A stretch of 64,000 nt of DNA from a virus. The position numbers were made by a program, and so were the translations under genes. Position 1 is the stretch's first letter; each line of letters opens with the position of its first letter. Where the stretch lies: the IMG/VR virus record IMGVR_UViG_3300028610_000244, positions 33,869 to 97,868 of that record. One strand, written 5' to 3'. Under the pieces are notes generated by a model. It did no database searches. It was given only the letters and a program-made list of their open reading frames with translations, and had not been told where the DNA came from. Of the stretch, positions 1 to 64,000 are shown one piece after another.

Positions 1-11
1 CTTATACTTAA

Positions 12-40
12 AGTATAACACAGAACTCTGAGAATCAAAA
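12..40 (-). promoter_or_regulatory. Early-type promoter, copy 1
   Basis: On the minus strand a -35 box TTTTGA (35-40) and a -10 box TATACT (12-17) are separated by 17 bp. TGT immediately before the -10 gives an extended -10. The sequence after the -10 continues TTTAAG, as in three other promoters at 3773, 18394 and 19723. It fires leftward, out of the window, and so would serve genes beyond position 1. The family resemblance makes this a confident call although the downstream gene is not visible. Confidence 0.72.
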
Positions 41-79
41 TGGGTTCTAAAAATTTTTGCTATTTATTTTCTGGCGTTT

Positions 80-250
80 TCAATTTGGTTCGTATTTCAA
101 CGCAGCCGTAATCAATCCATGCTCGGCGTGAAGCTGTACTTGTATCAATGCTAACGGTGCGTTAATCTGTACGCTGGCAGGCTTGGCCTTGAACCGGCTG
201 TCTGCTTCGATCTCTTTCTTCTTTGCTTCCAAGTATTCTCGAATCGTCAT
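80..250 (-). CDS. Small hypothetical protein, 56 aa
   Basis: Begins MTIREYLEAKK; charged helical N-terminus and a more hydrophobic second half (ALIQVQLHAEHGLITAAL). I do not recognise a family. The ATG at 248-250 follows a GGAGAAAG Shine-Dalgarno at good spacing; an in-frame start further upstream (307) lacks one. It is the last gene of the leftward transcript before the promoter at 12-40. Real-gene status rests on the ribosome binding site and the tight packing behind the 527-aa gene. Confidence 0.6.
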   Translation of the reverse strand: MTIREYLEAKKKEIEADSRFKAKPASVQINAPLALIQVQLHAEHGLITAALKYEPN

Positions 251-314
251 CGTCTTTCTCCACTCTTGACAGATGTCACTCGCCCTCGTCGGGGCCTCCG
301 TGCCCATCTCGCCG

Positions 315-1898
315 TCAGTCGATCAGCTTGGCTGTCCTGCTTGCAGGATCAACCCAATACTTCTGCCCGCAGAAACTGCACTTGATATTCAAGCAGTTCC
401 CGGCCTCTGGTCCCCGGAGAAACCCGCGAGCCGGTGTCCGTTCACATTCAGCACAGTAGTCCGCGTCGATCTGCTCCCACAAACCACGGCCTTCGATCTT
501 ATCGTTCTCGGCCGCTGCTGCTTCGACGTGGCCTCGAATCATCGAACCCACCGCGTCACGAACCCGCTCCCACCAACCCACTTTCTTCACGACTTCCCAA
601 TCCATGACTGTTTCAGTGGTGCCGAGCTTCGCGGTGTAGCCACCGAAGACTCTGACGACAGGTTGGATTGTCACCCTAATGGTATCGACCTCAATGATCT
701 TGGCTAACCCACCGTCTTTCCATGTCACCATGTCTCCGACCTCGAACTCCGAAACAAACTCGTCGGGGTCAATGACGTACTCGTCGTGCAATTCTCTTGT
801 AATCCCTGGACGACTCAGCAACAAAGCGTCAGCCTTGGCGAACTCCTGGGCAGAGAGTAGCCCCTGCATCCACCGCATCTTGGCAGTGAGTTGGTCGTCA
901 GCAATCGCCCAGACGCCGTGCAGCCAAGCCCGTTGCTGTTGCTTGTACCTGTCAGCTTCTTTAAGAATCTCCGCGATCCGCTTCGCACCTTCACCGCCCA
1001 TCGCCTTCTCCAAGACTTCCGCGTTATCGACTGTGTTCACAATAGTCACAGTGACAGGTTCGCCGACACGGTGACATCTGTCCTCAGCCTGTGAGAATGT
1101 CCGCTCGTTTCTTTGTGTGACCTGAGCCATGATCCGCTTTTCCAACTCAGCATAGTCTGTCTTGGTAGGGTGTAAGATTGTCTCGCCAGCGGTCTCGGCA
1201 CCCACAGGACTGTACATCCTCCGTAGCTGCTCCCGCTTCTGGGCCTGCGTCCTGGGCCAAATCTGCACGCCGGTATGGTCGTCAACGATCTTCTTCCAGC
1301 CGAGCCCGTATATCTTTCGGATGTCTATTGTCACACCTGAGCCGTGATAGGTCCGTGCCGCTCGCCCTGTTGGTGACTTGCCGAAATCCTTGTCCGCGAT
1401 GTCGCGGTACTCGTGACGTCGGTGCATGTACATCTTCCTGAAATGATCTGACCCGCCGCTCGGATTACCCATGACGATCATCTTATCAATCATCCGTTTC
1501 TGGTGACTATACAGTCCGGCATATCCATGCACCGGCCCGCCAGTGTGCCCGAAGAAGCTTCCGCCGACGTTGGAGAACGCCTCACTACATAGACGGTGCC
1601 GCAAGCGGAATTCCTTCCAGAACGCGGTCGTTTCTCTCTTGCTGAAATAGGTGCTGGAGAGAGCCCGCTCAAAGGCCATCTTGCAGCCCTCGTAACTGCT
1701 GTCGGTGTCTTGCTTACCAAGGGTAGTGACACCCTTACTCACAAGTGTTGGCCCGCTGGCTTCCGTCAACAAGAAAATCTTGCAGGTCGTGACAGTCTGG
1801 GGCCTGCCCTTGTTCGGACCTTTCTTGAACTTCTTGAACCTGTCTTGCTTGAAGCCCACATGGTAACGGCGTGTTTCTGATTTAATCTCTACGTTCAT
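315..1898 (-). CDS. Chimeric hypothetical protein with SNF2 motif VI-like and zinc-ribbon segments, 527 aa
   Basis: Three parts are visible. Residues 1-100 resemble the N-terminus of the 234-aa protein at 2443-3147 (shared FKKGP, a T.C.I pattern, and a late FWK/FWQ block), so they form a paralogous domain. The middle contains SQAEDRCHRVGEPVTV, close to motif VI of SNF2 helicases (compare QSEDRNHRAGQ in this phage's own helicase at 32286), but no Walker A motif is visible. Just before it, DYAELEKRIMA resembles motif A of family A DNA polymerases. The C-terminus has two Cys pairs (CAEC and CSFC) in a zinc-ribbon context often seen as a separate small phage protein. Function unknown; a complete helicase or polymerase is excluded by the missing motifs. 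Confidence 0.85.
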   Translation of the reverse strand: MNVEIKSETRRYHVGFKQDRFKKFKKGPNKGRPQTVTTCKIFLLTEASGPTLVSKGVTTLGKQDTDSSYEGCKMAFERALSSTYFSKRETTAFWKEFRLRHRLCSEAFSNVGGSFFGHTGGPVHGYAGLYSHQKRMIDKMIVMGNPSGGSDHFRKMYMHRRHEYRDIADKDFGKSPTGRAARTYHGSGVTIDIRKIYGLGWKKIVDDHTGVQIWPRTQAQKREQLRRMYSPVGAETAGETILHPTKTDYAELEKRIMAQVTQRNERTFSQAEDRCHRVGEPVTVTIVNTVDNAEVLEKAMGGEGAKRIAEILKEADRYKQQQRAWLHGVWAIADDQLTAKMRWMQGLLSAQEFAKADALLLSRPGITRELHDEYVIDPDEFVSEFEVGDMVTWKDGGLAKIIEVDTIRVTIQPVVRVFGGYTAKLGTTETVMDWEVVKKVGWWERVRDAVGSMIRGHVEAAAAENDKIEGRGLWEQIDADYCAECERTPARGFLRGPEAGNCLNIKCSFCGQKYWVDPASRTAKLID

Positions 1899-1923
1899 AT
1901 CGTTTCTCCAGGTACAATTCGTG

Positions 1924-2103
1924 TCATTTATTCATCACTGCTCTAACACAGGCGGCAATAATGATAGCAGTGGCAACATAGGCCAGCCCGCGTTCGGTTG
2001 GGTCCGAGATGGTTAGGAACTCGTCCTTGATCGGATTCAACTCATCACATCCCGCCAGCAATAAAAGCGGCAGGCACGCCCACATCCACATACGTCTTAA
2101 CAT
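1924..2103 (-). CDS. Tiny lipoprotein with C-terminal membrane segment, 59 aa
   Basis: A basic start (MLRR) is followed by a hydrophobic stretch and a lipobox LLAGC, then about 20 polar residues, then a hydrophobic segment GLAYVATAIIIAACVRAV. An outer- or inner-membrane lipoprotein with a second anchor is predicted. This order (lipobox at the N-terminus, TM at the C-terminus) is that of unimolecular spanins, which join outer and inner membranes at lysis, but known ones are about twice as long and have a longer periplasmic part. The ATG at 2101-2103 is preceded by GGAGGAAGTGAC. It overlaps the upstream zinc-protein gene by 7 nt. Confidence 0.72.
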   Translation of the reverse strand: MLRRMWMWACLPLLLLAGCDELNPIKDEFLTISDPTERGLAYVATAIIIAACVRAVMNK

Positions 2104-2381
2104 GTCACTTCCTCCTCGAACGGTTGCTGGCAACCAGGACACCACGTATTATTTTCGAGTCCACGTCGCCCACAGGCTGTGCAAATCTTCGCCTTCTTAT
2201 GCTTCTCACAGGTGTCACCGACGACCAGAAGATTATGCAGCTCCTGCTCATCCATGTCTTCATGCTCATGGTTGAATCGGTCCAGCTCACACCTCACCTG
2301 AAATTGAACAGACAGATGGTAGTCATAGTGCTCAGTCCCGAAGCTGAAATCAAAATATACACAGGTCAAACAGCACTTCAT
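2097..2381 (-). CDS. Cysteine-rich zinc-binding-like protein, 94 aa
   Basis: Two Cys pairs near the N-terminus (CCLTC) and a C-terminal CTACG...CPGC ribbon predict zinc binding. The central part is acidic and His-rich (NHEHEDMDEQELH). No family recognised. The start at 2379-2381 follows AAAGGAAGTGAC, the same initiation context used by several other genes here. A 20-bp dyad lies 13 nt upstream of the start and may control it. Confidence 0.72.
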   Translation of the reverse strand: MKCCLTCVYFDFSFGTEHYDYHLSVQFQVRCELDRFNHEHEDMDEQELHNLLVVGDTCEKHKKAKICTACGRRGLENNTWCPGCQQPFEEEVTC

Positions 2382-2393
2382 GTCACTTCCTTT

Positions 2394-2413
2394 TTACTAT
2401 ATCTATATAGTAA
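2394..2413. promoter_or_regulatory. AT-rich 20-bp dyad, possible operator
   Basis: Nine-base arms TTACTATAT and ATATAGTAA face each other around a 2-base centre. With such a small centre it is better read as a protein-binding DNA dyad than as an RNA hairpin. It lies in the 61-bp gap between the genes at 2443 and 2381, just upstream of the Shine-Dalgarno of the latter. No convincing -35/-10 pair was found around it. Confidence 0.45.
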
Positions 2414-2442
2414 TATCCACCGAAATTACTACATATATGTTG

Positions 2443-3147
2443 TTATTTGCGGTGCCACCATCGCTTCTTTTTCTTGGTTTCGATCCTGTCAAGTCGCGGC
2501 TCAATAGGCTCCGGGGGGATGTACTCCGGCTCGACCGGGGAGATTGTGTACTGCAACCAAAGGGGGCCTTTCGACCAACCGAGACCGCACAGCACCGGCC
2601 CTGGCTCCGCGTGGCCTGTCACCTTCATCTTAAATGATTTTATCTCTGAGAGGTTCTCGTGAATAACGACGTCAGGGCCAATCTTCTGGGCCTCAGTAAT
2701 AACCTTTCCCACCTCAATGGATGACGCAACGGCCTCCTCCGGCGTTTCGACCTGCATCTCAACCTGGACATCGTCCAGCGTGGGCTCAAAAGGTGGTAAG
2801 AGTATCGGGATGTGTTCAGTCTCAGGCTTCGCAGGTATTGGATAGTCCTCGAAGAACACTTGCCAGAACTCAGTCTTCCCAGGTTTGCCAATCGGTGAAG
2901 ACTTGAGAGCACGAGCCAGTGATGTTTTGCGGCAAGCATGGTCGCAATGCTCATCCTGCCAGCTCTGCCACGTCCAACCGTAGCCTCTAACCTCTTCGCC
3001 GAGATCGTTCAGCTCGATAATCTCGCACACAGTAAACACTCGTGGTTGCCGACGCCTCGGGCCTTTCTTGAACACCAATGTATCTTTGTCCACGGTCCAG
3101 AGCACTTTATATCTGGCGTTGTTTAATGTGGTTCGCAGTATCAACAT
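2443..3147 (-). CDS. Hypothetical protein sharing an N-terminal domain with the 527-aa protein, 234 aa
   Basis: Residues 1-105 align by eye with the N-terminus of the protein at 315-1898: FKKGP, a conserved T.C.I, an acidic/Cys stretch with ERAL/ARAL, and a Trp-containing end (TEFWQ). The second half is Pro-, Glu- and Val-rich and ends in a basic tail KKKKRWWHRK. Function unknown; the shared domain suggests duplication within the same transcription unit. The start has a TGAGGAGACG ribosome site. Confidence 0.75.
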   Translation of the reverse strand: MLILRTTLNNARYKVLWTVDKDTLVFKKGPRRRQPRVFTVCEIIELNDLGEEVRGYGWTWQSWQDEHCDHACRKTSLARALKSSPIGKPGKTEFWQVFFEDYPIPAKPETEHIPILLPPFEPTLDDVQVEMQVETPEEAVASSIEVGKVITEAQKIGPDVVIHENLSEIKSFKMKVTGHAEPGPVLCGLGWSKGPLWLQYTISPVEPEYIPPEPIEPRLDRIETKKKKRWWHRK

Positions 3148-3305
3148 ATCGTCTCCTCAATGTTCGGCCGGGAAGCCGGTCCACTTTAACTCCTCAGATT
3201 CGACGGTTAGTAGGCTAAGGCCAACGGCTATAACTTGTTACGTGTCAGTCGGCAGGTGCCGGCCGATGTCACTACGTAGTGACATCGCTCGTCAGTTCCC
3301 GGTCG
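3148..3305 (-). promoter_or_regulatory. Gene-free leader with 24-bp perfect palindrome
   Basis: This 158-bp gap carries a perfect palindrome at 3264-3287 (half-site CGATGTCACTAC, centre 3275/3276). A degenerate second copy, TGTCACTACC followed by TAGTGTCA, lies at 3326-3343 inside the end of the next gene, about 60 bp away. The spacing (near six helical turns) and perfect symmetry suggest an operator for a dimeric regulator, or a strong RNA hairpin between two cistrons. A 15-codon ORF (MSLRSDIGRHLPTDT) starts inside the palindrome but lacks a good ribosome site. No tRNA fold was found. Confidence 0.6.
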
Positions 3306-3647
3306 TTATTGCATGTCCCTCAGTATGTCACTACCTAGTGTCAAATCAGCTTCCTGAGCTTCACATAGAATCGCAAGACCCAGGTCCAGATCAGTAATGC
3401 CAGTGGCTGCACCGTGAACACTTGACGCCACAGCTCGGCGGCAGTTCATCGGGACTTCACACTGCAAGCAAAACGGGCGTTCGTCGCCGCCGTGGTGGAT
3501 TGTCAGCTTGCCGCAATCACAGAACCAAGCTGACGGGGCAATCGAAGTCCCGAAAACGTGACCGCAGTGGCTACAATACGGTTCTGATTCGCTTGTGAGT
3601 TTCGGGCTCTGGGGGATTTCTTCGTGGCACCTCTCGCACTTACTCAT
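3306..3647 (-). CDS. Zinc-ribbon protein, 113 aa
   Basis: Starts MSKCERCHEEI and has several Cys pairs: CERC, CSHCG, CDCG and CLQCE, so two zinc ribbons are likely. The C-terminal third is helical and Cys-poor (DLDLGLAILCEAQEADLTLG). The ATG at 3645-3647 follows GAGGAGAGC and is preferred over upstream in-frame codons in a region that is clearly leader. First gene after the promoter at 3773-3801. Such ribbons are often DNA/RNA binding, but no function can be assigned. Confidence 0.75.
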   Translation of the reverse strand: MSKCERCHEEIPQSPKLTSESEPYCSHCGHVFGTSIAPSAWFCDCGKLTIHHGGDERPFCLQCEVPMNCRRAVASSVHGAATGITDLDLGLAILCEAQEADLTLGSDILRDMQ

Positions 3648-3772
3648 TGTTTGCTCTCCTCGTCTCGTTCCAGTTAAAAGAACTGGCCGACTCGGCTTGA
3701 TCCTATTCCGCAGCGATCCGGGCGTCCTGGTCTGCATTGCCGCCGCTACTGGCCGAGTCTGCCAACACTTAA
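3648..3772 (-). promoter_or_regulatory. Structured 5' leader of the zinc-ribbon transcript
   Basis: Between the promoter (-10 at 3773-3778) and the start codon at 3647 lies about 120 nt of leader. On the minus strand GACTCGGC near the start pairs with GCCGAGTC about 50 nt later, and CCAGTT/AACTGG forms a second hairpin just before the Shine-Dalgarno. A structured, possibly regulatory 5' UTR is inferred. Confidence 0.45.
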
Positions 3773-3801
3773 AGTATAACACATTTCTGAGAAGATGCAA
3801 A
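3773..3801 (-). promoter_or_regulatory. Early-type promoter, copy 2
   Basis: TTTGCA (-35, 3796-3801), 17-bp spacer ending in TGT, TATACT (-10, 3773-3778), then TTTAAG. Same family as the promoters at 12, 18394 and 19723. Drives the zinc-ribbon gene at 3647 and the small-protein operon to its left. Confidence 0.82.
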
Positions 3802-3803
3802 TA

Positions 3804-3839
3804 TTTTGTAAGAAAAAAGTGGTAGTTTTTCTTACAAAA
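3804..3839 (-). terminator. AT-rich hairpin terminator between operons
   Basis: Perfect 14-bp inverted repeat (arms TTTTGTAAGAAAAA and its complement) with an 8-nt loop. It sits between the end of the gene at 3848 and the -35 of the promoter at 3773-3801. A T-run is part of the downstream arm rather than following it, so it is not a textbook intrinsic terminator. Its place between two transcription units supports termination or insulation. Confidence 0.6.
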
Positions 3840-3847
3840 TTATCGGA

Positions 3848-4087
3848 CTATCTGGACCGTGTAGGCAGAGCGACTTCATCCATGTTGTCGATTTCCGTTT
3901 CCTTCTCAGCCACGGTCATCTTGTCCGGTCGCTTGTCAGTCTCCCGTGTGATAACGTCGTCCATCCGTCGCCTTGCTTTGTTCGCCACCATGTTGTCAAG
4001 CCAAGCCTGGACACCAGCGGTGTCGATCATCTCGTCTTTCAACACGCGGTCCTGTGCGTCTGATACTGTCACTGTGTATGTTGCCAT
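3848..4087 (-). CDS. Small hypothetical protein, 79 aa
   Basis: Begins MATYTVTVSDAQDRVLKDE, then a helical, highly charged C-terminal half (KARRRMDDVITRETDKRPDKM). The N-terminal beta-strand followed by a helix with ...WLDNMVANKARR is seen in small phage virion-associated proteins, but I cannot name the family. Start at 4085-4087 after GGAGCGAGTGAC. It follows the fibre gene at 4108 closely and ends just before the hairpin at 3804-3839, so it is the last gene of the fibre operon. Confidence 0.65.
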   Translation of the reverse strand: MATYTVTVSDAQDRVLKDEMIDTAGVQAWLDNMVANKARRRMDDVITRETDKRPDKMTVAEKETEIDNMDEVALPTRSR

Positions 4088-4107
4088 GTCACTCGCTCCT
4101 TGTTATG

Positions 4108-4575
4108 TTATGCGATTCGTTCAAAAGTACAATAGTCAGTGAGTACGCTAAGTTTAGCACTGGCATTATTATGCCAAAAATAAACTTCGATATAATCACC
4201 GGCAGTCAGACTGAGAGTTGTTGTCTGCATCGCCGGAGCATGATTATCAGAAGAGGCTAAAGCGTGTCCAGCAGGACCACGCTCACTTTGAGAAGCACCA
4301 TTCTTATAGAGCCGAGTAATAGTTCCGAAGCCTGCGGCAGAAGACTGACCCTCAAGAGTTGCCACCGCTGTTATTTTATAGATACCAGTCGCTTCGGCCG
4401 TCCATCGTTTATTTGTCACGGTATCGACTTCATTCAAATTGTCATAGTCTACCGAAGTAAACGGGAGCTTAGTCCACGTAGAGGGGTTAACTGTCGTAGC
4501 CGGCATTCCTGTCTTAGCATACGACTCGAAACCACCACCACCACCACCGCCGCCTTTAATTCCTGATGCAAACAT
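4108..4575 (-). CDS. C1q-like fibre tip protein, 155 aa
   Basis: N-terminal MFASGIKGGGGGGGGF is shared in its first seven residues with the upstream fibre at 4859-6406. The rest resembles C1q/TNF-type jelly-roll trimers of phage and bacterial surface proteins: TGIYKITAVATLEG, then YKNG, then LTAGDYIEVYFWHN. A receptor-binding or fibre-tip role is inferred from this fold and from the neighbours. Start at 4573-4575 has a CAGGAGAATAAC site; upstream in-frame codons overlap the 90-aa gene and lack one. Confidence 0.75.
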   Translation of the reverse strand: MFASGIKGGGGGGGGFESYAKTGMPATTVNPSTWTKLPFTSVDYDNLNEVDTVTNKRWTAEATGIYKITAVATLEGQSSAAGFGTITRLYKNGASQSERGPAGHALASSDNHAPAMQTTTLSLTAGDYIEVYFWHNNASAKLSVLTDYCTFERIA

Positions 4576-4576
4576 G

Positions 4577-4849
4577 TTATTCTCCTGCGATAAAGTCTTG
4601 AAAAGCTTTCCTTGCGTGCGTTGCAATTTTGGAGGCTGGCAGAAAGACACACCGCTCGACCTCAGCAACCTGTGCAGGGCTCAGCTCAACGGCCTCGCCT
4701 CGGTTGATCTTGATAGCGATCTCCACGAAATCCACAGACGCCGCCTGGGTGTAGAGTACATTCGCCACCGTCTTATGGAACGTGCAGTTCTTGACCGGAG
4801 TCCCATCAATATCTTTGAGCACGATGTCACTAAAATTCAATGTTCTCAT
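4577..4849 (-). CDS. Small protein between fibre genes, 90 aa
   Basis: Beta-rich N-terminus (MRTLNFSDIVLKDIDG) followed by KINRGEAVELSPAQVAEVERCV and a helical C-terminus. Its overall plan resembles the 111-aa protein at 7690-8025, which also sits between two fibre genes. A fibre chaperone or assembly factor would fit the position but is inference only. Start has a GAGGAGAACT site. Confidence 0.65.
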   Translation of the reverse strand: MRTLNFSDIVLKDIDGTPVKNCTFHKTVANVLYTQAASVDFVEIAIKINRGEAVELSPAQVAEVERCVFLPASKIATHARKAFQDFIAGE

Positions 4850-4858
4850 AGTTCTCCT

Positions 4859-6406
4859 CTATGCGTCCGTAATATAGAAAATGTTGAACGTCACTGGACC
4901 CGTGTCTACAAGCGTGGTGAAGTCCTGTGCATTGGCATCTTGGTACATAAACATTCGTATATCATTGGCTACGATATTCAGGTCCACTTGCAGGGTATCA
5001 TCGCCGGAAGCATTGACTCGAATACTAGCTATTCCAGCAACCGCATTTCCAGTTAGATCAGAAGCTTTTATATAGAGTACATCACCGCCCGAAGATAGTT
5101 GAAAACCACCAGTGGTGTCACCTTTTCCAAGATTATCTACTTCTGAAATAATATCACCATTCCAGATGTCTTCTGTTTTGACTTTCAAGGTCGTTGCATT
5201 TGTGCCATCCTGTACAATTAGGCGAAGAAATCTAAGCACTCTACCAGCAGTACCATCCCCAACCAAGTCGGGGGTTATGGTGACATAGTCTCCGTTGTCA
5301 GTATAGGTCAGTCCGGCACCTGTACGCAACGCACCATCACTACTGGCTGCACCAAGATAGTCCGGTGTCGCACCTGAGTCAACCCCTACTTTCCCCATGA
5401 GGGAGTGACTTGAGCCATCAGCGGAAACATGTGTTGCCGCTGCATCCCAACCCGTCAACTTACCTGTCGGCATCAAACCATTCTGGGCGTTAGTAGCGTC
5501 CCGCGTAGCTGCGGTATGCTGTGCCGATGTCATGTGATAGTATTCGTCAGTGGTCCCGCCCTGCAATCCTGCCGTGTTGTTGTGTGTAATTGTTGAGCCA
5601 AACTGAACCCAGGAGGCTCCGTTCCAGACATAGTTTCTGTCCTCGTCTTCGACCCAACAGGCTCCGCCTTCGTCACCAAAAGCGGTGTAGGCCACAAACC
5701 AAACGCTGCCATCGAATTCAACGATATCGTTGACGGCGGCACCGTCCCAGTTGGCATGGGGTCCGCCCCCGGTTGCATCTAACAGGAATCTTTCACCCGT
5801 AACTTCTGACGGAGGAACCGCTGTATTATCCACGATGTCAATGACACTATTCTGCCAATCAAGCCCAATCAGCAAGCCATCGACATAATCTTTTCTGGTC
5901 ACATGCGTTCCGTCCGTTGGGGGGTTTGAAGAAATGATCGTGGCATGTGTCACTGTATCAGCGGTCCCAAGACCTAATTCGGCGGCGGTGACTACATGGG
6001 GATTGCCACTCGTCAGTCCTCGGTGTGTAGCGTTGAGACCGACTATGCTGTGACTCGACCCATCACTTGAGGCATGAGCAGTCCCTGCATCCACGGCCCA
6101 TGTCGTGCCGTCCCATACGTAGTTTGCGTCTACATCTTCGACCCAGCAAGCTCCGCCTTCATCACCTGCTGCGGTGTAGGTGACTGCCCAGGTAGTGCCA
6201 TTGAATTCAACTACATCGTTGACAGCGGCTCCATCCCAGTTGGCATGGACTCCGCCCCCGGTGGGGTCTAACAAGTATCTGTCACCATCAACTTCTGTCG
6301 GAGGGGCAGCGGTGTTATCTGCAATCGCCAGAACACTATTCTGCCAATCAAGGTCTGACAGTGCCAGACCACCACCAGCTCCGCTTTTAATTCCTGATGC
6401 AAACAT
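4859..6406 (-). CDS. Tail fibre with duplicated DUF2793-like domain, 515 aa
   Basis: N-terminal MFASGIK tag, then two copies of a module starting LDWQNSV and containing GDRYLL/GERFLL, HANWDGAAVND, GDEGGACWVED and YVWDG/YVWNG (about residues 18-105 and 180-265). This resembles the DUF2793 carbohydrate-binding-like module of phage fibres. The C-terminal part is a beta-rich segment with low similarity to known fibres. A receptor-recognition role at the tail is expected. Lies in an operon with two other fibre-type proteins. Start at 6404-6406 after GGGAGTGAC. Confidence 0.85.
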   Translation of the reverse strand: MFASGIKSGAGGGLALSDLDWQNSVLAIADNTAAPPTEVDGDRYLLDPTGGGVHANWDGAAVNDVVEFNGTTWAVTYTAAGDEGGACWVEDVDANYVWDGTTWAVDAGTAHASSDGSSHSIVGLNATHRGLTSGNPHVVTAAELGLGTADTVTHATIISSNPPTDGTHVTRKDYVDGLLIGLDWQNSVIDIVDNTAVPPSEVTGERFLLDATGGGPHANWDGAAVNDIVEFDGSVWFVAYTAFGDEGGACWVEDEDRNYVWNGASWVQFGSTITHNNTAGLQGGTTDEYYHMTSAQHTAATRDATNAQNGLMPTGKLTGWDAAATHVSADGSSHSLMGKVGVDSGATPDYLGAASSDGALRTGAGLTYTDNGDYVTITPDLVGDGTAGRVLRFLRLIVQDGTNATTLKVKTEDIWNGDIISEVDNLGKGDTTGGFQLSSGGDVLYIKASDLTGNAVAGIASIRVNASGDDTLQVDLNIVANDIRMFMYQDANAQDFTTLVDTGPVTFNIFYITDA

Positions 6407-6415
6407 GTCACTCCC

Positions 6416-6769
6416 TTATGCGTAGGCCACGACTAGCTTTTCGCCATCAACAACTACGAGCATTTGTAGCTCGTCCAGATTGTCAACGTTAAATGAAAAG
6501 ACTTCACCAGCCGCTAACGGCCACGAGTTAGTGACTGCCGCAACGTCGCCAGTTCTCACCCACACCTTGCCGGTGTTGTCCGGGTGTCCCATGACGAGAA
6601 GCTCATTGCAGACGGCATCGCTGCCTTGTACTTCATCGTTTGCCCCGCTCCCAGTGAAGTGCAGAACATCTTGCATCACTGTACCTTTGCGGCCGTGAAT
6701 TTCGCGGCCCTTGCTCGTTGCTTTTCCGAGGTATCCGATTATTGATGCTGCTGTGTCGCCTAGTGCCAT
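6416..6769 (-). CDS. Virion-associated protein with GYLGKA tag, 117 aa
   Basis: N-terminal IIGYLGKATSKGRE matches the tags of the proteins at 6783-7628 and 12169-12546. The remainder is a compact beta domain with LVMGHPDNTGKVWVR and FNVDNLDELQMLVV, the pattern of small beta-sandwich receptor or decoration domains. The tag probably docks these proteins on a common virion site (inference). Start has an AAGGAGAACAAA site. Confidence 0.75.
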   Translation of the reverse strand: MALGDTAASIIGYLGKATSKGREIHGRKGTVMQDVLHFTGSGANDEVQGSDAVCNELLVMGHPDNTGKVWVRTGDVAAVTNSWPLAAGEVFSFNVDNLDELQMLVVVDGEKLVVAYA

Positions 6770-6782
6770 TTTGTTCTCCTTG

Positions 6783-7628
6783 TTAGTCTGTTACCACATG
6801 TCCCTGTGCCATCATTCTGAAAGATTCCAATCCGCTGAGATTATCTTGGATCAATACTTCGAGCATTTCACCACCCATAAGCCGTAGCGTCACGCCATGC
6901 TTTGATGGACCCGCGTATGTATTTCTGAATCTGTATCCGAAAGAGCCCGCAGGTGCTTTATCCGTGTAGGCGGCGTCAAAACATAAGAGGCCGATGTCAC
7001 CGTTGCTCTTGATATTCCACACGTTATCAATTACTTCATTGTTTACCCGAAGGACTACGCCGTTGGTTAATGCGGCGAGGTTGCCGAACAAAGCATCATC
7101 CATCGCGGAACCACTCTGAATATATCCTGTGATCCTTGTAATATCTACTTCAAGATCGCGGGGGACACCAACAGGACCAATCTGGAATATTTCAGTCGTG
7201 ACAGAACCGTTCACAGCCAGTTCATCGGTTGCAGTGATAACCGCCGAGAGTGCGGTCGTGAATTTTTTATCAATAGGCGTGTCCAATGTCACTACCTGTC
7301 CAGCCGGAGCCCCGATCTGTTTGCCAAAATAGAAAAACCCTTCACCAGAAAAGATGCCGACCACGTTGCCGGCGTCAAAGCCGGTCGTGTCTGCGATAGT
7401 GATTGTCATGTCTTCCAGTGCAGTTTCTACCGTAAGTGTGGTAGGGACTCCTGCCGCCTGGATGAAGTCAAGGTCCAGTGCCCGCGTGTGCTGATCCTGG
7501 ACGTTGACCGGAATGCCACCGTTGTCCTCACCTGGAACCCAAAGCTCACGGCCCCATTGAGTAGCTTTACCCAGGTAGCCCATTAACCGGGCTGCACCTA
7601 CCTCTTCACCATATTGCTCATGTGCCAT
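6783..7628 (-). CDS. Virion-associated protein with GYLGKA tag, 281 aa
   Basis: Carries LMGYLGKATQWGRE near residues 15-28. The body is beta-rich (VTLDTPIDKKFTTALS, ITRITGYIQSGSAMDD) and ends with GGEMLEVLIQDNLSGLESF. The pattern is reminiscent of phage fibre-head proteins, but no family can be named. First gene of a transcript from the promoter at 7659-7687, with an AAAGGAAC ribosome site. Confidence 0.78.
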   Translation of the reverse strand: MAHEQYGEEVGAARLMGYLGKATQWGRELWVPGEDNGGIPVNVQDQHTRALDLDFIQAAGVPTTLTVETALEDMTITIADTTGFDAGNVVGIFSGEGFFYFGKQIGAPAGQVVTLDTPIDKKFTTALSAVITATDELAVNGSVTTEIFQIGPVGVPRDLEVDITRITGYIQSGSAMDDALFGNLAALTNGVVLRVNNEVIDNVWNIKSNGDIGLLCFDAAYTDKAPAGSFGYRFRNTYAGPSKHGVTLRLMGGEMLEVLIQDNLSGLESFRMMAQGHVVTD

Positions 7629-7658
7629 TTAGTATAGTTCCTTTAGCATTATAGGACC

Positions 7659-7687
7659 ATACTACCATAAATGCAGGCTAAATGCAA
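7659..7687 (-). promoter_or_regulatory. Promoter for the 6783-7628 fibre operon
   Basis: -35 TTGCAT (7682-7687), 17 bp, -10 TAGTAT (7659-7664). The bases around the -10 (TGGTAG.ATGGTC) match those of the promoter at 12580-12608, which drives another GYLGKA-tagged gene. Promoter and tag may have been duplicated together. Confidence 0.7.
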
Positions 7688-7689
7688 GC

Positions 7690-8025
7690 TTATTCTGTCT
7701 CCAATCCGGTAGGTTTATCCTCGATCATCGCCAACGCCTGCCCGTGCATCAGCGGAAGAAATCCAGGCTGCTTGCCCTCAATGGCCTTCTTGATCTGATT
7801 CAGCTCATCCAGGGTCAGCTCGACCTCGTCCTCGGCCTTGGAGAGCTTCACAGATAGCTCGAACCGCTGCTTCTTATACTCTGAGGCTTCTGGGGCCTCA
7901 TCACCCGCCACCTGCCCGAGTAGCGTATCCAGGAGCACGGTCTTGAGAGTCAGTGGACCCTTATCCTTCACCACCATGTCTACGCGGTCAAGTCCTTTGA
8001 ATGCTTGTGTCAGGTTCAATTTCAT
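7690..8025 (-). CDS. Small protein between fibre genes, 111 aa
   Basis: Acidic, helical protein. Central RFELSVKLSKAEDEVELTLDELNQIKKAIEG is followed by LPLMHGQALAMIED. Architecture parallels the 90-aa protein at 4577-4849. Located directly after the 1266-aa fibre gene and before the promoter at 7659. Possibly an assembly factor for the large fibre; evidence is positional only. Ribosome site AGGAGAACTGAA. Confidence 0.65.
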   Translation of the reverse strand: MKLNLTQAFKGLDRVDMVVKDKGPLTLKTVLLDTLLGQVAGDEAPEASEYKKQRFELSVKLSKAEDEVELTLDELNQIKKAIEGKQPGFLPLMHGQALAMIEDKPTGLETE

Positions 8026-8044
8026 TTCAGTTCTCCTTGCTTGA

Positions 8045-11000
8045 TTATTTTGTCACCCATGCACCGGCTTCGTAGAAATTGAAGACGGCTGTTGTCGTGT
8101 TATAAATCACCATGCCATTGACCGCAGTCAAGGCGTTACGCTGTGTCGTAGTCATCTGTGCTGTTTCAAGAGCACCGCTCAACTTGGTACTACCGGCAGC
8201 ACGACATCGAAGAATTTCTTTTATTCCCGAAGCGACAGTTTGGACCTGAATCACGAAATCAAAATCAAGATTACCTGATGTCGAATTCGCCTTATGGGCT
8301 CCGATCTCAGCACACAATACCGGAACGTCAGCGGCGTCAGTGTGATGCCCAGTGAATCCCATACCGCCACCTGAGCCTAGTTCCTGTGGTGTTGAGTCGT
8401 GAAAATTTGCTTGCATGTTGTCGGCGGACACGACTTCGAGCGGCAACGTGTATGTAGCAGTTGCTTGAGTTGGGTCGCCTATCACGAGTTGTTCTGTGTG
8501 AATCCTACCCTCAACTCTGATTCCCATATCAAATTCCAGGATACCATCAACGCCAACGTCGTTGTCGGTGACATACATCTTTGTACCGTCAGGACTGAAT
8601 GTTATCGAGTTCGGCACGGTTGCAATCGTTGTCAGGTCCAGCGATCTTGAAAGTATGCCGGTTGTTATGTCCCATGCCGTTGACAGATCGTACTCGTGAA
8701 TGTCATCTTCCGCCGAGCCATCCACTACATACAAACGCCGGCCATCTGGGCTAAATGAGAAGCCCTCAATGTTGTCCATAGAGGCGTCGAACTTCGTCGT
8801 GTATGTTGCGGTAGTGACATCCCAGGCCGTAGTCAGTGTCCAGAGCTGGACTTCATTTAGTGTCCCATCACTGATGAACATCTTGAGACCATCGGGCTTG
8901 AAGCGGATACCTATCGGAGTCGTAGAGCTGGTAGATACGTCCTTTAGGTTCGTCGCGGATGCCGTCGATAACGTCCAAGCAGTTGAGAGCGTATACATGT
9001 TGACTTCATCACCGGCAGAACCGACAATGTACATCTTGGTTCCATCAAGGTTGAAGCAGACACCCATCGGATTGGCTTCCTCGGTGGTCGTGCTCATCGT
9101 AGATGTCCAGGTCATTGAGGACACATCCCACGGAGTTGAGAGAGCAAACTCATTGATCTCATCATCCACATTACAGACGATGAAGACCTTCTTGCCATCA
9201 GGGCTAAACGCCGAATCGTGCGGCCCAGTGCCCCAGGTGGCTAACGCAAACGTCTGCTTATATATTGCTGTCGTGGTGTTCCATAAATTATGATGACTGC
9301 CCTGAGTCTCACCATTAGTGTAGGTGGTGACACCGTCGTTGATAAGCCCAGTGATCTCGACGTCTTGGAGTAGCTGGATGCCGTCAGTGCTGAATCGAGC
9401 CAGTACAGTTGTTTGCTGGTTGATTTCAGTCTCATTATAGCTCTGGACAGTGAGAGGCCCGCTCTGTTCTTTCTTGATGAAGTTGCTTGTGCCACCGACA
9501 AAGACGAACGCTGTTTCTCCAGGTGAATCAAATCCACTTGGACCCTCTACGAGTATATTGTTACGAATATATGTGTAGCCGTCACTGTCTATGGAGGCAA
9601 CCGTGACATCAGCACTGTCTTTGACATAAACTTTCTTGGCTCCGGCAGCATCACCAACCCGGAGAACCACATCCTCTGTAACCGACCTAATCCCCATCTC
9701 TGTCTGGCCCTGCATGTAGAGACCACCGACAGGGCTCCCATGAATGTAGGCTCGTCTGGCGGCGTTGATAAAGAGCCGGATATAGTCGTCGCCTTCGTCG
9801 GCCTTACGATAGATATAGAGCTTTTTGCCATCACTAACATCACTAACATCGGTGTCACCGAAGCAAACAATGTCACCAGTGACATCAGGTTGGACCTTTA
9901 GGTCTCCTGTACTCCATATCTCAGGAGCCCTTACTCCGCCAACCACTTTCAGCCAACCACCATACTCAAACCGAGCCACCTCTGTGCCGCTGTAGCCCAT
10001 AGAGTAGATGGTCGTTACATCATTGCTGGCAATCCGCAACTCATCACCGGCCTCGACCCCGATTGCGAAAGTAGTCAAATACATATTGAGCTTTGGTCCG
10101 GTCTCGTTGGGGAACTGAACCAAGTTCGGCTTGACAGTGCCAACGACCGTGAGAACGCCACCCGCATACGTGAAGTTATTACTGCCCACTAAGCCCGCAC
10201 CCACCGAATTTCCGTAAGCGACTTGGCCTACAGTGAATCCCTGCAAGTCTGCACCGAAGTAAGAATGGTCAGTGACTTGTGCCGTCGTGATCGTGATGCC
10301 CGTACTCTTATCCCATGCAGTGAAAACAGGATCGGTTTCGACCAACAGATAAGCCTGCAAGTCGGTGATCTGTGCCTCAGTGATTGTGATACCTGTACTC
10401 CGGTCCCAAGCCATGAAGACAGGATCGGTCTCATCGCCGGTAACGAAATGATTCAGGTCTGTGATCTGCGACTCGGTGATCGTGATACCAGTCGATCTAT
10501 CCCAAGCCATGAAGACAGGATCGGTTTCATCGGCGGTGACGAAATGATCGAGGTCGCTGATCTGTGACTCGGTAATTACGATGCCGGTGCTTTTGTCCCA
10601 GGCCGAGAAGACAGGATCGGTTTCTGTCACCAATACATCTTGTCCGCCAGACTGCAAGCCAAAGGGTGCATTGACCACCCCGGCTGGAGATATGAAGAGT
10701 CGATAAGAACTGGTGTCAGCGATTGAAAAACCACCTGCGGGAGTAGGTGTCCCGGTGGCCCCTGCTCTCAAGAACCATCGGTCCCCACCTGGAGCCGTGT
10801 TATTGATTTCAATACATGCGTTTTGCCCGCCAACGGACTCGGAGCCCTTCACAACGAGTCTATTATTTATCACCGGGATAGTAGCTGTGCCCGTGACCAC
10901 CAAGTCACCAATCGCTACGTCGTCGCCGGTGACAGTAGGTGACACCGTTGTTCCGACTCGCTTCCAGTGCTCACCATGCAGAACATTAGCACCGAACTCT

Positions 11001-11845
11001 TCCCACTTGTCGGCGTTTGCCGCGAATGTCCCTGTCTGTGCTCCGGTGACATTGCAAACGTAGATCATCCTATTGTCTATAAAGTATTCGCCCTGAGTCC
11101 AAGTTGCTCCGTCAACCCACTCTTGGGTCTGGAGAAGATTGTCCTCGGTTAGCGAAGAGATATCAATTTTGTAATACGGAAACGTTACCGCCGCATTTGT
11201 TTTTAGTGAGAATGTGTTGTCGCTGCTAAACCTGGAGAAGACGGTGGTCCCTTCTTCGTACTCCATGTGCCCGTCCAGGATCAGGGCCGCATCTGAGAGA
11301 GCTGCGAACACATCCGTTGGATAGCTTTGATCGAAGAGTAAAAGTCCGGTGTCGTCGGCTCCCAACCATATCTGGAACCTAACAGGGCTCGAAGCCGCAA
11401 CAGCTCCTGTCTTCATGGTGAGCTTCTGGAGCAACGTGTGTGCAGTCACCGGATTAGAGTATTCGTAAACGGTGCCCGACCACTCACCGGATTGATCCGG
11501 TTGGGCTTCTAAATCCGCCTGGAATGAAAACGCCCGCATGATCTTGGCGTCAGTGACACTTGCTTCTCCATCGAACATGCTGTGGCCCAGGAAGTGAAGC
11601 GTGCCATCGGCTCGCTCTGTGGCGACATGGTTTCCGATAGCAGCAACACCGACACTTTTCCCAAGCCATAACGACCTGGGGCCTGTTTCAAAATCGGCCG
11701 GTTGCCAGACACCATTGATCCTGCTCTGAATTTCGGTGTAGCCGGTGTCACTGTCTACAGTGAATCGCAGACTATTGTCCAGGTCTTCACGACCTGCTAG
11801 GTAGATTGTTTCTTTATCATTTTCTATTGCAGGAGTATACGACAT
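8045..11845 (-). CDS. Large tail fibre with ETDPVF repeats and beta-propeller, 1266 aa
   Basis: The largest protein in the window. Around residues 405-540 are four copies of a repeat of the type ETDPVF.AWD(K/R)STGI.IT, separated by short linkers, a known phage fibre pattern. Around residues 870-1110 are five F.PDG.K(M/V)(Y/F)(I/V) blades, each followed by LSTAWD or LTTAWD, giving a beta-propeller-like domain. The C-terminus (QRNALTAVNGMVIYNTTTAVFNFYEAGAWVTK) is typical of fibre tips. Likely the main receptor-binding or surface-glycan fibre. Neighbours on both sides are small fibre-associated proteins. It starts one base before the end of the 107-aa gene. Confidence 0.88.
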   Translation of the reverse strand: MSYTPAIENDKETIYLAGREDLDNSLRFTVDSDTGYTEIQSRINGVWQPADFETGPRSLWLGKSVGVAAIGNHVATERADGTLHFLGHSMFDGEASVTDAKIMRAFSFQADLEAQPDQSGEWSGTVYEYSNPVTAHTLLQKLTMKTGAVAASSPVRFQIWLGADDTGLLLFDQSYPTDVFAALSDAALILDGHMEYEEGTTVFSRFSSDNTFSLKTNAAVTFPYYKIDISSLTEDNLLQTQEWVDGATWTQGEYFIDNRMIYVCNVTGAQTGTFAANADKWEEFGANVLHGEHWKRVGTTVSPTVTGDDVAIGDLVVTGTATIPVINNRLVVKGSESVGGQNACIEINNTAPGGDRWFLRAGATGTPTPAGGFSIADTSSYRLFISPAGVVNAPFGLQSGGQDVLVTETDPVFSAWDKSTGIVITESQISDLDHFVTADETDPVFMAWDRSTGITITESQITDLNHFVTGDETDPVFMAWDRSTGITITEAQITDLQAYLLVETDPVFTAWDKSTGITITTAQVTDHSYFGADLQGFTVGQVAYGNSVGAGLVGSNNFTYAGGVLTVVGTVKPNLVQFPNETGPKLNMYLTTFAIGVEAGDELRIASNDVTTIYSMGYSGTEVARFEYGGWLKVVGGVRAPEIWSTGDLKVQPDVTGDIVCFGDTDVSDVSDGKKLYIYRKADEGDDYIRLFINAARRAYIHGSPVGGLYMQGQTEMGIRSVTEDVVLRVGDAAGAKKVYVKDSADVTVASIDSDGYTYIRNNILVEGPSGFDSPGETAFVFVGGTSNFIKKEQSGPLTVQSYNETEINQQTTVLARFSTDGIQLLQDVEITGLINDGVTTYTNGETQGSHHNLWNTTTAIYKQTFALATWGTGPHDSAFSPDGKKVFIVCNVDDEINEFALSTPWDVSSMTWTSTMSTTTEEANPMGVCFNLDGTKMYIVGSAGDEVNMYTLSTAWTLSTASATNLKDVSTSSTTPIGIRFKPDGLKMFISDGTLNEVQLWTLTTAWDVTTATYTTKFDASMDNIEGFSFSPDGRRLYVVDGSAEDDIHEYDLSTAWDITTGILSRSLDLTTIATVPNSITFSPDGTKMYVTDNDVGVDGILEFDMGIRVEGRIHTEQLVIGDPTQATATYTLPLEVVSADNMQANFHDSTPQELGSGGGMGFTGHHTDAADVPVLCAEIGAHKANSTSGNLDFDFVIQVQTVASGIKEILRCRAAGSTKLSGALETAQMTTTQRNALTAVNGMVIYNTTTAVFNFYEAGAWVTK

Positions 11846-12169
11846 TTATATTACCCACCAATTAAGTCCATCTGATCGGATTGTTTTTGATTCATATAGG
11901 CCAAGTACGATGAGGGCCGCTGAGCCGTCAACGGTGTCAGGAACCGTTGCGATGAAGCCACACTGGTAGGTTGCGTCGATACACTTAATAGTGAAGGTTT
12001 GTTTCTTACAGTACACCACTGGAGGCAATGTCGCCGTTACAGTATTGCTCAATCCATTAAGCAAGATAAGTGATCTTGAACCTGTTGGTCCCTCAAGGAT
12101 GTCACCGTCATTGATGAATGTTGCTACTCTATCGAGCCCAATGTTGGATGGTTTGTACTCAAGAACCAT
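11846..12169 (-). CDS. Fibre-associated beta protein, 107 aa
   Basis: Contains NDGDILEGPTGSRSLILLNGL, TATLPP and the ending TIRSDGLNWWVI, the signature of small beta-domains found at the ends of phage fibres. A separate small fibre or fibre-tip protein is inferred. Translationally coupled: its ATG overlaps the TAA of the 125-aa gene (TAATG). Confidence 0.72.
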   Translation of the reverse strand: MVLEYKPSNIGLDRVATFINDGDILEGPTGSRSLILLNGLSNTVTATLPPVVYCKKQTFTIKCIDATYQCGFIATVPDTVDGSAALIVLGLYESKTIRSDGLNWWVI

Positions 12170-12546
12170 TAGACTATCTCAGCCTCAGACATCGGTCCAT
12201 CGGCGGGAACCTTTATAATGTGGATCGTGTCGCCGGTCGTGATAAACTTGAGATGAATGTCAGAGAATCTGATCCCACCGAGCCGCACAGAATCTTTGGC
12301 GTTGAGTGGTATGAAGTTCGCAGCACCTACTACGTTGTATAGACTGAATTGAATAACATCAACGTTATCCGGTCCCGCTATAACAAGCACCTCAGCCAGC
12401 TCGCCATCATCAGTGCCTTGCCAGACCTCAGCATCGCCGGTAGATGTGTGGACCGTGAACGGATCAGGAGCCACTATGCGAGTAATGACTTCTCGCCCAG
12501 TAGGGCACGCCTTACCTAAATAACCTGCTAAATTTTCACTGGTCAT
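12169..12546 (-). CDS. Virion-associated protein with GYLGKA tag, 125 aa
   Basis: N-terminal LAGYLGKACPTGRE is shared with the proteins at 6416 and 6783. The rest is a beta domain (VLVIAGPDNVDVIQFSL, LGGIRFSDIHLKFI) similar in layout to the 117-aa protein at 6416 (LVMGHPDNTGKVWVR). First gene of the second fibre operon, directly behind the promoter at 12580-12608 and with a GGAAGGAAACACT ribosome site. Confidence 0.76.
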   Translation of the reverse strand: MTSENLAGYLGKACPTGREVITRIVAPDPFTVHTSTGDAEVWQGTDDGELAEVLVIAGPDNVDVIQFSLYNVVGAANFIPLNAKDSVRLGGIRFSDIHLKFITTGDTIHIIKVPADGPMSEAEIV

Positions 12547-12579
12547 AGTGTTTCCTTCCGCGAAACTTAACCTATGACC

Positions 12580-12608
12580 ATGCTACCACAAACTGAACGT
12601 CTTGTCAA
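12580..12608 (-). promoter_or_regulatory. Promoter for the 4-12 kb fibre cluster
   Basis: -35 TTGACA (12603-12608), 17 bp, -10 TAGCAT (12580-12585). The -35 overlaps the stop of the 76-aa gene. The -10 context resembles that at 7659-7664. Confidence 0.75.
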
Positions 12609-12835
12609 GCATTTTTTCTGGAGTCTGTTACTCGACTTTCAACCAATTTAATAACTATGACCGTGTGATCTGAGAACTTGGAGTTGACCAACCCCGCTTT
12701 CCTGGCCGTCTTCCACGCTTTCTCGATCCCTTGTGGTGAATTGTAGAGCCACGAACCGCCCTCGCATACTTGCCAGAGTCGGCCCGTGGTCCCGTGTCTT
12801 AACGCATATTGTTTGTCAGTTGGTAGGTCGCTCAT
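12605..12835 (-). CDS. Small hypothetical protein, 76 aa
   Basis: MSDLPTDKQYALRHGTTGRLWQVCEGG, then a helical basic part (IEKAWKTARKAGL) and a beta segment (HTVIVIKLVES). The pattern resembles small phage proteins of unknown function. Last gene of the 19.7-12.6 kb early-type series; its stop overlaps the -35 of the fibre promoter. The start immediately follows the stop of the 87-aa gene. Confidence 0.6.
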   Translation of the reverse strand: MSDLPTDKQYALRHGTTGRLWQVCEGGSWLYNSPQGIEKAWKTARKAGLVNSKFSDHTVIVIKLVESRVTDSRKNA

Positions 12836-13099
12836 CTATGACATCACTGCGAAGCAGATGTAAGCACCAAGAGCCAGTGCAGTGAACACCGAGCCAATCC
12901 ACACATTGAATGTGATCGCGTGGCCGGTGTGGATGTCACTCCGGGTCTTGAGAGCCCGACTAATTTCTTTGTAGCATGGATCGCAAAGATCACCGAGCTT
13001 GAAGTCACAGGTGCTTCCTCTGTGACCTTTGATCTCGTTGCTTCCATCGGTGTGTTCCTTCCCACACCACTCGCACTTGTATGTAATCGTATAGGTCAT
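12836..13099 (-). CDS. Zinc-finger membrane protein, 87 aa
   Basis: N-terminal zinc-binding pattern (CEWCG followed by CDFKLGDLCDPC) and a single C-terminal hydrophobic span (VWIGSVFTALALGAYICFAV). Predicted as a cytosolic zinc domain tethered to the inner membrane by a tail anchor. Role unknown. Start at 13097-13099 after GAAGAGAGTGAC. Confidence 0.7.
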   Translation of the reverse strand: MTYTITYKCEWCGKEHTDGSNEIKGHRGSTCDFKLGDLCDPCYKEISRALKTRSDIHTGHAITFNVWIGSVFTALALGAYICFAVMS

Positions 13100-13100
13100 G

Positions 13101-13265
13101 TCACTCTCTTCCCATAGATTCTAAATCCGCCGACAGATCATGGAAGCAGTTCATTGCTTTCTCCCTGTCTGCAAACTCTTCACTCATTTGAGCCAGCTTG
13201 TTCTCGTGCTCCACATACCCTTTCGGGTCTGTCTCAACTATAACGACTTGTACCCTGAACGCCAT
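13101..13265 (-). CDS. Small hypothetical protein, 54 aa
   Basis: MAFRVQVVIVETDPKGYVEH followed by a helical segment KLAQMSEEFADREKAMNCFHDL. No family recognised. Start at 13263-13265 behind GAGGACGGTGAGTGAC. Its ATG is 1 nt beyond the stop of the 40-aa gene upstream. Confidence 0.6.
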   Translation of the reverse strand: MAFRVQVVIVETDPKGYVEHENKLAQMSEEFADREKAMNCFHDLSADLESMGRE

Positions 13266-13266
13266 G

Positions 13267-13389
13267 TCACTCACCGTCCTCTCGGCACCATGTCCGACTC
13301 TTCTCTTTCTTCTTGTCCTCATGGACCCTCGTCCCTGGCGGCATCTGCCTACGCGGAAGTCGCGGTTTCAATTTCTTCTTAGCCGCCAT
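13267..13389 (-). CDS. Very small basic protein, 40 aa
   Basis: A short ORF reading MAAKKKLKPRLPRRQMPPGT and ending CREDGE. It is Lys/Arg rich, so nucleic-acid binding is possible. Supported by a strong GGCGGAGGTAGTGAC start region and by filling the space between rtcB (ends 13394) and the 54-aa gene (starts 13265). No family recognised. Confidence 0.55.
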   Translation of the reverse strand: MAAKKKLKPRLPRRQMPPGTRVHEDKKKEKSRTWCREDGE

Positions 13390-13393
13390 GTCA

Positions 13394-14593
13394 CTACCTC
13401 CGCCTTCTTGACTTTGCTTTGATTGAGAGGACCGGCGTCAAGCTGTACTCGACGTTGCAGAGATCAGCCTGATTACGCATGACATCTTCGATATCCTTAT
13501 AGGCTCCAGGTGCCTCATCCAAATCTGTTTTGGATGTTAGGTCATGCAAGACACCGAGATCATCAAGTAGCCGCCTCTGGGCTTCCAGGTCCAGCGTCTT
13601 CTTGGCGGCAGTGCGTGACATCGGTCGGCCGGCACCGTGGGATGTGGATAAGAACGACATCTTCTCGCCAGTGTGCGAGACAATGAACGACCTCGTGCCC
13701 ATGCTTCCAGGGATGATTCCTCTGGCGTCACCGAAGTAAGGACCAGCAGCACCCTTGCGATGCACGAGCACATTCCGGCCGAGGTGGTTCTCCATCTTTG
13801 CGTGGTTGTGACATATATCAACGTGGCTAGTGACACAGGTGCCGGGCCAGATCGCTCGGAACGCTTTCAAAATATTCAGCATCATCTTCGCTCTGCTCTT
13901 CTTGGCGAAGTCGATGCAGTAAGCCATCTCCCGCATGTACTCATCATAGCCCTTATGGCCGCGACGAAAGAACGCCAAATCACTGTCAGGTGTCACCTGT
14001 GAGAAATTCTTTTCATTTTCTTGCTTCGCCCAATTATTATAGAAGTCTGCAACTTGTTTACCGAGGTTCCTGGAACCGCTGTGAATCATCACCCAGATGT
14101 CACCGTGTTGGTCAACCTGGACTTCGATGAAGTGATTGCCGCCGCCAAGTGTACCGAGCTGCTTGAGAGCCCGCTCGTATTGCTTGTTGACCACCTGCCC
14201 CATCAAATCAAGGTCCGGCATTTCGTGAACACCGCACGGCTTGTCGTGCCACTTGTGCCCAACAGGTACGGCCTGCTGGATCAGTGCTCGGAGATTCTCC
14301 TGGTGATCTCGCATCGCACCGATTACCATACCGCCCAACCGGCACGCTATCATCCCGCAGCCGATGTCAACACCTACGGCGTTTGGGACCACGACATCCT
14401 GGGTCGCCAAGATACCACCGATGGGCATACCATAACCGACGTGCATGTCAGGCATAGCTGCAAGGTGATGGACTGCGAACGGCAGACGTCTCAGGTTTCT
14501 GAGCTGCTTCCAGCAGTCTTCACTCAGCGACTTTGGGTTCACCCAGAACTTCACAGGCAGGTGCCCGTCCTCAAGGTTCCATTCAGCTTTCAT
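13394..14593 (-). CDS. rtcB: RtcB-type RNA ligase, 399 aa
   Basis: GTP-dependent RNA-splicing ligase that joins 2',3'-cyclic phosphate or 3'-phosphate ends to 5'-OH ends. Family motifs are present in order: VDIGCGM (metal-binding Asp/Cys, about residue 75), GTLGGGNHFIE, HSGSRNLGK, a His pair (DICHNHA), VHRKGAAG, PGSMGTRSFIV and SHGAGRPMSR, the last holding the His that carries GMP. No key residue looks lost, so activity is expected. Likely role: repair of tRNAs cut by host anticodon nucleases, consistent with phage tRNAs 3-4 kb upstream in the same direction. Start at 14591-14593 follows CCAGGAGGACAAA and overlaps the dUTPase gene by 11 nt. Confidence 0.93.
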   Translation of the reverse strand: MKAEWNLEDGHLPVKFWVNPKSLSEDCWKQLRNLRRLPFAVHHLAAMPDMHVGYGMPIGGILATQDVVVPNAVGVDIGCGMIACRLGGMVIGAMRDHQENLRALIQQAVPVGHKWHDKPCGVHEMPDLDLMGQVVNKQYERALKQLGTLGGGNHFIEVQVDQHGDIWVMIHSGSRNLGKQVADFYNNWAKQENEKNFSQVTPDSDLAFFRRGHKGYDEYMREMAYCIDFAKKSRAKMMLNILKAFRAIWPGTCVTSHVDICHNHAKMENHLGRNVLVHRKGAAGPYFGDARGIIPGSMGTRSFIVSHTGEKMSFLSTSHGAGRPMSRTAAKKTLDLEAQRRLLDDLGVLHDLTSKTDLDEAPGAYKDIEDVMRNQADLCNVEYSLTPVLSIKAKSRRRR

Positions 14594-15395
14594 TTTGTCC
14601 TCCTGGTATTGTGCTTTGGTATCTGCGAACAGTGCAGTCCGGTTGTCCACAATATTTGCAGCCGTCACCGGCTCCTACACAATTCTTCATCTGACCTGGG
14701 GCCTGCAAGACATACCCTTCGCCTCCGCATCTTGTGCAGTTCGGGTCTGGCTCAGGAAGGATCGACGCCACATCCTCTTTCGGACCCGTGTTGAATTTCG
14801 TATCCAGGCAATCACAGTACGGCGGGTCATCCAGGGCGAGTACACCTTTGGCCCACTCGATGTAATACTCCTGTGCCTCTGGTGACAAGTCTTCCAGTGA
14901 CTCGCCGGTCAATGATCCCAGCTCAGGATTCATGTCCGGGTGTTCCAGGAACAGCTTCCATGCCTTGTCCTTGATCTCGATGCAGTAGCCGTCGTCTTGT
15001 CGCTTGATGTTCTTCGTCAGCTTACTTGAGTACATGCCGCAAACCATCTCCGGTGTCATGCCCAGAGCTTGAGCGAAGCTGATCCAGAAATGCAGCATGT
15101 CAATTATTTCTTTGCGACAAGACTCGATATCTTTGATCTCGTAACGTCTGCCTTCCTGGGCTTCTTGACACCAGTGCTTCCAGTAGGTGCAGTTTCGCAG
15201 CTCTTCCATCTCACTGCTCATTGCCTTAATGAAGTTGTCGATCCAGACGCCGGCGTCAAGCTTGGCTCCCTGGTAATCTCGGAAATCTGTTTGCTGTCCG
15301 GCTACCGAGAACGTCTTGGCAAACCGTGCGGCGTCAAAACCTATACGCTCATTGAACGTCTCTTGCATCTTAAACAGATCGGCTATTGTGAACAT
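14583..15395 (-). CDS. Dimeric all-alpha dUTPase-like enzyme with zinc-ribbon tail, 270 aa
   Basis: Residues about 50-115 carry the all-alpha NTP-pyrophosphatase pattern: EMEELRNCTYWKHW, then EIIDMLHFWIS (E..E and E..D metal ligands), as in the dimeric dUTPase (dUTPase_2) and MazG clan. Expected reaction: dUTP to dUMP plus PPi, lowering dUTP and feeding dTMP synthesis. The C-terminal 80 residues add a Cys cluster (CDCLD, CTRCGGEGY, CKYCGQPDC), resembling DnaJ-type zinc ribbons, which is unusual for the family. Substrate could also be another dNTP. Confidence 0.8.
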   Translation of the reverse strand: MFTIADLFKMQETFNERIGFDAARFAKTFSVAGQQTDFRDYQGAKLDAGVWIDNFIKAMSSEMEELRNCTYWKHWCQEAQEGRRYEIKDIESCRKEIIDMLHFWISFAQALGMTPEMVCGMYSSKLTKNIKRQDDGYCIEIKDKAWKLFLEHPDMNPELGSLTGESLEDLSPEAQEYYIEWAKGVLALDDPPYCDCLDTKFNTGPKEDVASILPEPDPNCTRCGGEGYVLQAPGQMKNCVGAGDGCKYCGQPDCTVRRYQSTIPGGQNES

Positions 15396-15687
15396 GTCGC
15401 CTCCACTCTCTTAATTGTTCTGCGTATGTGGGTACACCCGCGTCATTGAACTTGCACTGGCACACCTTGATCGGATCAGCTCCGCCTTCTCGCTCAGCAC
15501 CAAAGTGATACTTGAAGCCAGCGACGTACATACGGTGACATCTGATCCAGCACCAGAAGCTCCGCCGCTTCGGCCAAGGCTCGTAATGGCAGCTACCGTC
15601 GCCGGTGGCACACTCACCAAATGAGCGTAGGTGTTTGCAGTCGGTTTCGGCTCCAGGTTCTGCGTGACATAGATAGGCTTTACTCAT
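15370..15687 (-). CDS. Cysteine-rich hypothetical protein, 105 aa
   Basis: MSKAYLCHAEPGAETDCKHLR and a Trp/Cys-rich centre (FWCWIRCHRMYVAG). Eight Cys in total suggest metal binding or structural disulphides. The chosen ATG overlaps the upstream stop as ATGA; an alternative GTG 48 nt upstream has no ribosome site. Overlaps the dUTPase start by 26 nt. Confidence 0.65.
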   Translation of the reverse strand: MSKAYLCHAEPGAETDCKHLRSFGECATGDGSCHYEPWPKRRSFWCWIRCHRMYVAGFKYHFGAEREGGADPIKVCQCKFNDAGVPTYAEQLREWRRHVHNSRSV

Positions 15688-15878
15688 GGGCTTCTTCGCT
15701 CCACAATAATATTTCTGAACCTCAGCAGCGGACACTTCACCGGGTACGAGAAGTCATGCGTCGGGGTGACGTCCTCCGCAGCCCCGCAATGCGACTCCTG
15801 GGTAAACGGACAGTTCATACACCCTTCATCAATCTGGATGGTGAACGTGTCACCTGATGTAGTTGTGGTCTTAGCCAT
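15684..15878 (-). CDS. Small cysteine-containing protein, 64 aa
   Basis: MAKTTTTSGDTFTIQIDEGCMNCPF...HCG...CPLLRF: four Cys spaced like a metal or Fe-S site. No family recognised. Start at 15876-15878 with GGGAGGATCAACAAC; overlaps the upstream gene by 8 nt and the downstream gene by 4 nt. Confidence 0.65.
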   Translation of the reverse strand: MAKTTTTSGDTFTIQIDEGCMNCPFTQESHCGAAEDVTPTHDFSYPVKCPLLRFRNIIVERRSP

Positions 15879-16347
15879 CGTTGTTGATCCTCCCATGCTC
15901 GTAAGGTATGTCACAGCATATCAACTCGGCTTGCAGGTTTGCTAACGCCTCAGTGATCGGCTTGACCAGCTCCATTGCTTCATCGGCAGTCCACTCATAG
16001 GTGTAGGCAGTGACACCGTCTCCCTTCCGCTTGTAGCGTGACGTCAAGTGCTCCAGCTTACGGATCGCCTCCAGGGCTTGCCCTTGTCGCTTCTTGCCGA
16101 TCCTGGCAAACTTCTCTCGTCTGGTCTCAGTCTGTTTCAGGACAGGCACGGTCTTGACAGATTCTTTAGCCGCCGTTGACACATGTACGAGCGGCGACGG
16201 TATCAACTCTACCCCTGGCACTTCCTTTGTCGAACCTGGGACCGTTCGATCCCAGTTAATCGGCGTCCAATCTACACAGGCTTCGTCTCTGCCCGTACAC
16301 TCATCGCGGTAGGTGTCACAAGCTAAGCATCTTTTGTCAACTGCCAT
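15871..16347 (-). CDS. Hypothetical protein with N-terminal Cys cluster, 158 aa
   Basis: N-terminus MAVDKRCLACDTYRDECTGR has paired Cys. The centre is basic and helical (TRREKFARIGKKRQGQALEAIRKLEHLTSRYKRKG), then an acidic helix. The helical part looks like a DNA- or protein-binding bundle, but no family is recognised. Its ATG overlaps the end of the next gene upstream (shared base 16347). Confidence 0.68.
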   Translation of the reverse strand: MAVDKRCLACDTYRDECTGRDEACVDWTPINWDRTVPGSTKEVPGVELIPSPLVHVSTAAKESVKTVPVLKQTETRREKFARIGKKRQGQALEAIRKLEHLTSRYKRKGDGVTAYTYEWTADEAMELVKPITEALANLQAELICCDIPYEHGRINNDG

Positions 16348-16550
16348 TAGACTTCCTCCACGTTCATAATTTCGCCTTCGCCCAGGTCTGTCTCGCTGAT
16401 AAGGTCTTCCAGCTCAAAGGGATCATGGAAAGCACCTGGGACCATGAGCGTAACCCGAACGGTGACATCGGCTGTCACTTCATGGCATTGACCCTTCGCC
16501 ATCGAAACATGGATGTCATGCTCTGCGTCTCTTGCGTCTTCGTCACACAT
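16347..16550 (-). CDS. Small acidic hypothetical protein, 67 aa
   Basis: MCDEDARDAEHDIHVSMAKGQ, then beta-like DVTVRVTLMVPGAFHDPFELEDL and an acidic tail. Strong net negative charge; small acidic early phage proteins often inhibit host enzymes, but nothing specific can be claimed. Ribosome site GGAGAAGAAAG; overlaps the 44-aa gene. Confidence 0.62.
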   Translation of the reverse strand: MCDEDARDAEHDIHVSMAKGQCHEVTADVTVRVTLMVPGAFHDPFELEDLISETDLGEGEIMNVEEV

Positions 16551-16677
16551 CTTTCTTCTCCTCGATGTACGGATAGGTCACGTAACGTCCCGGCAGGTTC
16601 GGGTGCTCGACCGCCATCATTCGGCACCTGCAATCATCAATAGGTTCGCCGCAGTTGTGGCAGACGCCGTCACTCAT
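16543..16677 (-). CDS. Mini zinc-binding protein, 44 aa
   Basis: MSDGVCHNCGEPIDDCRCRM contains a CxxC-x6-CxC cluster at residues 6-18, likely one zinc site, followed by a short beta segment. Start at 16675-16677 after GAGGAAGAA, with ATGA overlap of the upstream stop. Confidence 0.62.
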   Translation of the reverse strand: MSDGVCHNCGEPIDDCRCRMMAVEHPNLPGRYVTYPYIEEKKDV

Positions 16678-16904
16678 TTCTTCCTCGTCTGCTTGTGAAT
16701 CTTGATTGAGGCCCAGAACATTGCCTCGACCGAGACGATCACGTACAGGTCTCCAGGCTCTTCGTCCAGCTTCGCCCTGATCCACTCCTCAGCGGCGGCA
16801 GTGTCGTCAAACTGTTCAGGCACGATGTCCGGCTTCCACTCCTCGAAGAAGCTGTTGGACAGCACCATCACTTTTCCTTTTGGTGGACATTCTGGCTGTT
16901 TCAT
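16674..16904 (-). CDS. Hypothetical protein, 76 aa
   Basis: MKQPECPPKGKVMVLSNSFFEEWKPDIV, then a helix (AAAEEWIRAKLDEE) and a beta hairpin ending KIHKQTRKK. No family recognised. Translationally coupled with the ligase gene: 4-nt ATGA-type overlap at 16901-16904. Confidence 0.62.
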   Translation of the reverse strand: MKQPECPPKGKVMVLSNSFFEEWKPDIVPEQFDDTAAAEEWIRAKLDEEPGDLYVIVSVEAMFWASIKIHKQTRKK

Positions 16905-17713
16905 TCGTAGTTCCTCACTGTTTCAGCAATCGGAAATTGTGGCACGCCTGAATCGTAGAAGTCCCAGCAATGGATCGTCAGCATCTGTCCAATGACTTCT
17001 TCACGCTCGGCCCACATCTCGTATCGGTCAGCGTAAGGACCGTCTGGGCTCGCACCAAAGGTCGTCTTGTCGTTGATCGGCTCACCTGGGAAATGCCCAG
17101 GTCGCCACAGCCGGTACACCGGCGTGCCGGCAGCTTTGCCTTTGCCTTCCCAGACCGCCGCAATCATAAACTCAGCGTGCTTGAGGGGCTTGCGTTTCAT
17201 CAATCGGCCAAGAGCAGAGCCCCAACGATACGGTGTGTTGGATCGGAAGATCAGGCCCTCATAACCTTGTTCCAGCCACTGCTCGTAGTAGGCGTCAACT
17301 TCTTCGATACATGTCACTTGCCTCGTGAGACAGTCACCACCTACTATTTCGTAGCGATCCACGAAGTCCATCGCAGGGCTCGCCTTGCAGAGACCATCGA
17401 AGACCGGGAAGATCAAGTCTTTGCTTAATGGCTTCTCTTTCTTCACTGCTCCGTTGGTCCGCTGGATGCTGATGCCCATCTCAATTGGGAAGCAGGCTTC
17501 GCCGTCTCGCGTCCAACCTTGCGGCACCGGACCTAACTGCTCGCGGATCATTCTCTGAATATGAGGCTTGTGTTCGTTGCCTTCTCGTGTCAAGACAGTG
17601 ACACCGTCATCCATGAAACGGATACCGTTGTGTTTCGGCTGCACGAACGCCGGGAAGATAGCTCGCTTCGCTTCCCACACTGTCGCCTTCATATAGATTT
17701 TTGACTTACTCAT
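16901..17713 (-). CDS. ATP-dependent DNA ligase, 270 aa
   Basis: Seals 3'-OH/5'-phosphate nicks via an enzyme-AMP intermediate. Motif I is PKHNGIR with Lys27 as the nucleophile (the usual D is N, as in several phage ligases). Motif III is RDGEACF, IIIa PVFDGL, IV YEGLIFR, V MKRKPLKH. The C-terminal third fits the OB-fold (AAVWEGKGKAAG, then a final FPIAETVRNYE). Length is that of minimal phage or viral ligases. An RNA ligase is less likely because of the OB-domain layout. Start at 17711-17713 after TGAGGAGAGAAAA; an upstream in-frame reading would run into the tRNA-Gln gene. Confidence 0.85.
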   Translation of the reverse strand: MSKSKIYMKATVWEAKRAIFPAFVQPKHNGIRFMDDGVTVLTREGNEHKPHIQRMIREQLGPVPQGWTRDGEACFPIEMGISIQRTNGAVKKEKPLSKDLIFPVFDGLCKASPAMDFVDRYEIVGGDCLTRQVTCIEEVDAYYEQWLEQGYEGLIFRSNTPYRWGSALGRLMKRKPLKHAEFMIAAVWEGKGKAAGTPVYRLWRPGHFPGEPINDKTTFGASPDGPYADRYEMWAEREEVIGQMLTIHCWDFYDSGVPQFPIAETVRNYE

Positions 17714-17733
17714 TTTTCTCTCCTCAGTAGTTA

Positions 17734-17805
17734 AAGCCCTGCTACGAATCGAACGTAAGTTGCCGGGGTCAAATCCCGGTGTAATAGCCACTATACGACA
17801 GGGCC
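17734..17805 (-). tRNA. tRNA-Gln (UUG)
   Basis: Minus-strand cloverleaf: acceptor GGCCCTG/CAGGGCT, 3-bp D stem, anticodon stem CCGGG/CCCGG with loop ATTTGAC (anticodon TTG, U33 normal), 4-nt variable region, T stem TTACG/CGTAG with loop TTCGATT. CCA is not encoded. Lies directly upstream of the ligase gene, whose Shine-Dalgarno starts a few bases after the tRNA, so RNA processing is required. Wobble pairs occur at the acceptor end and the T stem. Confidence 0.88.
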
Positions 17806-17923
17806 GGTATAATTGCGTGACACAGTCGATGAACGTGGCCTTTGTTCATTCGGCAGGCACCTGCGTCAGGCGTTAGTCCTGTTTCAGTTGCGGGTGTCAC
17901 TTGCCCGCAACGTCAGAATATAC
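17806..17923 (-). other. Inter-tRNA spacer with 8-bp hairpin
   Basis: No ORF fits. On the minus strand GTTGCGGG (from 17911) and CCCGCAAC (to 17887) form a hairpin with a 9-nt loop just downstream of tRNA-Ile. The word AGGTGCC occurs here and in the 18000-18110 spacer. Each of the three tRNA-type elements is flanked by a variant of TCACGC(T/A)AT(T/C)ATA, which may be processing-related. Confidence 0.4.
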
Positions 17924-17997
17924 TGGGAACACCTGGAGTCGAACCAGGAGTCTCTCGGTTATCGGCCGAGTGCTTTAGCCAGTTAAGCTATGCTCCC
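17924..17997 (-). tRNA. tRNA-Ile (GAU)
   Basis: Textbook cloverleaf on the minus strand: acceptor GGGAGCA/TGTTCCC, T8, D arm GCTT/AAGC with GG, anticodon stem CTCGG/CCGAG with loop CCGATAA, 5-nt variable loop, T arm CCTGG/CCAGG with TTCGACT, discriminator A, CCA not encoded. Anticodon is GAT by position. Position 33 is C rather than the near-universal U. Confidence 0.9.
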
Positions 17998-18124
17998 TTA
18001 TGATAGCGTGCGTAGTACACCGAGTCGTTACCGTCCCGATGCCGGGCACCTACGCTGCGTTTCCTGAGTCGCTCGACGCGGTAGCATAAAGCTTCTCAGT
18101 TCCCCCGTTTGGTATAATAGCGTG
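17998..18124 (-). other. Gene-free spacer between tRNA-type elements
   Basis: No ORF with a ribosome site and no clear cloverleaf. Contains GGGAACTGAG and AGGTGCCCGGC, words also seen in the other spacers here and in the 3148-3305 leader. GC-rich segments such as CCCGG..CATCGGG could pair. Probably a transcribed spacer, possibly a degenerate tRNA. Confidence 0.35.
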
Positions 18125-18217
18125 AGAGCCATACAGGGATCAAACCTGCGTCTCCCGAACCCGACCGTGGATGTACGGTCTACAGCCACCTGTCCAATTG
18201 CTCAGTGTACGGCCTCG
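18125..18217 (-). tRNA. tRNA-like element, possibly tRNA-Tyr (GUA), imperfect
   Basis: On the minus strand a good T arm (GCAGG/CCTGT around TTTGATC) is preceded by a long variable region. A loop CTGTAGA (anticodon GTA with U33) and a D-arm-like CTGAGC..TTGGACAG lie further 5'. The long variable arm fits class II tRNAs such as tRNA-Tyr. The acceptor stem is only partly paired (GCCGT/ATGGC plus weak outer pairs), position 8 is not U, and C56 is replaced. It may be a decaying or unusual tRNA. Confidence 0.5.
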
Positions 18218-18272
18218 CAATATGAGGACTTGGTTCGGACGCATCATCTAAATGCTAATGGCCCATCAGTAC

Positions 18273-18351
18273 AGCCGTTGCAGGGCAGCGGGCAGGGCCA
18301 CGCTTGTGTCCCATCAGTTAGTAAGCACTTGTCCTCACTGCCCTGCAACGG
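18273..18351 (-). ncRNA. Long stem-loop in the tRNA-operon leader
   Basis: A perfect 14-bp inverted repeat (CCGTTGCAGGGCAG at 18273-18286 and its complement at 18338-18351) encloses a 51-nt loop. It lies about 40-120 nt downstream of the early-type promoter at 18394 and upstream of the tRNA-like element. Two ACTGATGGG copies occur on the minus strand, one inside and one just after the stem. No ORF covers it, so a structured RNA is the simplest reading. No known riboswitch class is recognised. Confidence 0.5.
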
Positions 18352-18393
18352 TTGGTATTTTGTTTTCAAAGAGCTTCGTTCCTCACTGCTTAA

Positions 18394-18422
18394 AGTATAA
18401 CATATAATTGAATATATGCAAA
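18394..18422 (-). promoter_or_regulatory. Early-type promoter, copy 3 (tRNA/ligase operon)
   Basis: -35 TTTGCA (18417-18422), 17 bp ending TGT, -10 TATACT (18394-18399), continuing TTTAAGCAGTGAGGA. Same continuation in the promoter at 19723-19752. Drives the stem-loop, tRNAs, ligase, dUTPase and rtcB. Confidence 0.84.
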
Positions 18423-18450
18423 TGAAAACTTTGAGAATTTGAAGATTCTA

Positions 18451-18996
18451 TTATCGGACTAACTGGACTCCGTTGATCCCAAATTGCCGCCGCAGTTCTT
18501 TTCCGGCCACGACGCCCATGTAGTGTGTCACGGTCTGCAACAGTGCCGAGCAATAGATCGGCCCATGACCTTGACGGTGAGTCGGTACGTGCATCAGCTC
18601 ATGCAGAGCCGTGATGCGGTGGTTCATGCAGCCGTTGCCTGGGAATTTCAGCGTGACATCAAACGCCAGGGTCTGCCCGTACACACTTATCTGCTTACGG
18701 TTACAGACCGCCGTCTGTTTGCGGCGTCTGCTAAACTGCACCTTGAACTTCACCTTACCGAATCGGTCAACGAACCACTTATCCGTAGAGACCTTCCGCA
18801 AGAAACCCAGCATCGCTGGATTGCTCATCCGTTCCTCGGGCAGCACCTTCTTCATCTCCCACTCAGACCTATACTCACGACGCTGCTGACTGTCACGACC
18901 TAGTGCCTTGTACTTGTATGGTTCCCAATGAGGCGTCGATGGATGCTTACCAAAACCATCATTCGACACGGGTGTCATCTCAATAGTCATATCCAT
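18451..18996 (-). CDS. HExxH metalloprotein (SprT/peptidase-like), 181 aa
   Basis: ALHELMHVPTHRQGHGPIYCSAL carries an HExxH zinc motif with a further His in GHG about 10 residues on, the layout of small gluzincin-like or SprT-like metalloproteins annotated as putative metallohydrolases. A beta-rich stretch precedes it (KQISVYGQTLAFDVTLKFPG). Cytoplasmic location is likely because no signal is seen. It could be a protease acting on host proteins, or a DNA-associated SprT-type protein. Start has GGAGGACTGAT; last gene before promoter copy 3. Confidence 0.7.
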   Translation of the reverse strand: MDMTIEMTPVSNDGFGKHPSTPHWEPYKYKALGRDSQQRREYRSEWEMKKVLPEERMSNPAMLGFLRKVSTDKWFVDRFGKVKFKVQFSRRRKQTAVCNRKQISVYGQTLAFDVTLKFPGNGCMNHRITALHELMHVPTHRQGHGPIYCSALLQTVTHYMGVVAGKELRRQFGINGVQLVR

Positions 18997-18997
18997 A

Positions 18998-19276
18998 TCA
19001 GTCCTCCACCAATGTCACCATGTAGGGAAGGCTTTGGCTCTCGGAGCCATCTTCCCATGCGATCTGTAGACCACAGACCGGACCCACCAGGATGCCGGTA
19101 ACGATGCCGGTCTGCTTCCCGTACTTAGCCTTATGGGCTTTGGTCAGCATCCCCAAGTCGGCGGACTTGACTCTCTTGTTCATGTACTCTGCTTTCAGGT
19201 CTGTCACCTGGGCCAGTTGGCTCTCCGCCTGATCGTGCTGCTCTTGCTGCATCTGATATAGTCTTGTCTGATCCAT
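18998..19276 (-). CDS. Hypothetical protein, 92 aa
   Basis: MDQTRLYQMQQEQHDQAESQLAQ is a Gln-rich helix or coiled coil, followed by a beta segment (GKQTGIVTGILVGPVCGLQIAWEDG) resembling a small SH3-like barrel. A nucleic-acid or protein interaction role is conceivable but not shown. Start at 19274-19276 after CAGGAGAACGC. Confidence 0.65.
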   Translation of the reverse strand: MDQTRLYQMQQEQHDQAESQLAQVTDLKAEYMNKRVKSADLGMLTKAHKAKYGKQTGIVTGILVGPVCGLQIAWEDGSESQSLPYMVTLVED

Positions 19277-19331
19277 TGCGTTCTCCTGTTTGTCTATCTT
19301 TACGTGGACTTTTCTCAACTTTTGTCTATGT

Positions 19332-19682
19332 TTATATGGACTTTTGGGGGTAGTAGTGACCCCAATACCATTGGTCAATCGTGTCCAGGGTGCCGTATGC
19401 GTGTCCCTTATGGATGACGCCATAGCCTTTGATCCCAAAGACTTCGCCGGTTGCCTTGACGACCATAAGCTTACCAGAGCCGCCCACGTCGATCTTGTCG
19501 TACTTCTTGCCGAATTTGATCCAGGTTGTGTGGTTGACTCGGTTGGGCTCGCAGTCTACGTTGTCAAGCACGAGCTGTGCCAGTTGATCTGCTTCGAGCT
19601 TCTGGGCAAGAGCCAGGAGCTTGTCGGCGTATTCCTGTTCTGCTATACTTACGAAGTCACGTTTCTCTGCGAATCCAGCCAT
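19332..19682 (-). CDS. Hypothetical protein, 116 aa
   Basis: Helical N-terminus (EQEYADKLLALAQKLEADQLAQL) and a C-terminal KFGKKYDKIDVGGSGKLMVVKATGEVFGIKGYGVIHKGHAYGTLDT. That part looks like a two-layer beta segment seen in phage proteins annotated as hypothetical. First gene from the promoter at 19723-19752, with AGGAGAATGAC before ATG. Confidence 0.66.
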   Translation of the reverse strand: MAGFAEKRDFVSIAEQEYADKLLALAQKLEADQLAQLVLDNVDCEPNRVNHTTWIKFGKKYDKIDVGGSGKLMVVKATGEVFGIKGYGVIHKGHAYGTLDTIDQWYWGHYYPQKSI

Positions 19683-19722
19683 GTCATTCTCCTCGATACT
19701 CGGTTGCGTCCTCACTGCTTAA

Positions 19723-19752
19723 AGTATACTACACAGATTGATTCTATGCAAA
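19723..19752 (-). promoter_or_regulatory. Early-type promoter, copy 4
   Basis: -35 TTTGCA (19747-19752), 18-bp spacer, -10 TATACT (19723-19728), continuing TTTAAGCAGTGAGGA as in copy 3. Drives the genes at 19682, 19276 and 18996. Confidence 0.8.
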
Positions 19753-19814
19753 TAGAAAATAAAATTTATTTATGTTTTGCATTCCATGAATATTGGCGTA
19801 GACTTTGAAGAGAC

Positions 19815-19845
19815 TATAAAAATAGCCAGGGTCCGAAGACCCCGG
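19815..19845 (-). terminator. Rho-independent terminator after the protease gene
   Basis: Minus strand: CCGGGGTC, UUCG-type tetraloop, GACCCTGG, then CTATTTTTAT. Eight-pair stem with one mismatch and a T tract. Located between the protease stop (19879) and promoter copy 4, separating two operons. Confidence 0.85.
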
Positions 19846-19878
19846 CGTACTGGAGGAGAGGAGTGAGAGGTGAAGTGC

Positions 19879-20679
19879 TTATTGAAAGATGCGAATACGT
19901 AGCTCCGCATCAAGTCTGTTGAGTGGCGTGGCAAAGCCCATAGAGGCTGTGCTGTTTAGTCGGGCTATTATGATGCCGGCGACCTTTCCATCTACTATGG
20001 CAGGTCCGCCGCTGCATCCACCCCAAGCAAAACCGTCGTAGACAAATTTATTTTTCCAGTTTTCACTTGACACGCGAGCCCAAGTTATGATAAGCTGGGG
20101 CTCGTCGCCGAATGGCGTGCCTATGCAAATGACCTCAGCACCAAGAACAGGAGACGGACCCATATCCAACCACGGCCCACATCGGCCTTCTATAATGACC
20201 AGGGCTAGATCGTCATTGAAGTCCTCAAGAACCTCTACGGCTCTATACTCTACGCCGTCAGGTCCGGTAACGAAGACGGTCTCATCCGCTATTCGGTCAT
20301 CCACTACGTGCTTCGCAGTAAGCAGCTTATTATCGGACACAAAGACGCCGGTGCCCCGTGTCGGTCCACGGAATACAGTTATCGGACCATTTTGTCTCGG
20401 CTTCTGCATGACCCGGAGAGTGGCCGAGCTTGACCGTAATCGTAGAAGGTCCAACCCACCGTTTGCAGAACCCAACCCACCGTCTGTTAGGTCCAACCCA
20501 CCCTCCGTAGAACCCAACCCACCCTTGAGCTGAGCGATCCTGTTGTGCAGAGAATCCAACCCACCCTCTTGCATGTGGTTCCAATGTCGCAGGCTGACTA
20601 AGTCACTCTCTTGGCGGTTGCACAAGAAGACTGTTAATCCAAGTGTCACGGTAAGCAAGATGTTTGTCAGTGTCTTCAT
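19879..20679 (-). CDS. DegP/trypsin-like serine protease with repeat linker, 266 aa
   Basis: N-terminal hydrophobic segment (LTNILLTVTLGLTVFLC) predicts export or membrane anchoring. Residues about 55-100 are five GGL-type heptad repeats (GGLGSTE, GGLDLTD, GGLGSAN...). The protease domain carries the full triad: His in LTAKHVV, Asp in NDDLALVII, Ser in GGCSGGPAIV. No PDZ domain follows. Role in phage biology is unknown; processing of an envelope protein or superinfection exclusion would fit. Start at 20677-20679 with AGGGAGAACT; an upstream in-frame extension overlaps the neighbour and lacks a ribosome site. Confidence 0.85.
   Translation of the reverse strand: MKTLTNILLTVTLGLTVFLCNRQESDLVSLRHWNHMQEGGLDSLHNRIAQLKGGLGSTEGGLDLTDGGLGSANGGLDLLRLRSSSATLRVMQKPRQNGPITVFRGPTRGTGVFVSDNKLLTAKHVVDDRIADETVFVTGPDGVEYRAVEVLEDFNDDLALVIIEGRCGPWLDMGPSPVLGAEVICIGTPFGDEPQLIITWARVSSENWKNKFVYDGFAWGGCSGGPAIVDGKVAGIIIARLNSTASMGFATPLNRLDAELRIRIFQ
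20453..20565 (-). repeat. 21-bp minisatellite inside the protease gene
   Basis: Five units each beginning GGTGGGTTGG on the minus strand; the four consecutive ones recur every 21 bp, encoding the GGL heptads. The first unit is separated by a 42-bp step. G-runs of three occur at close spacing, so a G-quadruplex could form on the coding strand. In-frame unit number changes would alter linker length without breaking the protein. Confidence 0.75.
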
Positions 20680-20690
20680 AGTTCTCCCTA

Positions 20691-21020
20691 TTAAGCGGAT
20701 GGGTCTTGTGTAAATGTGGGGCATTCCCAAACTGGTGACACTACGCAGTGCCTGACGCAATTCCCATAAATCTGTTGAGCCTTGGGACAATTACCCTGCT
20801 CGCCAGGATGAAATCGCTTGCAGTCAAAACAAAGACAATACTGTCGATGTTTGCCCATGAGATCGGCTCGGACCCACACTCGCTGGCCGTGATGCTCGTA
20901 CTGCGTGAATCGTTTTGCAGGTCTACGGATGCCTCGGACCACGGCTCGGCCAACCCAGACGAAGCAGGCCAGTAAGAAGGCCATCCCTGCCGCCACCATT
21001 GTGCCTACGATATATTCCAT
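20691..21020 (-). CDS. Membrane-anchored cysteine-rich protein, 109 aa
   Basis: N-terminal TM helix (YIVGTMVAAGMAFLLACFVWVG) followed by a basic stretch and a soluble part with seven Cys (CLCFDCKRFHPGEQGNCP, CVRHC, WECP). The Cys spacing suggests zinc or disulphides depending on topology; the positive RRPAKR after the helix favours a cytoplasmic domain. In the envelope cluster with the protease. Ribosome site GGGAGAATCGAA. Confidence 0.68.
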   Translation of the reverse strand: MEYIVGTMVAAGMAFLLACFVWVGRAVVRGIRRPAKRFTQYEHHGQRVWVRADLMGKHRQYCLCFDCKRFHPGEQGNCPKAQQIYGNCVRHCVVSPVWECPTFTQDPSA

Positions 21021-21093
21021 TTCGATTCTCCCAAGGAGAGGCCGACCGGGCGATGTCTATAACACCGATCCCGATCTCCTGGCCCCGTTAAGG

Positions 21094-21750
21094 TTAAAGT
21101 AGTGCCAACGCCTGCTTCACCGCTTTGCGGGTTTCAGGTGTTTGGCTGGCTTTCAGGATTGACTTGATGTCCAGACCACCATCGCTTTCCTTTGCCGTGA
21201 CTAACACATTTTTCATAGAGGCGACGAGATTGACAATCGTCCTATCCCGCTCATCGACTTCACCTTTGACACCGCCTAGAGCAAGTTCCATATCTTCGGG
21301 TGTAATGTCCTGGGGACGTTTACGCATTAAGCCCAGGTAGCCGCCACCAGCGATGCCGATAAGTCCGAGACCCATAGCAAGCACGCCGGTCGTCGGATTA
21401 AAGATGAAGTCCTCACGGGCAACTGCGATCTCGACGTCACCGTCTACTGTGCCTTTCAGGATGTCATCATTCAGTTTCTTCTTCTCAATCATGTGCTGCA
21501 ACTCTTGGTCCGTGAGTATAACGGCAGCGTTAAAGTCGGTCTGTAGTCGTAGCACCGATGCCAAGCTCGGATAGCCGAACAAGCCCCTGTAGTCGTCGGG
21601 ATCGCCGACACCGGCCTCTGCATTGTAAGCCTTGACGTCTTTATCAACGCGGCCCGGCGACAGTTCCTGGGACAACGTACCAATACAGCCGCCACCGATC
21701 ACCACTATTGCCAACACAAGGTAAGCAAGTGTTCTCTTAATTCTTCTCAT
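21094..21750 (-). CDS. Membrane protein with signal-like N-terminus, 218 aa
   Basis: MRRIKRTLAYLVLAIVVIGGGCIG is a signal or anchor with a poor lipobox (GGGC). A second hydrophobic segment lies at about 120-140 (TGVLAMGLGLIGIAGGGYLGL). The middle is acidic; the C-terminal part is helical. Similar two-TM proteins occur as phage envelope proteins, but no function is known. ATGA overlap with the upstream gene. Confidence 0.68.
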   Translation of the reverse strand: MRRIKRTLAYLVLAIVVIGGGCIGTLSQELSPGRVDKDVKAYNAEAGVGDPDDYRGLFGYPSLASVLRLQTDFNAAVILTDQELQHMIEKKKLNDDILKGTVDGDVEIAVAREDFIFNPTTGVLAMGLGLIGIAGGGYLGLMRKRPQDITPEDMELALGGVKGEVDERDRTIVNLVASMKNVLVTAKESDGGLDIKSILKASQTPETRKAVKQALALL

Positions 21751-22217
21751 TTCTCGTATCTCCTAATAACTCCATCTACTAACGCTTCGACTGCGGAAAT
21801 ATACGATGATTTCCGCTTTAAGAATTCTCTATGCAAATCCACCCTGACGTCCAGGTCCGGGATGTTATTGATGACGAGACTTGCGGCTTTGAATCGCTCA
21901 TCCAACTCAACTTCTTGTTTCATCAATTCCGTGTAGACGAGGATGTGGGTGACGCTACAGTCTGTGATCTCCTCAATGTAGTCGGCCTTCGCTACGTCGG
22001 TCTTCGCTATATGGCAAAGGATGCTGGCCCCACTCCCCAGGGATAGCCGGACTTCTTGAAGCTCAGGCGTCTCCTCAAGGTGGCCGATGTCACTGTATTG
22101 GACGTCCATGATCTCTGGAGGTCTCGTGGTCAAGATCGACTCCTGGAACGCGGCAGGGTTTGTGGAGTAGACTGTGATCGACTCTCTGGATTGGAAGACG
22201 AGGGTTATTGGTGTCAT
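21747..22217 (-). CDS. Hypothetical protein, 156 aa
   Basis: Starts MTPITLVFQSRESITVYST, with alternating strands and helices, LSLGSGASILCHIAK near the centre and a charged helical C-terminus. No TM segment and no family recognised. The ATG at 22215-22217 overlaps the upstream stop and has GGAGGAG nearby; a GTG three codons earlier is possible. Confidence 0.64.
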   Translation of the reverse strand: MTPITLVFQSRESITVYSTNPAAFQESILTTRPPEIMDVQYSDIGHLEETPELQEVRLSLGSGASILCHIAKTDVAKADYIEEITDCSVTHILVYTELMKQEVELDERFKAASLVINNIPDLDVRVDLHREFLKRKSSYISAVEALVDGVIRRYEK

Positions 22218-22420
22218 GCCACACACTCCTCCAATTCGGGGAACAAGACTTCGACGTCGCCACCATGAATCTCGCTGAACGCTTGTAACAAAGTTTGTCG
22301 GCAGGCGTCCAGTTCTCTTCCGCTATCCTGGTCCTCGGCAGGACACGCTACGAGGCATTCACTCTCGATGGTGGTGAATACAATGCCGTTTATGTATATA
22401 ATTGCAGTCGTAATATTCAT
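22214..22420 (-). CDS. Small hypothetical protein, 68 aa
   Basis: MNITTAIIYINGIVFTTIESECLVACPAED, then a helix and an acidic end. Four Cys. No family recognised. First gene of the transcript from the promoter at 22445-22473, with TTGGAGAACAG before ATG. Confidence 0.62.
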   Translation of the reverse strand: MNITTAIIYINGIVFTTIESECLVACPAEDQDSGRELDACRQTLLQAFSEIHGGDVEVLFPELEECVA

Positions 22421-22444
22421 TCTGTTCTCCAATCCAATATCACC

Positions 22445-22473
22445 AGTATATCAACATCAAAGCTCTTTGTCAA
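22445..22473 (-). promoter_or_regulatory. Promoter of the envelope-protein operon
   Basis: -35 TTGACA (22468-22473), 17 bp, -10 TATACT (22445-22450). The -35 lies inside the end of the 79-aa gene. Drives 22420 to the terminator at 19815-19845. Confidence 0.82.
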
Positions 22474-22696
22474 CCATTTTCAGGATTATTTTCATCTTTT
22501 GGTTCGGCAGCTCCTGGACATAGCCCACCCACAATTGGACGCACTCTGGGCACCTACGCAGAATAGCCCCATGCCGGTTGAGTACGATCCCGTACAGTAC
22601 AACCTTATCACGAGCCACGATCACGGGCTTGCCTAACGCACTCTCACACTTCCTACAATATATCTTTGGATACTGCTCTTGTCTCGGTGTTCCCAT
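22457..22696 (-). CDS. Zinc-ribbon-like protein, 79 aa
   Basis: MGTPRQEQYPKIYCRKCESALG ... RRCPECVQLWVG: CxxC pairs 30-odd residues apart form a ribbon. The C-terminal part is a helix (NQKMKIILKMVDKEL). Start at 22694-22696 after AGGAAGGCAACTA. Possibly co-translated with the primase gene just upstream. Confidence 0.68.
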   Translation of the reverse strand: MGTPRQEQYPKIYCRKCESALGKPVIVARDKVVLYGIVLNRHGAILRRCPECVQLWVGYVQELPNQKMKIILKMVDKEL

Positions 22697-22707
22697 TAGT
22701 TGCCTTC

Positions 22708-25083
22708 CTAGAATGGTGGTTGGTCGTCGTTCTCGGGTACGTCTTGCCATGCTGTTTTGAATCCTGCTACCTTGTTCCAGGAGTCACGGCACTCCTCAAG
22801 TGATGGGATAACATAGCATCTTGGATTGGTGCAGAATGAGAGCCCAGTGGCGTATGAAGCTCCCGGTTGCGGGCTGACCTTCACTGTCCTTATGGCAGGA
22901 TGTCCACTAGGTAGAATGCGTGTAAGGAATTTGGTTAAACGGATCATAGAGCATCGGTTCATGTAGGTGCCGGCGTATTGCTTTACGAAGTTGATGAAGT
23001 CGAGGAGCATCTCTTGTTTTGGTAACGCAGTCACCCAGGTTTCGTGACGTGCAAACACTCGGCCCTCATGTAGCTTATCATACCACCACGATTCCTCGGG
23101 GCTGAGGTTGAGTTGTTTCTGTTCGTTCAGGGCGTCAGTGGCGGGGGCCTCACGGAGATTTACGGCCGTAAGGTCCAATGTCATCAAGTGATGCAGCAAC
23201 GCCTCATAGCCGCCGTTGTCCAGCTCGGCTGCGATCTCACCAAAATATTTTGTATCATTGCGATGATCTTCTGCGGTATCGAGGATGAAAAATCGACGGT
23301 CGTCCATTGCAACAGGTACAACCCACTCACTGTTCGAGGCCATCATAAGGTGAATATAGTTCGGAGAAGCTTCGGAGTCGATACCTTTCTGCTCGACAAC
23401 GATGTGCTCCTCTGTGATGATAGCTTTGAGGGTGCCTTCGGCCTTCTTGTCACCAGCAAAGAACGCTTCGTCAGCGAAGAGCATGACTGTGTCTCGCAGG
23501 TGTGCGTTGAACGAACCCACCAGATGCTTTGATTGTGAGATTTGTAGGAAGTGCTGTCCCCATAGCTTGCCGATGGCTTTGGCAAAGAACGACTTGCCTG
23601 TTCCCTGCTTACCCCTCATCACCACTGCGGTGCCACCGGGGTGATTCGGGTTCTGTACTGCATCCGCCAACCATGTCATCAGATAGGTGTAGTGCCCTTC
23701 ATTGCCGAGACAGATGTTGGTCTTGATGTGCTCAAGGAACTTTTCGCAGCTTCCAGGTATGGCCTCACATGTGAACCCACGCCATAGATTGTAGGCTCCG
23801 GCCACTTCCTGTCCGGGCACGAATACAATTGCATCGAATTGCCTGCGGTTATTGTTCTGTAGCCACCACTTACCCATCGGCATGAACTGGTCAGCACCAT
23901 TTTTATCCTCACCACATTTAACTTTGCGGTGCATGTATCGGTTCGTGAAGTCCGCGAAGGTCTGCATCTCCAGCTTCGGTCTATCAAATGCGTAGTCGTG
24001 CTCCTCGGAAATGACTCGGCACTTGCCGCCGACCGAGGCGATGACTGCGTGACGTGCGTTCAGCTCTTTGAGGGCAGGATCAATAGCCCATTCCTTCGAC
24101 CGTTCGATCTGTCGCAAGGCGTAATACTCAGCACGCGATCCAAGAGAGATCACTGATTCAGAGATGGCGAAGTCTGGGTCTGTGATGATGGAGAAGATCA
24201 CGTCATCGGATATACCCGCACGGTGCAGCTCACAACAAACGCAGAACAGCGTCTCTGATCTGGAGTCAAACCGATTCGGATCGTCTGGGTCTCGCCCCAC
24301 GTTGATGAGTACCTTAACCCACCCCTTGACAACCTTTGTGCCCAGCTTGTCCAGCTCATCGAGATCACCTATCCGGGCAACGTTGGATGTATTGACGTTG
24401 GGAGTCAGCTCTGACTTACCTCCGCTAAACCCAGAAGAGGCGGACGTCTGGACTGCTTGTGCAGCGGTGAAGTCTGCTACCGGATATGATGCCGTGGCGT
24501 CGAAATGAATCAGCTCGGCCATGACCTCCTCACGGCCCTTCTTACGCTTCTTCGCATTCGGCCGGTTCATGGTCCCAGGCAGTCGCATGATCCTGCTGAT
24601 GTCGTGACAGTTGTCACCACCGAGCAATATCTCAAGCTGCATGTTGTACCGCTTGGCATCTTCGGCCTTGGCGACGTCACCATCTATCTGTATCGGTTCT
24701 TCGAGTCGCCAGAAGGCTTGGTAGCCGCCACCCGAGAAGATGACACATGTCGGCACAGGCTTGAACCCACGAATCTTCTCAAGGATTCTCGGCTGTTCGT
24801 CAGAGAGCGGTTCACCGGCACGGGGATCAACATCGACGTGTAAATACTCAACTGTTGCAATGTCTTGGCGTGAAGCTTTCTTGGTGACGGCTGCTGTCGT
24901 GGGATTGACTGAGAAGTAAATGTTATGGCCGGGACCATTCTTGGTGAGCCAAGCGTTAACTTTCTTTTCTGCTTTGGCCTCGAAGGTTACAGTGTTGAGC
25001 TTTCCGCCCTCTACTGGAATCGCCGTCAGCACCCACGGTCCGTTCGGCCTGAATTGTTTCAAGAAGTCAAGAGGTAGTGACAT
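22708..25083 (-). CDS. Primase-polymerase fused to SF3-type helicase, 791 aa
   Basis: N-terminal archaeo-eukaryotic primase-like domain: HVDVDPR (catalytic Asp84 and Asp86), SGGGYQAFWRL and DISRIMRLPGTMNRPNAKK (third acidic residue and basic motif). The C-terminal domain has Walker A GKQGTGKS at about residue 490, Walker B-like VMLFADEAFF, and MASNSEWVVPVAMDDRRFF (sensor and Arg finger), as in D5/NrS-1-type primase-helicases (DUF5906). Expected role: priming and unwinding at the phage replication fork. The window also encodes a separate family A polymerase, so priming rather than bulk synthesis is the likely task. ATG overlaps the nuclease gene. Confidence 0.9.
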   Translation of the reverse strand: MSLPLDFLKQFRPNGPWVLTAIPVEGGKLNTVTFEAKAEKKVNAWLTKNGPGHNIYFSVNPTTAAVTKKASRQDIATVEYLHVDVDPRAGEPLSDEQPRILEKIRGFKPVPTCVIFSGGGYQAFWRLEEPIQIDGDVAKAEDAKRYNMQLEILLGGDNCHDISRIMRLPGTMNRPNAKKRKKGREEVMAELIHFDATASYPVADFTAAQAVQTSASSGFSGGKSELTPNVNTSNVARIGDLDELDKLGTKVVKGWVKVLINVGRDPDDPNRFDSRSETLFCVCCELHRAGISDDVIFSIITDPDFAISESVISLGSRAEYYALRQIERSKEWAIDPALKELNARHAVIASVGGKCRVISEEHDYAFDRPKLEMQTFADFTNRYMHRKVKCGEDKNGADQFMPMGKWWLQNNNRRQFDAIVFVPGQEVAGAYNLWRGFTCEAIPGSCEKFLEHIKTNICLGNEGHYTYLMTWLADAVQNPNHPGGTAVVMRGKQGTGKSFFAKAIGKLWGQHFLQISQSKHLVGSFNAHLRDTVMLFADEAFFAGDKKAEGTLKAIITEEHIVVEQKGIDSEASPNYIHLMMASNSEWVVPVAMDDRRFFILDTAEDHRNDTKYFGEIAAELDNGGYEALLHHLMTLDLTAVNLREAPATDALNEQKQLNLSPEESWWYDKLHEGRVFARHETWVTALPKQEMLLDFINFVKQYAGTYMNRCSMIRLTKFLTRILPSGHPAIRTVKVSPQPGASYATGLSFCTNPRCYVIPSLEECRDSWNKVAGFKTAWQDVPENDDQPPF

Positions 25084-25495
25084 AGTTGATTATTTCCTGT
25101 AAGTCTTTCGTCGTCAGTAGTGCCCACTCGCGGAGCTTCGCTTGGGTGGCTCCGTCCTTCGCCACTTTGCGTGCTGCGGTCTTGGCGTCGAACAGCAGGT
25201 GCTCTCTGGTCTCAGCTACGTACAGAAGCAGATAGGCGATACCATGATCGGTTCCGCGTTCCCGACACGCCATGTGTCGCCGCATAAGCCAAACCCGCTG
25301 TTGCGGTGAGAAGTGTTTGATCTGGACAGTTGTATCCGCTCGCTTCGGCCACTCTTCCCGGAACTTCAACTCAAGCCAGCCGTCGATGTGCTGGACATCT
25401 GGTGTCCCTGGACAAGCTGGATTCTCGACACTGGTTGCATCGAATCCCAGCTTGTTCATCGCCTTAACAAGAACTTGTCTTTGATTCTGTTCCAT
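25067..25495 (-). CDS. PD-(D/E)XK nuclease (VRR-NUC-like), 142 aa
   Basis: VENPACPGTPDVQHIDGWLELKF gives the PD...(E)xK core: Asp in TPDV, then ELK. This is the pattern of VRR-NUC or resolvase-like phage nucleases. Likely acts in recombination or branched DNA processing during replication. Located between primase-helicase and polymerase. Start has no strong ribosome site beyond TTCATGG-region coupling with the upstream gene, 3 nt away. Confidence 0.78.
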   Translation of the reverse strand: MEQNQRQVLVKAMNKLGFDATSVENPACPGTPDVQHIDGWLELKFREEWPKRADTTVQIKHFSPQQRVWLMRRHMACRERGTDHGIAYLLLYVAETREHLLFDAKTAARKVAKDGATQAKLREWALLTTKDLQEIINYVTTS

Positions 25496-25498
25496 GAA

Positions 25499-25951
25499 CT
25501 ACTCTAGCTCCGCTGGACGACGTTCTCCATTATCTGCCACCGGCTCGTACATCACCAGTGTCACCAGCTCATGTTGTAGGAAGCCGTCATAGACTCGCCG
25601 CATTGTCGCATGGAGGCCGTGATAGGTCTGACACTTCGGGTCATGCTCCAGCTTGAGCAGCGTGCCGTAGTTCATCAGGTCCGCGAAGGACATGACCTTG
25701 ACGTCGTAGATCGTGGCGAGCTGATCTTCATACAGCGGCGGCATTGAGGCCCCACCTGGAGGCGTCCCATCATTGGTGTAATCGTGCGTGTCAGCCGCAG
25801 TGTCTCGAAGATTGACAGTGTCGCCAACCTTGAGATCGCTCCACTTGAGGCCCTTACGAACAGTCAGGTTGATAGCCCTGGGCTTCTCTTCGCCGGGTAT
25901 CTCAACCTTCTCGGTATTATGCACGTTGACTTTGAATAGTAGTGTTCTCAT
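25499..25951 (-). CDS. ASCH-like domain protein, 150 aa
   Basis: The layout VRKGLKWSDLKVGDTVNLRD ... IYDVKVMSFADLMNYG resembles ASCH domains, small RNA-binding beta-barrels, though the match is by pattern only. The C-terminus is HDPKCQTYHGLHATMRRVYDGF. A nucleic-acid role fits the replication operon. Start overlaps the polymerase stop as TAATG. Confidence 0.6.
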   Translation of the reverse strand: MRTLLFKVNVHNTEKVEIPGEEKPRAINLTVRKGLKWSDLKVGDTVNLRDTAADTHDYTNDGTPPGGASMPPLYEDQLATIYDVKVMSFADLMNYGTLLKLEHDPKCQTYHGLHATMRRVYDGFLQHELVTLVMYEPVADNGERRPAELE

Positions 25952-27900
25952 TACATCGAGTCTCCCCAACTCCTGCCGATCTCTATGTCCACTTTGGACG
26001 GTACGACCAGCGGTACACAGTCTGTCATTATTTGAGCCATGTCCTTGGCTGTCTTATCCTCATATACAGTTGTACACAATTCGTCATGTATTTGCAACTG
26101 AATTCTGATATCCGCCTCATCTATAAGCACCATCGCCAGCTTCGTCTGATCGGCGGCACTGCCTTGGATCAGGTTGTTCAGGGCCTTACGCTCCATTCCG
26201 GCACCGGGCGGGTAATGAATATGCCGGCCTAAAATTGTTATAATATATTTTCGATTCCAAGCCACCTTCTCGGCCATGTCCTTGATCTCGCCAAGGAAAG
26301 GCACCTTCGCGTTAAACTCCGCCAAGAACGCTCGGCCTTCTGGACCCGCCACTTCTCGCTCAGCTCCACGGATGTTAACCCACTCTGTAGCGAACCCGCA
26401 GGACTTGCACATCTTGGCCTGTCCCATACCGTAGGTTAGGCCCAGGAATACGGCCTTGGCTCGCTTCCTGAGCTTGTCGAACTTCTCTGGATCATTAGCC
26501 TTAATGATGCCGAACGCCATTTCGGTTGTCATGTCGTGCCAATCAAAGCCCTTAAAGAAGCCGTCTACAGCGGCCTGTGTGCCTGCACAGTCTGCGATAT
26601 GTGCGTAGTGGACGAACAGCCGGGGCTCTTGCTGCGAGTAGTCACAGGAGGCCCAGCGGCCTCCCTCGTCCGGCAGGTAGATCGACCGCCACATCTTACC
26701 GAGGACCGGGTGCCTGCTAGGCTGCTGCTGTAGGTTTGGGGCACTGCTGGATAAACGCCCAGGGCCGGCACCTTTGACGTCGTCGGAGTTGTCCTGCTGC
26801 GTGCGGAGCTGGTTAAACGTCGTGTGAATCCTACCCTTGACCTCGTGTTTGCGGACTGACTTCACGAATGTGTTCCGGACCTTGTTATAGGATCGGGCTT
26901 CAAGGATCGCGTTCACCAGCGGCATGTCTTGGTTCGGTTCCAGGAATTCTTTCTTGACACTCGCTTGACCTTCCGGAAACTTTCCGGACGGCTCTGTGCG
27001 GCCGTAAGGAATTTGCTGGACATCCAGGGCCGCTTGTACGAGCTTAGTCTTGTTGATCTGGTCTACCTTAATCCTGATACCTGACTCAGCGTAGATGATG
27101 TCCAGAAACTCTTGCTCCTTAACAATCGTCAAGGCTTCGACCTTGTCAAGCTGATCGAAATCAATCCTGATTCCGCGTCGTCGCATCTTCAAGAGCACCG
27201 GCAATACTCTACACTCCAGATTGTAGATGCCCCAGATGTCCTGGTCATCAATGATCCGCTCTTGCTTCCTGAGAATCTTTAACGGTAATATTGCATCCTC
27301 GGTGGCGTAAGGTCCGACAAACTTCGCCGGCAACCGCCACATGTTTTTCTTCATGTCTTTGTCGGACCAACCATAGGCGGCGGCAGCGTCGGCAAGTAGT
27401 GTTTCATCTTTGCCGAGGAAGCCATATTTCTTCGCCTGCGTCTCAAGGCCATAGGATAGTTGGTTCTCATCAATCAACGGCTCGGCAATCTGAATGTCCT
27501 TGAACGTGGCGTGACGGAATATGATGCCTCGCTCTGCAAGGTAGTCCAAGTCATACTGTAGGTTGGCACCGCAGATTGCTCCGGTAAAGACCGCCGCCTG
27601 ATCCTTCATGTACTGCTCAACATGCTTCGGGTCAAGGTTGCCGCCGCCCTCGTGACGTGTTGGCAGATAGAACGCCGGCCCATCTTCGATAGCAAAACTG
27701 ATCCCACACGTATACCCATCCCGCCGAACTCCTGGGCCTAACGTCGTTAGTGTGGGATCACACCCTTCTGTATCCAGACCGATCCGCGAGATGCCCTGCC
27801 AGGACGGAAGATCGTTCAAATTGGGTGCTGTCCAATCGCTCTCCGGGGAGAACATCGGTTGCTGACCAACATAGTCTATGTATTTTCCTCTACGAGCCAT
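25951..27900 (-). CDS. polA-like: Family A DNA polymerase with 3'-5' exonuclease, 649 aa
   Basis: Exonuclease motifs: LDTEG (Asp43, Glu45), NLQYDLDYL, YATEDA. Polymerase motifs: A is CDYSQQEPRLFVHYA (about residue 418), B is RKRAKAVFLGLTYGMG, C is LQIHDELCTTV (about 607). Length and lack of a 5' nuclease domain match T7-type replicative polymerases. Motif A has QQEP where QIEL is common. Acts with the primase-helicase, SSB-like protein and ligase. Start at 27898-27900 chosen because an upstream extension runs 63 nt into the 150-aa gene and lacks a ribosome site. Confidence 0.93.
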   Translation of the reverse strand: MARRGKYIDYVGQQPMFSPESDWTAPNLNDLPSWQGISRIGLDTEGCDPTLTTLGPGVRRDGYTCGISFAIEDGPAFYLPTRHEGGGNLDPKHVEQYMKDQAAVFTGAICGANLQYDLDYLAERGIIFRHATFKDIQIAEPLIDENQLSYGLETQAKKYGFLGKDETLLADAAAAYGWSDKDMKKNMWRLPAKFVGPYATEDAILPLKILRKQERIIDDQDIWGIYNLECRVLPVLLKMRRRGIRIDFDQLDKVEALTIVKEQEFLDIIYAESGIRIKVDQINKTKLVQAALDVQQIPYGRTEPSGKFPEGQASVKKEFLEPNQDMPLVNAILEARSYNKVRNTFVKSVRKHEVKGRIHTTFNQLRTQQDNSDDVKGAGPGRLSSSAPNLQQQPSRHPVLGKMWRSIYLPDEGGRWASCDYSQQEPRLFVHYAHIADCAGTQAAVDGFFKGFDWHDMTTEMAFGIIKANDPEKFDKLRKRAKAVFLGLTYGMGQAKMCKSCGFATEWVNIRGAEREVAGPEGRAFLAEFNAKVPFLGEIKDMAEKVAWNRKYIITILGRHIHYPPGAGMERKALNNLIQGSAADQTKLAMVLIDEADIRIQLQIHDELCTTVYEDKTAKDMAQIMTDCVPLVVPSKVDIEIGRSWGDSM

Positions 27901-28342
27901 ACTTGTCAAGGTTCCTTTGTTTGACACCCGTGACGTAGCCAAACCTATCTGCACGCTTGGCAATCCGTCCGACTATGGTGGCCCAGCCTTTATCTGCTCC
28001 GTGGAACTCAACGCCCAGAGCGTGCATTATGTCAAGCACACCAGCGAACGCGGACATCAGCGGATCAAATGTGAAGCACTCCGGCATCTGCGTCGGCATC
28101 CGCTTGCCGAGGATTAGTTCATTCTCATCGTCCAGGTTACAGCTTATTACACCATAATCCGTTTCCTGGTAGAAGCAGCACTGGCGGCAAGTGAACAGCA
28201 CTTGCTTATTCTGCCAGCGGATCGCATCCCGGATCATCTTTCGGAGCGTGTGTTTCAGCTCCGGCCCGGACATCGGCTCGAAGTCCTGATCCTCGTCATC
28301 AACCTCTCTAATTGAAACCTCAACTTTCTTCTTCCGTGTCAT
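27890..28342 (-). CDS. Hypothetical protein in the replication operon, 150 aa
   Basis: Basic/acidic N-terminus (MTRKKKVEVSIREVDDEDQDFEPM), a Cys cluster (FTCRQCCFYQETDYGVISC), then a helical C-terminal part. It might bind zinc. No family recognised. Overlaps the polymerase by 11 nt and the upstream gene by 4 nt. Confidence 0.66.
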   Translation of the reverse strand: MTRKKKVEVSIREVDDEDQDFEPMSGPELKHTLRKMIRDAIRWQNKQVLFTCRQCCFYQETDYGVISCNLDDENELILGKRMPTQMPECFTFDPLMSAFAGVLDIMHALGVEFHGADKGWATIVGRIAKRADRFGYVTGVKQRNLDKYGS

Positions 28343-28731
28343 CTGATCTCCATGACGCTAATTACTCTTACCTTGAATTCTTCTGACTTGAACCCCACAG
28401 ACCCCAATGTCCCAATCTTCTTGGTAGGATCGACACCCGCCGTCCGCTCGATCTGGAGAATGTCACCTACGTCGGGCACGAGACTAACATCCTCGGTACT
28501 CCAACTGATCTCACGTAGAGATGCTTCCCACAACTTCCGCTGTGAGTCACCAAGGTAGATCGCTTGGAGACCGAATGGTATCTCCTGGCATGTCACTCGG
28601 TAGTGTGTGTTGGCCTCTTTCGGTTCCGGTTTGGGAGTCGCCGCATGGCGAATCAGTCCGGTGCCTAGACCTATTCCCGCACCTGTTGCCACGACAGCCG
28701 ATCTGAATAGAAAGTTTCTTCTCGTTATCAT
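28339..28731 (-). CDS. Tat-signal exported protein, 130 aa
   Basis: N-terminus MITRRNFLFRSAVVATGAGIGLGTG fits a twin-arginine signal (RRNFL followed by a moderately hydrophobic core). The mature part is beta-rich (EIPFGLQAIYLGDSQRKLWEAS) with no recognised enzyme motif. Export across the inner membrane of a folded protein is predicted, unusual for a phage gene inside a replication operon. Start at 28729-28731 after AAAGGTGGTGACAC; overlaps the helicase gene by 4 nt. Confidence 0.7.
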   Translation of the reverse strand: MITRRNFLFRSAVVATGAGIGLGTGLIRHAATPKPEPKEANTHYRVTCQEIPFGLQAIYLGDSQRKLWEASLREISWSTEDVSLVPDVGDILQIERTAGVDPTKKIGTLGSVGFKSEEFKVRVISVMEIR

Positions 28732-29894
28732 CGTGTCACCACCTTTACTTCTTTGGCCGCTCGTGTCACCGCTGTGTACAGCCACTTGTTTCCGTCTGTG
28801 CCGAAGGCTGCTGATTCATCGAAGATCAGCACCTTGTCCCACTCCGAACCCTGGCTCTTATGTACGGTCAACGCATAACCGTAATCAAACTCCTGGGCTT
28901 CCTTCCTGATCCAGAAAGGTATCTGCGTTGGCTCATCTGACATGAAGTGGTGCCGGTGAGCCTCGACGGCTGTATAGTTTGCCTTGCAGTCTGGGTCAAA
29001 GATTATTAGGTCCAGGAACTCATCACCGTCAAAACAAGATTCTGTTTCCCAGATCGCTCCGTTGAGAAGCCCGACTTCGTGATCGTTTCGCAGACACACC
29101 AGCCGGTCGCCCTCTTCGGGTGTCGGTGACTTTCTGCCCAGTAAGGTTCTGATCTTTCGGTTCGTGGCTTTGCGAGTAGCGTTGCGGCCCACGAGTATTT
29201 GGTCGAAGCCCATGACGTCGTCAGGTGTCACTGAACCCCACTCCACAACCATGTCACCGTCCGGCCTGATCCACTCACCCTGCCTGATTCGGGTAGCGAG
29301 CTGGATGATCGGATTGCCTTGAGCCTGTCGGTGAATCTCATCGAGCATAAAGTCGGGCTCTGCTTGGATGAACCATCCGGCTCCGAACACTGGTGGCAAC
29401 TGAGCAGGATCGCCCAGCACGAGTATCTTGGTGCCGAAGCTCATCAAGTCCATTGCCATCTGCTCGTTAACCATAGAACATTCATCGACAATGATTAGGT
29501 CCGCCGTCTTGACAGGTGAATCTTCGTTCAGGACAAAGTTCGGTGAGTTGAGCTTCTTGGTCTCGAACGCGATCTTTTGCTCCAGGTCTGCGATCACCAC
29601 CGGGTCGTCGGTGTTGGCTAACGAAACCTCCAGGTCTTTCAGCTTCTTTTGGCTGCGGTCTTTGGGGCAGTAGATGAGCTGATGAATCGTAAAGGCTTCG
29701 CAACCTTTCTGTCTCAAGACGTAGGCTGCTTTACCAGTGAACGCACAGAACAACGTGGCTCCCGAGGCGGCATACTTGGCAATGGTTGTCTTGCCCGAGC
29801 CTGCAAAGCCGAAGAGGCGGAACACCTGTTGGTCCGAGTGCATCCATCGGCCGATGGCGTCTATTGCCTGCTGTTGTTGTCCCGATAACTTCAT
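28728..29894 (-). CDS. SF1B helicase, RecD/Dda-like, 388 aa
   Basis: Motif I GFAGSGKTT (about residue 32), motif II IIVDECSM, motif III LGDPAQLPPV, motif IV region LDEIHRQ, motif V LTVHKSQGSEWD, motif VI YTAVTRA. A 5'-3' helicase of the RecD2/Dda type, used in replication restart or recombination. A coiled insertion (QKKLKDLEVSLANTDDPVVI) lies between motifs Ia and II. Compact length matches Dda-like enzymes. ATGA overlap with the 48-aa gene upstream. Confidence 0.92.
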   Translation of the reverse strand: MKLSGQQQQAIDAIGRWMHSDQQVFRLFGFAGSGKTTIAKYAASGATLFCAFTGKAAYVLRQKGCEAFTIHQLIYCPKDRSQKKLKDLEVSLANTDDPVVIADLEQKIAFETKKLNSPNFVLNEDSPVKTADLIIVDECSMVNEQMAMDLMSFGTKILVLGDPAQLPPVFGAGWFIQAEPDFMLDEIHRQAQGNPIIQLATRIRQGEWIRPDGDMVVEWGSVTPDDVMGFDQILVGRNATRKATNRKIRTLLGRKSPTPEEGDRLVCLRNDHEVGLLNGAIWETESCFDGDEFLDLIIFDPDCKANYTAVEAHRHHFMSDEPTQIPFWIRKEAQEFDYGYALTVHKSQGSEWDKVLIFDESAAFGTDGNKWLYTAVTRAAKEVKVVTR

Positions 29895-30037
29895 GCCGGC
29901 CTCTCTACAACAAGTAAATCATAAGGATCGACTAGACCACAGTTACAGCAGATAAAGTGCAGCTCATCATCACTTATGATATTCCTGCCTATTTCTCCGC
30001 AGTTTGGACACTGAGTTGTTAGTTCACGATCTTCCAT
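29891..30037 (-). CDS. Small zinc-ribbon protein, 48 aa
   Basis: A short ORF reading MEDRELTTQCPNCGEIGRNI, later CCNCGLVDPYD, ending VVERPA. Two CxxC pairs 20-odd residues apart form a TFIIB/RPB9-like ribbon. Start at 30035-30037 after GGTGAAGAA; stop overlaps the helicase ATG. Function unknown; could assist the helicase. Confidence 0.65.
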   Translation of the reverse strand: MEDRELTTQCPNCGEIGRNIISDDELHFICCNCGLVDPYDLLVVERPA

Positions 30038-30041
30038 TTCT

Positions 30042-30653
30042 TCACCATGAAAACACAAGGTCTATGATGTACCCATCACCTAGTCCCGCTGCAATGAGAG
30101 CGGCGTCAATGACTTTTCGTTTCTCCTCACCAATCCAGCTTTCCACGACGCTATCGTCACTGGACTCACCAATCGTATATGACCAATGCTCGCCGTTATG
30201 TAGGCCGGCCTTTGTCACGTATTCCCTGTATGCTTCTTTTGCCTCTTCGGGCAGATCACCTACATCCACCCAATAACTTTTGTTGACTATTTCCGGCTCG
30301 TTCCCTCGGCGAGCCACGAGAATGTCCCACCACTGCTCACGATATGCTTCCGTCTTGCCATTGGCGAACTCGTAACCTGCCTCTTCTATAGAGCCTTCAT
30401 CGTAAGGCCACAAGAAATCTGCCCTGTCCTTGGCCCTCTCTGCTGCATCTGCTGCTTTCTTGACGCAGCCGAACGGTTTCTCAACTATCGCAGAGATTGT
30501 CTGGCAAGTCGTGCATGGCCGCTTACTGAAAGAGTGGCCGTCACTGTTTAGAAGGTTTAGTACAGTTTGGCCGAGGATTTCTTTTGTGACCCGCTCTGCT
30601 ATCCCTTCAACCTGCGTCTTAATTTGTTCTGATTGTTCTTTGTTCTTGCACAT
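30042..30653 (-). CDS. Hypothetical protein, 203 aa
   Basis: Helical N-terminus, a Cys pair (CTTCQT), then mixed alpha/beta with many Trp/Tyr (EQWWDILVARRGNEPE). No family recognised. Several starts are possible; the ATG at 30651-30653 is used. It follows the tRNA-like element by only about 10 nt, without a strong ribosome site. Confidence 0.62.
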   Translation of the reverse strand: MCKNKEQSEQIKTQVEGIAERVTKEILGQTVLNLLNSDGHSFSKRPCTTCQTISAIVEKPFGCVKKAADAAERAKDRADFLWPYDEGSIEEAGYEFANGKTEAYREQWWDILVARRGNEPEIVNKSYWVDVGDLPEEAKEAYREYVTKAGLHNGEHWSYTIGESSDDSVVESWIGEEKRKVIDAALIAAGLGDGYIIDLVFSW

Positions 30654-30660
30654 AATCAAT

Positions 30661-30770
30661 ACCCCGCCACGGAGTCGAACCGCGTATTATCCATACTCAG
30701 GAATCGAACCTGCCGATGCAATTAAGCATAGCGTCCAGCTTGCAGGACCGTCAACCGTCTCCGTGAAACG
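30661..30770 (-). tRNA. tRNA-like hybrid with two T-arm sequences
   Basis: On the minus strand, after the terminator, come GTCC..GGAC with loop TGCAAGCT, a variable-arm hairpin ATGC/GCAT, a T arm CAGG-TTCGATT-CCTG, a small hairpin GTAT/ATAC, and a second T arm CGCGG-TTCGACT-CCGTG followed by GCGGGGT. Two TTCGA loops in one element suggest fusion or decay of two tRNA genes. CACGGAG near the 5' side can pair with CTCCGTG at the 3' end. No standard cloverleaf fits; amino acid not assignable. Confidence 0.4.
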
Positions 30771-30773
30771 ATT

Positions 30774-30795
30774 GGGCGGGACCGAAGTCCCGCCC
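30774..30795 (-). terminator. Hairpin terminator after the SSB-like gene
   Basis: Perfect 9-bp GC-rich stem (GGGCGGGAC/GTCCCGCCC) with a UUCG-type loop on the minus strand. Only a weak T run follows (AATCGTTT). Lies 26 nt after the stop of the SSB-like gene and before the tRNA-like element; it could also act as a processing stem. Confidence 0.65.
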
Positions 30796-30820
30796 GCACG
30801 CCGGAGGAGAGGGAGGTGTT

Positions 30821-31648
30821 CTAAAATGGTGCGTCTTTGGGATCGCCTGCTTCGCCGCCACCCGCAGTGCTCTTGCTGTGATCGACCTTGGCCTTGCCAC
30901 TGGCGACCTGTTCCTTGAAGGCTTTGCCAGCCGCGAACAAGTCCGTGGTGGGATCAATGAGGCTGTCAACGGGGCTACCGTTGGCCGGCACGATCTTGAA
31001 GTTGTGATAGTCACCCTTCGTGTTCTTCTCAGCGACCGTAGTGATTGTGAGCTTGAACGCATACAGCGGCGGACGACCTTTGACCTGACGCAACGGCGTC
31101 ATAATGCTCTTATATGACTTGATCTTTGTGGAGCTGCACGAGATCATGCAGGGGCCGACGATGTCGCCGTCAGCGTCCAGAAGGATCGCGTAGAACACAA
31201 AGGTCTCGACCAGATCGTGATCGACGCCATCGGCAACCGGCACGTAATATTTGCCGAACTCAGTGGATGCAGCCTGAGCAGCCGCCACGACAGGAGAGTC
31301 GAGGTTATGGGTGCCAACGAACCCACCGCCGTCTTTCTGCTTGTTCTTCCACTCGATGAAGATGTGCTCGGTGTAGCACGGCACGATCTGCACGCCTTTG
31401 TCACCGTCGAAGATTTCGCCGGACGCTGTGTTGTACAGCATACCTTCTTCGGCACCGTCGATATACTCGGCACCCTTTTTCTTGACCTGCGGGCTACCAC
31501 TCTGGAGGATAGCCAGGAACGGAATCGCAAAGTCTTCCGAGCTGGTGCCCTCAAAACCACCGCCGGTATCGTCACCGTACTCGAACGGGAGTGCCAGTGC
31601 TCCGGCTGCTGCTGTCTTTGCTAACGCTTTCTTTTCTTCTGTCGCCAT
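30821..31648 (-). CDS. Single-stranded DNA-binding-like protein, 275 aa
   Basis: The acidic, flexible C-terminus ends DPKDAPF, resembling the D..(I/A)PF tail of SSBs that recruits partners. The body is beta-rich (IVPCYTEHIFIEWKNK, FVFYAILLDADGD), and a segment SIMTPLRQVKGRPPLYAFKLTITT fits phage ssDNA-binding proteins of unknown-fold annotation. Position between helicases supports a role in coating ssDNA. Not proven; a structural or recombination-mediator protein remains possible. Confidence 0.68.
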   Translation of the reverse strand: MATEEKKALAKTAAAGALALPFEYGDDTGGGFEGTSSEDFAIPFLAILQSGSPQVKKKGAEYIDGAEEGMLYNTASGEIFDGDKGVQIVPCYTEHIFIEWKNKQKDGGGFVGTHNLDSPVVAAAQAASTEFGKYYVPVADGVDHDLVETFVFYAILLDADGDIVGPCMISCSSTKIKSYKSIMTPLRQVKGRPPLYAFKLTITTVAEKNTKGDYHNFKIVPANGSPVDSLIDPTTDLFAAGKAFKEQVASGKAKVDHSKSTAGGGEAGDPKDAPF

Positions 31649-31670
31649 ACTTGTGTCTCCTCAATATGAA

Positions 31671-32255
31671 CTATTTTTTCGAGCTTGTAATCTCAACGGC
31701 ATCCACACAATGAATGCCGAACACGTCGAAAGGAATCTTCTTACCTTCTTTGAGTTGCCGGACCACAAAGGCTTTCACTGTAGCGGAATGGACGTCCAGC
31801 TCGGTCCGGTTGTTTTTCCAACTTCGTCCAATCAGTCTCAGCAACGCCTCAACCTTGTCGCCCTGGGTCTTATCGAAGTCGATGATAACAGAACGCTTGA
31901 CCATGCCGCCTTGACCGTTCGCATCCAACCACGCAATCGCGGCGGGCTTGCGGGCCTTCGAGATGTTGGTGCGGACTTTGTTCTTGAGTTTCAGCGGCAA
32001 CCCACTGCGGGTCTTTAGCTCAGACATGCCGACCTGCTCAAACAATTCAGGCAACTGCTCCTCAGCGATCTGGCGGTGCTGCTCTACGAGCTGCTTAACT
32101 TTCAGCTCGGCCTTGGCTCTCTCTTTGTCAAGATCGTGCATCTTGTCGGCGAGCACAGAGATTCTACCCAGGATGTCAGACTCGTTCGCGGCTGGGCCGT
32201 CATCGTGTCCGGTATAGTCAAAGGGTAATTCTGCTACTGCTGTTTTCTTAGCCAT
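31671..32255 (-). CDS. Conserved-type phage replication-region protein, 194 aa
   Basis: N-terminus MAKKTAVAELPFDYTGHD, then a coiled coil (MHDLDKERAKAELKVKQLVEQHRQIAEEQLPELFEQV), then a basic alpha/beta domain with KTRSGLPLKLKNKVRTNISKA. The basic strand-turn region suggests nucleic-acid contact. First gene behind the promoter at 32296-32324. Function unknown; possibly a partner of the SSB-like protein. Confidence 0.68.
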   Translation of the reverse strand: MAKKTAVAELPFDYTGHDDGPAANESDILGRISVLADKMHDLDKERAKAELKVKQLVEQHRQIAEEQLPELFEQVGMSELKTRSGLPLKLKNKVRTNISKARKPAAIAWLDANGQGGMVKRSVIIDFDKTQGDKVEALLRLIGRSWKNNRTELDVHSATVKAFVVRQLKEGKKIPFDVFGIHCVDAVEITSSKK

Positions 32256-32285
32256 CGTCGTCTCCAGTGCTCTCAACTCTCAACT

Positions 32286-33764
32286 CTATGCTGCAAGTAT
32301 ATCAGTTTCAGAATCGTATGTCAACAACCAATCTCGAATTCTTCCATCAATTACTACTGAGGCATTGTCGAACTTCTTCCGAAGCGAGCCTATGATGTCA
32401 ACATCCTTGGTATTATCGGCAACAATGTCGATATAATTTACGTGATTTTTCTGACCGGCACGATGATTTCTATCCTCACTCTGGTGGCGTTCCTTCATCT
32501 TAAAGCTGTTCGAGTAGTAGATTGTCGTCAAGGCTTCGTTCAGCGTATGACCTTCGCCCATGCTATCAGGTGTCGCCACAATGTATTGGACCTCATCTAC
32601 TGGACACGTCTTGAATCGGAACTTGTTCTCTTCACGTTTGTCTTCATTGACGGTCCCATCCCACCGTACAGCCTTGTCACCCAGCAGGTCACAGATCAGG
32701 TCAATGTCTTGGATGAACCGAGCCCAGATGATTGCTTTATGCGGCAAGTCTTGTGTGATCTCGTTCAGCATCTTGAGCCGGGGATTCTTGTCCTCGATCA
32801 TGTGCATCTCATTCTCGTCACCAGACGGTAGGTAGCCATTGGCAACTTGTTGCAGACGGAGCAGCCGAGTAATCGCCAGCGGTGTGAAGATCATGTCACC
32901 ATTGATCTCAGTCATAAACTCATCTTCTAATTCCTTGTACAGCTTCCACTGCTTCGCCGTCATCTCGAAACCAGCGTATGAGTAGAGCTTATCTGGCAGA
33001 TCAAGCACATCCTCTTTCAGGACGCGGGACGACATCTCTTTCACCAGCTCGGACAGAATCTCCAGGTTCTTGAACCCGACGCACTGATCGAACTCGCGGT
33101 CAGCCTTGGCGTTGTAGCCTTTGATCCAGACACCGAAGAACGTCTTGAAGCATTGGAAGCTGCCGAGGCCGTAAGGTGTGTTGGCCCAGAAGTTCTTGTC
33201 TAAGAATCGGAACTGAGTATAGATGTCGAACGGTGTATTGGTGATAGGTGTCCCGCAGAGTGTCCGTTTGAATACGGCGTAGTCGGACGCCGCCATCACG
33301 GTTCTGGTGATCTTCGCGGACGGTGTCTTGATTCGGTTACTCTCATCACAGACGAACAGGCAGCGGTGCTTCTTGAGAAACGCCTTCGCCAGCTTCTTAC
33401 CTGCTGCCGTCTTAATCCCTGGGTAACTCATTGCCAGGATCGGAAAGCTTCCGGCGTCATTGTTGAGGATCGAATTGCAGGCCATCATGTGTTTCTTCGT
33501 CTTGGCCTTCTTGGTCTGGAACGCAATCATCGAGTGGTCTATGCCCAGGTGATCGGGTATCTCGTACAGTATCCAGTTGGTGTGAAGCCCAGGAGGTGCG
33601 AGGATGAACAGTGCGTCGATGCTGCCTGCGGCGAATAACTTCTCAGCGGTGCTGAGTGCCAGCCACGTCTTGCCGGTTCCTTGTTCCCAGTGGATCGCTC
33701 GGACTTCATCGAGTCCGTGTGTTTTCAGCTCTTCTGCCTGATGATCGAATGGGTCAGTTTTCAT
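32286..33764 (-). CDS. SNF2-family (SF2) helicase, 492 aa
   Basis: Motif I EQGTGKTW (about residue 28), motif Ia ILAPPGLHTNW, motif II VCDESNRIK (DEAH position DESN), motif III CGTPITN, motif V region DSMGEGHTLNEA, motif VI QSEDRNHRAGQ. A DNA translocase remodelling replication or recombination intermediates is expected. DESN in place of DEAH is common in phage members. Start at 33762-33764 after TTAGGAGCTGCT. Confidence 0.92.
   Translation of the reverse strand: MKTDPFDHQAEELKTHGLDEVRAIHWEQGTGKTWLALSTAEKLFAAGSIDALFILAPPGLHTNWILYEIPDHLGIDHSMIAFQTKKAKTKKHMMACNSILNNDAGSFPILAMSYPGIKTAAGKKLAKAFLKKHRCLFVCDESNRIKTPSAKITRTVMAASDYAVFKRTLCGTPITNTPFDIYTQFRFLDKNFWANTPYGLGSFQCFKTFFGVWIKGYNAKADREFDQCVGFKNLEILSELVKEMSSRVLKEDVLDLPDKLYSYAGFEMTAKQWKLYKELEDEFMTEINGDMIFTPLAITRLLRLQQVANGYLPSGDENEMHMIEDKNPRLKMLNEITQDLPHKAIIWARFIQDIDLICDLLGDKAVRWDGTVNEDKREENKFRFKTCPVDEVQYIVATPDSMGEGHTLNEALTTIYYSNSFKMKERHQSEDRNHRAGQKNHVNYIDIVADNTKDVDIIGSLRKKFDNASVVIDGRIRDWLLTYDSETDILAA
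32296..32324 (-). promoter_or_regulatory. Internal promoter before the SSB operon
   Basis: -35 TTGACA (32319-32324), 17 bp, -10 TATACT (32296-32301). It lies within the last codons of the SNF2-type helicase gene, allowing separate, stronger expression of the SSB-like protein. Confidence 0.8.
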
Positions 33765-33772
33765 AGCAGCTC

Positions 33773-33991
33773 CTAATACTTTGAGTGACAGCGATGATTG
33801 CAAGTCTTAAACCATCGAACGCACTTCCCTTTCCAGGTGAGGTCAGGACATAACTCTACGTAGTTGAGGGCTCCGCAAATAGAGCATACCTTAAAACCTC
33901 CACTGGTTTCGCGTGGCTTCTTAAAGAAGCTTCGGCAGTCCGGGGCACCACATTTATATCCACCCACCTTGGCTCGATGTTCGCTTGTCAT
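33773..33991 (-). CDS. Zinc-ribbon protein, 72 aa
   Basis: MTSEHRAKVGGYKCGAPDC ... VCSICGALNY ... CNHRCHSKY. Eight Cys/His suggest two zinc sites. Basic overall. Immediately upstream of the SNF2-type helicase gene and overlapping its neighbour by 4 nt. Function unknown. Confidence 0.68.
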   Translation of the reverse strand: MTSEHRAKVGGYKCGAPDCRSFFKKPRETSGGFKVCSICGALNYVELCPDLTWKGKCVRWFKTCNHRCHSKY

Positions 33992-34308
33992 AGCACGCTC
34001 CGGTAATATTCACGCCACATCTCGGTCCAGTATTCCTCATTGGCTTCCATGCAGGTGTCGCACAGGAACACCCAGTTCTTCTTCTCGTCCACGTAGGCTG
34101 TATTTTGCACCCTACGGTGGCCTCTACAGAAACACGGGCCGTAGAGGCCGTCACAGAGCGGCAAAGCTGTGTGGGATCGTATCCAGCGGTGAAGCCACAG
34201 TTTGATGTTGTATCTCTTTCGCAGGAGCATAAGTCTAACCTTGAGACCGCTCGCACGTCTGAGCCGCAAGCGTACACCTTTGAACTCAACCTCGACAGAT
34301 TTCGTCAT
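33988..34308 (-). CDS. Hypothetical protein with Cys cluster, 106 aa
   Basis: Strongly basic N-terminal half (RLRLRRASGLKVRLMLLRKRY), then CDGLYGPCFCRGHRR and CDTCMEANEEYW. Probably zinc-binding. No family recognised. ATGA overlaps on both sides show an operon. Confidence 0.64.
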   Translation of the reverse strand: MTKSVEVEFKGVRLRLRRASGLKVRLMLLRKRYNIKLWLHRWIRSHTALPLCDGLYGPCFCRGHRRVQNTAYVDEKKNWVFLCDTCMEANEEYWTEMWREYYRSVL

Positions 34309-34571
34309 ACGTACACCTTTGCGTTCAACACGGTTTGCACTACGCCGTCCTCTTCGACAACGAAGATGTAGTTGCCCAGTTCCTTGAACTCAAAGTCTAG
34401 GGCAAACACACCAGCCTCTAACTTGTACAGTTTTAATTTAGTTATGTCATTACTACGAGGCCGATGGCTGGGGCCGTAGACACGAACCGCCACAACAGAG
34501 GCGTTCTTGTCCACGGCACCGTAAGCCAGCCGGTCTTTACCGGGTCGATATGTATCCCTGAGAAACTTCAT
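34305..34571 (-). CDS. Small beta-rich protein, 88 aa
   Basis: MKFLRDTYRPGKDRLAYGAVDKNASVVAVRVYGPS, then LKLYKLEAGVFALDFEFKELGNYIFVVEEDGV. The repeated beta-strand pattern and the sequence G.Y.F.V.EDG resemble small Ig-like phage virion domains. With the 133-aa protein upstream, it may form a pair of decoration-like proteins. Confidence 0.64.
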   Translation of the reverse strand: MKFLRDTYRPGKDRLAYGAVDKNASVVAVRVYGPSHRPRSNDITKLKLYKLEAGVFALDFEFKELGNYIFVVEEDGVVQTVLNAKVYV

Positions 34572-34574
34572 AGC

Positions 34575-34976
34575 TTATCCGAAGTGCCCGCCTCCCGCAG
34601 TGTTAGCGAGGATTTCCTGCAAAACTAAATCTTGAGCCACGATCTTTGCATCCACGGCTGCTACGTCGTTTACTACGACTGCGATGCCGCTACCCACCTG
34701 CTCGATGGAAGTGTTTCTGACGGCGAATTGCTTGACGACATCCATGCCGGCGTCATCGACAATGCTGACGGACCACTCACCAACTTCATCAGGCACGAAA
34801 GAGCCCACTACGATCTTTGTTCCAGGCACCTGAGTCAACCCACTGCCGATGGTCAGAGCTGTGCCGAACACTGCGTCAGCCTCATCGTAGACCTGAGCTG
34901 TTGGATTGTCTGACGCCGGATCGCCGTTACACCGGGCTCGGAACGCAATTGTGTCACCTACATTATACGTCTTCAT
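34575..34976 (-). CDS. Ig-like virion-associated protein, 133 aa
   Basis: Beta-sandwich-like sequence: VGDTIAFRARCNGDPASDNP, VPGTKIVVGSFVPDEVGEWSVSIVDD. The last 40 residues are helical (VDAKIVAQDLVLQEILAN), which can form a trimer coil. This plan is typical of small phage fibre or head-decoration proteins. Location outside the main structural region is notable. Confidence 0.66.
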   Translation of the reverse strand: MKTYNVGDTIAFRARCNGDPASDNPTAQVYDEADAVFGTALTIGSGLTQVPGTKIVVGSFVPDEVGEWSVSIVDDAGMDVVKQFAVRNTSIEQVGSGIAVVVNDVAAVDAKIVAQDLVLQEILANTAGGGHFG

Positions 34977-35015
34977 TACTTGTCCTCTCTATTAAACTCA
35001 AATAGTTATCCGCCG

Positions 35016-35288
35016 CTACGCCGCAGCGGTCAATGTGTAGTAGATGAGCAGAGCCAGCCAAACAGTGTTGGTGGCCGTGACACCTATCGAAGCATAAAAT
35101 GAAAACTTCTGCTGGATTGCTTTGTAGTAGTAGAGGTTCCAGTAACCCCAGCCAGCGAAGAAGCCGACATGGTAAAGGCTCACGCCGGCAACTGACTTGT
35201 CTAACCAAACTTGGATGACGCTCAGTAGGATGAAGAACCCACCGGCCAGCTCGAACACACCGTTGATCTTATCATTGTTGATTTTCAT
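35016..35288 (-). CDS. Small integral membrane protein, 90 aa
   Basis: Three hydrophobic segments: FELAGGFFILLSVIQVWL, VSLYHVGFFAGWGYWNLYYY and ASIGVTATNTVWLALLIYYTL. The WGYWNLYYY block recurs in small phage membrane proteins of unknown function. A holin is one possibility because no other holin is seen, but neither the charge pattern nor the neighbours prove it. Start at 35286-35288 after GAGGAAACTGC. Confidence 0.7.
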   Translation of the reverse strand: MKINNDKINGVFELAGGFFILLSVIQVWLDKSVAGVSLYHVGFFAGWGYWNLYYYKAIQQKFSFYASIGVTATNTVWLALLIYYTLTAAA

Positions 35289-35427
35289 GCAGTTTCCTCT
35301 TTCGTCTGTAGTATGTGCTTCGGCTGATCTGCTCACAAGCCAGCTCGTAGTTCAACTCCCACATCTGGCGGGTTATGAAGCGGGGCCGCGTTGCCCCGCC
35401 CTTTCCATTTGCGGTCTGTCCTCGCAT
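35272..35427 (-). CDS. Small helix-turn-helix-like protein, 51 aa
   Basis: A short ORF: MRGQTANGKGGATRPRFITR, then QMWELNYELACEQISRSTYY and RRKRKLHENQQ. The second half looks like a small HTH with a basic tail. Its ATG overlaps the stop of the 536-aa gene (TAATG), and its end overlaps the 90-aa gene by 17 nt out of frame. A GC-rich hairpin at about 35381-35400 lies inside the coding part. Possibly a late-gene regulator of the RinA-like kind; this is inference. Confidence 0.55.
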   Translation of the reverse strand: MRGQTANGKGGATRPRFITRQMWELNYELACEQISRSTYYRRKRKLHENQQ

Positions 35428-37037
35428 TATGCTCTGTACTTTCCTTTCCAGACGGTAATAATAGTACGCTTGCCGTTAGGGTATGTCACGATATGTGAAT
35501 GCGACCAACTTGATGGGCCTCTGGTGTACCAGACGTCGGACTTAATGTCACAGGATACACCTGCCACATAAATACCATCCTGGATTCCTGCTTTGTGCAA
35601 GTGACCAATGTTGGCTTTGCGTCCCATCCTGCTTAGGTTGGCTGCATTACCACGGGCTCCGTTAGGCCCAAGGGAGCCGTGCATACCGCACTCAATGTTG
35701 GCGTCCGTAATCAGTATACTTTCATCTTCACGCATGAAGTGTGCGATCCGATCTTCCAGGCCGAGCATCCGGCAGGCATGTTCCAAGACATGAAACGTTC
35801 GGCCAAAGGGATCAGCTTCCATAGCTTCATACACGGCAGCATTAAGCTTTAGCCAGATCACGGCATTCTTAGGATCGTCCAGACCTTCACGGCTGTCCAG
35901 CCAGCGTTCAATCCAGGGACGATCATGGTTGGCGTCCACGACATAGGTCTGGCAGAAGTCACGATGTAGGTCACGGAGATGGTCGTTACACGCCACGAAT
36001 TCCTTACGGAGATCATTCCATGCACCGGAACGGACGAAGTTTTGGAACCGTTTATGCAGCGACTTCTTTGACCAATGGTTTGTCACGGACCCAGCCATGA
36101 GATCGTGGACGAATTGAGACTTGGGGCGTAGCTCATCCAGCATGTGCTGAGAACAACGATTGACGCTTTCGTCTAACAGCATCAAGGCGTGAGCGTCACC
36201 CCATGTAATCGCCTCGACATGTTTATTCTCACGCACGACACCTTTCTTAACCACGACATCAAGATCGTAGATTGTGCCGTCGTCTGTAGCGTTCAACTGA
36301 CGTAGCCACCAGTTGCCGTCGCTGTCCACTTCGACAATCACGGCACCGTAGCAGTGATGGAACTCAGCCTTGAGCCCTTCACGCTTCTGGATATAGTTAC
36401 GCTGAGTGACAGTGCCGGTCGTGTAGTTGAACTTGGTGTTCTCTTTCCGTCCGGTTGCAATGGACTCCATCGCAAACTTCACTTGTGGAAAGATTGCACT
36501 GTCCCGGCCCGTGTAAGAATCGAAACCAGTCAAAGGACGAACCGCTGTAGGAAGAATGTTCATCTCACCGCACCAACATAGGTGGTTAGCAATAAGGTGA
36601 CGCTTATCCACAATATAAGGCACAACCTTTTGATCGTACCAAAGCTCTTTCTCCCGGCTTTTGACTTTGCCACGCTTGACAGATAGCCTGCCGAAAGCGT
36701 TTTGGTTGTAGGTGAATGTTCCCACCATCATCTGAGCATCATAGTGCTTTGCCAAAGCCAATAAACTATTCCACACAGGGGTATGAACATGAGTGTTGTT
36801 CTGGGCTGAGGTCAGAATATATCGCTTGACCACGCCACTTTTGGGTAAAGGACATCTTACCGCTTCAATCCCTCGGACACTTCCATCAACGATCTTCTTG
36901 GTCCGATCAATCCCGGCTTTCTTTAGATGATAGTAAATGCAGGCTCTACCAACATCTAAGCTCTTGGCAGCAGCTTGAATGTTGCCTCCATGCTCTTGAT
37001 AAGCACTGACTACTTGCTCCGTTGTTACTTTTGGCAT
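35427..37037 (-). CDS. Metallophosphoesterase-like protein with N-terminal HTH, 536 aa
   Basis: N-terminus TTEQVVSAYQEHGGNIQAAA and DVGRACIYYHLKKAG form a helix-turn-helix. The body carries calcineurin-type motifs: ITWGDAH (GD..H), VVDANHDR (GNHD position), CGMHGSLGPNG and GHLHKAG (GHxH). Large proteins of this type with an HTH include the T5 A1 protein involved in host DNA degradation; assignment to that group is by motif order only. Expected to be a metal-dependent nuclease or phosphatase. Followed by TAATG overlap with the 51-aa gene. Confidence 0.75.
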   Translation of the reverse strand: MPKVTTEQVVSAYQEHGGNIQAAAKSLDVGRACIYYHLKKAGIDRTKKIVDGSVRGIEAVRCPLPKSGVVKRYILTSAQNNTHVHTPVWNSLLALAKHYDAQMMVGTFTYNQNAFGRLSVKRGKVKSREKELWYDQKVVPYIVDKRHLIANHLCWCGEMNILPTAVRPLTGFDSYTGRDSAIFPQVKFAMESIATGRKENTKFNYTTGTVTQRNYIQKREGLKAEFHHCYGAVIVEVDSDGNWWLRQLNATDDGTIYDLDVVVKKGVVRENKHVEAITWGDAHALMLLDESVNRCSQHMLDELRPKSQFVHDLMAGSVTNHWSKKSLHKRFQNFVRSGAWNDLRKEFVACNDHLRDLHRDFCQTYVVDANHDRPWIERWLDSREGLDDPKNAVIWLKLNAAVYEAMEADPFGRTFHVLEHACRMLGLEDRIAHFMREDESILITDANIECGMHGSLGPNGARGNAANLSRMGRKANIGHLHKAGIQDGIYVAGVSCDIKSDVWYTRGPSSWSHSHIVTYPNGKRTIITVWKGKYRA

Positions 37038-37642
37038 TCTTGCTTTCCTTTCCTAAACTTTGCGGGATGATCGACAATGTCGATCCACTTATCCATTTTC
37101 TCTGCGACGTAACTCACGGTGTCACCCGCGTAATACATCTTATCCAATTGATTCCACGGCCGGGGCACCAGGATACCAGCACCACCTGCCCTGATGAACC
37201 TCTCGACATTCTCCTGACTGTCGTCAACAAGCAAGCAGTTGAAGTTGAAGGCGAACTCAGACTTCTCAACCCAGGTTGGCACCATCCGCTTATGCAGCTC
37301 TGGAATCTCTCTGCGAACCCACCGTGCCTTGCCGGTGAAGGAGTCATCATGCTCCATCGGCTTAGTCAGCAACATCGTCTCATTGGGCCTGAACCGAGCC
37401 CACACCTCTGCCAGGATTTCTTTGCCGTCTTCTGTCCACGGCAGATTCTCCCAGAATTTGATGGTGCAGTGCTTGTTCGCCTCATCTCGTGTTGATCCCG
37501 CCAAAGGAAATACATTGTAGTCACTACCGAACGGCCAGTTCCGATCTACCTTATGTGGAAAGCCCAGGGCGGTGAAGATGCCTGTGACGAAATCAGAGAA
37601 CACCTGATCGCAATCGAGATATACTATGTGGTTAGCTTGCAT
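37025..37642 (-). CDS. HAD-family 5'-nucleotidase-like protein, 205 aa
   Basis: IVYLDCDQVFSDFV gives the HAD motif I (DxDxV), TKPM is a motif II candidate, and LLVDDSQENVERFIRAGGAGIL is motif IV with acidic pair and the following Gly-rich turn, as in 5'(3')-deoxyribonucleotidases (NT5C). Expected reaction: dephosphorylation of (deoxy)nucleoside monophosphates. Fits the nucleotide-pool group (dUTPase, dATP/dGTP diphosphohydrolase). Start at 37640-37642 after TTGAGGAGACTT. Confidence 0.75.
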   Translation of the reverse strand: MQANHIVYLDCDQVFSDFVTGIFTALGFPHKVDRNWPFGSDYNVFPLAGSTRDEANKHCTIKFWENLPWTEDGKEILAEVWARFRPNETMLLTKPMEHDDSFTGKARWVRREIPELHKRMVPTWVEKSEFAFNFNCLLVDDSQENVERFIRAGGAGILVPRPWNQLDKMYYAGDTVSYVAEKMDKWIDIVDHPAKFRKGKQECQK

Positions 37643-37650
37643 AAGTCTCC

Positions 37651-38400
37651 TCAAATTCTTAACGGTCTGTCGTCAACCCAGTTGCCCTTGACCATGCTGT
37701 CAAGCAACACCTGGGAACTGGAGAGAGCCTTCGACAGATGAGAAAGGCTGCTCTCGTGATCTAGCGGTTTGCCGGCATACCAATCGGCAAGGTGACGCAT
37801 GGTGGCGTCGTAGTAGACGCTGGCTCTGACGCCAACGGATCGGTAATTGTGCTTGCCGTATTTGATCCCACCTTCCATCATACCCAAAGCCATCTCGAAA
37901 ACGACTCGCAAGGGCAGCACATGAAAGGGTGTCTTGGTTGTGATCGGCACCGTGACCTTAAAGCCCAGGGTGCCTTCCTTGAGGTGCGTGAATGGTGCCA
38001 CGCTGGGCGGCAGCTTCTCTATGACTATGCCAGCGGCAACGTTGAGGGCGGCGACATGTATGCCTTTGCTGTCTTTGTTGAGGCGGTCGTCGTTGAGGGT
38101 GTCTTCCAGCTCGGCGTTGCGAATGGCTGCGATCCTCGCCATTGCTCGTGAGAGGTGTGGAATTCTCCAGGTGTCGTCTTGGCCCTCCCAGAACATCATC
38201 AGGTGAGCGACGGCCGCGTTGAATTGCTCATCCGCGTAGACATCAATGGCGTCCACGGGTCGAACCTTTTCGGCGGACATGGATTCGGCAAGCAACACCA
38301 CGGCCTGCGAAGACAGGCAGCTCATCGGAACCTTCTTGACACCGATTGCATCCTTTGGATTACAGGCTTTCTTCACGGCTTGCTTCTTAGACTTCGGCAT
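37651..38400 (-). CDS. Duplicated dATP/dGTP diphosphohydrolase-like protein (DUF5664 type), 249 aa
   Basis: N-terminal NPKDAIGVKKVPMS is the start signature of phage DUF5664/dGTP_diPhyd proteins. The C-terminal half has the core MMEGGIKYGKHNYR, YYDATMRHLADWYAGKPLDHE and SSLSHLSKALSSSQVLLDS. The first half contains a degenerate copy: FNAAVAHLMMFWEGQDDTW followed by RIPHLSRAMARIAAIRNAEL, each half ending in a (N/V)DDR. This is an internal duplication where the catalytic residues survive mainly in the second copy. Role: hydrolysis of purine dNTPs to adjust the pool. Confidence 0.72.
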   Translation of the reverse strand: MPKSKKQAVKKACNPKDAIGVKKVPMSCLSSQAVVLLAESMSAEKVRPVDAIDVYADEQFNAAVAHLMMFWEGQDDTWRIPHLSRAMARIAAIRNAELEDTLNDDRLNKDSKGIHVAALNVAAGIVIEKLPPSVAPFTHLKEGTLGFKVTVPITTKTPFHVLPLRVVFEMALGMMEGGIKYGKHNYRSVGVRASVYYDATMRHLADWYAGKPLDHESSLSHLSKALSSSQVLLDSMVKGNWVDDRPLRI

Positions 38401-38463
38401 ACAGCTCTCCTCTATGTATAGACATTCTTCGCAACATTCGGTACTGCGGCATCTCCTCGCCGT

Positions 38464-38718
38464 TTACGAACTAATCGCTTTTGCTATTGCTTTGCCAGCC
38501 GCAACAAATGCTCCACCAACTGCGGCGACTGTTGCTACTCCAATCAAGCACATGACTGCTCTTGTTCCTGCCTTGCCTGTGATGGTTCGAGCCGATCTCA
38601 AAAAGTGCTGATCCGCCTGACAGGCAATTGGGTCCGATACATCAAATCCCATCCTTGTTAGTGTAGATTCCACTGTCTTGTCAATCACTCGTTCCATCTC
38701 GTGTTCAGTCATAGTCAT
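38464..38718 (-). CDS. Small membrane protein, 84 aa
   Basis: Amphipathic N-terminal helix (EHEMERVIDKTVESTLTRMGFDV), then a single TM segment AVMCLIGVATVAAVGGAFVAAGKAI. The layout is common in small phage proteins near lysis or tail genes; it could be a holin/antiholin-like or tail-associated anchor, not proven. Directly behind the promoter at 38754-38782. Confidence 0.68.
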   Translation of the reverse strand: MTMTEHEMERVIDKTVESTLTRMGFDVSDPIACQADQHFLRSARTITGKAGTRAVMCLIGVATVAAVGGAFVAAGKAIAKAISS

Positions 38719-38753
38719 GTTACTTTCATTAAGCCTTAATTCAATACTCTATC

Positions 38754-38782
38754 ATTGTATCAAGTCTTATTCCAATTGTCAA
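38754..38782 (-). promoter_or_regulatory. Consensus promoter between tail genes and the middle region
   Basis: -35 TTGACA (38777-38782), 17 bp, -10 TACAAT (38754-38759). Located in the 60-bp gap after the tail-tip gene, with a leader of about 30 nt before the 84-aa gene. Confidence 0.85.
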
Positions 38783-41526
38783 GCGAAAACTATAACACCG
38801 AGAGCGTTAACTGAGCTGGTTGGGCTATCAATCGTTATAAACTCTTCATCCGACGAAGCCGCATCAAGATGTCTGAACTCGATGGTGTCTCCGGCAGTTA
38901 CGCCAACAAGGGTTCCACCCGTGCCGCCCGACGTGATGACCACTCCCCAGCCGCCGCCGTTGATCCTGGCCTCAACATCACCAGCAATGGAAGCGACCAG
39001 CGTGAATGTGTATGTGCCCGTGTCGGGAACCGATGTCCAAGCATTGCTGGCTGTCGAAGGACTCACGACGCCGAGCCAGAAGTCGTTATCGTAGGCCGAG
39101 GCCGTGACATCACATTCATGCACGACATCATAGCGAGCCACGTAGTCCACGGCACTGAATGTATGCCGTGTATCAACTGACAGTTTCAACGTAGCCGGAA
39201 GGCCGTCCAGGTAGCGGAGAATCTTCACGAATTCCATCGTGTAGGTTGCGGCACCGGCCGCGTTCCAGGGTGCCGTGTAAACCACTGAGGCACCGTCGTA
39301 CAGCTTCAACCTGTATCGGGTGTCGTTGTTCGCAGGGAAGCTCGCGTCGATTGTCTCGGCGTCTGTGTGGTTCTGCGACTCCTCATTAAGTATCCGGTAA
39401 TCACGACGGTTGTAATCCACGACGACGTCGCCAGTGATATCAACTGTCGTCGGATACTGAACTGTATTCCAATCAATGAATGTCGGTGGATAAGGTCTGC
39501 GGTCTCTGTAGTCCATGTCAACTTGGAGAACTGTCAGGCCGGCATCCACATCGGACACCTTATTACCTACTGCATCATAAGGCAATAGTTTCAGATCAAC
39601 ATTGTAGTCCGGATCAAAGACAGTGATAGTCAACCCGCCGCCATTATGCAGGAACCACGCCTTATCAGTGTCGGCATGGACTGCTTGTGCGGTGTCACAG
39701 AAGCCACGAAGACATCCGGTCAACCGCAACCCACCAGTGATCTCCGAAACATCTGTGCAAGCAATCATCTCGTCACCGATCATAAACATGTTCACTAGAT
39801 ACTCACCCACCTCGAACGCCGTGGTTGTGATGATCTCACTGAGATTCATATCTGTAAGGATGTCAATGGTCGTGTCATCCTGGTCGATGTTGCCACTGAG
39901 TGCTCCAGTGTACGTGAACCCGCCCACCGTGCCCGCACTATAGTAGTTTCCTGCTGGAGCACCGGCAGCGTTTCGCTGTCTGATCTCGTAACCAGTTTCG
40001 TCGCGGCCTTGCGATTCGCCGATACACCATATCTTACCCTCGGTGTAGGCGTCGTCTCGCCTACCGATTGCATACGGAGCCTCAAAGGCGAGCTGTTCCG
40101 CTGCCGGAAACGGAATAAGATTCTTATCCGGAGCAACCCACTTAGTTGTATCCTGATCCGCGAATGACGCTGCCCTCCAAGAGAATACATCTTGGACCGC
40201 GTCAATCAGCATTTCCGGCTTCTCGTGGTTGCCGGCATCTATCCGGGTAATTCGGAAAGGTATGTCCGTTACAACGAAATCCTCGAACGTCCAGGAAAAG
40301 AGAAAGACCTCTCCGACGTATGAATCCCAGAAGTCCCGGTTGGTCTTCATGCGAAGCTTCGCAAACGGATAACTGTTGGCTCTTATTTCTCGCCATGCAA
40401 GTTTATTGGCAAGGATGTCATCTCGTAGTGCCGGGTAGCTGAAAATCGCAGGCACTCTTCGACCTTGAATCTTCATGTTTGCCGAGTCGTGAGCCTGGGC
40501 GTAGCCGTCAGCGTAATTATTATCTCGCCGCTTGTAGAAGATGCGAACTACGTTTGTGGTCCCCTCCCAACCGGCTCGGGAGTATTCAACGACTTCATTT
40601 ACGTTCGAGGTATCCGCCGCCTTGAGCCCGATGAGCGAATAACCATCCCGCACAAGTACACACTTCCACTTGCCTGTTGCCGGGTCAATTCGGAAGTGAC
40701 AATCAGCTTGCTTCTCAATTTCTCTTATGATGTCTGTAGCATTTCTCTGAGCCGACAAGATGAGTGACATTCCGTTGCCTTCGGTCTTCAATGTGTCCGC
40801 CTGGGTCTGCCAATCAGTTATGTCGATATCACTGTCCGGATAGCCATAGCCCCAGCCTTCGTCCGTGAATATCTCGTGAGCCATGTGCATCGGATTGCAG
40901 TCAGCACCGTTCACGACTTCGTCACCGCCGCCAAGCCCAGTAGGGATACGTTCGATCTCGAAACTCCATGCCTTGACACTTGTTGTTTCACCGACGAAGC
41001 CGCCTTCCCAAACGCCGTGGCATAGGCCACGATATGCGGGACATGGATTCTGATGCAGCTCAAGGTAGGGACTCTTGGCCTGCGTCTTGGAGCCAGTGAA
41101 GAATGAGAATGTTCCCTTGAGGTTCTTGGCATCAATACTTATCGAACCATCAGTGCTTTGCGTGCCGGACCATACCAGCTCATCACCGACGTAGATTGCT
41201 TTGAGAGTCGCGGGTCCGTGGCAGATTCCCATTTGGAAACCGACGTAGTATTGGTGGCCCACGGTGATCCTTTTGGTGTTGAATAAACTTGTTGAGATTC
41301 TCTCGCGGATCGGAACAGTCTTGAGATCACCATACCAAATCACGTTAGGGCCTTTCACCAGATCAGTGCCCCAATGCAGCGGAATGATCCTGCCCTCAGT
41401 TGCAGTCGGGAAGTTGAAATCATTCAGATTCCTCGGCCGAGCATCTTCAACCTCCGGCTTTGGTGTCAGCATTTGACTAAGAGCAAACGTGACCGCCCAT
41501 AGAATAAGTGTGAGAAAGAAAGCCAT
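38779..41526 (-). CDS. Tail-tip / central tail-hub protein, 915 aa
   Basis: Starts with a hydrophobic segment (FFLTLILWAVTFALSQML), then TEGRIIPLHWGTDLVKGPNVIW, typical of the large tail-tip proteins of siphophages (lambda J or GTA-hub analogues). The middle has DWQTQADTL and ADCHFRIDPATGKWKCVLVRDGY. Several fibronectin-like beta domains fill the C-terminus. Predicted to cap the tail, contact the host surface and connect to fibres. Start overlaps the stop of the DUF2163-like gene region (TAATAATG); an upstream extension of 36 codons is less likely. Confidence 0.82.
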   Translation of the reverse strand: MAFFLTLILWAVTFALSQMLTPKPEVEDARPRNLNDFNFPTATEGRIIPLHWGTDLVKGPNVIWYGDLKTVPIRERISTSLFNTKRITVGHQYYVGFQMGICHGPATLKAIYVGDELVWSGTQSTDGSISIDAKNLKGTFSFFTGSKTQAKSPYLELHQNPCPAYRGLCHGVWEGGFVGETTSVKAWSFEIERIPTGLGGGDEVVNGADCNPMHMAHEIFTDEGWGYGYPDSDIDITDWQTQADTLKTEGNGMSLILSAQRNATDIIREIEKQADCHFRIDPATGKWKCVLVRDGYSLIGLKAADTSNVNEVVEYSRAGWEGTTNVVRIFYKRRDNNYADGYAQAHDSANMKIQGRRVPAIFSYPALRDDILANKLAWREIRANSYPFAKLRMKTNRDFWDSYVGEVFLFSWTFEDFVVTDIPFRITRIDAGNHEKPEMLIDAVQDVFSWRAASFADQDTTKWVAPDKNLIPFPAAEQLAFEAPYAIGRRDDAYTEGKIWCIGESQGRDETGYEIRQRNAAGAPAGNYYSAGTVGGFTYTGALSGNIDQDDTTIDILTDMNLSEIITTTAFEVGEYLVNMFMIGDEMIACTDVSEITGGLRLTGCLRGFCDTAQAVHADTDKAWFLHNGGGLTITVFDPDYNVDLKLLPYDAVGNKVSDVDAGLTVLQVDMDYRDRRPYPPTFIDWNTVQYPTTVDITGDVVVDYNRRDYRILNEESQNHTDAETIDASFPANNDTRYRLKLYDGASVVYTAPWNAAGAATYTMEFVKILRYLDGLPATLKLSVDTRHTFSAVDYVARYDVVHECDVTASAYDNDFWLGVVSPSTASNAWTSVPDTGTYTFTLVASIAGDVEARINGGGWGVVITSGGTGGTLVGVTAGDTIEFRHLDAASSDEEFITIDSPTSSVNALGVIVFA

Positions 41527-41528
41527 TA

Positions 41529-42326
41529 TTAGAGCCCTGTAATAAAGATATTTTTTGTCGGCACAAACGGACAGCCGCCGAAGTTGATTTCGTTGGCGAA
41601 CTTTGCCAGACAGGTAGCTATGCTGTGATCGCAACCCGCGAACACCGAGACGTCCTCCGTCAATACCGATTCATGGAATGGCAGCACCAAAGTCAGGTCA
41701 TCTCCAGCTTGGTCAAGGATGAGCCTGTAGTCCAGCACGCCGAAAGAGACATACCCACCTGTAGACCAGCCGGTGCCCTTAGCCGTTTCTAGGCCAGTGA
41801 TTGTCACCACATTATCCACGATAGCCGAGACCGGGCCTATGTATGTGAACAGTCCGGCAGAAACTTTGCAGTCCGGATCGAAGAGCACGTTGTTACATGC
41901 AGCCTGAAATGTTCGCTCCGGTATCTCTTTGTCAAATGCGTCATTGATTGGAACAAGTGATAGGGCTGACATCGAGGCGTTCTGCGTGAACGCTACTGAT
42001 CGAACCACACCTTTATAGATCACACGGACGTCGGATGGTTCGAGCCGCTGGTAACTCTGGATCGTCAGGGACGCAGTCTGGCCTGGAGCGATTGTTGCAA
42101 ACTTTAGCGTGAATGGATGCGACCCAGGTAATTTAATCTCCAGATACTCCTGTCCGGTTGAGATGGAGCCCCTGGAGATTGAGGTACGGTCGTACTCATC
42201 ACCTAGATAAGTGACAAAGGGTTCAACCGAGTCGTGCATCCGATAGATGGTGGAGCCCATCGCCAACGTATATATCTCAATTGTGCTACCAGCTTCTTGT
42301 GAAGTTTCATGGTCTTCAAACGCCAT
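41529..42326 (-). CDS. Tail protein of DUF2163/phage_BR0599 type, 265 aa
   Basis: C-terminal AGCDHSIATCLAKFANEINF and the following GGCPFVPTKNIF match the phage_BR0599 signature found in baseplate/tail-hub proteins that lie between distal tail and tail-tip proteins. The N-terminal part is a beta barrel (DUF2163-like). Order (fibre-like, this, tail-tip) agrees with siphophage tail assembly. The paired Cys may form a metal or redox site. Confidence 0.82.
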   Translation of the reverse strand: MAFEDHETSQEAGSTIEIYTLAMGSTIYRMHDSVEPFVTYLGDEYDRTSISRGSISTGQEYLEIKLPGSHPFTLKFATIAPGQTASLTIQSYQRLEPSDVRVIYKGVVRSVAFTQNASMSALSLVPINDAFDKEIPERTFQAACNNVLFDPDCKVSAGLFTYIGPVSAIVDNVVTITGLETAKGTGWSTGGYVSFGVLDYRLILDQAGDDLTLVLPFHESVLTEDVSVFAGCDHSIATCLAKFANEINFGGCPFVPTKNIFITGL

Positions 42327-44249
42327 CTAATTATCGACCTCCTTAGTAGGCACAATACACTCTGATTGTCCAAGTGCATTATAATGTATAATGACGATGT
42401 CGTCAACATCTAATCTGATTTTTTCCAAATATTCTATCCGCTCGATATCCTCGGGCTCGTACTCGGCAGGCCACGCCAAGTCCAACGTGAGCTGTTCCTG
42501 GGTCTCGCTGACCTCAGCACTGTTCTGAATCTCTCTAACCAGGATCGACCCATCCGTGAAGTGGATTCGGATGAACTGCTTCGGCCACCGCTGATACGCA
42601 TTGACCGTGTAGCCAATGTTATCCATGTTCAGGACGAAGGTGCCGGACAGCATTGTATCCGTGACGACAATGTCCTTCCAGAACGTCGGGATGTAGAAGC
42701 TGACCTGCTTACCCTTGAGGAAGTGGAGAAGCTGCCTGAGTTCCCACAGCTCTTGTCTGGTATTCGTCTTCCAGCCTTTCTTACTGTATCGTTTGTTATG
42801 GTCCCAGGCCGACGTTGGGGTCCGAAGCCCAGTAAGGTTGTCGATGACGAAGACTTTGGTCTTGAGTGCCTCTGCAAGCTGTCCGCCTGCGATCATGTTG
42901 GGTCCATCCATGAACGGCTTGCCATCGTATGCGTTCCAGGCTGAGTCATCAGCTATGTCATTGACTTCCGGATCGACATGGATTCGCAGATTGAAATATT
43001 CCTGGTTGACAGTATACTTGAGAGCCGCAGACGAAGCCTCGATGTGTGCCGTAAGCAGTGGCATCACCTGCACGTTATTCGCGTAGTTGTAAGTCAAACC
43101 AGAATCGAATGTGAGTGACGTCGAAGTCATTGATTCGATCTTTAGTGCATCGAAAAAGTTTTCATCCTGCAATACAACCGCATAGCCACCAACGTAGAAA
43201 TTCGCGTAGTCAGTTGTGTTGACGTTAACAGTCACGGCATCTATTACATGAGCCCCGTCCAAGTATGCCGGCTCATGCCATGCCGGGTACGCTACGATCT
43301 TGGCTTGGCGGTCAAACAGAATCATCTCTATCTTTTTCTGACCGGCCTTATATGTGGCCTCGAACATTCCGCGAGGATACTGGCGGTTTGCGATCCGCTG
43401 CTCGGAGCCGTCCACGGCCTCGATGACTTTTGTGTCAAAGATCAAGTGCTCGCGGAGCGGCGACTCCGGTCGAATCGGGAACATAACAATTCTTGATCCA
43501 GTGAAGTATAAGGTGTAGACCTCGCCGGTCGATAGCGTCAATGTGTATGTTCCATTGATTGTCAAGTCGCCAGTACGCCTTATCAGAACAGAGAAGATAA
43601 GGCCGTCTTGCGAGGCAATGTTAAACGGTGCGGCCGGGACACCGGATACTTCGATGCCGCTGCCAAGATTGTCAACGATTGATGCAACAGTAATGCTGTT
43701 CTCTCTATCCGCGTTGTATAGTTCACATGTCACTGTCTGGTCAGAAACGATATTACCCAAGTCCTGCACCAGCCGAGGTAATAGGTGGGCTATCTCGTGC
43801 CAAGGTATTTCGTGGCTGTTAATCTTCCCGGCTCCGGCGTGTAGGTTCGCATCGACAGCCGAGGCTTCGAGCTGCTCAAAGACCCCAACGCCCAGGGGCG
43901 GCAACATTATAGCGGGGGCGACCTCATTCCAGTTACCAGCCGAGCCTTGATCGCTGCCAGGGTCTTGTCCTGGGACGATGAACGTCAGCGGCAGCGTAAT
44001 GATATTAGCCAAATTGAATGCGTTGGTGGAGGAGGGAGTGACATCCAATGAACCCGCACCTTCAATTGTGGGCTCTGTGTTCTGTTGGATCGTCAAGTCC
44101 GAGACATCCACTGAGCCCGCACCGGCGATGACAATATCCGTGGCCTCAAACGACGGCGGGTCAGTCTGGCTGGCTCCCATGTTGTGCCGGTAGAGGGTGT
44201 CGGGGGCATCACTCTGAAAGGCCCCCATGTTTTGTTTGTAGTCAGCCAT
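42327..44249 (-). CDS. Distal tail/minor tail protein, 640 aa
   Basis: N-terminus has two copies of a short motif, QNMGAFQSDAP and HNMGASQTDPP, then two GAGS(V/L)DV repeats. The C-terminal 250 residues (ELWELRQLLHFLKGKQVSFYIPTFWKDI) look like phage tail proteins found next to DUF2163/BR0599 proteins. Forms part of the tail tip; its N-terminal repeats may bind the fibres. No enzymatic motif seen. Confidence 0.72.
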   Translation of the reverse strand: MADYKQNMGAFQSDAPDTLYRHNMGASQTDPPSFEATDIVIAGAGSVDVSDLTIQQNTEPTIEGAGSLDVTPSSTNAFNLANIITLPLTFIVPGQDPGSDQGSAGNWNEVAPAIMLPPLGVGVFEQLEASAVDANLHAGAGKINSHEIPWHEIAHLLPRLVQDLGNIVSDQTVTCELYNADRENSITVASIVDNLGSGIEVSGVPAAPFNIASQDGLIFSVLIRRTGDLTINGTYTLTLSTGEVYTLYFTGSRIVMFPIRPESPLREHLIFDTKVIEAVDGSEQRIANRQYPRGMFEATYKAGQKKIEMILFDRQAKIVAYPAWHEPAYLDGAHVIDAVTVNVNTTDYANFYVGGYAVVLQDENFFDALKIESMTSTSLTFDSGLTYNYANNVQVMPLLTAHIEASSAALKYTVNQEYFNLRIHVDPEVNDIADDSAWNAYDGKPFMDGPNMIAGGQLAEALKTKVFVIDNLTGLRTPTSAWDHNKRYSKKGWKTNTRQELWELRQLLHFLKGKQVSFYIPTFWKDIVVTDTMLSGTFVLNMDNIGYTVNAYQRWPKQFIRIHFTDGSILVREIQNSAEVSETQEQLTLDLAWPAEYEPEDIERIEYLEKIRLDVDDIVIIHYNALGQSECIVPTKEVDN

Positions 44250-45506
44250 TTACGGGAGTCCCACTTCTGCACCTAATTTAATCCCTGTGTTGAACGCCGG
44301 GCTACTTGCATCCAGTGTAAAATCCTGATTGGCTGGATCAACAAGTAACGGATTCGAGCTGATGTCACTATCACCGGCCACAACACCACCAGTTCGGTCG
44401 CCGGTGTTATTGTAGAGACAGTTATTGTCGCTGTACACTTGCTCATTGCCGTTAATGCCTGTCGTGCATGTGTGGATGATTGAGTTCACTACAGAACAGT
44501 AGAACGTACCCAGGAGAATCCCGGTCCCACAATTATAAACCGTAGTGTTCGCAACTCGTCCACCGATATAGACTGAAATACCTTGGGTGGTGCAGGTATC
44601 AATGATGCAGTTCTCAATTATCAAGCAGTCTGCGTTGGAGCTTGTGTAGACAATCCCGTATTTGGAATCATGGACATAACACCACTCTGCCATACAGCCC
44701 TCTTTCGATATCTGTAGGCCGTATCCATCTGTGGCTTCGTACTCGCATTGAAACGCTCGGCCGTGATTGCCCTGCATCCTGTGAGCATAAGCATTGGTGA
44801 AGCCAGACCTTTGAACCTTGCAGTTACGTATCACAAAGAACACACCTGTGTTTGCCAGCGTATTGATGGAGCTGCTGGAATAAGTGCTGTCCATCCGCAG
44901 ATGTTCCATCTGACCATAGCTTCCGCTCCAGTTGATATAGGAGACGTTGTTGCCTGTCTGGAGGTATGGTCTGTTGGTTCCTGTCGGCCGGTCCCCGCGA
45001 GTGGTGTTGTAGCCCTTCATCCTCTGATAGGCGGCGGAGATGGTGTTGGCACCACTTGTTCCAAAGGCCGTATAGGTGCCAGCCTCAACGTGGGTGATGT
45101 CATAGCTACCCTTGTTGGTTGTGTTGAAGAACGTGCCTATCTTCGTTGAATCAAATTTCCAGGCTCCGCCTACGTTGCCTGTTCCACCTGAGCCAGATAC
45201 TCCAGCGTTCCTATCAACAGTAATATTGTTGGTGTCGGTGTAGCCGGTTATCTGGTAGTAGCCTTCCGTGATGCCTGAGCCGCCGCCGAGATAAATGACG
45301 TTGCCCTCCATCGCAGCCGTGAACCCACCTGTAACGGAACTCACAGCACCAGCAGCAGCCGTCACTATGTCAGTCAATGCCAACTGTGCAGAAGCCTGCT
45401 GGCTATAATCAACTGACGTGCCTGGGTTAAGGTCTTTGAACCCACCGCCATTGGTGCCTGAGCCGGTGGTTCTGATTTCCCAATCTGTATTTGCTGAAAT
45501 AGCCAT
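44250..45506 (-). CDS. Right-handed beta-helix protein, 418 aa
   Basis: Residues about 190-380 show irregular 20-25-residue coils (IRNCKVQRSGF, CEYEATDGYGLQISKEGC, ENCIIDTCTTQGISV, VNSIIHTCTTGING), as in pectate-lyase-like parallel beta-helices. The end SSNPLLVDPANQDFTLDASSPAFNTG is typical of such surface proteins. Could be a tailspike or a glycan-binding virion protein; no catalytic residues can be assigned. Confidence 0.78.
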   Translation of the reverse strand: MAISANTDWEIRTTGSGTNGGGFKDLNPGTSVDYSQQASAQLALTDIVTAAAGAVSSVTGGFTAAMEGNVIYLGGGSGITEGYYQITGYTDTNNITVDRNAGVSGSGGTGNVGGAWKFDSTKIGTFFNTTNKGSYDITHVEAGTYTAFGTSGANTISAAYQRMKGYNTTRGDRPTGTNRPYLQTGNNVSYINWSGSYGQMEHLRMDSTYSSSSINTLANTGVFFVIRNCKVQRSGFTNAYAHRMQGNHGRAFQCEYEATDGYGLQISKEGCMAEWCYVHDSKYGIVYTSSNADCLIIENCIIDTCTTQGISVYIGGRVANTTVYNCGTGILLGTFYCSVVNSIIHTCTTGINGNEQVYSDNNCLYNNTGDRTGGVVAGDSDISSNPLLVDPANQDFTLDASSPAFNTGIKLGAEVGLP

Positions 45507-45518
45507 GTTCGCTTCCCA

Positions 45519-45905
45519 TCAGTCGAGTCTAACAATACATTTATCAATCGCAATGATAATTTGCGTGCCGTTGATAACTGAGATATCGTCAAGGCCCAGA
45601 GATGCTAGTGTCACGTAGCCGAGGAAGTTGCCGGCCGTCAGGGCGTCGAAGAGTCCTATCACTGCACAGGTGCCTTGTGCTCCCGTAGACTGTGGGAACG
45701 TAATGGCGACATCATTTTTGACTTCCTGCACATCGACGCCAACCGAGGTCAACGTATACGCACCGTAAGCCTTGCGGGCATAGCCGAAACCTGACAGCTC
45801 AGTCATGCTGGCTTCAACAGCCGATGAGCCGTAGCCGACATACACAGTGTAAGTGGAGAACAAGTGAGCCAGCAACGCATTTTCAGAAAAATTAGAAAAA
45901 CTCAT
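45519..45905 (-). CDS. Gp80-like tail protein, 128 aa
   Basis: MSFSNFSENALLAHLFSTYTVYVGYGSS ... GFGYAR matches the short phage tail/fibre family related to mycobacteriophage gp80 (conserved NA(L/I)L.H.F at the start and GY.R after). Usually found with tail fibre genes. Probably a small virion or fibre-attachment protein. 1-nt overlap with the upstream gene. Confidence 0.72.
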   Translation of the reverse strand: MSFSNFSENALLAHLFSTYTVYVGYGSSAVEASMTELSGFGYARKAYGAYTLTSVGVDVQEVKNDVAITFPQSTGAQGTCAVIGLFDALTAGNFLGYVTLASLGLDDISVINGTQIIIAIDKCIVRLD

Positions 45906-46942
45906 TAAACCACCTTCTTGTAAATTAAGCCACTGTTTTCGCTTTCCTGGTTGATCCCACCGATGTTGGATTTACGCACGGTCGGAAACGCTATCCAAGT
46001 ATCGGCCCCAACCGTCAGCTCCTGAGCAGGATCAATTCCGTGTAAATGAATGTGGCCGATATTGTGCATTCGACCGAGATAGTACCAGCCGTCATCCCCG
46101 CCATCGGCATCCATGTAGAATACCTCGTGAGGGATGATTGGGATGAAACCATTTGACAAGTCGGGAAGAAAGGCTCCGAACTGTGCAAGTGCAGCACCCT
46201 TACGGCAACCGCCGCCGATGCGAATTCGATCAGTGCTTCCACGATCTTGCCCCACATCCGCATCATCCGTTTGGTAGTCTACGCTATGTCCCCACCTACC
46301 ACCTGCCGGTTGGTTGGGTAGGCCCTCACAATGAAGTGTTCCACCTGAGTCAGTGTTGTAGGTTCCATAGTATGTGGTGCCGGGAACCAGGGCTCCATCC
46401 ATCAGAACCGTATGGCCGTTATGACTTGGGAGAGGATAGGCTCCGAACGCAGTAAAGCCTGCCCAGTTCCAGAGGTGTCCGGCACACCATGCTCCACCTG
46501 TCCACGTTCCTTCCTTGTCGATCTTTCCGAACCCGAAGTGTCGGTAAAGCCCAGGAGAGAACTCAAGCACGACAAAGATGTTGTGTGGGTTCGTGTAGGC
46601 GAAGAAGTGATACGCCGTGTACGATCCGGCCCCGATCCTGGAAACCTGTCGGCCTCGGTCCGGAAAGGCATCGAAATCGCTATTCCCGTTACCGCTGTCG
46701 TCTGCCTGATTCCACGGCTCTTCGTCATTGGCTCCCGAGTAGCCCAACGCCTGAAACATTCCGATCTGATCGACACCGTCCCACATGAATGAGACATAGA
46801 CGTTATCCGCTGATCGACTCAGTGACAGATGTTTGTTGGCTCCGCTGTAGTAATCCTCAACGTAGCCATTCGCCTGAGCAAATGTAGAGAGCTTGCTCAG
46901 TAAATCTGTCTGGTCACTTGCTGTGCCTGTCTGATAGGCCAT
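45905..46942 (-). CDS. Virion protein with MAYQTGTASD tag, 345 aa
   Basis: N-terminus MAYQTGTASDQTDLLSKL resembles MAWFKGTATDYQDMMDII of the next gene upstream. The rest is rich in Gly, Trp and His (HFGFGKIDKEGTWTGGAWCAGHLWNW), beta-type. C-terminal part GADTWIAFPTVRKSNIGG. Looks like a surface virion protein; no enzymatic motif. Start at 46940-46942 after CAAGGAGAATTAAGC. Confidence 0.74.
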   Translation of the reverse strand: MAYQTGTASDQTDLLSKLSTFAQANGYVEDYYSGANKHLSLSRSADNVYVSFMWDGVDQIGMFQALGYSGANDEEPWNQADDSGNGNSDFDAFPDRGRQVSRIGAGSYTAYHFFAYTNPHNIFVVLEFSPGLYRHFGFGKIDKEGTWTGGAWCAGHLWNWAGFTAFGAYPLPSHNGHTVLMDGALVPGTTYYGTYNTDSGGTLHCEGLPNQPAGGRWGHSVDYQTDDADVGQDRGSTDRIRIGGGCRKGAALAQFGAFLPDLSNGFIPIIPHEVFYMDADGGDDGWYYLGRMHNIGHIHLHGIDPAQELTVGADTWIAFPTVRKSNIGGINQESENSGLIYKKVV

Positions 46943-46944
46943 GC

Positions 46945-48717
46945 TTAATTCTCCTTGAGGGCGAAGAAATAATTTCTGTTCGATTGACCGCAATTCTGGA
47001 AGCACTTATACACGTCGGTTCCAATATAGATTCGGTCCTCAGAGTTGATGGTTCCGTCTGGATTAAAACAGAAGACCCCACGCATACTGCCGAAAAGTCT
47101 TCGCTCACCGACATCGGATACTATCGTACACGGAACCAACATGAACTCGTCACTAACTCTTTTCAATTCATCCTGACCTGCTGGGATAATAGTCTTTACA
47201 TTGAACAGCTCACCCCAGTTATGGGTATCGACATACCAGGAGTTCGGTGCTGCCGGAGGATTATAATCTGTCCCCGCACATGGGGTGATCTGCACAACGT
47301 CATCAATATTAAGCAGGCTTGGGTTTCCACTAACTATTTCCCAATTGGCTACTTGTGTGAAGGTGCCGTCCGGCTTTCTTAACCAGCCGGGTCCACCATA
47401 GGTCGAAGACTCTGCCGTCCACACACCGGGATTATTCATCCCAGCAAAGTCGTTTCCGCCATAGGTGTATGGTGACTTCCTCGCTATGCAGCCAAGAATC
47501 AATTGAGGATATCCCCACTCATTTGCTGTTAAAAATCTATCCGGTGCTCCCAAATACATGTTGGGATAGACCGAGGCGACTTTGAACACAGCCGTGATTC
47601 TTTCATCATCTATACTCATCCAATAGTTGATGGTTGCCGGTGTACCTCCACCAGACAACGGGACATAGTTATCCTCCCGGTCGCTGTCAGCACTCACGGC
47701 TCCAGGCTGCTGATCCCACGGAGTCGAGACTGAGTTGAATCCTGAGAAACCATTGCACTGCAAGACATACGCTGTTTCCGGGCTCGTCTCTTTCACCGAC
47801 TTCCAGCCGATGTATTGGTCAGTGGTTGTATTGTGGATCATCAGGTATTTGTGTTCGAGCACAGTAGTGGCATACGTCATCGTCAACGTGAGGCCCGAGC
47901 CTGTGCCACCAGACGAGCTGGCCGGATTGCCGGGTGTCGTGATATACTCGCCACCTGTGTTGACTGTGACTGCACTCGGTACTCCACCAGATTCCGCTGT
48001 GATCTTGACCGTAGCTGCTTCCGTGAACGATCCACCGACGACTGTCACTATGTCGTTCAGCGTGTAGCCGGTGCCGGCCACTGCGATAGCTGCCACTGTA
48101 GCTTCCTCGGCCTCGTGGTCAACCTTCGCCTCCCAAGCCGTATCCACGTATGTCACCTCGAACTTGGCACCAGTGCCTGATCCACTTGACGTATTCTGGA
48201 GCACGGGATTACTCGCCTGTGACGTATAGACACCTGCGTCGGAAATATGGCTGGCAGTTATGATGCCGCTGCCCGCCGTGAATGTAAAGTCGATTGTACA
48301 GCCTGTCCCTGCTCCGTCTGACGTCGTCGCTACTGGGTTTGTCGGCTGAGCCGAAGCAACGCCTGGGTTTAGTATGAGGATCGTCGCCACGGCCGAACCT
48401 GAGAGCGTCAGCACCTCCAGGACCGGAGCCACATCATAGGTGCCTGTAGTGGGAACCAATGAGTCACCGATAACGTAGCCGGTGCCGCCAGCGTTCACGG
48501 CAGCAACCGTGATGTAGTCACCGGACGTAACACCTCGGACTTCAATTTCTGGCTCATGGTATTTGGTTCCACCTGCCAGCACGATTGTGTCACCGACAGC
48601 ATAATCAATACCACCATCATAGATGTCTGCGACAGAAATGTGGTCGTCCTTCGCCAGATTCTTTATGATATCCATCATGTCTTGATAGTCAGTTGCTGTT
48701 CCCTTAAACCAAGCCAT
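46945..48717 (-). CDS. Repetitive beta virion protein with MAWFKGTATD tag, 590 aa
   Basis: Shares its N-terminal tag with the 345-aa protein. Residues 20-290 contain about four Y.(V/L)(G/N)D.(V/I/L) repeats (GGIDYAVGDTIVLAGG, GGTGYVIGDSLVP, GTGYTLNDIVTVVGG) with interspersed GSGTG elements, a known beta-repeat of phage and bacterial surface proteins. Probably a long fibre or tail decoration. It is followed by C-terminal domains like those of the 345-aa protein (DVYKCFQNCGQSNRNYF). Confidence 0.75.
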   Translation of the reverse strand: MAWFKGTATDYQDMMDIIKNLAKDDHISVADIYDGGIDYAVGDTIVLAGGTKYHEPEIEVRGVTSGDYITVAAVNAGGTGYVIGDSLVPTTGTYDVAPVLEVLTLSGSAVATILILNPGVASAQPTNPVATTSDGAGTGCTIDFTFTAGSGIITASHISDAGVYTSQASNPVLQNTSSGSGTGAKFEVTYVDTAWEAKVDHEAEEATVAAIAVAGTGYTLNDIVTVVGGSFTEAATVKITAESGGVPSAVTVNTGGEYITTPGNPASSSGGTGSGLTLTMTYATTVLEHKYLMIHNTTTDQYIGWKSVKETSPETAYVLQCNGFSGFNSVSTPWDQQPGAVSADSDREDNYVPLSGGGTPATINYWMSIDDERITAVFKVASVYPNMYLGAPDRFLTANEWGYPQLILGCIARKSPYTYGGNDFAGMNNPGVWTAESSTYGGPGWLRKPDGTFTQVANWEIVSGNPSLLNIDDVVQITPCAGTDYNPPAAPNSWYVDTHNWGELFNVKTIIPAGQDELKRVSDEFMLVPCTIVSDVGERRLFGSMRGVFCFNPDGTINSEDRIYIGTDVYKCFQNCGQSNRNYFFALKEN

Positions 48718-51218
48718 TATGCACTCCCGCTACTATTATAGGTTCTGATTTCGTTTCTGATGATTCGCTTACCCTCAGCACTGCCCATCGCGGAGAGTGC
48801 TTCATCTTCGCTTGACACGTTGATGATTGTCACTGCACCTTCCTGTGCAGGCTCTTGAGCTGTCGGGTCCGGTATAATACGTCCAGGTTGGGCGGGCTGG
48901 AATATCTCGGGTCCGCGTTCACCAACAAGGAACGGACTACCTGGAGAGACGGGACCACCGAGGGCTCTTCCGGCTGGCCCTGCACCTCCTCCGAATGAAG
49001 AAGTTGGTACTCCACCACCACCAGCACTGCCAGCACTGCCGCCGAGGACACCAAAGGCACCAGCTATCTGACCACCCATCCCACCACCACCGGCCATACT
49101 GCTGAGCAGGCCCATAAGAGCTTGTCGGGCCAGGAGCCGAGTAAGGTCAGCAAGCATCCCATCAACGAGACTCTTAAAGTTGACCTTGCCGGTCGTGACA
49201 AAGGACACCAGGGCGTCCTCCATGCCTTTGAATGCGTTGACAATTGTCCTCTCAGCCATGCTCGCAAAGTCACTGATCTCAAGACCGAGCTTCATAAAGC
49301 CACGTTGGAAGCCCGACAACACGTCGGTGTTGACCTCCATCGACTTTATTTTAAGCTCCGTCATCTTGCGGTTCACTTGATCCAGTGTGGCCTCCATACC
49401 CTCAGTGCCGGGCTGCTGTGTGTTGATCGCTGTCCACAACTCCTGGAGCTGGAGCATCTGATTGTTCACTTTACCGACGTCGCCGATCATGTCCTTTAGT
49501 AATTGAAGTTGAACCGGAGTCGGAGAGAATATACCTTCCCCGGCTTCGCCAGGACCACCAGTGTCGCCAGTACCTGCCTTCGTCCTGGCAAACAAATCCT
49601 CTACGCCTTCACTGATGAAATCAGACATCTCGAAGCCGCGACCGAATGCGTCACCGAGTGACTCGCCGGCCTGCTCTGCGGAGAACTTAGCACCGGCCAA
49701 TGAATCTTCGCTTGTAGCTTCCACGAGCTTCTCACTGAATATGGTAGTGAAGTCAGTGAACCCACCTGTAGCCGCTTTCTTGAGAGACTCCGCTGCATCG
49801 GCGGCGTGCTTCCTGGCCTGTGAGAAATTACGTGACATCAGTGAATCGGCTGCGGCCGCTATCGAGTTAAAACCGCTAGAGACGTTCGCACCGAAATTGC
49901 TGATTATTTGTCCGAGGGTCGCAAACCCAGCCATGATAGCGTCGATAACAAATTCAACACCTGTAAGAATTCCATTCCACGCAAGCTCAGCGTATCCCGG
50001 AATGTTTTTGAAGATTGTCTTGATGACCTCACCAGCTCCAACAAAGAAGCCGAGGAATGCGTCGATGAACGCTGCAACATCCGTCAGGATCGTCTCGAAT
50101 GTTATCGTAGTCTCCCTCTGAATATCAACGCCTTCAAACAAGCCTGTCATTCCGTCACGCATAATTCCGTATGTGACCTTGGCGTTCTCTCCAAGCTCTG
50201 TCATAAAATCAGCAAGCGTGGCTGTTGAGTCATTGGCTATTTTGATTTTGTCGGCGAAGACTACTAACGCAGCTCCCGCCAAAAGAATAGCAGTCGCCAG
50301 CGGATTAACTTTGAGTATCGCAAGACTGAACAGTTTCATCTGGGCGACAATCCCTATCAGATTCTTGAGCAAGATTCCACCAAGGAGTGCTCCCACAATC
50401 CCCACGGCTTTTCCGAAGACGTCCATGTTGTCTGAGACCCAGAGGATAACTTGGGCCAAGCCGGCTGTACCTTGGATGCTCTGATCTAAATCACCAACGA
50501 ACTTCTGGAGAGAATTGTGAAGAACGGTCACGGCCTGATCCACTGTCGGAATACGTCTGCCGAATCTTTCGGCCAAACTCTTCTCTGCGTCATTGAAGGC
50601 GTCGATGATTACCTGGGTAGTGACACGTCCTTCAAACGCCCACTTCCTTAGTTCACCTCGACCGATGCCTAAGAATCTGGTAAGTGTCTGAGTCACAATC
50701 GGCAACTGTTCCATGACCGAACGAAGCTCATCACCACGCAACGCACCAGCAGCCAAGCCCTGAGAGAACTGAACCATACCCCACTGAGCTTCACGGGCGG
50801 TGACACCTGAGAGGATGATGGCGTGGTTCAACTGCGTAGCGAACCGCACAACGTCCTTCATCTCCAAACCCATCTGCTTTGTGTTGATCGCAATACGGGA
50901 ATACATGTCGATGTTCGCTTCCAGAGACGTTCTGGTCTGACGACTCATCTTGAACACAGCGTCCATTGCCGCGTGCAGTGCCCAGGTGCCGTCCGTGACA
51001 ACACGGAGCTTATTAAGCATGTTGGCATAGCTGTCAGCAAGTAGGATGGTGTCCTTAATCACCTTCGCAGAGACGAGTCCGGCGAGGACCGTCTTCAACT
51101 TATCCATCTGACCTGTAGTCCTATCACCTGCCTCACCAACTTCTGAAATATTACGCTTGACGACTCGGGCACCGTCTTCGCGGATTTCAATTAGCAGTAG
51201 TTCTTTTTTACTAGCCAC
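48717..51218 (-). CDS. Tape measure protein, 833 aa
   Basis: Determines tail length and is threaded through the tail tube. N-terminal tape-measure domain (VKRNISEVGEAGDRTTGQM, SRQTRTSLEANIDMYSRIA, GALRGDELRSVMEQLP) matches the TIGR02675 type. The central part has hydrophobic segments (IVGALLGGILLKNLIGIV, AILLAGAALVVFADKI, ILTDVAAFIDAFLGFFVGAGEVI). The C-terminal MEDALVSFVTTGKVNFKSLV and GGPVSPGSPFLVGERGPEIF are lambda-family tape-measure signatures. It follows the tail assembly chaperones as expected. By the usual length rule the tail would be of the order of 100-130 nm (inference). Confidence 0.93.
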   Translation of the reverse strand: MASKKELLLIEIREDGARVVKRNISEVGEAGDRTTGQMDKLKTVLAGLVSAKVIKDTILLADSYANMLNKLRVVTDGTWALHAAMDAVFKMSRQTRTSLEANIDMYSRIAINTKQMGLEMKDVVRFATQLNHAIILSGVTAREAQWGMVQFSQGLAAGALRGDELRSVMEQLPIVTQTLTRFLGIGRGELRKWAFEGRVTTQVIIDAFNDAEKSLAERFGRRIPTVDQAVTVLHNSLQKFVGDLDQSIQGTAGLAQVILWVSDNMDVFGKAVGIVGALLGGILLKNLIGIVAQMKLFSLAILKVNPLATAILLAGAALVVFADKIKIANDSTATLADFMTELGENAKVTYGIMRDGMTGLFEGVDIQRETTITFETILTDVAAFIDAFLGFFVGAGEVIKTIFKNIPGYAELAWNGILTGVEFVIDAIMAGFATLGQIISNFGANVSSGFNSIAAAADSLMSRNFSQARKHAADAAESLKKAATGGFTDFTTIFSEKLVEATSEDSLAGAKFSAEQAGESLGDAFGRGFEMSDFISEGVEDLFARTKAGTGDTGGPGEAGEGIFSPTPVQLQLLKDMIGDVGKVNNQMLQLQELWTAINTQQPGTEGMEATLDQVNRKMTELKIKSMEVNTDVLSGFQRGFMKLGLEISDFASMAERTIVNAFKGMEDALVSFVTTGKVNFKSLVDGMLADLTRLLARQALMGLLSSMAGGGGMGGQIAGAFGVLGGSAGSAGGGGVPTSSFGGGAGPAGRALGGPVSPGSPFLVGERGPEIFQPAQPGRIIPDPTAQEPAQEGAVTIINVSSEDEALSAMGSAEGKRIIRNEIRTYNSSGSA

Positions 51219-51639
51219 GGAGTAGCCTACCTTTTCTCAAGACAGCTTGTGCGGCGGCAATGGCAAACGTAGTCATGCCGGCACGAGCCTGTGCGGATTT
51301 TCCTTTATCCAAATCATCAATGTATCCCACCGAATTAGCAATGAAAATGTTGCCGCCGCCAACCTTCCATCCTTTAACTGCATTGGACGCATCAATCAGT
51401 GCCTTAGCACTTGCGACCTGCCGATTCGTATCAACATTGGGTGTGTTTGGGCCTTCCACCACGCCCGTCTTCGGCCTCTTTGCCGACAACTTCCAACTGA
51501 TCCTGGCGTGACCTGTCTTTACCGGAGTGCGTAGAACGGCTTCCCTCGTTGCGGCCACAGCGGCGTCACGAATTGTCTTGGAGACGTTGACTAGAAGTGC
51601 GTCACCAATCTTACTCATTCTACGTCCGAAATTTCCCAT
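51211..51639 (-). CDS. HK97 gp10-like neck/tail protein, 142 aa
   Basis: RTPVKTGHARISWKLSA and IFIANSVGYIDDLDKGKSAQARAGM match the HK97 gp10 family (neck or tail-completion component). Here it lies between the chaperones and the tape measure, not beside the tail terminator, which is a departure from the commonest order. The ATG is 8 nt from a consensus -10 box, implying a leaderless transcript. Overlaps the tape measure start by 8 nt. Confidence 0.78.
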   Translation of the reverse strand: MGNFGRRMSKIGDALLVNVSKTIRDAAVAATREAVLRTPVKTGHARISWKLSAKRPKTGVVEGPNTPNVDTNRQVASAKALIDASNAVKGWKVGGGNIFIANSVGYIDDLDKGKSAQARAGMTTFAIAAAQAVLRKGRLLRG

Positions 51640-51647
51640 ATAGGATC

Positions 51648-51676
51648 ATTATACACGATATTATCGGCGAAATCAA
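51648..51676 (-). promoter_or_regulatory. Promoter with start codon 8 nt downstream of the -10
   Basis: -35 TTGATT (51671-51676), 17 bp, -10 TATAAT (51648-51653). Only 8 nt (51640-51647) separate the -10 from the ATG of the gp10-like gene, so transcription probably starts at or next to the A of the start codon. No Shine-Dalgarno fits in the space. Confidence 0.75.
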
Positions 51677-51984
51677 GACTTATCTTTATTTTTTCGAGCC
51701 ACATGGGCCAAGAATGCCTGATCCATCATTCGTATATGATAGTGCAAGTCCTCTTCCTCTTCCTCGGTTAGCTCCAACCTTTCCGCGTACTCAGCAATAC
51801 ACCAGGATGGTATCGGCCCAGCCGACCAGCCTGTGTTTCGATTGGTATTCAGCTCAACGAATGCTTGGAAGTATAGCTCCAGACCCATGAAGAGGTTTGG
51901 AGCATTTTGTATGCGTTCAGGCAATGCCTTCTTACGGGCATAGCACTCTCGGATCATTCTCTGTTCTACCTGCCCCATCTCCAT
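51673..51984 (-). CDS. Second tail assembly chaperone ORF (GT extension), 103 aa
   Basis: Helical protein (MEMGQVEQRMIRECYARKK, LELTEEEEEDLHYHIRMMDQAFLAHVARKN). Its reading frame is -1 relative to the 146-aa chaperone, and a slippery heptamer lies at the end of that gene. By frameshifting this sequence is appended to the first chaperone (111 extra residues, beginning LIDCLLYY), as lambda gpGT. Whether the internal ATG is used independently is uncertain; no good ribosome site precedes it. Confidence 0.8.
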   Translation of the reverse strand: MEMGQVEQRMIRECYARKKALPERIQNAPNLFMGLELYFQAFVELNTNRNTGWSAGPIPSWCIAEYAERLELTEEEEEDLHYHIRMMDQAFLAHVARKNKDKS

Positions 51985-52004
51985 GTAGTAGAGCAGGCAG
52001 TCAA

Positions 52005-52445
52005 TCAGTTTCCCGAGTCGGCTTCGTTGATCTCAGCACGGAAATACGAGATGGTGTCCGATGCCTTCTGGATGTCGGCAAACAGGTTGGGCTGAGCCCG
52101 GAGGACGGCTTCGACGTTGTCCTTGTTGAAGTCCAGCATCTGTTCGGCGTCATCGTCGTCTTTGGTGATAAGGTCTTTGGTGAAGCCCTTCCAATCAACG
52201 ATGATCGCCTGAGCGTATGCCTTGATGAAGAGGTCTCTCAGGATTTCATCATCCACGGATTCGGTCTGGATCGCTCTGCGGTGAGGTTTGGCGAGACGCT
52301 GCATCGTCTTGGCGAAATGCTTGTTGCTGCCGCCAGCACGGGCAATTCTTACTTCGACGCCGGGGGCGTAGACGATCCAGATACCGTCACGTTCCACCGC
52401 CGTGTCTGTCTCGAACATTCTACGTAGGGCATTCTTGTTACTCAT
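52005..52445 (-). CDS. Tail assembly chaperone (G-like), 146 aa
   Basis: Contains the layout of G-type chaperones: WIVYAPGVEVRIARAGGSN..F near the N-terminus (a YxxxPGVEVRIARxGG core), then ILRDLFIKAYAQAIIVDWKG and a helical acidic C-terminus. This protein, with its frameshifted extension, holds the tape measure while tail-tube subunits assemble. The last codons contain the slippery heptamer. Confidence 0.84.
   Translation of the reverse strand: MSNKNALRRMFETDTAVERDGIWIVYAPGVEVRIARAGGSNKHFAKTMQRLAKPHRRAIQTESVDDEILRDLFIKAYAQAIIVDWKGFTKDLITKDDDDAEQMLDFNKDNVEAVLRAQPNLFADIQKASDTISYFRAEINEADSGN
52008..52014 (-). other. Programmed -1 frameshift site GGGAAAC
   Basis: On the minus strand the zero-frame codons read TCG GGA AAC TGA, so the heptamer is in the canonical G GGA AAC register, immediately before the stop codon. 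A -1 slip lets the ribosome continue CTG ATT GAC... into the 51673-51984 frame without a stop. The predicted fusion is 257 aa. Position between the first chaperone and the gene preceding the tape-measure region is that of the conserved G/GT frameshift of long-tailed phages. Confidence 0.85.
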
Positions 52446-52469
52446 AGTCAGGTCTCCAATACAAAGTTT

Positions 52470-52493
52470 GGGTCCGGGGGACGTCCCGGACCC
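52470..52493 (-). terminator. GC-rich hairpin after the tail tube gene
   Basis: Nine-base arms GGGTCCGGG/CCCGGACCC with a 6-nt loop, 14 nt downstream of the tail tube stop. Only a weak T run follows. It may act as an attenuator that lowers chaperone expression relative to the abundant tube protein. Confidence 0.62.
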
Positions 52494-52506
52494 GTTGGTT
52501 GTTCGC

Positions 52507-54045
52507 TTATGCTTCTGCCGCGTCGGGGAGGTAATCCCAGAAGCACATCAGCAATGTGTGGTCGAAGCCCGAGATGGCTCCGGTGCCGATGGCTGCTTCC
52601 TGGCTCAGCGGAATTCTGATCGCTTCATTCTGGGCAACATCCAATCTTCCATCACCCAGGGACATCAGCGGAATGTCAACTGTGATGCCTGCGTTTTCTT
52701 TCACCAAGTGCATGTCCAGCGTGACATCAGAGTTATCCCTGATCGCCGCAATGGAGGGGACATCCACAAAGTAGGCTGTCAGGGAGCCGGTGACAACAAA
52801 GTTGCCGTGACTCGCATCGAACCCACCAAGTACGCCGATTGCCTTGTCCGGCGAGACGTTGTTGTTGACTGTGATAGTCATCTCCTCGGCGAATGCGAAC
52901 AGCGGCGTCGGATTCTCATCTGTGTCCGAGACGATTGCGAGGTTAATCAGCGGGACGTTAGACGACGTGTTGAACGCCGACTCTTCGGTCGCGGTGATTC
53001 TCGTACCTGATTTCACGCCGACGACACCAGTTCTGGTTTCGTGATCCATTGCAACGAATGCCAGATCAAGCATCGCTTTGTCGGCGGTGGGAATATTCAG
53101 GCTCAACTCATTCGGCACAGCACCGATGAGGTACTCGCTCTGAATCTCTGACGGCTGGCCGCTATCCGGAGCACCGAGCTGACGCTCGATGTTGTAGGTG
53201 CGTCTCACGATGCTGGTGCCGACTTCGTTCTTCAAGACGCGAGGCACGAAGACTCGGATCGTCTTGGTAGCACCGTCGTCTGTCACCATATCGGCCTGAG
53301 ACTTGTCGATGACGATTGCATTCGTGTCAATCGAGCGAACACGCATGAAGCCCATCCCGCTTGTGGCGAACTGCTCTGCGGCAATGTCACCGCCGACGTA
53401 GATGAACTCGCCTGGAACCAAGCCCAGCTCGTCCAGGTCTTTTGTGGTCGTGGTCAACTGCGGCAGGGAGCCGGTCATATCGACTTCGAGATCACCTGCT
53501 GCGAACTGGAAGCCAACCGCTACGAGTGTGGCAGTTGCCGGAGGAGTCTCGGCAACCAGTGTCTCAGAGACGGTCAACACGGTCGCGGTGGCAACAGTGA
53601 CTTCCTTGAGACCGTTATTGGCTGCGTTGGTGAAACCGGCAGCGAAGACAAGATCGCCAACCTCGTAGACGTCAAGCCCAGATGCGGCCGTGTAGGTCTC
53701 GGGGCCGGTCGTGACGCCGGTGATCTCGCTGGCACCACCGAACTCGGCTTTGACGCGAAGGTCCGCGAAGAAGAAACCCTGCAATAGGTCTTGCAGACCT
53801 GCCTGCACGAGATCGTGATTGACCGAACCCGCCGCGTCCAGGTCAGTTGTCTGGCCCTTACGGTTCTGTCGGTCAGTTCGGAACGGCATTCTTGAGACCT
53901 TGGAGATCGAGCCACCGAAGTCTGAAAAGCTGTTCACATCCAGAGGACGCCAAATAGGAGTACCCGGCAGTGTCTTGATGGACAGCTCCTCAGCGTATGC
54001 TGTCTCCACCACATTAGAGTTAATTTTATTCTGGTCTACTGCCAT
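52507..54045 (-). CDS. Major tail tube protein, 512 aa
   Basis: N-terminal TPIWRPLDVNSFSDFGGSISKV and PFRTDRQNRKGQTTDLDAAG are typical of long phage tail-tube proteins. Central beta domains (TATVLTVSETLVAETPPATA) and a C-terminal segment HLVKENAGITVDIPLMSLGDGR follow. Located between the tail terminator and the chaperone pair as expected. It is longer than a minimal tube subunit, so it probably carries an inserted Ig-like domain (about residues 105-180). Confidence 0.82.
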   Translation of the reverse strand: MAVDQNKINSNVVETAYAEELSIKTLPGTPIWRPLDVNSFSDFGGSISKVSRMPFRTDRQNRKGQTTDLDAAGSVNHDLVQAGLQDLLQGFFFADLRVKAEFGGASEITGVTTGPETYTAASGLDVYEVGDLVFAAGFTNAANNGLKEVTVATATVLTVSETLVAETPPATATLVAVGFQFAAGDLEVDMTGSLPQLTTTTKDLDELGLVPGEFIYVGGDIAAEQFATSGMGFMRVRSIDTNAIVIDKSQADMVTDDGATKTIRVFVPRVLKNEVGTSIVRRTYNIERQLGAPDSGQPSEIQSEYLIGAVPNELSLNIPTADKAMLDLAFVAMDHETRTGVVGVKSGTRITATEESAFNTSSNVPLINLAIVSDTDENPTPLFAFAEEMTITVNNNVSPDKAIGVLGGFDASHGNFVVTGSLTAYFVDVPSIAAIRDNSDVTLDMHLVKENAGITVDIPLMSLGDGRLDVAQNEAIRIPLSQEAAIGTGAISGFDHTLLMCFWDYLPDAAEA

Positions 54046-54062
54046 TATATTGCTCCTTAATT

Positions 54063-54482
54063 TTAACGGATTAAATCATATTGAAACTCGGCTATCGCAT
54101 CCGAGCGAAACCAGCTACCATCTTCACCCACCTCAACTTCTGAGACATCCCCGATCCAGATGTCACCATCTGAAAATTTTCTCAAGGAATCTGCGAACGC
54201 CGCAGAAAGAACGTCACTATTCTGTAACCCATCATCTCTAGGTGTGTAAATTTCAATGAACACGAAACCACTCTGAGTGTGTTTACTCTTGGTGTCGGCA
54301 CGGCCGAGCGAGGCTCTTGTTCCATTCGCGTGCTTGACCGAGATACGAACCCACTTGACGCTCACGTCGTCCGGCACCTCTTTGGCAGTGTCGTCGTAGA
54401 TTGCATAGAGGGACTGTGCATCAACGACCGTTTTCAGCGGCGTCAGCATCCTGTCTCGAAAGTCTGTTCTTGATGCAATCAT
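54063..54482 (-). CDS. Tail terminator-like protein (DUF4128 type), 139 aa
   Basis: MIASRTDFRDRMLTPLKTVVDAQSLYAIYDDT ... WVRISVKHANGTRASLG ... GFVFIEIYTPRDDG matches small phage tail-completion/terminator proteins. Located directly before the tube gene in transcription order. The ATG is 8 nt from the -10 box of the promoter at 54491, with no ribosome site, so a leaderless start is predicted. Confidence 0.78.
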   Translation of the reverse strand: MIASRTDFRDRMLTPLKTVVDAQSLYAIYDDTAKEVPDDVSVKWVRISVKHANGTRASLGRADTKSKHTQSGFVFIEIYTPRDDGLQNSDVLSAAFADSLRKFSDGDIWIGDVSEVEVGEDGSWFRSDAIAEFQYDLIR

Positions 54483-54490
54483 TATCTCAC

Positions 54491-54519
54491 AGTGTACAAC
54501 ATTTTCGGACGTTTGTCAA
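54491..54519 (-). promoter_or_regulatory. Promoter with start codon 8 nt downstream of the -10
   Basis: -35 TTGACA (54514-54519), 17 bp, -10 TACACT (54491-54496). Eight nt (54483-54490) to the ATG of the tail-terminator gene. It lies in the 41-bp gap after the connector gene. Confidence 0.75.
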
Positions 54520-54523
54520 GGGA

Positions 54524-54883
54524 TTATTGCCGCACTTGCAAAATGTAAAGGATAATATCGGACTTATGGCTAATTTTTTGAACATCGACAACATTCCAGG
54601 ACGAGGTGTCCAGTGAGTCCACGATCTTGGTGCCGGCCTCAATATCTATGACCTCATCCGGAATCACACATATTCGCTGATCGCCACGCTTGACATGATC
54701 GCCATCAATCTCATTGGCTTTGTAGAAAAAGAACACACCCATAGCGTTCGTCGGTGTGCCAGCCGCGTTCCCACGCCACGGCTTATTTGCATCGGACACG
54801 GCTCCAGGGACGGCGATGGTAAATGCCCGTCCCTCGTCCGCAATCAGTTCTTCAACCCACGCCCATTCTTCGGGAAGTGCCAT
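54524..54883 (-). CDS. Head-tail connector/neck protein, 119 aa
   Basis: MALPEEWAWVEELIADEGRAFTIAV ... GNAAGTPTNAMGVFFFYKANEIDGDHVKRGDQRICVIP ends with DIILYILQVRQ. The beta barrel (a GDQR.C...D pattern) resembles head-closure or stopper proteins. Position between adaptor and tail terminator agrees. Start overlaps the upstream stop (TAATG) with GGGAGGGG before it; an upstream extension of 28 codons would lie inside the adaptor gene. Confidence 0.72.
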   Translation of the reverse strand: MALPEEWAWVEELIADEGRAFTIAVPGAVSDANKPWRGNAAGTPTNAMGVFFFYKANEIDGDHVKRGDQRICVIPDEVIDIEAGTKIVDSLDTSSWNVVDVQKISHKSDIILYILQVRQ

Positions 54884-55410
54884 TAGCCCCTCCCAAGTGT
54901 TCGCCGTGTTGACGCGAGCAACCTTGTTTTCTTCATCTTCCCATCGGCCACAGGATAGCCCAGCCATGCGTTTGAATTGGAGCCACCCTGGAAATACTCG
55001 GTTTCCTTTTCCAGCACAGCAACTTTCTTCCGGCTCATCTTGACTTTCAGTCCAGAGGTGTCAAGGTTGGGTGCTGCATAGAGTGAGCTTGCCAGGGCGG
55101 ACATCGCGTACTCAGCACAAGCCTCTTCCAGCTCGGCCGGGAATGGGTCCACTGTGAATCCAGTGCGGGGGTCATAGACCCCAGATCGCGGGCACTCGGT
55201 AGACTGATCTACGTCTTCCCGATCACCCGCGAACGTCCATCTGGAGTCCATGTAATCCGTTGCCCTGACTATCGCCTCCTCAATCTCCGTATCAGAGGAG
55301 GATGAATAACTACCGCCCCGGTCGTCGTGGTAGGCTTTGAAAACAACCACGCTTATGTAGGCGTTCGCCGTTGATAGCGGTGCGTCTGGGTCTTGTACTA
55401 CGAAAGCCAT
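54883..55410 (-). CDS. Head-tail adaptor (DnaT-like fold), 175 aa
   Basis: STANAYISVVVFKAYHDDRGGSY, then IEEAIVRATDYMDSRWTFAGDR and CPRSGVYDPRTG: the pattern of the phage DnaT-like/head-tail adaptor family, helical subunits that bind the portal. Typically follows the capsid genes. The C-terminus is basic (GKMKKTRLLASTRRTLGRG). Confidence 0.82.
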   Translation of the reverse strand: MAFVVQDPDAPLSTANAYISVVVFKAYHDDRGGSYSSSSDTEIEEAIVRATDYMDSRWTFAGDREDVDQSTECPRSGVYDPRTGFTVDPFPAELEEACAEYAMSALASSLYAAPNLDTSGLKVKMSRKKVAVLEKETEYFQGGSNSNAWLGYPVADGKMKKTRLLASTRRTLGRG

Positions 55411-55907
55411 GTCACAATAACCTCAACGATTTCGGCCTTGGTGATTGTCGGATCGTCTGTCAGCGTCTGAATATCTTTGACTTTGGGTCTCGGAGTCTTC
55501 GAGTGCTGATCGACCCACTTCTCTTTTTCAATGCAGTTTACGGCCGCGATGATCTCAGCCTGTCTTGCATTCGGCACAGGAGGATCGGTCGCCTGCTCTT
55601 CCAGCTCTGCAACCTGTTCGGGGGTGCCGAGGTCATCTTCGCTGTCAGTGTTCTCCCGCGTCTGTTCGGGCTTCTCTGCTTCGACTGCTTCTTTCGCGGC
55701 CTCGGCTTCGGCTTTCAGAGTCTTGGCCGTGACCTCTTTGACGTCAACAGCATAACTCTTGGTGAAGTATTTGGTGACGCCCTCGACTTCGAGAGCAGAG
55801 CCGGTGAAGAGATGAACACCGTTAATGAATTGAATCTTGTTCAGCTTTTTTGTTTTGCCTTTGAGGCAACCTGTCAGGGTCATTCGGATTGTAATAGGTG
55901 CGGACAT
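55398..55907 (-). CDS. Hypothetical head-region protein, 169 aa
   Basis: N-terminal beta part (PITIRMTLTGCLKGKTKKLNK), then an acidic coiled segment (LKAEAEAAKEAVEAEKPEQTRENTDSED) and a helical C-terminal part (PPVPNARQAEIIAAVNCIEKEKW). Possibly a head-associated or vertex protein. First gene beyond the terminator at 55920-55960. Overlaps the adaptor gene by 13 nt. Confidence 0.65.
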   Translation of the reverse strand: MSAPITIRMTLTGCLKGKTKKLNKIQFINGVHLFTGSALEVEGVTKYFTKSYAVDVKEVTAKTLKAEAEAAKEAVEAEKPEQTRENTDSEDDLGTPEQVAELEEQATDPPVPNARQAEIIAAVNCIEKEKWVDQHSKTPRPKVKDIQTLTDDPTITKAEIVEVIVTWLS

Positions 55908-55919
55908 TGCATCTTCTCC

Positions 55920-55960
55920 AAAGAATAAAAGAAAGAAGAGCCCAGGGACGTCCTGGGCTC
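55920..55960 (-). terminator. Rho-independent terminator/attenuator
   Basis: Minus strand: GAGCCCAGG, 5-nt loop, CCTGGGCTC, then TTCTTTCTTTTATTCTTT. Nine-bp stem and a T-rich tail. Separates the two paralogous virion proteins from the connector genes and probably lowers expression of the latter. Confidence 0.85.
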
Positions 55961-55971
55961 AAGGTTTCAGT

Positions 55972-56541
55972 TTAGTGGCCGCTGCCGATTTCGTACACGA
56001 CTTGCGGCGTCACGACGTCGTTCAGGTTCACCGACAAGGCGGCTCCACCAGCACCCTCATGGACGAGGGTATCATAGAACGCCGGGAAGTCAACCGTGGG
56101 ATCATCCCAGCCCGTGATCGGGGGCAAGAACTCAACCGTGACGGTGTGATCGCCCAGGGTGTCCGTGGTTTCCGCAATGGTCAACGCAGGCGTTGCGTAG
56201 GCAGCACCAGCAATCGAGCTGGTCGCATTCAATGCCGTGACCAGATCGCCACCGATGTCATCGAAGTCATCACCGGAGACGGCGGTGACAGTCACTGACT
56301 CGACCAGAGCACCAACCGTGTCGCTGATGGTAATCTTGGCACGCCAGCCAATGAGATCGACGCCTTCGGTTATAGCGGTGACGGTTGATCCCGCCCAAGC
56401 TTCGTCGCTGGGAAGGCCCAGATGAGCCTTCATCGTCAGCTTAGCTTCGGCTGCGGACTCTGCAACAACGATGCCGCCGTCCTTACCCTCTTTCAGGTAA
56501 GTCTTGGCGTTTTCGGACAAAGTAACATGAAAAAGTCCCAT
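55972..56541 (-). CDS. Virion (decoration-like) protein, paralogue A, 189 aa
   Basis: MGLFHVTLSENAKTYLKEGK and a helical VVAESAAEAKLTMKAHLG, then a beta domain (ITISDTVGALVESVTVTAV). Aligned by eye with the 182-aa protein at 56605: similar order of AKS/AKT, ESA/SSAEA, and AGST.TAITEGVDL/DQATITEQLQDL. High-expression context (its own downstream terminator) suggests a capsid decoration or other abundant virion protein. Confidence 0.72.
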   Translation of the reverse strand: MGLFHVTLSENAKTYLKEGKDGGIVVAESAAEAKLTMKAHLGLPSDEAWAGSTVTAITEGVDLIGWRAKITISDTVGALVESVTVTAVSGDDFDDIGGDLVTALNATSSIAGAAYATPALTIAETTDTLGDHTVTVEFLPPITGWDDPTVDFPAFYDTLVHEGAGGAALSVNLNDVVTPQVVYEIGSGH

Positions 56542-56555
56542 TCAAATTTCCTTTC

Positions 56556-56581
56556 TGTGCCACAATTATCAAGTTGGCACA
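56556..56581 (-). other. Intergenic hairpin between the paralogues
   Basis: Seven-bp arms TGTGCCA/TGGCACA with a 12-nt AT-rich loop, just upstream of the Shine-Dalgarno (AAAGGAAA) of the 189-aa gene. May act as an mRNA stability or processing element. Confidence 0.5.
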
Positions 56582-56604
56582 ACTCAGTTTCAGTTTTCGG
56601 TTTC

Positions 56605-57153
56605 TTACTTGTACGAGCCCAGGACTCGCGGGGTCGGACAGTCTGCCAGGATGTCAACCGTAAGGATGGCACCTGCGATACCTTCGTCCACGATGTTTGC
56701 GAAGAACAAAGCCGTCAGCACTTCGGCGTTGGGGCCGATAGCTGTAGCAGTGACAGCCATGTCACCTTTATTGTCCGCAATATCCGCGATCTCAAGTGTA
56801 CCCACCTTGCCGTGCGTGGCTTCGGGAGTCCAGGTCGAAGTGTTGTCCACCTCGCAAAGGATTTCCAACGCGGTTCCTACATCAGCCCAGGTGTCGCCAG
56901 CGAGGCCGGTGTGTGCGTAGACTTCGGGTGTTCCGCCAGGATCGACAGTGACCGTGAAGACAACGCCTTCCAGGTCTTGAAGCTGCTCGGTGATCGTAGC
57001 CTGATCCCAGACAGAATCCATGTCCTTAGTGGACACTGCCTTGACGGCAACCAATGCTTCGGCCGAAGAAGCTGCTTCAACCAGATGCTCAACTATACCA
57101 TCATGCACAATCGACTTGGCTGTGGCAGGTAGAGCGATTCTGTAAATACTCAT
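56605..57153 (-). CDS. Virion (decoration-like) protein, paralogue B, 182 aa
   Basis: MSIYRIALPATAKSIVHDGIVEHLVEAASSAEALVAVKAV (helix), then a beta domain (VVFTVTVDPGGTPEVYAHTGLAG). Same plan as the 189-aa protein. It follows the capsid gene behind the terminator at 57175. Probably a head decoration or cement protein (inference from position and duplication). Confidence 0.72.
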   Translation of the reverse strand: MSIYRIALPATAKSIVHDGIVEHLVEAASSAEALVAVKAVSTKDMDSVWDQATITEQLQDLEGVVFTVTVDPGGTPEVYAHTGLAGDTWADVGTALEILCEVDNTSTWTPEATHGKVGTLEIADIADNKGDMAVTATAIGPNAEVLTALFFANIVDEGIAGAILTVDILADCPTPRVLGSYK

Positions 57154-57174
57154 TGATTCTCCTTCCAGAAGGAA

Positions 57175-57208
57175 GCAAAAAGAAGCGGGGGCCGGTTAAG
57201 GCCCCCGC
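57175..57208 (-). terminator. Rho-independent terminator after the capsid gene
   Basis: GCGGGGGCC, 6-nt loop, GGCCCCCGC, then TTCTTTTTGC on the minus strand. Strong 9-bp GC stem. Located 13 nt after the capsid stop codon, so the capsid transcript is largely monocistronic. Confidence 0.88.
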
Positions 57209-57220
57209 ATCGGTTGCGGT

Positions 57221-58141
57221 TTAATTCAGGATGCCTTCGGCACCAGCCAAGCCAAGCTCACTGAACAAGGCCAAGCCACAGTACCACTTGACACGCCAGA
57301 TGTGCTCGTCCTTGGTCTCGCTCTCACCAACATCTACGACCTGGAGGCCGAAGGCGTTGGAGGCGGTCAGGCCCATCAGACCTGTCTTCATGTCGCCGTC
57401 ATCAAAAACGCCGGCGAAGATCGAGGTGCAGACGGCACCGGAGCCACCCTTGACCTGATCGGTCGGGAGCCAATCGTTCCTCAGAATCGGAACGCTGGAG
57501 TAGGCCGGCACGTTCTTGCCGCTGGGAAGCTCGTAAACTTCCTGCATGGTGACGCCACCCAAAGCACGGAGCAAGGTCTTGTAGGACCGGATCGTGCGGG
57601 CGTGCATGACGATGTAATCGACTTCGCCGTCTTTCGCTGTCACGAGGTCAAGCATCTCGTCCATGATCTCGAAGCTCAGGTTCGAGCCGCTGGCACCCGT
57701 GGTGGCGGTCTGACTTGCAGCCAACAGGTTGATGAGACCATTGAACTCATCAGAGGCACCCGTACCATTGACGAGCTGGTTCTGATAATTTCGGCCAGCA
57801 CTCTTGGCTTTGGACGCGATCTGGACGCCGGTCTGATCGTTGTCGCTGGAGCGAGTAGCCTGGATAAGGCCATCGACCTCGGCGTCACCGATGATCTTGG
57901 TCAGATTGCTTGTGACCTGGGTGAACGTTGCAGCCGCCTTCGCGGTGATAGTTCCACCAACGCCAATACTCTCGACGTCACCAAGGGCGTTCTCGCGGTT
58001 GTACGCCAGAGCGTTACCATTGATGCCCTCGAAAGGCAGCAACTGGAACATGTGATTGACGGTGATGACGGACTCAATGAGGCCGGCGATGAGGGTGTCC
58101 TGTGCCAGTTTTGCGGATTCAGCAAGTGTAACAGATGCCAT
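57221..58141 (-). CDS. Major capsid protein, 306 aa
   Basis: MASVTLAESAKLAQDTLIAGLIESVITVNHMFQLLPFE, NALAYNRENALGDV, SNLTKIIGDAEVDGLIQATRSSD and QNQLVNGTG fit the HK97-fold major capsid family found beside DUF4055 portals. Size is in the usual range. It has its own promoter with a 100-nt leader and a terminator, matching its need for very high expression. No delta domain is seen; scaffolding is supplied by the gene upstream. Confidence 0.92.
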   Translation of the reverse strand: MASVTLAESAKLAQDTLIAGLIESVITVNHMFQLLPFEGINGNALAYNRENALGDVESIGVGGTITAKAAATFTQVTSNLTKIIGDAEVDGLIQATRSSDNDQTGVQIASKAKSAGRNYQNQLVNGTGASDEFNGLINLLAASQTATTGASGSNLSFEIMDEMLDLVTAKDGEVDYIVMHARTIRSYKTLLRALGGVTMQEVYELPSGKNVPAYSSVPILRNDWLPTDQVKGGSGAVCTSIFAGVFDDGDMKTGLMGLTASNAFGLQVVDVGESETKDEHIWRVKWYCGLALFSELGLAGAEGILN

Positions 58142-58254
58142 TTTTATTCTCCTTGACTATTCGGTTCGGTTCACGTTATCTTCGTAGCACGTCGAAGACC
58201 ATCGCGGTCCCGGCCAAGGCTCGCCCTTATGCCAAGTGCCATACTTACATTCGT

Positions 58255-58283
58255 ATTATAACATTATCGGACCCAGGAGTCAA
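58255..58283 (-). promoter_or_regulatory. Major capsid promoter
   Basis: -35 TTGACT (58278-58283), 17 bp ending TGT, -10 TATAAT (58255-58260), an extended consensus -10. The leader of about 105 nt to the capsid ATG contains GC-rich stems. The -35 falls inside one arm of the dyad at 58269-58319. Confidence 0.88.
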
Positions 58284-58319
58284 GCGGAAAATAAAATAAT
58301 TTGCTTGACTCCTGAGTCC
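58269..58319 (-). promoter_or_regulatory. 11-bp dyad overlapping the capsid promoter
   Basis: Perfect arms AGGAGTCAAGC (58275-58285) and its complement (58303-58313), flanked by GGAC/GTCC, around a 17-nt AT-rich centre. It lies 6 nt from the scaffold stop. It could be a terminator for the scaffold transcript or an operator controlling the capsid promoter, since TTGACT is part of the arm. Confidence 0.65.
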
Positions 58320-58324
58320 CGATA

Positions 58325-59149
58325 CTATTTCCTCTGACTCTTGAGGCCCTCGCTGATCTTCTGAGCCGCGTTCATGTTCTTTGTTTTGTCGCCTCGACGT
58401 ACACTGGCGGGTCCGCTTGGAGCGGCTCCACCACCTTGTGCCGCTTGGTCTGACGGGAAGATTTGGCGAAGAGCTTTGTCCTTGGACATCTCCTCGAACA
58501 GCTCGTCCGTGTTCATCAACTCGCCGGCACGTTCGGGGCTTGTGGAATAGCGAGCCTCACCGGCCGCGTCAACCACTACGACACTGGGCTTCTCGTCCAC
58601 AAGAAGAACCTTCATCTGCTGGCGGGCAAACGGAGAGACCAGTTTGGGATTGAGGCCCTGCCAACCGGCACCGGCGTGCATGATTGAGGTTTCGATCATG
58701 TAGTTCTCAAGCTGACCCTGTCGGGTAGCGATCTCGCCGTCTTTGGTGGCTGTGAGTGCGGCCATCGCCTCGCTGTGATCTTTCTTGACGGCGGCGACAC
58801 GAATTGCGATGTCACTCTCGTTGCCGGATGCGTTCGCGGTCAGCTCTTCGACCTTGGTGTTGACACCGGCGACGATCTCGTCAATCGTTTGACCGTAATC
58901 AGACAACCCCGTCAGGTCTACTGCCTTGGAGTCCTTGGCGTCCTTGACTTCCTGTCTGACAGCTACCAGGGCTTTGTTCTGTCCCGTGATAACAGCAACG
59001 GCTGCGATGGTCTGAGCATCGCCTCTGAGGTTGTAGGTGACGGCACCGTCGTCGCCATCGGGTTCGATCTTCTCATAGAAGGCTCGGCAATTTTCCGGCA
59101 CCACGGTCAGCTCTTCAACGGTTCTGTTCTTTGTAAAATCAAATTTCAT
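58325..59149 (-). CDS. Scaffold protein, 274 aa
   Basis: MKFDFTKNRTVEELTVVPENCRAFYEK, then a charged helical region and EMSKDKALRQIFPSDQAAQGG near the end. The family is known from phages with this head module; scaffolds guide capsid assembly and leave before DNA packaging. The C-terminal 30 residues are basic (RRGDKTKNMNAAQKISEGLKSQ), as is typical of capsid-binding scaffold tails. Overlaps the portal by 11 nt. Confidence 0.82.
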   Translation of the reverse strand: MKFDFTKNRTVEELTVVPENCRAFYEKIEPDGDDGAVTYNLRGDAQTIAAVAVITGQNKALVAVRQEVKDAKDSKAVDLTGLSDYGQTIDEIVAGVNTKVEELTANASGNESDIAIRVAAVKKDHSEAMAALTATKDGEIATRQGQLENYMIETSIMHAGAGWQGLNPKLVSPFARQQMKVLLVDEKPSVVVVDAAGEARYSTSPERAGELMNTDELFEEMSKDKALRQIFPSDQAAQGGGAAPSGPASVRRGDKTKNMNAAQKISEGLKSQRK

Positions 59150-60575
59150 CAGTGTTCCTTTCAGGTTCTTTACTCTTGTCAGGGGTTCGGTTCGGCTTCT
59201 TGAAATTCACATTCTCTTCGTCTAACACGCCGCGACGTTGCAGCTCTTTCAGATATTCTTCTGTCGTCAGTCCTCCTTCTTTCCATGTTTCTAACAATGT
59301 TTGCAGCTCACTTGCTTCCGGTGACGTAAACTCTGTCGGAATGCGGGCCTTACCTGTGTGGTCCTTATTCATCCAGGCCGACATTATTTTCAGTGCAAAG
59401 TTTAAGGCATCATTGAAGCGAAACGCTACGTCTTGAAGAGGCGACGTCGCCTCGATTGAATCAAGTGCTCTTGCGGATGCGGCCTCACGATCAGGACGAT
59501 CTTTGGTGAACTCAGCACCATACGACTGCATCCGCTTTTCGAGATCATCCAAATCTGCCTTACCCGCAGAGATGGCGGCACCTTTGTGCTCGACATAGTA
59601 GAACCGGGCAGCGGGATCAGGTGTGTACAGCCACTCTTTAGGCCCAATGACCAGCTTACCTTCCTCGTCGTCGCCGCCCGAGACCGCGAGCATCGGGAAT
59701 CTGGCTACGGTGAGGATCGAAATCTGATCTGACATAGACTGCCAGTGGCGTATGTTCAGGTCCGCAAGATCATCAAGCGGGGACCGGCCCTGCATGAAGC
59801 CTGTGCGATCCGAGTAGAATGTCACGAGCGGAATGAAGTCGATGTCCATCCACCATGTTTCCACTACGCCCCAGTTCTGTTTTTCATCCTGCTGATAGAT
59901 ATCAACGCGAACCTTTGTAACAAAGTTAGGCTCTTCATCAGTTCCTATGTTGATTGCGTCAAGCTCAAGAACGCGAATCTGCGGAGTAACTACTTCCTCC
60001 CATTCATCCATGTGGGTGACTTGCTCCTCGATTCGGATATGCGTCAAGACTTCTCTGCCCTCGATCCTGGTGGCTAACGCGAAGATGACCTGCTCCGGAT
60101 GAATATGGACAAAGTAGGGCCTGATGTTCATTCGGTCATCATCCGCCAGCGTCCTGCCCATTGTTGGCACTTCCATGTGGGGGAACTCAACAAGTACGTG
60201 GCTGAATGCTTTGGCTACACCATCGCGGAACCAACGACGACTAAACACATCAAGATTATTGCCATCAAGATCGACGTCGTCCATCAGCGGCACAAGATGC
60301 TCGGAGAAATCTTCGGTGAATTGAATCTGGTTTGCGAACGGACGACCCACCCACATACGAAGAGTCAGGTCAACCATGTTGAACAGCACGTTACCCATGA
60401 TACGCTCATCGTAGTTTGTCACGGACTCATGCTCATGTTTTGGGGCCATGTCCTCGCCAGCTTCTCGCATAGGCTCGGTTCCACCGAGCAGTGTGCCCAT
60501 CTTCCACCAACGATTAGTCATCGCTTCATACGCTAAGCTCGGAGTCGCTACTGTTGCCTTTTCTTTTGCGGCCAT
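59139..60575 (-). CDS. Portal protein (DUF4055 type), 478 aa
   Basis: YEAMTNRWWKMGTLLGGTEPMREAGEDMAPKH, then NYDERIMGNVLFNMVDLTLRMWVGRPF, and the C-terminal DPAARFYYVEHKGAAISAGKADLDDLEKRMQSYGAE are DUF4055 portal features. Forms the dodecameric DNA channel at the capsid vertex. The expected neighbours (terminase and scaffold) flank it. The last 30 residues are basic/acidic and flexible. Confidence 0.9.
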   Translation of the reverse strand: MAAKEKATVATPSLAYEAMTNRWWKMGTLLGGTEPMREAGEDMAPKHEHESVTNYDERIMGNVLFNMVDLTLRMWVGRPFANQIQFTEDFSEHLVPLMDDVDLDGNNLDVFSRRWFRDGVAKAFSHVLVEFPHMEVPTMGRTLADDDRMNIRPYFVHIHPEQVIFALATRIEGREVLTHIRIEEQVTHMDEWEEVVTPQIRVLELDAINIGTDEEPNFVTKVRVDIYQQDEKQNWGVVETWWMDIDFIPLVTFYSDRTGFMQGRSPLDDLADLNIRHWQSMSDQISILTVARFPMLAVSGGDDEEGKLVIGPKEWLYTPDPAARFYYVEHKGAAISAGKADLDDLEKRMQSYGAEFTKDRPDREAASARALDSIEATSPLQDVAFRFNDALNFALKIMSAWMNKDHTGKARIPTEFTSPEASELQTLLETWKEGGLTTEEYLKELQRRGVLDEENVNFKKPNRTPDKSKEPERNTDEI

Positions 60576-60576
60576 A

Positions 60577-62079
60577 TTACCACTTCCTTTGTGTGATTGT
60601 CTTCCTAGTCCATCTTAACCTGTATCGAGTCATGTCACCTGCGTGATCCTCGGTTTCGGTATTAACATCATCCAACTTCTTATCATCGCGTGACAGGTTC
60701 GGAACCGTCCTACGCCAATCTATGCAACGCTCACATATAAAAATGCCTTTATCTTCTCTGAGTCCATCATGCGGTATGGCTCCGGACAATAATGTTCTGA
60801 TCTGCTGCCAACCCTGCTCACGCGAGCCTGGAGATTTATCCACTGTATCCCAGTAGACACCTTCCTTCTTCATATCACCTGCATGAGTTTTCTTGCCATC
60901 ATACTTCGAGAAGATGGCGGTGTCGGCCGGACCTCTTTTGATCCTACCCCGGAGTCCCATGTCCTTCTCTTGCTCTCTAATCTGCCGAGCGATGTCTCGT
61001 GCCGGCATATTCAGGCCCTTATTATCATCACTGGTGCTGCCGTAGTATTCATTGAATAGGAAAAGATCGCCTCTGACCTCGCCGTATGGTTTGCCGAACA
61101 TTGTAATCGGATTGCCATTACTCTCAGCCCACCAACCCACCGAGAACGGTTTCGATAGGCCGTGATCGTAGGCACGATTCAGGAACCAGCCCGCTTTCCT
61201 AAGTAGGATATATGGGATATTTGGGATAATGTGTTTGCTCTCATCCCAAATGTCATCGAACATACCACCAGATGTAATGTCCCAGGAGCCGTCGATCCAT
61301 GCAGCAAGCTCGGCCTTGTTCCGGGCAGCGGCCCGCAGCGTCTGGACATAGTTGGGCTGAGCCAACAGCATGATCTTGTTCTCGTACAGACTGCTTCGGA
61401 TAGCGACTCGCGGACGTTCCTTTTCGTCTTCGGGCACGTCACGCAAGTCTTTGATGACCTTGCCGATCAGCATCCCATCAACCATCGGCAACTGGAACCG
61501 TTTCTTTACCCAGTTATGCCCAGGTCCGTATGGGTTCGTGGTGGCTCGGATGCGACAAAGCTTCGCCACGGCCGGATGACTTGACCGGCTCAGCGAAAAG
61601 AGCGGTGTGTAGCAATCTGAGTTCGGCCACGTAGTCAATTCTTCAAATCCAATCCACGGATAACTGTGCCCGTGATAGTTCCAATATTCGTTCGGCCGCA
61701 TGATGTGCCGAAACTTTAACGTCTCGCCGTCTGGGAATACCCAGGTCTTCGCTTGTTTGTTGTAGTCCGCCTTCGGCCATATTTTCTTGAACCACTTCAC
61801 TGACTTATTTATAATATCATCAAGTTCCGGGAATGTTCTCCGGAACAGAATTCCTTTCCACTCTTCACCGTAGCCTTTGCCGACGTTTTGTGCATAGTCC
61901 ATCAACAGCGTGTCTGTCTTGCCGCCGCCTCGGTTGCCTGCGAGCAGTGTCTCAAAGATCGGACACCGCAGCAAAGCCTCTTGGCTTCCAGGTTGCGGAG
62001 CCCAGACGACCGGCGTACCGTCGATGTACGCGGTCAGCATCCCCGTCTCGTTCAGTCTCCATTCAACTTTTTCAGCCAT
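60577..62079 (-). CDS. terL: Terminase large subunit, 500 aa
   Basis: ATPase Walker A AGNRGGGKTD (about residue 48) and Walker B WIGFEELT. The coupling motif lies in ATTNPYGPGHNWVKKRF. The nuclease half contains acidic residues around GWWAESNG, DLFLFNEYY and KRGPADTAIF. Powers DNA packaging and cuts the concatemer. The 1-nt stop/start join with the upstream 89-aa gene shows coupling. ATG at 62077-62079. Confidence 0.93.
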   Translation of the reverse strand: MAEKVEWRLNETGMLTAYIDGTPVVWAPQPGSQEALLRCPIFETLLAGNRGGGKTDTLLMDYAQNVGKGYGEEWKGILFRRTFPELDDIINKSVKWFKKIWPKADYNKQAKTWVFPDGETLKFRHIMRPNEYWNYHGHSYPWIGFEELTTWPNSDCYTPLFSLSRSSHPAVAKLCRIRATTNPYGPGHNWVKKRFQLPMVDGMLIGKVIKDLRDVPEDEKERPRVAIRSSLYENKIMLLAQPNYVQTLRAAARNKAELAAWIDGSWDITSGGMFDDIWDESKHIIPNIPYILLRKAGWFLNRAYDHGLSKPFSVGWWAESNGNPITMFGKPYGEVRGDLFLFNEYYGSTSDDNKGLNMPARDIARQIREQEKDMGLRGRIKRGPADTAIFSKYDGKKTHAGDMKKEGVYWDTVDKSPGSREQGWQQIRTLLSGAIPHDGLREDKGIFICERCIDWRRTVPNLSRDDKKLDDVNTETEDHAGDMTRYRLRWTRKTITQRKW

Positions 62080-62348
62080 TAAGCTTCCACAACGAAAAGG
62101 TGCCTGAACTCTGCACAGGTGTCACTGTCACTTGTGTCCTGACACTGCATCGTACAGTGCCGTGACTTCGGCTTCCTGTATCCGCAACTTCGGCAGTTGA
62201 GATCAACGCCTGAGTTGAAAAACTGTTTGAGCCCGCCGAGGCACGCACTTACAGGCACGCTATCGCCGAATCTCTCGTTCACTTTCTCGACCAAGGCACC
62301 AACTGCTACAACCGCAGCCTGCTTCTCGAAGCCACACTCAGCCATCAT
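62079..62348 (-). CDS. Cys-rich protein beside terminase, 89 aa
   Basis: Starts MMAECGFEKQAAVVAVGAL, with C-terminal CRSCGYRKPKSRHCTMQCQD: six Cys and a His suggest zinc. The ATG overlaps the end of the small terminase gene by 11 nt and lies in the run NDG*/MMAE. Zinc proteins next to terminases often assist packaging, but no family recognised. Confidence 0.66.
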   Translation of the reverse strand: MMAECGFEKQAAVVAVGALVEKVNERFGDSVPVSACLGGLKQFFNSGVDLNCRSCGYRKPKSRHCTMQCQDTSDSDTCAEFRHLFVVEA

Positions 62349-62874
62349 TTTTGACTGTGGACGCAACCGACTTCTTACGTACAGGCTCAGTCCCGCCTTT
62401 GTTAGTTCGCACTCCAACATATTCTTTCTCCCAATCGTCAGGGTCAAGGGAAGCTTGCACAACGAGAACGCCGGCAGTGACATTCGCGTCAACAGATAGG
62501 TGATCGCGGTACTTCGGGCTGTTCGCCTTCGCCAACGCGATCAGCAAGGAATCGGAATAGTGACGTTCTGTCCCGCACACCTTGCCTTTGAAATATACAT
62601 TCTTGGTGACACCGTTGATGGCACGATCATGGACGGCGGCGTCGATCAGCTCGCAGTATCCTTGCATTGCGGCCGTCTCGCGGCTCTTCAATTCTTTTTC
62701 TTTGGTCATGCAGTAGACCATCCGGCCAGGATCGACGCCTGCCATGATCGCAGAATACCGCTTGCGGCCGGATACTTCGAGGTATGCGAAGTACAGGTCA
62801 AGCTCAGTGCTTGTGATGTCCGACAACGCCGGCAAGCCCTTTTCGGTGTCAATTTTTACTGGTACATGACTCAT
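62338..62874 (-). CDS. terS: Terminase small subunit-like protein, 178 aa
   Basis: N-terminal helical region with a helix-turn-helix-like stretch (LDLYFAYLEVSGRKRYSAIMAGVDPGRM), then helices (ELIDAAVHDRAINGVTKNV) and HYSDSLLIALAKANSPKYRDH, as in terminase small subunits that bind the packaging site. Position upstream of terL supports it. The ATG is 9 nt from a consensus -10 box, so the transcript may be leaderless. Confidence 0.76.
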   Translation of the reverse strand: MSHVPVKIDTEKGLPALSDITSTELDLYFAYLEVSGRKRYSAIMAGVDPGRMVYCMTKEKELKSRETAAMQGYCELIDAAVHDRAINGVTKNVYFKGKVCGTERHYSDSLLIALAKANSPKYRDHLSVDANVTAGVLVVQASLDPDDWEKEYVGVRTNKGGTEPVRKKSVASTVKNDG

Positions 62875-62883
62875 ATACGGGCT

Positions 62884-62912
62884 ATTATAGGACATTCCCG
62901 TCAAGATGTCAA
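62884..62912 (-). promoter_or_regulatory. Perfect consensus promoter for the head operon
   Basis: -35 TTGACA (62907-62912), 17 bp, -10 TATAAT (62884-62889). Nine nt (62875-62883) before the terS start codon; no Shine-Dalgarno in that space. The -35 overlaps the end of the 75-aa gene. Confidence 0.85.
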
Positions 62913-63128
62913 GGGAATTCCGCGAATTTCGACTTTTCCCCGCACAGTTGCGGTCTCAAGCCTGTCACCACCTTTTGCTATCTCGCCGGTGAAGAATGTG
63001 GCGAAACCTTCCTCCTCGTCGGCGGTCACGCAGCGGTCAACTAATGCACCGTCGCAGAATACCTCGACATCGTGGTCCCAGACATCTTCTCGCCAGCCTG
63101 GATCGGTCTTGTTTGCTGATAGCCGCAT
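62901..63128 (-). CDS. Small protein sharing a domain with the 189-aa protein, 75 aa
   Basis: DVEVFCDGALVDRCVTADEEEGFA ... VRGKVEIRG aligns with ALKILCDGVQVENAHTADTIAGVA ... VHGKIEITG at the C-terminus of the neighbour (63128-63697). So the same small beta domain occurs twice in tandem genes, once free and once fused. Function unknown. Confidence 0.68.
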   Translation of the reverse strand: MRLSANKTDPGWREDVWDHDVEVFCDGALVDRCVTADEEEGFATFFTGEIAKGGDRLETATVRGKVEIRGIPLTS

Positions 63129-63697
63129 CAGTCCAGCCCCGTAATTTCGATTTTTCCGTGAACAGTGAGGGTCTTGATTCGTCCCTGCTCGTTCTTCTTG
63201 TAGTATTTGGCGACACCCGCGATGGTGTCAGCCGTGTGGGCGTTCTCGACTTGGACGCCGTCACAGAGAATCTTGAGTGCTGTGTTCTCATGGATTTCAG
63301 GATCGTAGCCGGGCTCTCCTTCCCTCACCGAGACATGCGTGACCTTGCCGTTCTCGTCACGGATTATACCGGGCTCTGGCTGCATCTCGGCAGCTATCTT
63401 GACTGCTTCGACTGCCGGTGCGGTCTCTGCCTGCTTCTCTATCGCAACCTCGGCCAGCGTCTTGTGCGTCAGCACTGGCTCTTTGGTTTCCACCATTGGT
63501 AGGTCTTTCAGAATATCGTTCGGCCGCATCTGCCGATTTATCCTGGCGGAGATAGACTCACCCCTCAACCCCTCCATCGCGTCGATGCGTTCACCTATCT
63601 CATTTAGGTACAGCCGGGCCATCTTGAAGTAGCCTTCCTTCGCAAACATTTCCGCGAATGTCCCCAGGTCTCTGATACTGTGTTCTGACATATCCAT
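63128..63697 (-). CDS. Hypothetical protein with shared C-terminal domain, 189 aa
   Basis: N-terminal helices (FAEMFAKEGYFKMARLYLNEIGERIDAME), a Pro/Ala/Glu-rich linker (QAETAPAVEAVKIAAEMQPEPG), and the C-terminal beta domain described for the 75-aa protein. Start chosen at 63695-63697 (TAATG overlap, GGAG 8 nt before); an ATG two codons upstream is also possible. No function can be assigned. Confidence 0.68.
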   Translation of the reverse strand: MDMSEHSIRDLGTFAEMFAKEGYFKMARLYLNEIGERIDAMEGLRGESISARINRQMRPNDILKDLPMVETKEPVLTHKTLAEVAIEKQAETAPAVEAVKIAAEMQPEPGIIRDENGKVTHVSVREGEPGYDPEIHENTALKILCDGVQVENAHTADTIAGVAKYYKKNEQGRIKTLTVHGKIEITGLD

Positions 63698-63984
63698 TAC
63701 CATAGCTCCAATTGAACTTGTTTCGATCTCGGTTTCGATCCTGTCGCTTTATCACGCCGCTCCGTCAATTCTTTTTCTTGTTGCCGCACTACGCCCAGAA
63801 GGGTGGTCTTCTTGTCTTCGGGTATCTCCGGGCCGTGCGAGTAGTTCATCTTGGTTCCCATGAACTCTGCATCAGTGCAGCCCATCCACTTCCACGGGAA
63901 GATGTGCGGGATCACCTTTATCGTCGTGGCCCTGAAATGGGCCGCAATGAACTTCGTGTCGATAAAATTGAATTTCTTCGACAT
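63697..63984 (-). CDS. Hypothetical protein at the window edge, 95 aa
   Basis: MSKKFNFIDTKFIAAHFRATTIKVIPHIFPWKWMGCTDA, then GVVRQQEKELTERRDKATGSKPRSKQ. Basic helical C-terminus. An in-frame ATG at 63991-63993 is an alternative start, and upstream sequence is outside the window, so the exact start is uncertain. No family recognised. Confidence 0.6.
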   Translation of the reverse strand: MSKKFNFIDTKFIAAHFRATTIKVIPHIFPWKWMGCTDAEFMGTKMNYSHGPEIPEDKKTTLLGVVRQQEKELTERRDKATGSKPRSKQVQLELW

Positions 63985-64000
63985 GACTCTCATTACTTCT

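Follow-up and report, generated by a model that had tools for sequence, protein, structure and literature searches.

Organization of the tail gene region

The window (the whole 64,000-nt stretch analyzed here) is part of a 97,868-base IMG/VR virus record (IMGVR_UViG_3300028610_000244), and all of the genes discussed below lie on its minus strand. The relevant features, listed in the direction of transcription, are the following:

60575..59139, minus: portal gene
58141..57221, minus: major capsid gene
54967..54524, minus: head closure gene
54482..54063, minus: tail terminator gene
52507..54045, minus: tail tube protein, upstream neighbor of the chaperone (Pfam Phage_tube_2, E 1e-21)
52005..52445, minus: tail assembly chaperone, short form, 146 aa (open reading frame; phrog_313, E 7e-22; phrog_8233 positions 9-138)
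52008..52014, minus: slippery heptamer G_GGA_AAC (from the sequence; conserved in related junctions)
52005..52007, minus: zero-frame TGA, directly 3' of the heptamer (from the sequence; adjacency common in relatives)
51673..52008, minus: -1 frame extension, 111 aa plus stop, the C-terminal part of the predicted fusion (phrog_3817, E 1e-29; phrog_8233 positions 141-252; Pfam Phage_TAC_18, E 8e-16; homologs align from residue 1)
51966..52000, minus: downstream hairpin, likely frameshift stimulator (-19.9 kcal/mol; similar hairpins in relatives)
51211..51639, minus: Neck1/tail completion (HK97 gp10-like) gene, between the chaperone and the tape measure (phrog_169, E 1e-18)
48717..51218, minus: tape measure protein (Pfam TMP_3, E 9e-48; phrog_3336, E 9e-94)

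The chaperone gene is preceded by the tube gene and followed by one neck gene and then the tape measure gene. A sequence-only reading of this region had proposed synteny with tube and tape measure genes; both are indeed present, but the tape measure gene is not the direct neighbor, because the Neck1/HK97 gp10-like gene intervenes. A neck-type gene also stands before the tape measure gene in KL1, NP1, phage 73, and Loki. Two other observations concern the structural genes nearby. Two neighboring genes that follow the major capsid gene, at 55972..56541 and 56605..57153 (minus), have paralogous products (29% identity over ~190 aa, E 4e-12) that are possibly involved in head decoration. Further, the tail tube protein, at 512 aa, is about twice the length of the 266-position Phage_tube_2 profile, and the match spans residues 15 to 479, which suggests a large insertion.

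On the minus strand, the 3' end of the chaperone gene reads GAA GCC GAC TCG GGA AAC TGA, with the heptamer in register. The -1 frame is open from CTG (52008) for 111 codons and stops at 51675..51673, so that the predicted products are a short form of 146 aa and a fusion of 257 aa (146 + 111). These details agree with what the sequence-only reading had described, namely an in-register G GGA AAC ending exactly at the TGA and an open -1 frame predicting a fusion of 257 aa in addition to the 146-aa product; its coordinates and both lengths were right. The heptamer GGGAAAC occurs twice in the 64 kb, counting both strands, against ~8 occurrences expected from dinucleotide shuffling, and thus is not a product of composition. 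When the amino acids were kept and synonymous codons drawn at random, a heptamer of the XXXYYYZ form arose at the window site in 1.2% of draws.

Both reading frames match one chaperone family

Both parts of the predicted fusion are homologous to known tail assembly chaperones (phrog_313, phrog_3817, phrog_8233, and Phage_TAC_18), and a single profile of 271 positions, phrog_8233, covers the two halves in order, with the short form matching positions 9-138 and the extension positions 141-252. A relative of the -1 extension is encoded in 238 phage-collection records, and in 60 of 60 among the matches listed the alignment starts at residue 1 of the extension. These relatives include members of Nipunavirus, Lokivirus, Septimatrevirus, Steinhofvirus, Titanvirus, and Yuavirus. 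A sequence search of the PDB with the short form found no relative.

Alternatively, the downstream frame could be an independent gene that uses its own start or is reached by reinitiation, with no fusion made. An ATG is present at 51984, and two separate genes are annotated in the records of NP1, phage 73, IMEAB3, RcTitan, and others, as in most public records. However, in the window the homology begins at the first codon of the -1 segment, upstream of this ATG, relatives differ in where the first ATG falls, and 37 of 149 related junctions have no ATG within the first 40 codons. The annotated starts of the separate gene disagree between records, and a separate gene would leave the heptamer without a reason to be kept. 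Homology upstream of any shared start codon led us to reject this reading, which we regard as very improbable.

The public records of eight relatives (L013, L015, L017, L251, L254, L255, L256, and L260) give the extension as a separate gene at inconsistent start positions, and the separate "tail chaperonin" gene of many relatives is probably a misannotated second half of the fusion. RcSimone-Hastad, Loki, and RcRudolph carry an annotated frameshifted join of the two coding sequences. In phage YuA (L249, 1501-1847) the extension has no gene annotation, and its interior bears the annotation of a -24/-12 type promoter that is reported to be highly active.

The slippery heptamer is conserved across relatives

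The junction between the two frames was compared in 149 distinct junctions from IMG/VR, named phages, and GTDB contigs; a scan of genome contigs returned only three loci. Three loci (L091, L092, and L093, on contigs DYKZ01000001 and DYKZ01000002) belong to a metagenome-assembled genome labeled Anaerolinea thermophila that carries both NP1-like and YuA-like tail genes, two of the three on one 112-kb contig, and these tail genes may come from viral contigs that were wrongly binned or joined.

A heptamer occupies the same place in all 149 junctions, as AAAAAAC in 80, GGGAAAC in 68, and GGGAAAT in one, so the loss in related phages that would have spoken against frameshifting was looked for and not seen (148 of 149 have GGGAAAC or AAAAAAC, and the remaining one GGGAAAT). 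The zero-frame stop lies directly after the heptamer in 122 junctions, one codon further on in 17, and 39 nt further on in 10, the last being a single YuA-like clade. Thinning at 75% nucleotide identity left 83 junctions, with AAAAAAC, GGGAAAC, and GGGAAAT in 46, 36, and one, respectively, and the stop adjacent in 73, one codon later in nine, and 39 nt later in one. With amino acids held and synonymous codons randomized, any XXXYYYZ heptamer would be expected in ~2.7 of 74 loci (mean 3.6%); one was observed in 74 of 74. Chance occurrence of the heptamer is ruled out by the shuffling, the synonymous-codon draws, and the 149-junction survey.

On a quick maximum-likelihood tree, the GGG and AAA triplets were exchanged as a unit ~26 times, or at least 12 times when only well-supported branches of that tree were trusted. 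No mixed, intermediate slippery triplet was found among the 149 junctions, and the close pair L024/L025 captures one such switch (TCG GGA AAC vs. TCA AAA AAC). Exchange of the whole triplet without mixed forms is what tandem slippage on XXX/YYY demands. Further, the -1 frame of many relatives is blocked by a stop only 3 to 8 codons before the slip, and therefore no other slip site is available there.

About half of the relatives have AAAAAA at the site, and the second frame could in principle be reached by transcriptional slippage on this purine run instead of by the ribosome. However, the GGGAAAC of the window contains no long homopolymer, GGGAAAC interchanges freely with AAAAAAC in the tandem-slip format, and a hairpin 7-9 nt downstream is the ribosomal arrangement, all of which make a transcriptional route exceedingly improbable.

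A conserved hairpin follows the slip site

In the window, a stem-loop (52000..51966, minus) starts 7 nt after the heptamer, with a folding energy of -19.9 kcal/mol. The hairpin has a z-score of -2.3 against dinucleotide shuffles, and its region a z-score of -3.7 against synonymous recodings. Across relatives the hairpins start 7-9 nt after the heptamer, and in 74 of 74 loci the downstream region folds more stably than its own synonymous recodings do on average (mean z -2.29), compared with a mean z of -0.26 for a control region 120 nt further on in the same 74 loci.

In the commonest stem register, columns 16-26 of alignment A2 pair with columns 32-42, and 80% of cells are paired. By a fixed-register pair count, this register has more pairing than any slid register, with 30 double-changed cells compared with 12 by shuffling; because the shuffles ignore relatedness, these compensatory changes support the stem without proving it. 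In the window and several relatives, the stem register is 6 nt wider than the commonest one. RNAalifold, run on 38 sequences, returned no consensus structure, because lineages use different stem registers. Hairpin stability and covariation together point to a stimulatory RNA element of the kind that is common, though not universal, at sites of this class. A Shine-Dalgarno-like stimulator upstream of the slip was also considered and was not convincing (58 observed vs. 51 expected). In Rfam, 51971..52014 (minus) has a sub-threshold match (22.8 bits, cut-off 43) to RF_site8, a viral gag/pro frameshift site; we read this likeness as an analogy in heptamer-plus-hairpin layout and claim no kinship.

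A programmed frameshift would yield two chaperones

We are highly confident that this phage makes two chaperones by a programmed -1 frameshift of the lambda G/GT type. This reading is strongly supported by profiles for both halves, homology from the first -1 codon, the near-invariant heptamer, and the conserved hairpin. In the proposed mechanism, the majority of ribosomes would terminate at the TGA and release the 146-aa chaperone, while the hairpin 7 nt downstream would slow a minority, which would slip from G_GGA_AAC to GGG_AAA and continue in the -1 frame to give the 257-aa fusion. If the two forms act as gpG and gpGT do in lambda, the N-terminal part common to both would bind the tape measure protein and the extension would recruit tail-tube subunits; these assembly roles are taken from lambda (PMC5009743). 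Our search of the open-access literature found no protein or reporter evidence for the frameshift in this phage family. As judged from its sequence and that of its relatives, this uncultured phage almost certainly encodes its tail chaperone in a two-product gene.

The sequence-only reading had also suggested that the rate of frameshifting may be high when the slip immediately precedes the stop. This suggestion is unsupported, as published tests show that a stop there lowers frameshifting, and the YuA-like clade lacks the adjacent stop. With the HIV slippery sequence, a stop in the adjacent position lowered frameshifting in both bacteria and mammalian cells through release-factor competition (PMC4373837), and in E. 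coli A_AAA_AAC is far less shift-prone than A_AAA_AAG (PMC5009743). Given a heptamer that ends in AAC, which is weak in E. coli in its A_AAA form, and a stop that lowers slippage elsewhere, the rate could be low, and we infer that it is probably low to modest.

The adjacent stop might nevertheless be an active part of the switch, with slippage taking place when the stop occupies the A site and the release factor competes, an idea that would add to the programmed frameshift rather than replace it. Of 74 loci, 73 have the stop within two codons, compared with ~38 expected when the amino acids are kept and synonymous codons drawn at random, although shared ancestry inflates this count. At other tail chaperone sites the mean distance from slip to stop is 26 to 36 nt (PMC10885494), and the level of RF2 altered slippage at a stop-adjacent site in the HIV-derived bacterial test (PMC4373837). 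On the other hand, the published tests found that the stop lowered the rate, and the YuA-like clade keeps the heptamer with its stop 39 nt away, so the architecture can persist without adjacency. A simpler reason, that the short form then ends without an out-of-frame tail, suffices for the position of the stop, and we consider an active role unlikely. If it were true, the ratio of short to long chaperone would be set by release-factor supply and would follow the termination capacity of the host. The 139 junctions with a stop within two codons and the YuA-like clade, which lacks one, offer a natural comparison for asking whether bacterial -1 frameshifting is tuned by a stop next to the slip.

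Comparison with known systems

The lambda heptamer is GGGAAAG, compared with GGGAAAC in the window, and the window differs further from lambda gpG/gpGT in its intervening neck gene. The YuA-like phages (YuA and MW2) share a homologous extension and GGGAAAC at the same place, but their stop comes 39 nt later rather than directly after the heptamer. We found no published statement, in the open-access literature, of how nearly fixed the stop-adjacent layout is in this family. A close likeness is to gp18/gp19 of Burkholderia phage KL1, in which GGGAAAC immediately precedes a TGA stop, the products are 142 aa and 264 aa, a downstream stem-loop is predicted, and a neck-type gene stands before the tape measure; KL1 is another phage with another sequence, and its site is likewise a prediction (BMC Genomics 2012, PMC3483164). 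In gp12/gp13 of Acinetobacter phage Loki, where the site was likewise predicted, the heptamer also adjoins the stop, the fusion is annotated, and a gp10-like gene precedes the tape measure, but the heptamer is AAAAAAC (PLoS One 2017, PMC5313236). Because the stop-adjacent layout was already reported for KL1 and Loki, the site in the window is an ordinary one, and what this analysis adds is the description of a layout that hardly varies across a large phage family.
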